Positions 1 through 38,894 of a stretch of 38,894 bases of DNA are shown here, piece after piece. Source of the stretch: Saccoglossus kowalevskii (taxonomy: Eukaryota; Hemichordata; Enteropneusta; Harrimaniidae). The stretch covers positions 136,613 to 175,506 of the forward strand of contig NW_003119924.1 in NCBI RefSeq assembly GCF_000003605.2, read 5' to 3'. Every line of letters begins with the position of its first letter. Position 1 is the first letter of the stretch. Position numbers and translations under genes: made by a program. The notes beneath the pieces are model-generated. The model was not told the DNA's origin and did not search any database. It was given only the letters and a program-made list of their open reading frames with translations.

Positions 1-1100
1 TTTCCTTACTCGATGTGATTATTCGGATTATAATGTTTATATTTATGTTGCCAAAGCAGAATACCTAAATATAGCGACATCGCACAGCACGAAAACGAAG
101 GAAATCGTCTGCAATTTATATTTTTTGAACAAAACATACTAGTACACAAAACAAGAGGGAACATTTTCAACAATAACAAACAAACAAACTAGATAACATG
201 CATGAGAAGCGGGCGTTGAGAGATCGTTTACACAATGCCTGACAAATATGGCGTTGCCATTAATCTACGACTCAAAGTTTAAAATCAGAAATTAGCAACT
301 ACAAAAATATTGTTTATTATAAAATGTTTTGTTTTTAAATTTTGGCAATTTATCAAGTTATATTACAAATAATGTATCACATTGTTGTTATAGTTATGAC
401 GTCATAACGTTCTTATCAGTTATGAATATTCATAATTGGTTATACACAGAGACATACCTGGCTTGAAATAATAACAGATTCTGTTCTTGTCGATACAATG
501 TCATGTTTATAATGAAAAGTTCACTTTTTGCATGCGTAGCGATGTATAATTTGTGTTCATACATGTTGTTTCAGAAATATTGCACAATATCCATGGGTGT
601 CGACAGGTCGTGTAATATCATCACGGTCATGACGATAAATTACATATATCGCCTTTCTTCATTTAGTGAAGCCGTTGATTATGTCAATTACCACTATTAA
701 ATAGTAATTACGAATTGATTCGGGACATATTTAGTATGAATTTGAACTGAGTAAATTGAAGATGGCCGCCCAACCATTCAATGACTAGCATGGTTATGTC
801 CAAACCACATTAACAAAAATAATGTTCTATTTGGTGTATCGAAAATACAACGTTAAACAAAATAAAATGTAAATGGCAACGTATGTTTGAAAAAAAATAA
901 TAATAAATCAACATGTCTGTGATTGAAAACCGAGTCGCGAACGAGGCTGCTAGTGTGTACCATCCTACAGGTGTGTTGTATATTTCAACAGGTTGGTGGA
1001 AAAGGAAATGAAACGATATAATTTAAGGAACTAATACCAATCACACCTTGTTATAAACTGTGAAATATTGCGATAGTTGCATGGATGTAGAAAAACTTAC
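1..1100. other. AT-rich intergenic or intronic DNA, no gene recognised
   Basis: No exon with convincing splice signals or recognisable protein was seen. The motif AAGATGGCCGCC at 759-770 resembles a YY1 initiator-type site, but the ATG inside it opens only a very short frame. A 14-bp palindrome TATGAATATTCATA lies near 421-434. If the minus-strand exon at 1101-1322 is real, this stretch is its first intron. Confidence 0.5.
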
Positions 1101-1322
1101 CTTGTCGATTTTCGAGTGTTTTTTGTGCCTCCGAAAGTCATCTTTATGACTACGTCGCAGTTTCATGCCGACACCTATATCGTCTGTCGGATCCAATATG
1201 GATGACGTTTTCTCTGTGGGTGAGAGGGACGACGTGGAGGCTAAAGTCGACGTTGTCATGGTAGAAGAGCTTTCACTAAGTCCGGGCGACATGATATTTG
1301 ACATCAGATGTGGTGAATTCAT
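1101..1322 (-). CDS. possible first coding exon of an unidentified minus-strand gene
   Basis: The minus strand has an ATG at 1322 followed by 74 open codons that end exactly at a consensus donor, AAG|GTAAGT, at the 1101/1100 boundary (phase 0). The predicted N-terminus is rich in Ser and Thr for about 45 residues, then has a short acidic stretch (DPTDD). It ends in a strongly basic segment containing RRSHKDDFRRHKKHSKIDK. I do not recognise the family. A disordered Ser/Thr region followed by a basic patch would suit a nuclear or cytoplasmic regulatory protein, but that is only inference. A TATA-like sequence (1405-1415) and two E2F-like motifs (1425-1433, 1483-1490) lie upstream on this strand. 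Against a simple first exon, a TTTCAG acceptor-like sequence occurs just upstream at about 1372-1377. The next exon would lie below position 1000 or outside the window. Confidence 0.35.
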
Positions 1323-1404
1323 CGTGAAAATTTCGAAGACTGACCACGAACACTTTTTTTTTAAAATGAATCTGAAATGGTAGAAAACATCTTCATTGTC
1401 GAGT

Positions 1405-1415
1405 CTTTATAAAAT
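1405..1415 (-). promoter_or_regulatory. TATA-like element upstream of the minus-strand exon
   Basis: Read on the minus strand the sequence is ATTTTATAAAG, about 85 bp upstream of the ATG at 1322. The position would put a transcription start near 1375-1380. In AT-rich DNA such a match is common, so support comes only from its position relative to the exon and the E2F-like sites. Confidence 0.25.
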
Positions 1416-1424
1416 TAGTCACAG

Positions 1425-1490
1425 TTTCCCGCCAGAAAATGCGTTTGGTTACAGCGAGCAGCTCATACGGATCCAAAGTGTGGGCGGGAA
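1425..1490 (-). promoter_or_regulatory. pair of E2F-like sites
   Basis: TTTCCCGCC at 1425-1433 matches the E2F consensus TTTSSCGC. GGCGGGAA at 1483-1490 is the same core in the other orientation. The two sites are about 50 bp apart, just upstream of the TATA-like element and putative first exon on the minus strand, an arrangement seen in cell-cycle-regulated promoters. No experimental support is implied. Confidence 0.3.
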
Positions 1491-3727
1491 CACCGAACAC
1501 ACTATAGTCATAACGAAAAGACTACGAAATTGAAAATAACGAAATTTCTGAAAAGCTCGCGTGTTTATTACTCTAAATAGGCAATAAAGTAACAAAAAGG
1601 TTTGAGGGTTGAATGGTTTTGTTTAATTTTTCACCCAGCAGAAATGGAAATCAGACATACTCATCAAATCGCATGCAATGAATATTATTTGATGGTATAC
1701 GGGCATGCCTGCCAAAATTCATGTCCAAAATGCTGCAGGTTGGGTGCAAATACTCAATATTTACCCAGTATGATGTGTATTTTCGTTTTGTAAATATACA
1801 TATATGAAAACAGATGTAAATTGCACACCACTGCCTACCTGCCTGCCTACCGTCTGAAGGTAGAGCGACGAATTTAAATACCGCAGTCAATTTTATCGCA
1901 AGAGCGAGCGCACCACTCCGCGGTACTGCGCAGTGACTAATCACGATGTGATTATTGCGCGAGCAAAAATGCTTAATAATATACCCGTGTTCAATTTAAA
2001 CTCTCTATATACAACAGTTTAGCATGTTTCATCGTCGATAATGAATATTGTGTTTATAAAAACGATTCGTTTAGCGCCCTGACGCATTTGACCCGCACGC
2101 ACATACGCGTGCTGAGTGTATAGTGGCGTTTCTCAGCTCATCAAGGAAACCAGACTGCTAAATTACCCGGTTTAACAATTTCATTAGCTCGCAACACAAC
2201 AAGTGTGTATGAAACAATAAATATTTATCTTTTTTTTCATATTAAAGCTTGCCAAAAAGCTATTTTATCGCTTCCAGTATAAAAATATCCTCTGTATTCA
2301 GTTTGGGGTTAACGAAATACCAATCTACTAGTATTTAAAAGCGGGTGGTGCTAGATTCACAGAAACATTTCTTTTTTTTTTTCTTATTTATATAATCCGT
2401 ATTTTGCCATATTCAATGTCTGATTACTTATTTATCTATACATCTAGACGTTCGCTTTTTTATTTATCATTTTTTCGTAACTAATACCAACTGTAACAAC
2501 TGAGTATTCGTGATATTTAATCGGGATTATAATTTAAAAACAAAATGAAACTAACCCTAGCAGAAGGATATTAGAACGCGCTTCGCTCTAAAGTAATTGT
2601 TGTACGTATGAATTTAACAGAATAATGAAGATATCTGTCGAATCACAAGAACGTGCCCGAAACAAATATTGATCTGTTAGTATGTTTAAAAGAAGCCTAT
2701 ACGACAAAGTCGAAATTCATTACACTGTATTATTTTGTAACAAGTATAAATATATAATACGATCAACTTGACCAAAAAAAAGTTAACGGTTATGATCTTT
2801 CTCCGGATAAATAGGTAAAGGTGCCCGCTGTCCGTTCGTTAACTCGTAAAAACAGGTGGGTAGGAAATTTACCTGAGTTGTCTGCCACTGTGCCTGCATA
2901 ATGTCGTAAATATATCATATATGTATTGACTCTTACAAATACACAGGTACAAACGGTAAACTTACCGAAATTTGCTGGCTGTTTTTTCCCACTCGTGTCT
3001 CTGTGAAGCCGATTCCGCTTCAGTCTCGACGACCTATTGAGGGGAGTGTCAAATGCGTGGTAACTTTTTCTTTAGTTAGCGTTCCGATCGACGAATATGT
3101 TATGGTCCGGGTGGGTAAAAATAACCGTCGATACTACTAGTCCCTGTTATCACCAAGACTAATTTTATTGAAGTTCTTTACGACTACGAGTGCCAGCATT
3201 TTATATCATCCTGTGACGGTAGGAGGGGGGGGGGTTGTTTGAATATTGGCCGACAATATGGCGAGCTATGGAAATAGGTGTAAGTGTGGGCTTTAAATGA
3301 GTGAGTAGAGCTGCCATACGGTTGAGCATTATACATTGACAACTGGTCTATTTATATCTGTACTCATTGCAAATGTGCCGGGTTGGTAAAACCCACGTAA
3401 ATTGTGTTGTTGTCTTAGAGCGAGATATCACAATTTTAAAGTGACCTCTGAACCGGCAACCCAGTCTCGCTTGGCTTATTTTTTTTCTTATACTCATTAT
3501 CGCTAAAAAATTGTTACTTTCATCAGTCCACCGAGGTGGTGTACTTTTTTGGGTGTCGTATTATTTAGTAAGTGGAGACGGAAAAGAAATGTTATGTTTT
3601 TTTTTGTTAGCTTTGAATGTCGAGAATGTTCAAACTAGTGATGTAATAATAATAGAATTATAAACTGCATTTTCTTTGAATTGCACCATAATATTAAACA
3701 AATTTTAATAATGATTAGTAATAAATG
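1491..3727. other. gene-poor DNA, nothing recognised
   Basis: Short open frames occur but none has a recognisable protein or good splice context. A short CTGCCTAC-like repetition occurs near 1832-1850. There is a run of 10 G at about 3225-3234 and several short A or T runs. CpG dinucleotides are common. Confidence 0.5.
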
Positions 3728-5080
<1,353 letters not shown>

Positions 5081-5456
5081 GTTCACACGTGTGCCAAAAA
5101 GTCGGTTTTGTAGACCAGCTTTATAGTTAAGCCGGCGTTGAAACACGTATGAACAAGATAAGCCGGTGCCACGTCGATTTAGTTTAAGACAGCCTAAAAT
5201 GGCAAGTCTTAACCGGGGGCACCCGGGCTTTAACACGTCTGAACAATAACGCCGCCTTAAAAGCACGCCCTCAATGTCAGCCTCGCTCTGGATTTCCATT
5301 CATTGCAAGTATTTTAAAGAAACAATGGCGACTGATAACAACGCCAGCTCAGTTTAGTCTTTATATAAGTACGTATGAACACAGAAACATTTAAAACCAC
5401 TGACAAAGATTATTTACCAAGCTAATCTAGCCGGGTCTGTGGCATACGTCTGAACA
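5081..5456. repeat. five dispersed copies of an ACGTNTGAACA motif
   Basis: The motif ACACGTNTGAACA recurs at 5143-5155, 5233-5245, 5371-5381 and 5445-5456, with a reverse-oriented copy at 5081-5092. Around several copies GCCGG or CCGGC also recurs. Spacing is irregular (about 60-140 bp), so this is not a simple tandem array. It could be the decayed remains of a repeated element or a cluster of binding sites. The overlapping minus-strand frame at 5003-5299 is probably a by-product. Confidence 0.4.
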
Positions 5457-7316
5457 TGGTAGCACGCGAGTAGTTCACAGGCGAATATTTTTATGAACAT
5501 GCCGTGTTGGTACTTTGTGGCATAATAATAAGTGTTTCAAACTCCGAACTTCAGCGTAGAACAATAAGATACATATGTTTTAAATTAAATAAAAAAAATA
5601 TATAAACACAAAACGGCAGATATAAAAGCTCGAAATTACATGTCAATATTAAAAGTGTGATATTTGAAGTTGTTTCACCATAGATAAACTATAGGAGGTG
5701 TATGATTTTGTTTTTTGCCATAAACCGTCGCGTCGATGATAAACAACGTTGCCCCCGCATGCATGCCGAGACTCTGTTTGTATATTATTTGGTATTTTAC
5801 TTATTACCACGCGTCTCGATGATACCATATTCATTAGTTTCAGATTTAATTATTTTTTAAATGTTAAATTGTATTTATTCAGGACAGAATTTGCTTGTAC
5901 TTAGAAACCAGCTTTCAACTCAGTTTGGAAAATCGGACAGAAATAGTCTAGCATTATGCTGTTGTTCAATAAGTTATTAACCGTACCTATTGGGCAATCT
6001 GAGTATGTCAAATTAGTTACTATGTAAAGTAAGGCGTAGATTCAATCTCACATCGGCGATATCATACAAGATTAACAACAATGAAAAGGTCGCTTTCTTC
6101 TTGGATTATAATGTTACCAGATCCTTTATGATCATCACTAAACTGTTGAGTTGCCATCCAGGAGTTATTGTTGTTTCCGTCAAGCAGATACGAATTGTTT
6201 TTTCATTCGTTCTTTAAAATATTTGGGTCGCATCAAGTATTCAATATATATAGAAGACCAGTGTATCATTTCACATATATTAATAAATGCATGTTGATTC
6301 AAAAGACTGTCATTCCGGTTTATCGGCCCATAGGAGAATATAACCTGGTGAAAGCGAGTAGTGTTTATGTTCAATAACAATTGCAGGGAAATAGCTGCAA
6401 TTCATTTAACTTTGCCTTTTAATTGACCAACTTAAGGCCACAGAGGGAGTTTACACACAGACTGTTTATAATCGCGTATCGACCTGTCCATAGGACATAA
6501 CTCGCAGTCTTACGCGGAATAATACTCAGTTTTTCTATCCAGAAGATTTAGTAGATATTTTATTTCGTCTTCTATATCGCACTTATATTCTACGGCTTCA
6601 CGCAAGTTTGAAATACCTTCAAGAGATGCACTTAGGAGAAGCTCCGTTGACTGGCACCTGGCTACCGTAACTAGACTTGAATACAGTCTTGTTATTATTT
6701 GTTTGCGTTTGACAATAAAATATAATATGCGAATGTATAAATGGCGAAAGCCGGGTTATCTCTGCCACAGGAACATATAGTAAAAGCACCAAAATACTGC
6801 CACAATGGCCACTATACATTAAATACAACCAGAATTTTCTCAAAAATTAAGCTGGTAACCCTCGCCTTTTTAAGTCAATATCCTTATTGCCAAAAAGTAC
6901 AAAATTATTTGAAAATGAATAAATTCTCGGTATTTGAAATCATGGTTGGGCGAACAATCTTACTGCCTATACTGTACAGTGAGAGGTGAATTCGACTGTG
7001 CAATCAAGTATAATCAAGGATATTATCAAATTTAGATATGCCCCCGGCAGCCATGAACCGAATCTTGTGTCCGATTACGCCATCAGCTTGTAGGGTCGGT
7101 CAATGTTGTTTCCTGATGCAGCACAACTATTTCAGGATGCTGCTGTGTGTTAAATCAAACATATATCTGCCATGCATGCTGTGGTGTTGATAGATAGATA
7201 TTTAGAAAAGTACTATTTTAATAGGGATTGAAGAAACTGAATACAATGCGAACTGGGTGATCTAGTCAGACCATACCTTGACGCTGTGCCAACCACGTGA
7301 CGCTGAGCCCTGCAAA
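5457..7316. other. gene-poor DNA, nothing recognised
   Basis: AT-rich sequence with several open frames of 60-80 codons, none with recognisable content or convincing splice sites. Confidence 0.5.
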
Positions 7317-7450
7317 TTTAAAGCGCGGTGGTCGTCGCGCAGCGCGTGTTCGAATTTCATGTAAATAAACAATGTATTTTACACGCGTTGTATACGTCGC
7401 TATGAGTCCCATATCGAACAGGACGCGGCGTGACGACTGCCGCCTTTTAA
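7317..7450. mobile_element. TTAA-flanked MITE, short form, CpG-rich copy
   Basis: A 134-bp non-autonomous element starting TTTAAAGCGCGGTGGTCGTC and ending in the imperfect inverse. The inverted ends run for roughly 24 bp and both abut TTAA, the target duplicated by piggyBac-type transposases. No coding sequence is present. A relative with the same length and interior lies at 30613-30733. Copies at 8905 and 22399 share the termini but have a different, longer interior. By hand count about 18 CpGs are retained here. Assignment to piggyBac rests only on the TTAA sites. Confidence 0.75.
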
Positions 7451-8904
7451 CGTTTCTCCAGTTCGGTAACAAAAAGTGGCATAACGGCGTGTAAGTTTCA
7501 CCCACCACGTGGTACCTAGTCGATCAATCGATCTTTATGTAAATGAAGATTAAAGTTAATACCCCCCCCCTGGCACCCTCAGATATTAAATGTTGAGTCA
7601 CACTTCCTGACCTCACATGTTTTTTCAGTTTGTAATTGAGTTTGAGTAGTCTAAACGAAAACATTGAATCCCTGATGTGCAGGTAGTAGTACCACTGACG
7701 ATGAACGGTACGCCGCAGGACATGAGCTTCACATGGTGCTGGGTTTTCTTCTTCAAGTTCTTTTGTTCACCACGATGTTAGTCGCCGGTAGAGTAGAGCC
7801 CGTTGGACCGTAGCTAGCTTTTTTTGTCACGGTGTGTTCATCAAGAAAATTTTATTTTACGTTTTTAAGGTACTGTTTGATATGGGAGACGCGTCACTGG
7901 TAACGGTTCTGGTCAGACGAGCGAAAATAAAGTATGTGCATTGTATCACACTGGGTCATAACTCGCGTGCAACCACAATATGACGACGCACATCACGCCA
8001 CGTATGCAAACACGTGATGTATATAAACTTTTGAATTGATACGACATTTATGGCGATTCTACATCGCAAATGTTTTTGGGGTCAGCATCATCTCACATGG
8101 TGTACATCACATTCACGATGCTATGAAACATCTCGTAACATGTTGCTTTAGTCAATTGATTTCCTAATATGTCATACTGGGTTTGGAATAATGTACGGGA
8201 ATCTTGTCATGTGACACCCCCGGCAAAGTAATACAGAAGTGGCGCCAGTAGCGCCACAATCCGCCATCAATCAAAACATTTAAAATGTGAAAACGAAAAC
8301 GAAAATCCCCTCCACATACTATGACTCGCTTTTAAAGTTGATTAGGTATGCGCCATCCAGTCGTTTCAGGGTAGTGGTCGCTGCGCCGCTTCGTGTTCCT
8401 TTGCGTCATATACAACGCTTCTCTCACATCTACCCATTGAACAGCGAAATAAATGATCTTATATACGATTAAAAATACAAAATATTTAAGTGTTTTTAAT
8501 TTCAAGTGGCCGTCAACTGAGAGCATGATTTCGGTTAGTGTCGGGTACCCCCCCCTCCCCCCTCCAAGTAGGTGGGTTCAGCTCTGCCCAATCTGTACGT
8601 GAACGCCACAGCGATACTCTTTTGACTATGTCGGCACGTGCTGAACAACCCATATGAACTGCTGTTGAAGTTATACCGATTACGGGATACAATGGATTGG
8701 CCTCTGGGGACCACCCTGCAAGTCACAGTTATATGATGGTGTTGTTTGGCGAAATTAAATTGACGCCCCTGATGGGTTCAACTTTTGAAATTAAATTCTA
8801 AGAGTATGATGACTCAAACAAATGCAGCGAAGCCTCAGATATAAGTTGAAGAAAATTATATCCAAGGTAATACCTTCGTTTGGGAGCGCCGTTCCTTGGA
8901 AACC
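7451..8904. other. gene-poor DNA with C-rich runs
   Basis: No supported exon. C homopolymer runs occur at about 7562-7570 and 8548-8572. A hairpin with 7-bp arms (GTGGCGC) lies near 8240-8260. No flanking direct repeat was found around it. Confidence 0.5.
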
Positions 8905-9201
8905 TTAAAGCGCGGTAGTCGTCTCGCTGCGCATGTGCGAGATATATGGGTCTCATATAAACAAAGATGGCGACTTTGACTGTTGCGCAGATCAACGAGT
9001 ACGAACTGAGACGTTTCCAAGCTTTAATTAGACAATTTTCATGAAATTGGAAGGTATCGAAGGAGTCGCCGTCGGTGATCAGTGCAAGTCGCGCCCAGGT
9101 CAAACCTCATACTTGTGATTTCTATTTGAAGAATGCATTGGATTGTGGGATTATCAACACAAATGTCTCACATGCGAAGCGCGACGACTACCGCGCTTTA
9201 A
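8905..9201. mobile_element. TTAA-flanked MITE, long form
   Basis: A 297-bp element beginning TTAAAGCGCGGTAGTCGTC and ending in its inverse at 9201. The inverted ends match over about 40 bp. Both termini carry TTAA. The interior closely matches the copy at 22399-22672, including AAAGATGGCGAC at 8963-8974 and a shared GTCGCGCCCAGGTCA segment near 9082-9102. No protein is encoded, so mobilisation would need a transposase from elsewhere. Confidence 0.85.
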
Positions 9202-11289
9202 GCTTCTTAGGTAATTGTTGCTGTATGCAAAAATATTGAAATCATCGCACGCCTCAACGTCTTATCTGTTATAGTTTAGATACCATTTATTCGCTTTGTT
9301 ACAAACAGATTGAACATCTGCGATACGGTGGGTCTAAATCCTTAAACCTGTGACTTTATCGTGCGCGAGAACATTTGGAATGATTGGTTTCGCCGAAATG
9401 CGGTAAAGTTAGCGAGATTCCCCGAGCAGGCCATGAAACTGTTACAAAGTGCCCGGAAATGTATGCGTCATGTATGATACTGTTTAGAAAGGTGTCTTGT
9501 GGCAAATATTATTAAAACTAAATTCAGATGACGGTTCAACTTTCTGAACCGGGGTTTTAGACTGAGTAGAGCGCGACAAAGTAAAAATCCGGCGTCCGGA
9601 AAACGCTTGAAAATGAAAATTTTGAAATTTTGTTATTAGGCTATTAGGATTGGGGCAAGTTTAAAACTGTCGCATCTAATATAACTTTCAATCATGATGA
9701 ACATGTGTGGTCACGGGAAAGGAATTCCGTACTTAAAATATTTGTTTAGTCAAAATGGCCACTGGGTTCTTGCGTTTATTTTTTCAAAACATTGATTTAG
9801 AACCCTGAGAAAGTAGTCATTGAAACGTGATTTCCTGTCCATAGGGTTCCATACCAGGACCTATAGTTACAATTGGACACATATGTTTTATTTGTTGGCC
9901 GAGATCAGTAGATGTTTGAAACCACCACAGTGCACAAACACTCAAATTGCACTAGAAAAGTAAGGGTAGTTGAACTTCAACCTCGCATTATGTCAATAAA
10001 CTCGATGTTCGATTATTGGTATAATATTTGCGTTTGTCTCCCTATTTCCGTAAGTTGATTACTTATATAGTTTTACTCCAAAACGCAAAGTTTTCTTTTT
10101 GACAATTCCTGTATAATATGTATTTCCGTGTCTCTTCTACATTAGTTTGCGATAATGTAAACTTTAATAAAAACCAGCCTGGGTCACGGTTAAATAATTG
10201 GATGCCAGGAAAACAGTCGTCGTGTAAAAAACAAAAACAAAAAACATTTTTTTTTTACTTGCGGTGTGTTCGTCGCATGGGACCCATATGCGAGTCGATC
10301 ACGATGCGACTACTACGTAACTTTAACTAACGCCGTAAAACCGGTTCTCACTATACACCCCATAGGTGAGTTGCTCAGCGAAGCACACACAATGTAGACA
10401 ATGAAACACTGCTATAAGTTATACTCTGCGGGAAAATATATTACCATTATACATTTCTAGAACCATACTGATCATCAGTACGGTAACAGTTACCATGACT
10501 ACCTGAAATTTGAGGGTACCGCGAAATGTGTGTTTACAACTAATTTTAGACTCTTAGTAATTATGAAGTAAGGACTATATTTGGCGCAATGGTGAGATGG
10601 TGAGGTCCATTGTCTAACTTCCTGTTGACAAAGAAGCCTCTGTTAACACATCAAAATATCGCTGAAAGTGTGAGAGACAAAATTGCTCTAACAAATGAGT
10701 ACGTGACGAATTCGGGTGTATGATAACATAATATGAATAAGTATATTCTGCGGCTGCGCAATCCTTTCTCATTATACATGACCTATGAACCAAGGAAAAA
10801 GGCGACACCATTGACGGACAATCAACATCTGATGAGAGTTATAATAAAGCTGCACATTTCACCGTTAGGAGGTCGCAAAATTTAGCATTTCTTATCTACA
10901 AATATCATAGCAGTGATTGTATGCCGATTTTGTAATGATTATTTTTCACGTGCTACATTTTTCTTGACAGCGATGGTTAATAAGCTCCGCTATTAAATGT
11001 TTATAAACAGGCTTTCAGTGTTAACACAATAAATTCGACAGGTACGAGTAGTTAGCAGCCTTTATTTGAATATCCACACCTCATCGGGTAACCGTGTCGC
11101 GTGTCTAGGTACTTACATATCCAGGTTTTGTACAAATATAATTAAAGGTGTACAATGAGCTTGTAATTGTAATTTTAAGTTCAAATCTGATGACAGATTT
11201 AAACTATTAAAAGACGTTATCGGCATACGTGTTTGCCATCGTTTCAGTTTCCCCTATTTGCATTATTAAAAAAGTCCCGCAATACGCAG
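9202..11289. other. gene-poor DNA, nothing recognised
   Basis: Only short chance frames. A stem CAATGG/CCATTG at 10588-10613 has no flanking direct repeat. Two adjacent small palindromes (TACTGAT/ATCAGTA and GGTAAC/GTTACC) lie near 10465-10500. Confidence 0.5.
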
Positions 11290-11830
11290 TTATTCACAAC
11301 AGTAAATATGTCCCAAACACATCATATATGTTCACAACACCATCGTATGTGTCCCAGCAACAGAAAATATGCCCTAAACACCCCGCAAATATGTCCTTAA
11401 CACCAAATATGACCTACACGCCACCATAGATGTCCAATACAGCATCACATATCTATTAAACACGATCAAATAGGTCCTAAACACCATCACATATTTCGAA
11501 CTCACAATAAATTACTAGTATGTTTTAAACATCATGTATGTTCTAAATACTAGCATACATGTCATTATAACACGGTCATATATGCCTCAAATACAGATAT
11601 TACCATCACAAATATGTGATAAACACTGACAAACACCAGCATATATGTCTCAAACTCAGATAACAGCAGAAAATATATCTCAAACACCAGCAAATATGTT
11701 TCGAACACCGACAGCAAATATGTCGCAAACACGGCAAATAGCATCAAAATTACAAATATGTCGCAAACACGGCAAATAGCATCAAAATTACAAATATGTC
11801 GCAAACACGGCAAATAGCAGCAAAATTACA
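11290..11830. repeat. degenerate tandem array with AAATATGTC core
   Basis: Variants of AACACCATCACATATGTCC recur every 20-40 bp. Copies are well diverged at the left and nearly identical at the right end. The minus-strand frame at 11565-11813 and the plus-strand frame at 11229-11429 arise from this repetition and are not proposed as genes. Confidence 0.75.
11716..11829. repeat. 38-bp tandem repeat, three near-identical copies
   Basis: Copies start at 11716, 11754 and 11792, an exact 38-bp period. Each begins AAATATGTCGCAAACACGG and continues with a CAAATAGCATCAAAATTAC segment. The third copy differs by a T to G change (AGCAGC). These are the youngest duplications in the surrounding array. 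Confidence 0.95.
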
Positions 11831-12229
11831 TAATCATCATATTCGTATAAACCGAAATTCGTCAGGTCGTAACAGAGCGCAAGTTGGAAGAACGCTTGTG
11901 CCGTGAGTTCTAGTTGTCTTCTAATCATTCAAGTTGGCGGTGATGGCGTTAGACGTTTTCCCCAATTTGCTCCATTTCGTATGAACTTCATTAATCTTTT
12001 TACAACGTAATTAGTAATGTCTACATTAGTATACTCGAAATATTGTACCCTACATAGTAGTTTGATTCATTCTTGTTCAGTAACCGCTACACTTTTTCTC
12101 GTTTGCCGCAGCTTTGAATAAATGAATGTAACCGTCTCACTGGAACCCTTTCGAGACAATTAATGGTGTGAATGCATGGATACGAGTACAATGCGTTGTT
12201 ATAGGATAATGGCCCATCAACGGTGTTAT

Positions 12230-12691
12230 TTAGTATTGAATTATTAGTTGAAAACAAGTTATAAAACAGTCGGAACGCGTTGAAATAGTAGCACTCAATG
12301 TATCCCGTAAAATTTCAACCAGAAATACTGCAGTGTTTTTGTGTGTTTTTTTTTGGAAATCGCGAATTAAGTCATTTTCATAACAAAGCGCGTTCTGGCC
12401 ATTTGATGCACGTAAAGTACGACTGCCTGGTATGTGCGATGTCTTCAAGATCAGACCAACTAAAAGAACAGAAGGAAGAAACATTAAAATTTCGCAACTC
12501 TCCTGAAAATCAATTTGAAAAGAAATAGCAGTCTTCGTACGTTTGATATAGAACTGAACGTATTTATCTGTGCGTTCGACACAATAACGATATTCCGAAA
12601 ACAAACGATACAGATGAATGCAAGTACGTTCGGAAATCTTCGAGTAGGCTTGTGTCAACAACCTACCAGCCAGCAAGGTCTGCCTTGGCAC
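12230..12691 (-). CDS. unidentified open reading frame, possibly chance
   Basis: This is the longest gap-free open frame left of the gap (153 codons) outside simple repeats. The predicted product has no domain I recognise, no signal peptide and no obvious repeat structure. A hydrophobic stretch FLPSVLLVGLIL near the middle is too short and isolated to call a membrane segment with confidence. An open frame of this length is expected occasionally by chance in an AT-rich window of this size, and no splice signals or neighbouring exons reinforce it. Confidence 0.12.
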   Translation of the reverse strand: MPRQTLLAGRLLTQAYSKISERTCIHLYRLFSEYRYCVERTDKYVQFYIKRTKTAISFQIDFQESCEILMFLPSVLLVGLILKTSHIPGSRTLRASNGQNALCYENDLIRDFQKKTHKNTAVFLVEILRDTLSATISTRSDCFITCFQLIIQY

Positions 12692-12722
12692 GCACCTTCC
12701 TAGGAATCAGACTTAATCCCCG

Positions 12723-12752
12723 ATTCACACCTAAAACAATAGCCGTTGTCAG
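12723..12752 (+). repeat. dispersed 30-bp repeat, copy 1
   Basis: Begins ATTCACACCTAAAACAATAG and continues CCGTTGTCAG. It closely resembles 14117-14146 (same strand) and 16592-16621 (opposite strand). No longer homology is obvious outside the core, so it may be the end of a decayed mobile element or a conserved short motif. Confidence 0.6.
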
Positions 12753-13319
12753 TATGTTTAAATTTTTTGGTATTGTAATTTGAAAGGTTATGAATGATTT
12801 CGAAGTAATACTAGTACTCTATGTGATATAAGTATAACTATGTGTCATACAATTTGTATTTCTCCTATTCTGAATCTATGTAATCTCGTACCAATGATAT
12901 TCGTGGCATCGTCAGCTGTAATGTTAATGTGTGAATTATGTGTGAGTAAATGTTATAGGCTTCACACCACAATTAGAATTTGTAGCAATGGTGCCTCTAA
13001 CTACTAACCGAGACTTGTGTAGTAGACTAGTAGATAATTGCTCAAAATAGTCTGAGATGTTAGGTGATAGTCATCCTAACGAAGTCCTTCATCTAGAAAG
13101 GCCCATTTCCTCGGGTCTACATAGTCGCATGCATGGCAACCTGAGCTAGTGAATTCAAAACTACTAGGCTATTGTTGACATATTGTCTAATAACCGTATA
13201 TCAAGTATCCATACTAGTAGCGTTCACGCACAGCTCCTCAGCACGGGCTAAGAAATGCCCCTTATTAAGATCTGGTCCAGACCCTTCGCATGGGCTAACG
13301 AAGTGTGCGTAAATGCTTA

Positions 13320-13368
13320 GCTCGGGCACAGTCCCTCTATCCATGGGATAGAGGGGCTGTGGCTCGGG
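13320..13368. mobile_element. mini-palindrome A with 7-bp target duplication
   Basis: The 35-bp palindrome at 13327-13361 has 16-bp arms (CACAGTCCCTCTATCC, one mismatch) around a 3-base centre. It is bounded on both sides by GCTCGGG (13320-13326 and 13362-13368). The direct repeat stops exactly at 7 bp because the next outer bases differ. This is the signature of a transposition event, but the inserted DNA is only two inverted ends. Confidence 0.8.
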
Positions 13369-13463
13369 CTTAGCGCCCAAACCGCCATTGTATTCGAATG
13401 AGTCAGGAAATGTGCGTATGATCCTGCAACCATTTTCACATCAGATTCGGTCATGGTATATGC

Positions 13464-13506
13464 ACACAACCACGGTTACTACTTTTTTTAGTAACCGTGA
13501 CACAAC
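13464..13506. mobile_element. mini-palindrome B with 7-bp target duplication
   Basis: The 29-bp element at 13471-13499 has perfect 11-bp arms (CACGGTTACTA) and a 7-base loop. ACACAAC lies immediately outside each end (13464-13470, 13500-13506). The arm sequence differs from element A, but size, CA/TG ends and 7-bp duplication are the same. Confidence 0.8.
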
Positions 13507-13513
13507 ACAGTCT

Positions 13514-13555
13514 CTCTATCCATGGAGCTAAAAAAGGGGGGCTCCATGTTCTATC
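13514..13555. mobile_element. mini-palindrome C nested in a half element
   Basis: The 28-bp element at 13521-13548 has perfect 8-bp arms (CATGGAGC) and a 12-base loop. It is flanked by CTCTATC (13514-13520) and TTCTATC (13549-13555), a 7-bp duplication with one mismatch. The left flank belongs to CACAGTCTCTCTATC (13506-13520), the left arm type of elements A, D and G, so C appears to have landed in an older relative. Confidence 0.65.
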
Positions 13556-13684
13556 CCTGGTCTGGAAACGATTGGCAGTCTATTGTCCCAGGGCTGGTTG
13601 CGGGTAAATAAACCGTTCGCACCTTGGACAAGAAATAGCCACGAAGTTGAGAGTACGCTAACACAACTGCAAACAGAACTGTTA

Positions 13685-13730
13685 CCGTGATCACAGTCCC
13701 TCTATCATGATAGAGGGACTGTGCCGTGAT
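13685..13730. mobile_element. mini-palindrome D with 7-bp target duplication
   Basis: The 32-bp sequence at 13692-13723 is a perfect palindrome with no loop (arm CACAGTCCCTCTATCA). CCGTGAT lies directly on both sides (13685-13691, 13724-13730). Arms match element A almost exactly. A perfect long palindrome is normally unstable, so its survival suggests recent insertion. Confidence 0.85.
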
Positions 13731-14116
13731 TTATCAAAATACGAACATCTGAGTCCCAGGGGGGCTGTGGTTTAAGCTATCCAATAAATGAAAAACATCG
13801 ATCTTTCTAAAACACATGACCAATAAAAGGGGATAGACGATCAAGGTTGTTAGAACTGTTCCAAGTTGCGATCCTTGAAACCTCAAATTTAGGTGCGATA
13901 TTCACGAATAATAATGTCAATATGCCACTATTGAAAGACTTGCCGGCTAATGAATTGTGTTGATCTTTTAAATCTATATAAAGTATCAAAATATATAGTC
14001 CTTTTCGGTTTAAAAACTAGAATATGCAGGGAACAATGAATCGATCGATAGGTCTGCTATCAAGAGACTATGCTTCGCGGAAAGTCATACCCCGGGCTGT
14101 CCGAGCACTGAGGGTA

Positions 14117-14146
14117 ATTCACACCTTAGACAATAGCCGTTGCCAG
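14117..14146 (+). repeat. dispersed 30-bp repeat, copy 2
   Basis: Reads ATTCACACCTTAGACAATAG then CCGTTGCCAG, differing from the 12723 copy at a few positions. It is followed within 5 bp by an isolated right-hand arm of the CACAG mini-palindrome type (14151-14167). Confidence 0.6.
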
Positions 14147-14150
14147 ACCG

Positions 14151-14167
14151 GGGATAGAGGGACTGTG
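14151..14167. mobile_element. solitary right arm of a CACAG-type mini-palindrome
   Basis: GGGATAGAGGGACTGTG matches the right arm of elements A and D, but no matching left arm or flanking direct repeat was found. It is probably a half element left by deletion. Confidence 0.45.
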
Positions 14168-14665
14168 CACACAAGCGTGCCGACACCGGGGATCGGATTA
14201 AGTGGGGAAAATCATCTGGTCAGAGCAAAGACACCCAATCTATGCGGTTTCGTTTGTCATCAACCACACAAAGTGACAGTTGTATTATTACGTCATCACA
14301 GAGATGCCGACGTCCTCGTCACACCGCGTCCTGACCGACAAAAGCATCGCCTAGTCAAAATCCCCTAATGTTCTACTGATTAACTTTGAGGTGAATATAA
14401 GCAAGATAATTAATGTGATCAACAACATAAACAAGTACGTAGAGCATTATTATGAGTGTGACCTTTAAAAGAACCCAACCCCTCATTCACAAAGTGTCAA
14501 TCCCATTGTTTCAGGATAGACTCAATGGCCCCTTCATACAATTTTGAGAGAACTTCACAGTAGTCGAACTGCGCCATGTTCAATCCACGGTTAATAAAAA
14601 AAGAGTCCACAAAACTACATAACGCGTGAATGTGACACTTAGCGACGATTCAATTTAAATCGTTA

Positions 14666-14708
14666 GTTAGCCCATGGAACCATTGGGTTTATAGTTCCAT
14701 GGTTAGCC
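14666..14708. mobile_element. mini-palindrome E with 7-bp target duplication
   Basis: The 29-bp element at 14673-14701 starts CATGGAAC and ends GTTCCATG, with a 13-base loop. GTTAGCC flanks it exactly (14666-14672, 14702-14708). The arms and the inner TATA next to the right arm are shared with element F at 15814. Confidence 0.8.
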
Positions 14709-14921
14709 CATGAAGCTAAATAGCAAAATGTTCACGGGCTTACCACGGAGAAGCTAAGAGATATGTACCTGAGCATATACACATGCGCTAACCTCGGCCA
14801 TACTGCTGGCATGACACGTGTGCAGATAAAATCTCTTTTCTACCTCCATGGATGAGGTTGGTTGAGAATGCTCGCGACCGGATAACTAGAAACACAGTCC
14901 AATAAATCACTGAACTAAACA

Positions 14922-15015
14922 GCTGTGAATATTTCTTATAGTTATACTTTAATCGCATGGCTAAATTTATTTTGAATTGAGCGATACGATTAAAAGTATA
15001 AGAAATATTCACAGC
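14922..15015. repeat. 94-bp foldback sequence
   Basis: The left arm starts GCTGTGAATATTTCTTAT and runs to about 14954. The right arm, ending at 15015, is its inverse with a 3-bp indel. Arms are about 30 bp and the loop about 35 bp. No flanking direct repeat was seen, so insertion by transposition is not demonstrated. A small foldback MITE is the likeliest explanation. Confidence 0.75.
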
Positions 15016-15806
15016 CTCTTTTGACCACACAATTTGACCACTCCCGAACTTCACGCAAAGCGACTACACGCGTGCCATGTTACACATACATGTACTAGTT
15101 TACAACTGATATTGAATTGACGGTTTTATATTGCTTGCAAAGTACCCCTACTTGATATTAATTCTGAAATATATGGCCGTCGTTGGAACACGAGCATTGG
15201 AATCCAAACAGCGGAAATTGTGTTTTTAGACTAATGCTGGCCAAATACCAAAGTTGGCCGCTAAACTGTTGTTCGTCCCCTCGCAGATAACACTCAATCA
15301 GAGTGGGTTAATAATAGACAACGGACAATTAACGCGTGCTTCCACAAGTCATGGGGGTAGCATGCAAACAGGAGTAGTATTCTGTTCGTTCGTTGATAAA
15401 GTCAATATTGACTATTTTACATGCATAAAGATGTCCAATTTACTCTTCGTGTGTAATTTAAGTTTTGAAATGTAACAGTACTTTAGGCCGGTGGCCATAT
15501 AGTGCGGAATAAAGAAAATAAAAAAAAATAAAATAAAATAAAAAAAAAATACTCTTCGTACGTCGTATATAGCTCAGCGCTAACTATACACCCTATATTA
15601 ATCTAAAATTTGTCCTGCAACTTCGATACATATTACTGAATACCGTGCTGTTACAAACCTGACACCCGTGTCACATTCCGGGTAGCACTAAACCTCGAAT
15701 AACAATATATTCATTTTCTATTTCTATCTGAGTCAGAACCCACTGCTACCGTGTTCTCACTAGAACAGGTAAATTTCGCCCGGTAATTAAAATTAAGGAT
15801 TACTTA
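15016..15806. other. gene-poor DNA with A-rich tract
   Basis: The only clear feature is an A-rich stretch with AAAAT units at about 15513-15550. No supported exon. Confidence 0.5.
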
Positions 15807-15840
15807 GTCTTACCATGGAACTATAGTTCCATGGTCTTAC
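15807..15840. mobile_element. mini-palindrome F with 7-bp target duplication
   Basis: The 20-bp perfect palindrome at 15814-15833 (CATGGAACTATAGTTCCATG) is flanked by GTCTTAC on both sides (15807-15813, 15834-15840). It is element E without most of its loop, which makes it one of the smallest insertions with a target duplication one could recognise. Confidence 0.8.
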
Positions 15841-18800
15841 GTTCACATCAGTAAGACGCGTAAATATGTGCACAACCATTTATGGTACAAACTTATAGAT
15901 AGGCAATCTATTTTTGTCGTTTATGCAATCATTCAAGCATTTTTTAGGGCTTATGATTAAATCTTAACATATAGTTGACTGTGGTACTAGTACTTAAATT
16001 CGTTTTAGAGCGTGAATACACTTACAACTTGAACACCCTTGGCGAATGGTGGTCGGTGTTGCTACCGCTGTAGTTAAGCTCCTTTATGTCGTCATACCGT
16101 GCTCTCATCTATTTTTTCTCTTACATCAACGTAAGTTACGTCGGCATAAATGAATAAAAAGAACAGATGTGAATACGGCATGCGTTGTAAAAAGCGAACG
16201 AGAACTCCGTTTAGAACTGAGGTAATATCTCAAGAGTAATACTGCGTCACTCATATCGATCATCGCAGCACGCGATCCGATTATACAGTCAATTCAATCC
16301 CAATGAGCTATCTGATTACGCGTTCAAGCTACACAAACATTCATTGTCCGAGTTGCGAATAATACGCGTAATGAGTGCCGTCTATTGTTGCCGCCCGTAG
16401 GGGTGTAAACAGGCCTTAAGTAAGCATCTTTAATAATGCTTTATTTGTGTTGTAGTGGCGGTAAACCATATTGTCATCGTCGTAGAGCCATAGACTCTCA
16501 GTTGATGTTAGAACTATGGAAGAAAAGTCTATTTTTAACTCCATGGCAGAACCAGGTCACGACAGTAAAATCTGACCGCTGAAAGAACAGACTGGCAACG
16601 GTTATTGTCTTATGTGTGATTTGTCTGTAGAATTCGTTGCTGGTAGTTAATTACGACCTCAGGCCACATTACCCGAAGATTTCCGGACGTACTTTTTTGT
16701 TGCGCGAAACGCGCAGCTGCATACATGCAGCTATAACCAGAAATGAAATCTGTAAGCATCAATTTTTCGAAAGCTGTTGTTTCTGTTCAAATTGGTTTTC
16801 TCCGATTGTGTAGGTTAATTCTGGGCAAAATGACACCCATGAAACAAAGGGTCCGTATTTTGCAATGGGTCATGATAGAAGATTCAATGCATGGAAATAC
16901 ATCTAATGCTATATTTAAAAAAAAAAAGCGTGAACACAATTTTATTGTGTATGTGAAAATAATCCAACTGCCTCTCAATTGAAACGATCAAATGAAATGT
17001 TTCAAAAGTCAATTTTGCTCACTACTTGAACCTCTTTTCATTACAATCTTTATATAATAGCTAATATTTGAACTGGTGTTCAGCGTGGAAGTTAGTAATT
17101 ACGTGTCATTCGATTTTCTCAATTATCAATATTTCGAGATTCAGATTTTGTCGGTGTATGCGTATTATTCTGTTGTGTATATGAATATTGGATGCTCGAT
17201 AAGCACGCCGTAGTTTAGACTGACGGGACTATTTTTTTGTTTTGTGAAAAAATGGTGAATTTGTGTTGTTTTTAGTGTAGTCAGAAAGACCCGTTTCTTT
17301 CACGTACTGAACAGTATTCACTTCAGTCTGTTGGTGCAGCGTCGTAATCTAATACATGTAATTTAACGTGGCTGAGGGGACGAGGTATAACCAACTTACA
17401 TTTTTAAACAGCGCCATTTGTTTGTAAACTTCCAAGTTTGTGGTATTCTAACCAAGCTCATATTTTTGAACCAGTTTAGTGTGACAATCCTCCTTTTTAG
17501 ATTTTGTGACCGCCCCATCTGATGTGTCATTTTACTAATTAATTTCATAACTTAATCACTAAAATAACTTAATTCGACCGCACCAGAAAGCAGCGAATTG
17601 GTTGAGTATAACTCTATGACACCATGCAGTTAAAACATATATATATGTATATATATATACTATGAATTCCAACTACTAGTACTAACCAGTGTGGTAGGAA
17701 TTAATGAAGTCATTGCGCACAATCAACAGGTGGTCGTCGTCCATACCTGACTCACAGCTAACTACGTCGAAACTTTGTCAGTGTGGCGTTTTTAAGTGAT
17801 GATCTCTATAATATATTGTTAGTTCAAATTAAGGGATCATGTGATTGTTTAGTAAAACTAAAACCACTAAAAGATGCTCCGAACTAAAAGTTTGTCACAT
17901 GCGAAGGAAGAATCAAAACTTGCCACCAATTCTGCACCAATGCACAGGAAACAATGTATTGTCCAAAACAGCGTAATTCGTCACTGAATGTCACCTATGG
18001 ATGTTTGAATTGACTGTTGAAAACGTGTTATTTCACACTTTCAACGTTAGTAAAACACACGGTGTGTGTGCGAAATAATATAAACTAGTCATGGCAAACT
18101 TTGGACGCACAGTAACACTCATTTAATTCGTCGTGTACATGAATCTATGTTATACTTGGATTGAAAAACCAAACAAAACAAACAAACACATATTGTTATC
18201 GTTTTGTCATTTGTCGACGTCTATCTATATATCTGTACCGTTAGGTATGATATGCATGAGATGGGGTTATATAGATATGGCTTCGTTGTCCAACGAAATG
18301 TCTTTAGTAAGATGTTGAATTCATTACTAGTAGTAAGGTTATTTTGAAGTATGCTTAAAACAAATTTTCCCCAGCGAACTAGTCACAGAAAAAAACCGCA
18401 AAAACTGAAGAAATATAATATACATATAATGGTACAATTATATTTAATAACCAATCGTCTAGACATACTGTATACTGCGTGAAAATAAACCGACGACCGA
18501 AACGTCCGGCATGAAAAATGACACTGCCGGGATGTCATGCCTTCGGAGTTTTTCCCGAACACAACCACTAGGTTTGCAGACGGACTAGACTACTAGTAAG
18601 TGTTTTCATTCTTGTGGTAGCTAAAGTCAACACCGGGATATAATTTAGTGTCTTGTAATCTCCGCATGTATCCTGGTTGTGAGAGCCGGCTCTGAAAATA
18701 GTAGAGCCACTTTCACGCCAAGTGCGTATATGATGTTACGAAGTAGTAGTAAATGAACAACTTATAAACACGCCACGATGTTAATACCCAATCCTGTATT

Positions 18801-19730
18801 CTAGTTATTTTATCACTCCATCAGTTCGCGACAATTTTCTTCTCATTAACTGCGCCAGTTTTACTAATACTGTAAAGTACTTTATTGTCGCTCAAGGACC
18901 CGGATGTTGAATCAGCCTGAATATAAAATCACTTTTGTTCTCATATTTTACATATTCAACCCAAAAATAAGTGAAAATAAACTTTATGTGTCTTTTCAGC
19001 GAAAATTAATTCCAGCTAAATGAAAATTATTATAGTAATTGCGGTAATTATAGAATATTCATACTAGTCCCGTATGTATTCGACTGGAAAGACATCTGTA
19101 ACCTATGATCACGCCCTATCAATGGTTAAGCAATCAATCATTTACACAACCGTCAAAAAAGCTGAGAATACGGGCGTTTACTATGTGACAGATGCTAAAT
19201 GTGAGTTTGATAACGGTATCCTGTTGTCCATGCGTTTTTTATTAAACTGTTCAATTCACCATGACCCTGAGCAAACCTTCAGATCTCACTCTCGAATTGA
19301 ACGGCTATTGGCATTCAAGTTTATAGAAAGAGTATACCAAAAATAATCAGCTTTTACTAAAGTTGATCGATCTTTTTTATTGGTTTTTTATGTACAATCA
19401 CGTGAATATGGAATAGTCATCCCGTTGTGTGTTACGATATCGAATATCGAGAATATTTGCCAAATATTATTCAAGAAATGTCATTTCCACAGGACACAAT
19501 TACCGGTAGTAGCATTCACTCTTCACAGTTTAGAAGAGGATTGATCTTTGAAATATATATATTTTCTTTCGTCTTTGAGATCTACATAATATCTTACATG
19601 AAATAAATATATTTTGCTAGATTTGGAGAATCGTACGCCTCTCATAATTGGTTGCACTAACAAAGATTGTTGTTACCTTGTTTAAAAGCCAACACGTGTC
19701 AACGCCGGTCAGATATATTCTGTTGACCTA
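15841..19730. other. gene-poor DNA, nothing recognised
   Basis: A third copy of the dispersed 30-bp repeat lies at 16592-16621 on the minus strand. An 18-bp palindrome AGCTGCATACATGCAGCT lies at 16715-16732, and an AT dinucleotide tract at about 17638-17660. An imperfect stem-loop occurs near 18680-18715. Open frames such as 19074-19346 (90 codons) show no recognisable protein. Confidence 0.5.
16592..16621 (-). repeat. dispersed 30-bp repeat, copy 3
   Basis: On the minus strand it reads AATCACACATAAGACAATAA then CCGTTGCCAG, clearly related to the copies at 12723 and 14117. Confidence 0.55.
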
Positions 19731-19746
19731 TCCGTATCGGTATCGG

Positions 19747-20708
19747 TGGTGGCGCTGTTTCAAGGTTCACCAAATTGTCGAACGTACTGTATGGAATAAT
19801 AATAACTTTATTGTTATCGAATCTCTGTTGAGATATAGATAAAATTACAATAAAGAATAAAATCATAATAATAAAAAGTAAAAACAGAAAATTCAAAACA
19901 ACAAGACAAAAGTAAAATAAGTACATTGCATAGATGGTAATATTACAATAAAATGTTATTTATTTATTTTATTTATTTTTTCATTTATTTTTTGTTGTTG
20001 ATAGTTCTGATATGAGACAGCTGGTAAATTTATTTATTCAACCTTTGCTCTTATTTGATTGTTACGTTTATTTTATTTGTTTTTTATTCATTCATTTAAA
20101 AGAATATTCAATATTTTGTTGGTGGTGATCTATAAAGGAAAATAAAACATTACGAAATCATGGCTAGTCACTTATCCTCGGGGGCCGAGCTACGTCACAG
20201 ACGTTCCACGTTGCTAAGACGCGCACCACTGTACCATGCATTTCTATGGCTCTGTGCGCGCTGCTGTCGAACGCCGGTCGAGCCGGTGAAAGTTCGAGAA
20301 AACAACACAAACTCAACTTTGAAGTAATCCTGAACAACCAAATTTATATATGTTACACGCGTAGGGCTAATCTTGTTACACTGTTCAGGGGAGTCTCAAC
20401 AACCATCCCGAAGTACCGTTTTCTGCAAGTTTTTGGCCATTGTTTTCACCGCGAGGGTTGCCAGGCGGTGAAAATGCCCGGATGTCCGCCCCCCGAGGAT
20501 AGTCGCTAACCTGCCACTCAGCAGCAAAACAAAGATAAAACCTCAAACTACAGTATATCCTAAACATCAATAAAATAAATCAAAATAGTACATACATACA
20601 ATAAACACAACAATCGAATAAAAACATTCAAGTATTCATGTTGTATTACAACTTAAAAACGGTTGGCAGTCTGGTGAACTTTAACAATAGGCTTCGAAAC
20701 AGCGCCAC
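19747..20708. repeat. inverted GGTGGCGCTGTTTC pair enclosing about 0.95 kb
   Basis: GGTGGCGCTGTTTC occurs at about 19747-19760 and as its inverse near 20694-20708. The interval holds an AT-rich stretch rich in TTTA and AATAA units (about 19855-20110) and the MITE at 20162-20512. The pair may mark the ends of a larger element into which the MITE inserted, or be two independent repeats. Confidence 0.3.
20162..20512. mobile_element. MITE with TATCCTCGGGGG inverted ends
   Basis: The left end GGCTAGTCACTTATCCTCGG and the right end, whose inverse reads GGTTAGCGACTATCCTCGGG, form imperfect terminal inverted repeats over about 25 bp. If the element starts at TATCCTC, it is flanked by GTCACT and GTCGCT, a possible 6-bp target duplication with one mismatch. 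The interior is GC- and CpG-rich compared with its surroundings. The overlapping frame at 20246-20509 has no recognisable protein. Confidence 0.6.
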
Positions 20709-22398
20709 CAATAGTGTAATAGTTCAAATAATATCACAGCAGTCTACGATCAAACCAGGACGATATGCCGGCATACAATCTAACAAAATACATTTATTTA
20801 ATAATAATATACAATGTAGTTCATAAACAATAAAAAAAAATGTCTCCCGGTAACACAGCCTACAATTTCAGATATGGCATAATAAATGGAATATATTCAC
20901 CTTAGGAACCATTGATAAATCGTTCCGACAAAATAGCGACAAAAATGCAACCATCATTTTCTTGATGAAAGTTCATATGCTCACAGTTACTTCGACTACA
21001 ATTTAACACAAAATGAATAACATGTTGGATATTTTTGTTAATGTATCAGCGCCTACATACGCTACCATGTGACGCCCAGAGTGAACGCTGCAAACATATA
21101 TCGTTGAGGGCAGAACACATGTACATGTACTGGAAGAAAATATCATAGTTCGACCGAAACGCGATACAGACTGGAACTCGAGCCTAAGTAGAAGGCCCAC
21201 CCCCCTTAAAAAACAAAAACAAAAAACAAACATATCAATAGAGCGTCATGTCATTTTGCATGAGGGGCGAAATCTGAAACTGATCTCCAAAATTTGTTTC
21301 GGGTTGGCGACCGCCCCCTCTGTTCCCTCAGATGCCGCCGCCACTGCATGCAAAACATGATATGGTTATGAACGGGTGCAATAGTGTATAAGCACAGTCT
21401 CTCTATCTATGATATATACTGTAGAGGAACTGTGATATAAGTTACTAATATACTACACCCTCGTGAAGTTCAATATCAGTACAATTGCATGGCCACGAGT
21501 AATTACAGCACGTCAACCGCGCTTGGAGTTAGCACCGACCTCGGACAACTAAACGAATATAATAGTTCCCTTTGTACTGACCTAACGTGTCCGACTGATT
21601 CAAGATGTGTTCGCATAAATGCGTACACGTATTTCGGAGGGGGGGGGGTTGTTTCCATTGTTTGCATGACATTTACACATTGAAGATATCTCAGGACAGG
21701 TGACCTAATGCTGAATAATGAAATCATGACAAGGTACGTGAGAGATTTTGACCAATTTTTGAATTGATATTAAAGTCACTTTAAATAAATGTATACGTGG
21801 TTTAGTATATTGTTTAGGGCCTAAGTTGATATACAGTGATACAAACTAAATTAATTGGCCAAATCTCCTTTCAGAAATTGACCACAAAACTCGTCGGGGA
21901 TCTCTTGTATTACTTATATACGGGTATGCGGGCAAGTTTTGGTAAAAATTAAGTCTTGAAAGGCCAAATTCCTCAAAAATCCACCCCTTGAAACATATTT
22001 TCATGAAAACAAAAACCTTTGAAACAAATTTTCAAGAAAAAAAAAATCGTTAAAACATAGCTCTGGTTCCTGACAATTTAAAAATTGGAACACATTGACC
22101 CATGCAGAAATTACACACTTCCTGAGTGCCTTGCGTATCCGTTGGTATGTAGTTCGAACCCATCCAAGAGCGTTGCTTCTAGCACTGTCATTTTATTTTC
22201 TGAAATTAAAGGTAACGTGACTTTGTTTCTAGATGGCTAAGGTAATCAGACAAATCTTCCTAGTACCTTCGCACTCCGAGTTCGGATGCAATGTCTGCAT
22301 ATTAACCGCCACATTTTAGGACAGAAGTCCGTAACGCCCGGCTGTTCAATTTCAATATACAAGGAGCGACATGACTGGGGAGGTTTTTTTTCCATAGT
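20709..22398. other. gene-poor DNA containing one mini-palindrome
   Basis: No supported exon. It contains mini-palindrome G (21386-21441) and a run of 10 G at about 21640-21649. Confidence 0.5.
21386..21441. mobile_element. mini-palindrome G with near-exact 7-bp target duplication
   Basis: The 42-bp element at 21393-21434 starts CACAGTCTCTCTATC and ends GTAGAGGAACTGTG. It is the same arm family as A and D but more diverged. Flanks are GTATAAG (21386-21392) and ATATAAG (21435-21441), matching at 6 of 7 positions. Decay of both arms and duplication suggests an older insertion. Confidence 0.65.
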
Positions 22399-22672
22399 TT
22401 AAAGGGCGGTGGTCATCGAGCCGCTCATGCGCGAGATATGGGTCCCATATAAACAAAGATGGCGACTTTGACTGTTGCGCAGACCATCGAGTACAAACTG
22501 AGACTTTACCAAGTTTTAATTAGATAATTTTTTGGGTGATTGGAAGGTATCGACGGGGTTACTTACGGTAATTAGTGCACGTCGCGCCCAGGTCAGCTCA
22601 TACTCGTGATTATGGGAAAATCAATGTTTATCAACACAGATATCGCACATGCGCTGCGCGACGACAATCGCC
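22399..22672. mobile_element. TTAA-flanked MITE, long form, right end damaged
   Basis: Starts TTAAAGGGCGGTGGTCATCG and shares its interior with the copy at 8905-9201, including AAAGATGGCGAC at 22455-22466 and GTCGCGCCCAGGTCA near 22580. The right end reads CGCGACGACAATCGCC and then diverges, so the terminal TTAA is lost. Confidence 0.8.
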
Positions 22673-24060
22673 AACGAGTATACTCATGCGCCGCTGTTTT
22701 GACACCCCTCCGTTTTCACTGTAGAGTCGATTATTCTGACACCCAATGTTAAGATTTTCGGCCATTTTAGCAAGATTTTGTTTTTTTGTTGCCACAAAAC
22801 GACAATTTCTGAACAAAAAGTGCCACCAACGTCGATATTGTGGGCCCAGTTTTGACAGGCTGCAGAGCAAACCCTCTTACGATAAAGATTTGTTACCACG
22901 AATTTGACGAGTTTTAGTCGGTTTTCTGCAAACCCATCACAGATTGTGTGCCTCATGGCGCACGTGTTTTACGTAACTTTTTTATATAGAACCACAATAG
23001 GCCAATGACCTGACCAAAAAGGTTGTTAACCAGTTGGGCTGTGAATCACAAAAGAAATCGGTCAGTAGTATATAGCGTATATTGAGATCATGGTGTCGAC
23101 AGATAGCGATACATTAGAACATGCAACACAGATATTAAAATCGAAATGCCAATCAAATTTTTAGCCAAGAAAAAATAAATCGTTAACTTCACCATAAGCG
23201 GGCGCACCTCAATTTGAAATACACATCAATAAATCAACGGATGTACGTCACTACGAAAGCGCCAATTAGTACTTTCATTCAACTCATGCATTTGAGTTCA
23301 CTCACGTCCATGCGACCCATTTTTTACGTCCGCACGACCCATTTCCCCATACTGCGATCCGCACTGACTCCACACGAGGTACTTGTACTTTTCGTAACCC
23401 CCCCCCCCCCCCACACACACACACTGACCTGGACTACACTAGCACACCTCACCGTTGAGGGCAGCACGGAAAATATCATAGCTCAGCCCTCAGAAAACTA
23501 ATAAGTCGTCTGAGCTCAGCCGATGCGGGATTGATACGGACTGGAACTCCAGTCTCCTTCTACTAAACTCTTCAACCTAATCCGTTACCCAGGACACATT
23601 AAATTAATGGTTCAAATCGTTAACCTGAAATCTTAAATCTCAAATTTCTTTTTAGGGATTGCATTTGAGCTAGAAATTCCGAGTTTGAACCCAACGGATC
23701 CGTTGTACATCGTGGCCATTTCACAATGTAATCTCATCTTTACAATTAATTAAATACAAATTTAGTATATTAGTCTTATTTTTGACTCGTTGTTAACATA
23801 ACTCTGTACTATGGTATTGGTGATATATGAATTGGGTGCCATAGGATGGTACTTGATGGCCAACCAACCTAATTAAATATGTATTTTGCATTGTACGAGT
23901 GCAAACTAAGTTATGAGGAAATTAAGATATTAGTACCAGCTGTTTTATACGCATGAGCATTGGCCGATCCTGTCAAAATCTCGTCATCTGTTTTGGGGCG
24001 TGTCTAACGATGTGAAATTGCTTCAGCCATTGGGTAACGGAATTAACTGGTGTCGGTGTG
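22673..24060. other. gene-poor DNA, nothing recognised
   Basis: Two overlapping minus-strand frames at 22631-22956 (79 and 90 codons) lack recognisable content. A (C)15(AC)6 tract lies at about 23398-23424. A 14-bp palindrome CAACGGATCCGTTG at 23692-23705 has no flanking duplication. Confidence 0.5.
23398..23424. repeat. poly-C plus (AC)n microsatellite
   Basis: About 15 C residues followed directly by six AC units. Such homopolymer lengths are unreliable in assemblies. Confidence 0.9.
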
Positions 24061-24071
24061 AAAACCGCTTT

Positions 24072-24120
24072 AAAATGGCGGTAAAATGAATTTGCCCGGT
24101 TTTTGCGCTGCCATTTTTTG
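24072..24120 (+). promoter_or_regulatory. YY1-like motif pair upstream of the 24138 exon
   Basis: AAAATGGCGG at 24072-24081 and the reverse-oriented GCCATTTTTTG at 24110-24120 both resemble YY1 initiator-proximal sites (core ATGGC). They lie 18-66 bp upstream of the ATG at 24138, where such motifs sit in many animal TATA-less promoters. Confidence 0.35.
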
Positions 24121-24137
24121 AATTATTTGGAGCAGCA

Positions 24138-24257
24138 ATGGAAGCCGACCATTTAATTGATACAAATCTTGTCCAGAATATGATTTTAAATGGTCGAACT
24201 TATAGAGAAATCAGTCTCGTATTGGAAAGCATGTTTCCGGAAAGGAGAGGTGGCGTG
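24138..24257 (+). CDS. candidate first exon, helix-turn-helix-like N-terminus
   Basis: The ATG at 24138 is followed by 40 codons that end at a consensus donor, GGCGTG|GTGAGT, with GT at 24258. The peptide includes the segment VQNMILNGRTYREISLVL and ends PERRGGV. This resembles the N-terminal helix-turn-helix (pattern YREIS..L....P..RG) that I associate with a family of integrase-core-domain proteins common in fish and invertebrate genomes, which may be domesticated or mobile. That assignment is from memory of the pattern. The next exon would be expected to start with a SxRSxRRFC-like segment and was not found before the gap. Alternatively the frame simply reads through to a TAA at 24435 as a 99-residue product. 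That version lacks similarity beyond residue 40, so splicing is preferred. Confidence 0.4.
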
Positions 24258-24429
24258 GTGAGTAGATTTGCTCCCCAGGAGGGCGTCGGTACCGAGAAAG
24301 AGGTGGTGAATATGGTGTCGAGCGGTCAACATAGTAAACCAAACTTGGAACTCGCGATACTGGTGCAAATAATTATTCGAACAACCATGAACATTAAATG
24401 GCGGAATTTTGGTGTTGCACATTTAGCAC

Positions 24430-24690
24430 AGAAATAAAAGACACCTCCACAGTTAGACAACCAATCATTTTATTATTGGTCACGATGTACCACGGATCAC
24501 CTCCACCGTGACGTTCTTTGTAAACACCACATACACGATGTGCCGCCATCCAATGGTGAGCGGCTTCTTTTGTGCACAACCAGCGTCAACTTCATGAGAG
24601 AAACACTACGTCCTTACGAAGCCAGGCCGTCTGGTGACGCCCTACTATTTCATCAATAACCAAATATACTATTATCCTGTTCCCGAATTG
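24430..24690. other. possible convergent 3' ends beside the gap
   Basis: AATAAA occurs on the plus strand at about 24432-24437 and on the minus strand near 24467-24475, a tail-to-tail arrangement. Three short minus-strand frames overlap here (one ends at 24592, another spans 24394-24579), none recognisable. They would continue into the gap, so a minus-strand gene entering from the gap cannot be excluded. Confidence 0.2.
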
Positions 24691-25647
24691 NNNNNNNNNN
24701 NNNNNNNNNNNNNNNNNNNNNNNNNNNNNNNNNNNNNNNNNNNNNNNNNNNNNNNNNNNNNNNNNNNNNNNNNNNNNNNNNNNNNNNNNNNNNNNNNNNN
24801 NNNNNNNNNNNNNNNNNNNNNNNNNNNNNNNNNNNNNNNNNNNNNNNNNNNNNNNNNNNNNNNNNNNNNNNNNNNNNNNNNNNNNNNNNNNNNNNNNNNN
24901 NNNNNNNNNNNNNNNNNNNNNNNNNNNNNNNNNNNNNNNNNNNNNNNNNNNNNNNNNNNNNNNNNNNNNNNNNNNNNNNNNNNNNNNNNNNNNNNNNNNN
25001 NNNNNNNNNNNNNNNNNNNNNNNNNNNNNNNNNNNNNNNNNNNNNNNNNNNNNNNNNNNNNNNNNNNNNNNNNNNNNNNNNNNNNNNNNNNNNNNNNNNN
25101 NNNNNNNNNNNNNNNNNNNNNNNNNNNNNNNNNNNNNNNNNNNNNNNNNNNNNNNNNNNNNNNNNNNNNNNNNNNNNNNNNNNNNNNNNNNNNNNNNNNN
25201 NNNNNNNNNNNNNNNNNNNNNNNNNNNNNNNNNNNNNNNNNNNNNNNNNNNNNNNNNNNNNNNNNNNNNNNNNNNNNNNNNNNNNNNNNNNNNNNNNNNN
25301 NNNNNNNNNNNNNNNNNNNNNNNNNNNNNNNNNNNNNNNNNNNNNNNNNNNNNNNNNNNNNNNNNNNNNNNNNNNNNNNNNNNNNNNNNNNNNNNNNNNN
25401 NNNNNNNNNNNNNNNNNNNNNNNNNNNNNNNNNNNNNNNNNNNNNNNNNNNNNNNNNNNNNNNNNNNNNNNNNNNNNNNNNNNNNNNNNNNNNNNNNNNN
25501 NNNNNNNNNNNNNNNNNNNNNNNNNNNNNNNNNNNNNNNNNNNNNNNNNNNNNNNNNNNNNNNNNNNNNNNNNNNNNNNNNNNNNNNNNNNNNNNNNNNN
25601 NNNNNNNNNNNNNNNNNNNNNNNNNNNNNNNNNNNNNNNNNNNNNNN
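24691..25647. other. assembly gap of 957 Ns
   Basis: Unsequenced. Base composition, CpG frequency and repeat content change across it. Upstream exons of the PPT1 gene could lie in it or be misplaced because of it. Confidence 1.
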
Positions 25648-26252
25648 CGCCATTCTCTAATTTTGGTGAATATTTTTGTCATTTTTGGTAAAAAGTGATA
25701 TTTTCTTCTTGTTAAAAACAACAATCATTTATGGTGAAAAATGATATTTTTGAATTCTTGTTGAAAACAGCAAGTCCCATTGCATTGATACTATGCATAT
25801 TGTTCATTTTCTAATGATATCTTCTGTTCTTTAATTGAAATGTGCATTGCTAACAGCGGAGCTATCTCAGCCAAGAGGCTGCTTGTTTTTACTTGATGTT
25901 ATTTAGTTTTTTTTATATCATATCTCAGACAACTTAAACAATGTAATAATGGAAAGTAAACCCAAAAAATAGTCATAAATAAAAAATAAAAAAAAATAAA
26001 TATTGAAAAAAAAGTTGGAGTCTTCAGATTTTAAATAGGTTGGTCTAAACTACTGATTCTAGTAACAGCCCTCTATCACCAAAAATGGATTGTATTGGTG
26101 TGACTGTAGCTTTCAGTCTGTTTCTATCCCTACCTTTCTTTTCAGATTTGGAATGCCTGTCATGAAAATGTTGGCTAATAAATGTGAAGTACCAATTTTG
26201 TTAGATGCAACATTGCTAAGGAAAAACAATAAAGGTTTTATTTTGCATGCAG

Positions 26253-26266
26253 TCTCTAGAGGGCGC
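26253..26266 (+). promoter_or_regulatory. CTCF-like core motif
   Basis: TCTCTAGAGGGCGC matches the 12-base CTCF core CCASYAGRKGGC at 10 of 12 positions. CTCF is conserved in bilaterians. A single motif match is weak evidence, but it contains the only CpG nearby. Confidence 0.25.
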
Positions 26267-26489
26267 TATTTTACAAACTTGGTGCAGACTTCAGTAATGA
26301 AGCATTAGATGTGCAGTAAAGAAATCCATAAAACGAATCCAACAGGTCTTTGAGGCTTACTTTCATTTTTTTAAATACTATAATATCTGTTTCAATGGTT
26401 ACGGGGTCACAGTATGTTGTAAAATGTTTAATTTCACTACTAGAAATTTTGGCTAATCTTAATCATTTCACCATTTCACTGGCAGTTGA

Positions 26490-26506
26490 CCCCCCCCCCC
26501 CCCCCC
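26490..26506. repeat. C17 homopolymer
   Basis: A run of 17 C residues. Its length is likely unreliable. Confidence 0.9.
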
Positions 26507-26710
26507 TGCGCCATAAAACTTATGTGAGCAAAATAGGGCTTGTTGTTTTAGAGAAATCACTCATTGTTTTTATGGATACTGTCAGACAAGCTTGAATATC
26601 TCCTCTTAATTTGCAGTTTGTTTTTCACTTATGGTAGTTTGATATTTGCTCTGTGTGTTTTTCCTATGTACTACAATGAAAGATAATAATGCATCTACAT
26701 TTTTAATTGT

Positions 26711-27300
26711 TTATAAATTTGTATTATTTACAAATTCATATTATTTAAAATTTTTTATTATTTACAAATTCATATTATTTACAAATTCATATTATTTACA
26801 AATTCTTATTATTTACAAATTCATATTATTTCCAAATTCATATTATTTACAAATTCATATTATTTCCAAATCCTTATTATTTACAAATTTTTATTATTTC
26901 CAAATTCATATCTATTTCCAAATTCATATTATTTCCAAATTCTTATTATTTACAAATTCATTTTATTTCCAAAGTCATATTATTTACAAATTCATATTAT
27001 TTACAAATTCATATTATTTGCAAATTCATATTATTTACAAATTCATATTATTTGCAAACTCATATTATTTGCAAATTCATTTTACAAATTCATATTATTT
27101 ACAAATTCTTATTATTTACAAATTCATATTATTTACAAATTCATATACATGTGTATTTACAAATTCATATTATTTACAAATCCTTATTATTTCCAAATTC
27201 ATATTTATTTCCAAATTCATATTATTTACAAATTCATATTATTTACAAATTCATATTATTTACAAATTCATATTATTTGCAAATTCAGATTATTGGAAAT
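26711..27300. repeat. 17-bp minisatellite, about 34 copies
   Basis: Tandem units of TTATTTACAAATTCATA with variants (TTTCCAAA, TTTGCAAA, TTCTTATT). Because 17 is not a multiple of 3 and no phase of the unit contains a stop, the plus strand stays open for over 200 codons with a 17-residue period (FTNSYYLQIHIIYKFIL). This is a by-product of the repeat, not a gene. The array ends about 190 bp before the first visible PPT1 exon. Confidence 0.95.
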
Positions 27301-27492
27301 TGAAAATTATTTATAAATGCAAATTATAAATTTTAATTATTTATAACTTCAAATTGTCTTTCAAATTTAAAACAGTGGTAATTAAGACATCATAGGTACT
27401 TAAACATGTGAGCCTTTCAGGGATTATTTAGTGGTTCTGAGCTAGCCAATCCAATCGTGCTTGAATATAAACAATTACTTCTGTTCTTCCAG

Positions 27493-27686
27493 GAGTATAT
27501 GGTTTTCCAAGATGTCCCGGTGACAACTCAACTATTTGTGACTATGTAAGGGAGTTATTAAACCTTGGAGCCTACAATGACTTTGTACAAAGCTTTCTCT
27601 GTCAGGCTGAATACTGGCATGATCCACTCAATGAAGAACTGTACAAACAGAAGAGTATCTTCCTAGCAGATATCAACCAAGAAAAT
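27493..27686 (+). CDS. PPT1: PPT1 exon (first visible)
   Basis: Acceptor TTCTTCCAG ends at 27492 and donor GTAAGT starts at 27687. The exon enters in phase 1: its first two bases complete the Gly codon of the preceding exon. It encodes [16 protein letters not shown] near the start and [11 protein letters not shown] at the end. The length of 194 bp equals two human exons, so an intron has been lost here or gained in vertebrates. Confidence 0.95.
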
Positions 27687-30600
27687 GTAAGTTGAATGGC
27701 ACAATGAAAAGAAATTTCTAGAAGTATAGCTCTTAGCAATAATAAAATAGGGATTACTAACTGACCTCGTTTTTAAGAAATTCATTTGTTTATATTATGT
27801 AGTTATCCCTTTGAGTACAAAATTATTTCTCCCTTCTAAAAAATGATATGAATTTGTTCACATTTTCTTTAATTTTCACTAAATTCAGTATAAATTTTGA
27901 AACAAACAAAGAAGTCCCACTATTTATAAAGTTTGAAAATTTGTTGTCAACATGTTATGTGTGAAAAGAGCAGACTATAAATTAAGGTATTTCATGGATG
28001 GTGATTGGGTTAATGGTATGCAAATTACCTAATTAATATGCACACATGGTATATAGAACTATTTTGTGAATGGTGAATGAAGTTGACCTTGGTGCTCAAA
28101 GGGTTAATGATATGCAAATTACCTAATTAATATGCACATATGGTATATAGAACTATTTTGTGAATGGTGACAAAAGTTTACTTTGGTGCTCAGAGAGTTA
28201 ATGATATGCAAATTACCTAATTAATATGCGGGGACGGTATATAGAACTATTTCATGGATGGGGACTGAAGTTGAACCTGGTGCTCAAAAGGTTAATTAAT
28301 ACATGGGTTCTATGAGGAAAAGGCAAAATATATCTCTTTCTAATATTTTAACAAAAAATTGAAATATTTTCCAAAAATGTGAGGGGTTTGTATGTAACGT
28401 TTTCTAAATGAAATATGGGTCGTTAAAATTTTGGAAATGGTATTCACATTTTTAATAGCTTGTGCTATGCTAATACATAAATAGAATTTGTTCTCACCAG
28501 AAACACTTTAGCATCTGCTTTGAAGAGTTCATGGCGTAGAAACTGTAACACCTCAAAGTATAGTTTGAAGTTTGGGGTTTGCAGTTTTCTGAACTCATAC
28601 AGATTTTCTGTCATTTTTTAAACAGAGATACAAGTGATGAGGTTATGCTAGATACATACAAAGAGAAAATAAATCTCAATGAACATTGCAGACATATTTA
28701 TTGCTGTTTCTCCAAATTGACATTACATGCATGCACTTGTACGAGTCTGTATTCAGTGGGAATTGTGCACATTTTAAAGATGCTATCTTAAATAAATGTA
28801 ATTTGATATATTTTTATCTTATGTGTCCAGGGCATAAACAAGTCATACAAGACAAATTTACAGAAACTCAACAAATTTGTAATGGTGAAGTTTGGTAAAG
28901 ACACAATGGTAGATCCAAAAGACAGCGAGGTATGTATGACATCAGTCTAGAATATACCGAGGGTACTGTAAAATTACTAATTTTCACTGGGTTTAAATTA
29001 CGCTGATTTACCATTTCAGGCATACTCAGTGGGTATTAAATTCACAGTTTTATCATTTAGATAATGTGTTCTATGGTAAATTTCACATATTCACTGGGTT
29101 TTAATTTAGCACATTTTTCAGCCAGCAAAATAAGCAAAATTAAAACCCAGTGAATAATCAACCCCTTTACAGTATAATATATGGGTTGATGCAGCATTAA
29201 TGTGCAAGGGAGTTGCTTGTTTGGTAAAAGTAATTTGGTGAGGGTGGCTCTAACACAGCATTCAACCATCAGTATTTGGTTTGAGAAGCTGAATTATTTG
29301 TGTTACAGATGTTGAGTTATGAATATGAGTTATGAATATGAGTTATGAATATGAGTTATGAATATGAGTTATGAATATTGAGTTACTAAAATGACCACAT
29401 CCAAATTGTAACTCGATGTTCAATTAACAGTTAACAGAACGGGCAACATATAATGTTAAACAAAACAATAGTTACATAAATTGTAACACAGTTATTGTTT
29501 TCGCCCTTGACTAAACCCATCAGTCTCTTTAGTGTATTCCTAAAGAAGTTTGTGTCAAATTTAAATTTTGGCATCTACTATATGCATACAGAACATGGCT
29601 GATGAGGAAGAATTCTCATTGCATGAAATGAAAAATATACCATCTCATTTAAAACATAGTAAATTATAAGTCAGTTTATTAAAGAATTGCAACAACAAAA
29701 TGCACCATGTCTTATGACAATATATCATGTTTTCAGCCAAATTTGTTAATATAATAAAAAAACATATTTTTGGGATATTCACAGTTCCTTACCTTGTCTA
29801 GTGACCCCCATATTTGCAGTACTTTAGTAACATCGACTTTCTTTCATGAAAGTATGAACAATTTGACATACAGTTAATTCAGAAAATTTTCCCATTTATA
29901 GTCTGGGACAAAAAGAGCCAAATTTTTTGTGTAAAAACTAAAAATTTACTCTAATTTTGTCTGTTGGCTCCAAAATTAGGGTTCTTTTCCAAAAAATATT
30001 GAAGAATATAAATAAAAAGTGCAGAAAAAAGAGGGTGAGATAGTCTGGTGGTGAAAGGGTTAATATACAGATTTCAATTGTGTTTCGGTTGTGTTAACAA
30101 GAAAATAATAACATCTCTCTTTATTTAGTGGTTTGGATTCTACACTCCTGGGCAAGCTAAAGAAACATTCAGACTTCAGGATAGTCCACTTTATAAAGAG
30201 GTAAGTATATGTCAATCTGAGGGACTTTTTAAGCTTATAGAACTACACCCTTGTCCACTTAGCATATATTTACATACCCCCGTATATTGTTGTAAATGTA
30301 TATTATGTATATAACAGCATATTTTTGCAAAAAATGAATAATTCAAAATCAACGTAAAAGAATTTTTTTCACTTTTGAGGAAGGCTGCAACAAACTGTGT
30401 TGTATGTTATTCAATTTTGGGATTTGTGCTGGTTTTAGTTTTAGTGTCTAGTTGGAAATTAGAAATAACATACCCAACTGTAGATCTTTATATAAAAGTC
30501 ATATAGGGAAATTTACAAAACAAAAGACTCAACTTCAACGTGCAACATTTTGACAGTAGATTCTGAGTGATGATCCATCCATGTTTTTTATCGTACATGT

Positions 30601-31013
30601 CTAAGCTGGTTGATTAAAGGGTGATGGTCATCACACAGCATGTATTTGAATTTCATTGAAACAATACGTTTTACAGGCATTATGTGTGTCATAATGAGTC
30701 TCGTATCAAACAGGACAACCACTGCCCTTTAAAATGTAAACAAATCACATCATAGTGTAGCAGCCTATATGTATTTCCAAATTGGTCTGCCGCTGTCTTA
30801 TATGTGTCAATGACCAAGGTCTCAATAGGTCAATGACTAAGGCCTCAATAATTATACTATTTTCTGCAGAATTGTCTTCTTTCTTCCTAGGATAAGCTTG
30901 GACTCAAACAAATGGACTTGAAAAAGAAACTGGTATTTCTGGTGTCAGATACAGATCATTTGCGCTTCACAGATGTTTTTTTCAAAACTAATATTTTGCC
31001 ATATTTAAATTAG
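27493..31013 (+). CDS. PPT1: palmitoyl-protein thioesterase 1, C-terminal half, four exons
   Basis: The exons 27493-27686, 28831-28929, 30129-30200 and 30891-31013 join in frame to encode about 162 residues aligning with human PPT1 from about residue 145 to the end. The enzyme is a soluble lysosomal alpha/beta hydrolase that removes fatty acyl groups from cysteines of proteins marked for degradation. Visible landmarks are the CPGDNSTIC pair equivalent to Cys152-Cys160, the AEYWHDP motif, catalytic Asp (FGKDTMVDP, human Asp233) and catalytic His (SDTDHL, human His289). The NKS sequon matches human Asn212. The sites at Asn197 and Asn232 are absent, and DNST adds a new one. All introns are GT-AG. 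The first exon is 194 bp, the size of human exons 5 plus 6 combined as I recall them, and the others (99, 72, 123 bp) match the last three. The signal peptide and catalytic Ser region lie upstream and are not visible. The ancient introns argue for an intact gene rather than a processed copy. Confidence 0.95.
27988..28295. repeat. 94-bp tandem repeat, about 3.3 copies, in a PPT1 intron
   Basis: Units start (TTAATGRTATGCAAATTACC) at 28010, 28104 and 28198, an exact 94-bp period, with partial unit sequence on both sides. Each unit contains the octamer ATGCAAAT (28018, 28112, 28206), the classic POU-domain binding site, followed by TAATTAAT. Confidence 0.95.
28831..28929 (+). CDS. PPT1: PPT1 exon with catalytic Asp
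   Basis: 33 codons, phase 0 at both ends, acceptor GTGTCCAG and donor GTATGT. It encodes [10 protein letters not shown] at the start and [19 protein letters not shown] at the end. The Asp in GKDT aligns with catalytic Asp233 of the human enzyme. Confidence 0.95.
28964..29174. mobile_element. TA-flanked foldback MITE in a PPT1 intron
   Basis: The left end is TACTGTAAAATTACTAATTT and the right end inverts to TACTGTAAAGGGGTTGATTA. CACTGGGTTTAAATTA and its variants recur inside in both orientations (28985, about 29027, 29091, inverse at 29141), so a strong inner hairpin forms at about 29090-29156. TA at both ends fits a Tc1/mariner-type target. No coding capacity. A diverged fragment lies at 31832-31915. 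Confidence 0.8.
29312..29384. repeat. 13-bp tandem repeat in a PPT1 intron
   Basis: Five copies of GAGTTATGAATAT, the last slightly altered. Confidence 0.95.
29385..30128. other. PPT1 intron, remainder
   Basis: AT-rich, very few CpGs, no further repeats or exon candidates recognised. Confidence 0.7.
30129..30200 (+). CDS. PPT1: PPT1 exon WFGFY...LYKE
   Basis: 24 codons, phase 0, acceptor TTATTTAG and donor GTAAGT. It encodes [17 protein letters not shown], which is highly conserved with vertebrate PPT1. Confidence 0.95.
30613..30733. mobile_element. TTAA-flanked MITE, short form, CpG-depleted copy
   Basis: Homologous to 7317-7450 over its whole length, with TTAA next to each end and a short deletion near the right end. 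Most differences from the 7317 copy are CG to TG or CA. Only two CpGs remain by hand count. It lies in the last PPT1 intron, about 160 bp upstream of the terminal exon. Confidence 0.8.
30806..30851. repeat. 23-bp tandem duplication next to the last PPT1 acceptor
   Basis: Two copies of a 23-bp unit starting GTCAATGACYAAGG, about 40 bp upstream of the terminal-exon acceptor, differing at a few positions. Confidence 0.85.
30891..31013 (+). CDS. PPT1: PPT1 terminal exon with catalytic His
   Basis: 41 codons including TAG at 31011-31013, preceded by the pyrimidine-rich acceptor TCTTTCTTCCTAG. It begins DKLGLKQMD and contains [11 protein letters not shown], whose His aligns with catalytic His289. 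It ends ILPYLN, close to the vertebrate C-terminus. Confidence 0.95.
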   Translation, partial: DKLGLKQMDLKKKLVFLVSDTDHLRFTDVFFKTNILPYLN

Positions 31014-31787
31014 TAACAACATCATGGGTTCAATTACATGATTGGGTATATCATAGAATGAACATAATGTATTATTGTACCTAACAAATGTAAATATTAT
31101 TTGTTGTATGTTTTATGAAATGAAAGAAAAGTCTAAAAAAAATTTAAATTTATAACTAATACAAACTCATTTATCTTTGTCTATTGCGAATGACGTTTAC
31201 AAATGAAATGAACCAATCCAGGAATAGTATGGTGACATCATTTTTAGTTCTATTTAATATTAATGAAATAGTTCAACATTATTAAGCAGGTGGTCACAGT
31301 TGCTATGTCAAGTAAAGGCTTGCACATGCATTATGGGTATAGACAGCTCTCGAATCAATCACTATTTGGATGAAAGCTTTTACAAGCACAATCCCAGTTT
31401 TGTGACCTCCACTGTTGTGTTTAATTTAAAAGTAATATAAAACTAATTAAGAAAGCAATTTTTTTAGCTATAAAACTTTTGTTTACTGGTATTCACACTT
31501 GTCATGAATGACTATAACTTTGATAAAATTGTAAAATAAAATAGCTACAATTATTTGAACATATCAAAACATGACCATCAAAGAGGACATCATGAAGTTT
31601 TCCATGCCCTATATTATGATAGTTAATCACACAAGTAGCCATGCTGTTTTCAAGTTTAACAGCAACACTTATGGTCAGTGTTTTGTCAGTGTCACAAGGC
31701 ACAATCGTGGACACTTCATGTTGTAGGACTCCAGAGAAATGCTCACTGTGACAAAATTCTACTGACTCATGTAAATTTGTCTGATGA
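31014..31787 (+). other. probable PPT1 3' untranslated region
   Basis: Sequence between the stop and the first canonical AATAAA. AT-rich, no coding features recognised. The minus-strand frame at 31502-31714 is treated as chance. Confidence 0.5.
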
Positions 31788-31793
31788 AATAAA
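31788..31793 (+). terminator. PPT1: polyadenylation signal AATAAA for PPT1
   Basis: First canonical hexamer I found downstream of the PPT1 stop, followed within 5-10 bp by a GTTGTTT-rich stretch. This would give a 3' UTR of about 0.8 kb. Non-canonical closer signals cannot be ruled out. Confidence 0.4.
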
Positions 31794-31831
31794 GTTGTTT
31801 ACAATAACTCTATTAATTTCACTATTGTGAT

Positions 31832-31915
31832 GTTTCACTGGGTTTTAAGTTCACGAATTTGGCAGAGAAATAATGAGTTCTTTTTAATCCCCGTTTCAGG
31901 CGCGGTCAGTCAAAA
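31832..31915. repeat. fragment related to the 28964 foldback MITE
   Basis: TTTCACTGGGTTTTAAGTTC near the left and a CGTTTCAGGC segment resemble the first 80 bp of the element at 28964-29174. The inverted partner is missing. Confidence 0.5.
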
Positions 31916-31973
31916 TGACTAATTTGAACTGTAGGCATTAATCTGTGATTCAACTAATGACGGAGAGAAAAAT

Positions 31974-32294
31974 CTAGGTCATGGGAAGCCTCACGACCTC
32001 ATAGATTTCCATTGTAACATAACACATGACCAAGGTCAAGAGGTCTGCGCCATCTTGTCTTATGTTCACTTTGTTTTCTCCACACTGAGTGTGCAACACA
32101 GCAAAACAGTGCGGTTCAGTCAGCAGTTTTCTGAGGTATTCCTTCTGTGACTGTTGGTAACAGTAAGACATGGTGTCTGGTTTGATAACATCAGAGGCCA
32201 TGTGTTTTTTGTACCAAACACGAAAAACTAGGCGCATATGACCCATTTTGTAGGGCTTCATTGTGTCAACTATAATTGCGTTCCACTCATACAT
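31974..32294 (-). CDS. unidentified minus-strand open frame, 106 codons
   Basis: The frame has a balanced amino-acid composition and contains MRLVFRVWYKKHMASDVI and a Cys/His-containing segment (HCFAVLHTQC). It looks more protein-like than most frames here, but I recognise no domain and see no convincing splice sites. It lies between the PPT1 3' end and the DIRS remnant and could be part of another decayed mobile element. Confidence 0.15.
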   Translation of the reverse strand: MYEWNAIIVDTMKPYKMGHMRLVFRVWYKKHMASDVIKPDTMSYCYQQSQKEYLRKLLTEPHCFAVLHTQCGENKVNIRQDGADLLTLVMCYVTMEIYEVVRLPMT

Positions 32295-32868
32295 GTCTGT
32301 TCATTTCTTAGCATAGCTAAAATGGCCGTCAAGTAGCAAGGAAAGCAGAGAAGAGCTTCTAATCTGACCATGTTGCCTGACCTCGGGCTAGTTGTGTGGT
32401 CGGTTCGGATGGCCCGAGGCATGAGTGAGAGGAGTCTTAGTATGGGTGGGAAGCCACCCTGACTGAAGGGCATCCACACTGCCTGTTATTGCAGGCAGAG
32501 GTCTTGGGCATCCCCTTGGAGTCTGTCCTCTTAAACGACGACTAGAACTGCGCCATAGGGGTGATGCATTGGTCTTCTGCGGAAGAATATATAGTCCTAA
32601 GACCCCAGGATTGGGTGACCTTATGACTATTCAATCGGTGCGGTACCGAAGCCAGCAGAGTCTGGAGCCAAACCTCATGCCCTCGGTTCTTTTCCCAACC
32701 CAGGTACCAAGAATCAGCGGTGGTGAGTTTGCCCCCAATGTAGAACCACCAAGCCCATGGCCACATAACCCTGTCGCACACTAATTGCGCCGGTGTATTC
32801 CACTTGGAAGCAGCAGGTAACTGACTCCTGAACACTCTAGGTGGTGATACACGGTTATAGAATTCTGC

Positions 32869-33346
32869 TGCTATCTCCGCCCTCATGTGGAGGCAATCCG
32901 ACAGTTGGTAGACACTTTGCTTACAAAGGGCGACATACACCTGGTAAAAATCCCGTCAGAGCTTCTACTCCCACATGTTTGTAGTCCCAAAGCTTCAGGT
33001 GGCTGGCGTCCAGTTCTGGATCTAAGCAAACTAAATTAGTATGTGCTCCTCGATCGGTTCCGCATAGAGACTCTCCAGGCACTGTTTTGATTGGTTAGCC
33101 TTGCTAGACTTAACTGATGCTTACTGGCACATTGGTCGTCAGTACACATCAACCCGTACCTAGACGACTGGTGTTGTTACACAACCAAAACAAGGGGTTG
33201 TTGGCCGAACAGGTAAGGCTAACACAGGATTTACTACACCAATTAGGCCTTCTGGTAAATCTAAAACTCCCAACATGTCAGTTGGTGTTTCCGGACATGG
33301 AGTTGGACACAGAAGCAGGCTTTGTGCATCCATCCCAGGCTTGTTG
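32869..33346 (+). pseudogene. DIRS reverse transcriptase remnant with internal deletion
   Basis: It starts around CYLRPHVEAIRQLVDTLL and continues through GGWRPVLDLSKLN, a stop, then ETLQALF. After a frameshift comes DLTDAYWHI, which ends at 33133. YLDDW starts only 24 bp later, at 33157, whereas intact relatives have roughly 60-70 residues between these motifs. A deletion of about 0.2 kb has therefore removed the middle of the palm. After another frameshift it continues LLHNQNKGLLAEQV and QLGLLVNLKLP, the usual sequence after YLDDW. Confidence 0.85.
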
Positions 33347-33377
33347 ACTAGGAATAAGCAGTCTAGCCGAACATTTA

Positions 33378-33935
33378 GTGTCTCTTCGAGAGCTGACGTG
33401 CATCATTGGGATGAAGTCAGTTCGCAGAATAGTTCCCCAAACCTCACTGCACAGGCTTCTGATGCAACACTGGTCTCACCTACGGGAACTGGAGAGGCGA
33501 GTAACTCTCTCAGGCCAAACGTGTGATGCCTTGCCCTGGTGGATGGCAATTGCCAGCTTCAGGCAGGGGTCCCCTTGGACCCACTCACCATGGCTATGAC
33601 TCTGCTTGCGGATGCTTCCTGCACAGGTTGGGAAGTGCACCTAATGGACGAACTAGTCCAAGGAACATGGCCCCTGCATTGGATTCAGGGTCGTCATATC
33701 TGGAAGCAGTACACTTAGCATTGATACACTTTTGACTCATAGTTCAGGACCACAAAGTCTTGCTCTGCATGGACACAACAGTGGTCGTCTCTTACATCAA
33801 CAAAGCGGAGTGGGGGAAAATCCACATCGCTGTCGGCTCTGGTGGAGCAAATTCTCCATTGGTGCCTGGAATGCAATGTGGAGCTAACTGCACACCACCT
33901 TCAAGAGGTGTAGAGCGGATGTAGACAGTAAAGCG
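33378..33935 (+). pseudogene. DIRS connection and RNase H remnant
   Basis: RELTCIIGMKSVRRIVPQ and QHWSHLRELERRV correspond to the connection domain. ADASCTGWEVHLMDELV (Asp at 33611) is the first RNase H motif. After a frameshift LEAVHLALIHF and VVVSYINKAEWG follow, then ALVEQILHWCLECNVELTAH. Stops and three frame changes make it non-functional. Confidence 0.85.
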
Positions 33936-34139
33936 GATGCCCTCTTGCGGCAACTCAGTTTTCAGAACATGGAGTCACAGGTACCCCAATGAGTAGCCTC
34001 TAGACAGTTTCAGCTGTGGAACAGTCCCAAGATAGACCTATTCACCACACCCCAGAATGCCAAGCTCCCAACATACGTGACACTTCTATCAACTCCAGGA
34101 GCATGTGCCATGTATGCATTATTGATTCTGTGGGCCTAT

Positions 34140-35205
34140 GAGAAACTATGACATGCGCCCAACTGGCCAACTAAGGGGTGGTTTTCACTACAGTTGGAAA
34201 TTTTAGTCGAGACACCAGTAGTGCTTCCAGGCATCCCAACTGGATGGCACACTACCAATGAGCCCAGCAGTGTACCACTCACACGCATGGAGGCTCTCAG
34301 TAGACTCGCACAGACGAAAGATTTATCTGCGCGGGCTGCCAATGTCCTGTCCAGGGTGAATAGGGGTCCTACCATCATGGTCTATGCCTCCAAGTGGCGG
34401 GCATACTTTGATTGGTGTAGTGGAAAGGAGGTTGATCCATGCCAACCCACTGTTGGCCAGGCAGGTGATTTTTTCGTACATCTGTTTGACACTGTTAGGT
34501 TTATCCCATGCAGCAATCATTGGCTATAGGTCAGCCTTGCCATTGAGAAAACTTTGGGACAAAACTAGCCGATTGTCCTATTATTAGAAGACTGTTTATC
34601 GCTTTTCATTATCAGAGGCCTAGAACTCAATCCAGGGAACCACCCTTTGAACCACTGGAATTAGCACCATTGAAATACTTGACATGAAAAACAGTCTTCC
34701 TACTAGCTCTCGCCTGGACAATCAAGCTCTACTAAAGACACAAATTGGGTTTCTTGCCAAGAACCAAATCCCAGGACACGATCCACTGCCAATATTGTCA
34801 GCCCGGTGGATCAGGAGGAGGTACTTCTATGCCCAGTTTGAGCTTTGAGTTGCTATGAGAGACATACTAGTCGAGTCGAGGCAGGGAAAGCACATGTTTA
34901 TGTGTTATGGCCAGGGTAAGCAGAACAGACCAGATTTCCATTTTTAGGTGGATCACTTTGACAGTGTTTGTCTTCCTCATCATGGTTCCACAGAGACACA
35001 AAGTATGAGTGCATGAAGTTTATGCAATCACTAACTCATAAGCTCGTGTGTCAGGTGCCCCTCGAACACATACTTAGGGCAGGCTTCTGGAGAACACAAC
35101 ATATCTTTATCAATTATTACTTAAGAGACACGCAATCCAAGGAAGGTCTTTTTAGGGTGGGTCCCATTGTTGCGGGTCAAACTTTGATTGTTGATCCAGC
35201 CTGAA
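34140..35205 (+). pseudogene. DIRS tyrosine recombinase remnant
   Basis: The linker (LWAYEKL, PNWPTKGWFSLQLEILVE) leads into the core-binding domain (LSARAANVLSRV, MVYASKWRAYFDWC). After a frameshift come GLSHAAIIGYRSALP, PPFEPLELAPLKYLT and KTVFLLALAW. Where relatives have the catalytic Arg (LALASAKRRSEL-like) this copy reads WTIKLY then a stop. The C-terminal VPLEHILRAGFWRTQH and FINYYLRD (35104-35130), carrying the nucleophile Tyr region, are well preserved. Confidence 0.8.
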
Positions 35206-35570
35206 CGGCCACAGGGATCCCTGCACAGAGAGCAGTCTGGGCTACAGATTTGTGCTGAGAACTTTCTCTCGTCAGCGCTTCTTGGACATCCCAGGTCTCG
35301 CTTATGGCCTGTGCCCTCATGCAGAACTGTTTCGGCCTCTTCTTTTGGGATGCTAGTTAGGTTTGGGTCTAGCATCCTGGGGCAATGCCGACCCTGTCAC
35401 CCTATCAGCAGTATGCTTTTACTATGGGGAGAACACTGGTAAGGTAAGACACCGTTTTTCAATGGTCATAGCGAGTCATAATTAATTTACCTTTTCATTT
35501 TGAGTACTTTCTTATTTTTCTGTTTTGCTTGGAAACCCGCCACCTTTTGGCGTCTGACTTTGCCTACAGT

Positions 35571-35649
35571 CTATGGTGGGTAATTGAACATAGTGAATTT
35601 AGGCAGAGGGTTTTCAACCCGCCTATTCACCTGGTTCATACCCACCAAG
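35571..35649 (+). repeat. 79-bp imperfect hairpin 3' of the DIRS coding region
   Basis: The left arm reads TATGGTGGGTAATTGAAC, then GTGAATTTAGGC. The right arm reads GCCTATTCACC, then GGTTCATACCCACCA. Two paired segments with small bulges enclose a loop containing AGAGGGTTTTCAACCC, which can itself pair. The position about 130 bp after the last DIRS-like segment suggests it belongs to the element's 3' non-coding end. Confidence 0.7.
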
Positions 35650-35765
35650 CTCTGTGTCCCTCCCAAACACCTCACTTTTTCTCTGTCACTGGCTGAATTG
35701 CAGATTAATGCCCACATTTCAAAATAGTAATCTTGACTGACTGTCTAAGTAAAAATATTTATCAT

Positions 35766-36360
35766 CTAAATAATCCCAGCAAGTCTTTCATCAATCTGGT
35801 TTCCTAAACAGCATAACCATATCAGACCATAGCAATACCTACAACCTTGTCCGAGCCGCCACTGATATAAGATAATGTGATCATAGTAGAAGTTCATCAT
35901 GGTTGTACACTGAACGATCAATAACGTGTTGGTATGCCCATCCACCTTTGTATGCTTTATTTCTATGATATCAGGATTTGTTCCCATAGAAAGTTTATCT
36001 GTTTCACTTCATGGAACTTTATGATGTGACGAAGTACTGCACAGCCTTTACCCCATAAGGCCTTTATTTGTGTGTAATTTGTCAAGTTCATAAGAACATC
36101 GAACATTGTAACTTTTTGAGCGGGTAGGTTGATGCACAATGCTCTCTCGGCATGATGTGCATAGTAAAATGAAATATTGGGGTAGTTTCCATAAAGCAGC
36201 ACATTCAAAAATTTGCTAGATTTCTTTATTGCTGTTAAGCTCAATTAGCTTGAAAGACGACGCATTTCCCACCACCGACAACATGCAGGCTGAATGACAA
36301 GTTCCACATTGCTGATTCCTTTTTCTACTCGCTTCGCAAGTTCATGATGGCATTTCTTAT
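35766..36360 (-). pseudogene. unidentified broken coding sequence on the minus strand
   Basis: Three successive minus-strand segments look protein-like and follow each other with stops or frame changes between them. They are CHHELAKRVEKGISNVELV plus PACCRWWEMRRLSS (about 36360-36245), a 93-codon frame (36244-35963, with NYPNISFYYAHHAERALCI) and a 73-codon frame (35987-35766). I cannot name the family. It could be a decayed transposase or gene copy, or chance. Confidence 0.2.
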
Positions 36361-38894
36361 TGTATCATATCATGTCAGAACATATGTCGGACACATCAAG
36401 TACTGATAAAAAGCTAATTAAAGAATTAATTGTTGACTATATTATTTCCGGTGTTACGATCATAGATACCTTCTGGAAAAAAGCAAGATAATAACATTGA
36501 TTGGCACCTATATAATAACTGCTGTCTGCTATGTTATGACTGTAGTTTTTGTTAAGGGTTGCATTGACACGAGGGTACCACTACGCATTCCAGAATTCTT
36601 GGATGCAATTTCAAGTCAAAGCTCCAAATCTGAATATAACTGCGCCCCTGCCTTGCCTATCTTGAGAAGAAAACTGCTTACAACATATTTCAACTGGATA
36701 TCTATTTTCTTACACTGATATCTGAGCTTCCAGGCCCAAACGTATCAAAATTGTTAAGAAACTTCTTAGACTGGACATGCATCACTGTTATGTTTACTGC
36801 AGGCTGGGCCGATGTTGTCCTTTTTGAAATATGGAACTGTTCATCATTTTGTTAAATGTCGAAAGAAAGCCAATATGAAAATAAATGAGGTTGTCACATT
36901 ATCAAAGGGAGGACTAACTAAATATTCCCACACACTTGTTTCTGGTGCGGAAAGTTGGCAGATTATTATAGGATAAGTTGGGACTTAGTGGCACACTTCT
37001 ATTTCCGGATTCCATTCCATCTGGATTGGTGGGTGGAATGTGGTATTCAGTACTTCAGCTTGTACTCATGCAGTGGCTAATATCGAACATTCAGGTTATT
37101 CATAAAATTACTTCTACCATACACAGATCGGTGTGACGAAATATTCTGGGGGGAAAACCTAAACTAAACGCCAATCAGCCATATCAAGTGAACACAGGAG
37201 AAGCTGTATCATAGCTAACGTAATTACTGCACTCATCGGTCTGTATTAGTCATGTTCTCTTCTTATTCACTCAAGATGAATTTGTCAGACCCCCTAACGC
37301 AATTGAATTGAGCACAGCCTTTCGTTACGTTACATACTTTCAGAATGCAACTTCTTTCAGAGTTAGTTTTAGAAACAAACTTATCTACCCAAAGTTCCTT
37401 CCTTCCTCTTGCTGCAAATATGGGCGTTTGAATGATGAACAATTTACGCATTAAAAATGTGATTGACCAATCAGCGCGCCACATCCAATTTCGAAACGCA
37501 GACAAATCGCAAATGTACTGGGGTTTATTTTCGGTAGCGAAGTGGAGAAACAGATGGAGGAAGCTGGGGTAAAACTTATTATACCCAAACCCTAGAATTG
37601 TATAACTTGGGGAAGCAGGGCCAAATTCACATATAAAACAGCTACATCATTACTTGAAGTTTTTGGGAGTGAACATTTCATCCATTTTATCACTCGACAT
37701 GCAAAGCTTGGGAACAGAATTGACATTGGTAGAAAATGAAGCACAAGGTTGGAGGACATTTTGTACTAGACTTCTCTTATTCACTTTTGTCATTGGAAAG
37801 AGATGCAGTGATGTAAAAGTACTGTGCTCCCCCTTACAAGGGATAATACAAACTAAGACCTAGTACCTTTGCTATGGAAATAACTTCTAGTTTTCATGTT
37901 TTAAAACTAATTCCGGCCTTTGAACAATTTCGTTTTAAAGTCTCACATTGGTTTGGGATAAGATTCCATAAGATTAAACTATTTTTTTTTGTCAGATGTG
38001 CTTCCATTACAATGCCATGGAATTTGCAAATCTTGGTGTTTGTGATACGACATGCAGTTGTAATCAGATTTATTAGTAATTTGACGGTAGCCATATTGAA
38101 TTGTTCAGAACAGTACCATGGTTCATTTGAGCTGGTGTGCTGAAGTTCACTACCAATATGATTTTTCAGGAGATTCGATTACTTGGGTATTACTGGGCTA
38201 CTCAGGTTGTCGTTTTACTCAATTGTTGTGTGTTTATTTTGAGTTAGAAGCACTTGTATTTTTTCATGAAACGTATATCAGATGACCAAGGAGTGTTTGG
38301 TAATTTCAGTCGCAGAGCTGATTAAAAACTTGATGTTGGGAATATGATCTTATTTTTTAAAACTGAGCACAATAACTACGTGAATGACAAGATATAGATA
38401 GAAAGGACCAACGGATGGTGGCCAGAACTTACCTAACGAATAGTTTATTTATCTGTCTTAAAAGTGTCATGAGCATTATGTGGAATATCAACCTCAAACA
38501 AACGTGTTTAAGTTGTTTCATTGAAAAGTAGAAAAAAACACCCGCAATAGGTCGTACCAATTATCACCGTTTAATTCTGTACTGAAGATACTACTTTATA
38601 ACTTTGAAACAACCCATTCACCATATATAGCCATTCAAATTAAAGTTGTAATGTAATAAGTGAACCACATTTATGATTGAAGACTAACAATACGACCAAA
38701 ATTACTTTGTAAATATTTTAATAATGAAAATAGCTGATTATTTGATATGCAGTCACAAGTTTGGTACTTGATATGAAAGTCCATACACAGTCCTAAATTG
38801 CAATTATTCATATTTCATTTACCTGAAGATACCATTAGAATGAATACGCTCGCTCATGGAAAAAACCGCAAATCAAACAGACGGCGGTACAACA
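36361..38894. other. no gene recognised
   Basis: Several frames of 66-89 codons occur (36497-36718, 37263-37505, 37654-37863, 37874-38143) without recognisable domains or good splice sites. A CCAAT-containing segment GACCAATCAGCGCGCC lies near 37466-37481. No clear repeat structure. Confidence 0.45.

Follow-up and report, generated by a model that had tools for sequence, protein, structure and literature searches.

Short palindromes that begin with CA and end with TG in the genome of Saccoglossus kowalevskii are very probably the end-joined footprints of excised cut-and-paste transposons of the P superfamily. Seven of them (20-42 bp) occur in the window, the 38,894-nt stretch of DNA analyzed here. 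Both target duplications are retained around the palindromes, and the sequence kept from each transposon end has a fixed maximum of about 17 nt. Footprints of P elements are already known from experiments. Of interest here is a natural, genome-wide record in which the cut length is specific to the transposon family.

Palindromes in the Window

All seven sites listed in an earlier note on this DNA were confirmed, and their flanking 7-mers are exact at five sites and match at six of seven positions at the other two (Table 1). The arm types distinguished there represent the ends of different transposon families. The site at 21393 is present as described, although its arms are imperfect. The CACGGTTACTA and CATGGAGC types, each seen as a single copy in the window, probably share the footprint origin. 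The join at 15814 is compatible with pairing of the self-complementary TATA of both overhangs. A run of N occupies positions 24691-25647 of the window.

Table 1. Proposed excision scars and their host element in the window.
Position	Strand	Assignment	Flanking duplication	Match
13327..13361	.	Scar, 16 + ATG + 16 nt; CACAGTC-family ends, one arm mismatch	GCTCGGG	7/7
13471..13499	.	Probable scar of a CACGGTTACTA-ended element	ACACAAC	7/7
13506..14167	+	Non-autonomous element (MITE) of the CACAGTC family, host of two scars	CACACAA (13463-13469 and 14168-14174)	
13521..13548	.	Probable scar of a CATGGAGC-ended element, within the MITE terminal repeat	CTCTATC/TTCTATC	6/7
13692..13723	.	Scar, CACAGTCCCTCTATCA joined to TGATAGAGGGACTGTG, 16 + 16 nt	CCGTGAT	7/7
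14673..14701	.	CATGGAAC-family scar; one end with 17 native nt (GGGTTTATAGTTCCATG), opposite side 8 nt + filler	GTTAGCC	7/7
15814..15833	.	Scar, CATGGAAC-TATA-GTTCCATG	GTCTTAC	7/7
21393..21434	.	Probable CACAGTC-family scar, longer filler, imperfect arms	GTATAAG/ATATAAG	6/7

Several palindromes are nested in older repeats. The target of the 13471 palindrome spans the junction between the MITE duplication and the first base of the MITE, so this palindrome is later than the MITE, and its arrival parted the left duplication copy from the element. Parts of the MITE interior match 39 further genomic rows at 74-86% identity. The 13521 palindrome is absent from all nine chosen sibling MITE copies that were aligned. 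These nine copies also lack the 13692 palindrome, and in three of them (C803, C4144, and C61) a single exact CCGTGAT takes its place. Likewise, a 34-bp palindrome in the CACAGTC-ended element L050 is absent from 9/9 siblings scanned, which have one ATTGTAC there. Sibling repeats thus display the pre-insertion state at three nested sites. Searches with the window flanks found no allele or paralogue with an intact element at a scar’s own site and no second haplotype or copy of the flanks among the 40 of 410 candidates scored.

Flanking Duplications

With a perfect arm of 7 or more and a length of 16-80 required, the window yields 26 CA...TG inverted-repeat boundary pairs. Four of them are flanked by an exact 7-bp repeat, and exact flanks of 4, 5, 6, or 8-11 bp do not occur among them. 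The sites at 13327 and 21393 are absent from this set because of their arm mismatches. Low-complexity flanks were excluded from the scan of unselected DNA. Across the genome, 432 places carry a CACAGTCCCT-arm palindrome 20-62 bp long, a count that includes a few overlapping matches (C310 and C996 twice each) and the window’s own copy; the reversed-pattern control returned 0. The CATGGAAC total is 219 places, at least 20 of which belong to one tandem or satellite-like sequence.

Flanks were read at 88 loci. Exact 7-bp duplications were found at 68, a 6/7 match at 12, and an exact 8-bp duplication at one, whereas no locus had an exact duplication of 5, 6, 9, or 10 bp. For CACAGTCCCTCTATC-arm loci, 33/48 are exact at 7 and 0/48 at 4-6 and 8-11; two of the 48 (L033 and L034) lack a duplication, and another five match at just 5/7 positions. 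Loci with 10-nt arms are exact at 7 in 17/20 cases and at 5, 6, 8, 9, or 10 in 0/20. At CATGGAAC loci, 18/20 are exact at 7, one is exact at 8, and none at 5, 6, 9, or 10; these 20 were picked from 50 listed, with five non-satellite places before the last pick skipped. The genome-wide comparison of flank lengths proposed in the earlier note therefore yields a clear excess at 7 bp. Together with the matching 7-mers, this excess upholds its view that the arrangement is not accidental, and its reading of the direct repeats as target-site duplications extends to the genome.

Retained Ends and Junctions

In the listed rows, the retained end sequence reaches a maximum of 17 nt in the CACAGTC families and 18 nt in the CATGGAAC family. 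For the CAAC type (18 listed rows), raising the limit from 16 to 17 nt lowers the unexplained bases from 52 to 42, and the number is still 42 up to a limit of 30. For the CTATC type (51 listed rows), fully explained rows increase from 11 to 21 at limit 17 and are constant beyond; unexplained bases number 180 at limit 17 and 169 from limit 19 on, eleven bases needing a limit of 18-19. In the CATGGAAC family (30 listed rows), fully explained rows increase from 13 to 22 at limit 18 and remain 22 throughout. Allowing more native sequence accounts for 0/42 (CAAC), 11/180 (CTATC), and 0/32 (CATGGAAC) of the remaining bases and completes no extra palindrome. These figures come from 100 listed CACAGTCCCT rows (50/264 and 50/168), 31 of which have trimmed or other arm types and lie outside the limit test, and from 50 listed CATGGAAC places, 20 of which (19 on C913 and one on C47) were dropped as one tandem or satellite-like sequence. 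A greedy prefix count gives apparent 18-20 nt matches on 20/138 sides; most are read as opposite-arm or filler bases because the joint test gains almost nothing.

Palindrome arms are often unequally trimmed and are joined directly or through short filler. The largest joins without filler are 17+17 in the CACAGTC families (CACAGTCCCTCAACACC joined to GGTGTTGAGGGACTGTG, two places) and 18+18 in the CATGGAAC family (C46, C759, and C2120). Blunt junctions, junctions with 1-4 shared bases, and fillers are all present, and we make no claim that microhomology is enriched. Certain junctions are found more than once: among the 100 listed rows, 20 repeat another, and CTATC-ATA-GATAG appears five times.

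Longer Elements With the Same Ends

The earlier note had called for longer elements with matching ends, and such elements were found, usually with a 7-bp duplication. Ten long CATGGAAC elements were read among 22 listed pairs. All 20 of their ends continue with AGGAAGAACAAC past nt 18, forming a 30-bp terminal repeat, and eight of the ten have exact 7-bp duplications. In the short CATGGAAC units the terminal repeat is incomplete: of its 30 bp, none of the 30 palindromes tested keeps more than 18 nt. Among 100 listed places with exact 18-nt CATGGAAC ends, facing pairs within 1 kb span either 36 bp (three pairs) or 446-757 bp (22 pairs), and none falls between 36 and 446 bp. Shortened CACAGTC-ended elements measure 191-1131 bp, and longer CACAGTC elements have an exact 7-bp duplication in 3/5 cases.

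Link to a P Transposase

Searched with the profile of the P transposase domain PF21787, the genome gave 13 matches, spread over 11 contigs, the best at E 3.4e-26. The best frame has a sole PDB match at E<=0.01, the P transposase 6p5a (E 0.0048), and the best match is flanked by perfect 30-bp inverted repeats at C1630:10113-10142 and 18025-18054. The 7.9-kb element thus delimited (C1630:10113-18054) matches PF21787 at E 1.1e-27 and PF21788 at E 6.7e-5, the latter with 23.7 bits, under the cut-off of 24.8. No THAP domain was detected in its 610-aa frame or the other frames scanned; the transposase gene seems to contain introns, so another exon may hold it. The element has no matching 7-bp duplication (AGTGGGT vs. 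GCAATAC).

The C1630 repeat is identical at 22-23/30 positions to CTATC-type ends, at 27/30 to the L087 end, and at 25/30 to the L089 end, L087 and L089 both having CAAC-type ends. The repeat and the scar ends are homologous without being identical. The element also carries a convergent second gene with a C2H2 finger, and it shares a protein gene, or the N-terminal part of one, with the CACAGTC-ended L050, L081, L087, and L089. The terminal repeat and the shared second gene point to a tie between the CACAGTC families and the P transposase. These families have the CA...TG ends and 7-8 bp target duplication of the P superfamily, and a predicted P-type transposase lies in an element with the same type of ends. 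The resemblance of the CA/TG termini to P-type elements, raised in the earlier note, is thereby borne out.

Origin of the Palindromes

A P-superfamily element would insert with duplication of 7 bp of target. On excision, the transposase would cut one strand exactly at the border with the target and the other 17 nt (CACAGTC) or 18 nt (CATGGAAC) into the element, giving a staggered break. Both duplications would be left behind, each with a 3′ tail of 17-18 nt from a transposon end, and host end joining would trim, anneal, or fill the two tails before sealing them. In the product, filler would separate two end remnants of up to 17/18 nt each, with a copy of the duplication on either outer side. 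Comparison with Drosophila P suggests how the cut is made, that the tails are 3′, and which repair pathway seals them. As a counterpoint, the CATGGAAC limit is 18 nt versus 17 in Drosophila P, and a transposase is linked to the CACAGTC families only.

The earlier note took the 20-42 bp units for possibly the smallest transposon insertions, either mobilized as end-to-end palindromes or left by extreme internal deletion. Were they self-mobile, a transposase would bind two abutting terminal repeats and move the palindrome whole, which would suit the clean 7-bp duplications, the nested palindromes younger than their host repeats, and the recurrence of certain palindromes at several sites, as if copied. 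However, mobile copies would be expected to be clonal with both ends whole, whereas the 100 listed palindromes comprise 80 distinct forms, and their arms are often unequal (17+10, 10+15). End retention also halts at nt 17/18, and the inner 12 bp of the 30-bp CATGGAAC terminal repeat are missing from the palindromes of that family. Drosophila P is described with 31-bp repeats plus internal transposase-binding sites (PMC7776569). Self-mobility is very unlikely. Arbitrary internal deletion, by inverted-repeat slippage or incomplete gap repair, might have stopped near the ends by chance; shortened CACAGTC-ended elements exist, and incomplete repair synthesis after P excision has been described (PMC2895639). 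Yet such deletion predicts no fixed end point, and neither the abrupt limit nor the bimodal CATGGAAC lengths agree with it, which renders it just as improbable. Unequal trimming, short filler, and the 17/18-nt limit fit an end-joined scar.

Some or all families could instead be scars from another superfamily (hAT, Dada, Kolobok, or one not described), given that only CACAGTC is linked to a transposase, leaving the CATGGAAC, CATGGAGC, and CACGGTTACTA families without one. Dada elements, as the earlier note remarked, make duplications of 6-7 bp. Their targets are multicopy small-RNA genes (PMC3706591). The CACAGTC link through terminal repeat and second gene speaks against this origin, as do the CA/TG ends, 7-bp duplication, and almost equal limit of CATGGAAC; a 17-nt stagger is moreover reported as unusually long and distinguishing for P (PMC7776569). 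We consider another superfamily unlikely. Chance palindromes, hairpin RNA genes, or prokaryote-like REP repeats would also be palindromic and repeated, but they hardly merit consideration: left and right 7-mers are equal and differ from site to site, empty sites are present, 7 bp exceeds other flank lengths genome-wide, and reversed patterns gave 0 (CACAGTC patterns) and 8 versus 219 (CATGGAAC).

Implications and Comparison With Known Elements

With the palindromes read as P-superfamily footprints, we lean toward a wider view in which the genome is a natural archive of several hundred independent excision and end-joining events, long staggered cutting extends beyond Drosophila P as a general feature, each family has its own cut length (17 vs. 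18 nt), and this mode of cutting belongs partly to a P lineage with two genes, one of them convergent and encoding a C2H2-finger accessory protein. P cutting and repair have been worked out mainly with the Drosophila element (PMC2895639; PMC7776569). If the reading is right, the scars form a germline record of end joining, in which hundreds of examples make it measurable, without experiments, where related transposases cut. They would also measure how frequently elements leave without being copied back and show which end-joining products an animal germline retains. The reading is also a caution for genome annotation, where 20-42 bp palindromes flanked by target duplications may prove to be scars and ought not to enter the tally of tiny transposons.

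The closest parallel is the set of Drosophila melanogaster P{wa} repair junctions (PMC2895639, tables 1-3), whose anatomy is the same: both target duplications are retained with up to 17 nt per transposon end, joined directly, through short microhomology (AT, TA), or with short fillers, some templated. Unlike the hundreds of 7-bp cases in this reference assembly, the P{wa} footprints are laboratory events with 8-bp duplications, and one family here retains 18 nt. The short CACAGTC and 446-757 bp CATGGAAC elements resemble MITEs or derivatives shortened by deletion. The inner portion of the terminal repeat is missing from the 20-42 bp palindromes, which are therefore not MITEs. 1360/Hoppel and Galileo share the 7-bp target duplication (Galileo occasionally 8 bp), with palindromic consensus sequences GTTNAAC and GTANTAC (PMC3276498; PMC4168063; PMC2775673), and 7-bp duplications are reported at 274/279 1360 sites (PMC3276498). 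Their terminal sequences are unlike those described here, and the C1630 element adds its second gene. The symmetrized consensus of 42 duplications in this genome, RTYWRAY, loosely resembles GTTNAAC of 1360, and GTNNNAC fits only 1/42 exactly.

Palindromes and their 7-bp flanks

The CA...TG palindromes of the window, read here as excision footprints (scars) of P-superfamily elements, are all present where the earlier note had placed them (seven of seven), and their flanking 7-bp repeats are exact at five and match at 6 of 7 bases at two. Of the window's 26 CA...TG inverted-repeat boundary pairs, four are flanked by an exact 7-bp repeat; exact flanks of 4-6 or 8-11 bp do not occur. Across 240.7 kb (the window plus fetched loci), with low-complexity flanks excluded, exact 7-bp flanks accompany 38 of 376 palindromes that start with CA, a count that is not unbiased because many loci were fetched for holding a palindrome; the same scan found one exact 4-bp flank and none of 5, 6, 8, 9, or 10 bp. 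Four loci contributed palindromes that had not been sought: L001, with a CATGGAAC one, L050, L055, and L088. The putative families CACGGTTACTA and CATGGAGC are based on single window copies. A long imperfect hairpin at 14922-15015 (35-nt arms, 24 nt between) is without the CA/TG 7-bp architecture.

The genome searched comprises 4830 contigs totalling 572 Mb. The pattern CACAGTCCCTCTATC-N(0-30)-GATAGAGGGACTGTG is found 61 times, and 10-nt arms yield 264 palindromes of 20-31 bp and 168 of 32-62 bp, each against a reversed-pattern control of 0; most of the 61 are contained in the two latter sets, in which a few matches overlap. CATGGAAC-N(0-26)-GTTCCATG, a separate family, occurs at 219 places versus 8 in the control, a tandem satellite on contig C913 included. 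Flanks were read at 48 of 50 listed CACAGTCCCTCTATC/GATAGAGGGACTGTG places (a nested C310 pair counted as one, the window's copy omitted), at 20 of 50 listed 10-nt-arm places of 20-31 bp, and at 20 of 50 listed CATGGAAC places. The 7-bp flank proposed from the window alone recurs genome-wide, exact at 33/48, 17/20, and 18/20 of these loci and matching at 6/7 bases at 8/48, 3/20, and 1/20, respectively. Five of the 48 match at 5/7 and two have no duplication; one of the 20 CATGGAAC loci has an exact 8-bp repeat.

The C913 units recur about every 854 bp, each with CATGGAACTAAAACCCATCCAATTGTAGTTCCATG or a close variant, and C47 is likewise flagged in the CATGGAAC-pattern list; the C913 satellite may have captured an old element or scar. 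At L034 179-233, the immediate flanks of a CACAGTC palindrome are mutual reverse complements, not direct repeats. Scars of one family lie within or adjoin palindromes of another at L001 1460-1534, L040 ~174-250, and L011 ~1490-1565, with a short target in common, as if scars or their targets were re-used.

Insertion, longer elements, and the retention limit

Window palindromes 13521 and 13692 sit within a MITE, and both are missing from all nine sibling copies (chosen among the matches listed) that were fetched and aligned. At 13521, the siblings' terminal repeat is uninterrupted, without the 28-bp insert. At 13692, three (C803, C4144, C61) carry a lone exact CCGTGAT; the other six are diverged, have lost the stretch, or were fetched too short. 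A third nested palindrome, in L050, is 34 bp, the size expected from 17+17, and all nine siblings scanned have one ATTGTAC in its place. Because siblings show the sites without a palindrome, the nested palindromes are insertions in origin. A window-flank search, with 40 of 410 candidates scored, found no allele with an intact element at a scar site.

Longer elements with scar-type ends, which the earlier note had suggested seeking, do exist. CACAGTC-ended elements of 191, 536, 616, 914, and 1131 bp were read, with duplications exact in three, matching at 6/7 in one and at 5/7 in one. CATGGAACTATAAACCCC occurs 138 times genome-wide (72 forward, 66 reverse); among the 100 listed, the pairs that face each other within 1 kb are three of 36 bp and 22 of 446-757 bp. 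Ends and flanks read for ten of these 22 show CATGGAACTATAAACCCC-AGGAAGAACAAC as a 30-bp inverted repeat at 20/20 ends, with an exact 7-bp duplication around eight of the ten.

If the palindromes were whole mobile mini-elements or products of arbitrary internal deletion, native end sequence would be expected beyond any fixed point. The retention test counts the bases of each listed palindrome explained by two native ends, each contributing at most c nt. For the CAAC type of the CACAGTC families (CACAGTCCCTCAAC; 18 rows, with L087 and L089 supplying the native ends), unexplained bases number 52 at c=16, 42 at 17, and 42 at all larger c up to 30. For the CTATC type (51 rows) they fall from 201 at c=16 to 180 at 17, 171 at 18, and 169 from 19, with 11 rows fully explained at c=16, then 21, 21, and 21. 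CATGGAAC (30 rows) goes from 45 unexplained bases at c=17 to 32 at 18 and beyond (13 rows fully explained, then 22 and 22). Joins without filler reach 17+17 and 18+18 at most. A greedy prefix count gives apparent 18-20 nt matches on 20/138 sides; since these matches hardly improve the joint test, most look like opposite-arm or filler bases. The limit suggests a later departure of most of each insert. Among the matches listed, 80 of 100 CACAGTCCCT palindromes are distinct.

Relation to the P superfamily

Palindromes of the window and the candidate P-superfamily element
Feature	Location	Structure
Palindrome 13692	window	16+16 join
Palindrome 13327	window	16+ATG+16
Palindrome 15814	window	readable as join at TATA
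Palindrome 14673	window	17 nt kept, one side
P-superfamily element, two genes	C1630:10113-18054 (L101/L098/L100/L086)	transposase on one strand, second gene opposite; best PF21787 match

A genome profile search with PF21787 (P-type RNase H domain) gave 13 matches on 11 contigs, and none in 14 control genomes of unstated kind. The best lies between perfect 30-bp inverted repeats of a 7.9-kb element. Its main frame has P transposase 6p5a as sole PDB match (whole-sequence E 0.0048; no individual stretch passes), and a frame close by scores slightly below the cut-off for the GTP-binding insertion domain. The second gene is convergent, encodes a C2H2 finger, and has relatives in or beside CACAGTC-ended elements at L050 (N-terminal part only), L081, L087, and L089. 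Compared with the element's repeat, the L087 end is identical at 27/30 positions, the L089 end at 25/30, and CTATC-type ends at 22-23/30. Counting against the P link, the element has no matching duplication, and no THAP domain was seen in the C1630 frames scanned. A ~350-aa frame follows the C2H2-finger gene; the 341 aa searched have no Pfam match.

In Drosophila, P transposase cutting leaves 17-nt 3′ element tails on both flanks. The junctions contain two stretches of up to 17 nt, joined through microhomology or an insertion and enclosed by the two duplications (PMC2895639, tables 1-3). A review terms the 17-nt stagger unusually long (PMC7776569). Sites 13692, 13327, 15814, and 14673 allow the same reading as the junctions in those tables. 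By analogy, scar cut polarity and repair pathway would follow Drosophila P. The consensus of 42 duplications is RTYWRAY, and the third base outside it is A/T; the consensus loosely resembles GTTNAAC of 1360, and only 1/42 fits GTNNNAC. Duplications of 7 bp are described for 1360 and Galileo, occasionally 8 in Galileo (PMC3276498, PMC4168063, PMC2775673). Titles and abstract openings of the best matches, in mainly open-access literature, describe no genome-wide natural P-type footprint set; this is weak evidence of novelty because best matches only were covered and subscription papers fell mostly outside the scope.

Other features of the window

A 125-aa frame at 34152-34529 is reminiscent of a tyrosine-recombinase (DIRS-like) fragment; it has no Pfam match at an E threshold of 0.01. 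The stretch at 26643-27329, which probably holds no gene, consists of degenerate repeats with long open frames in three frames, rich in IYKFILFTNSYYL-like words.
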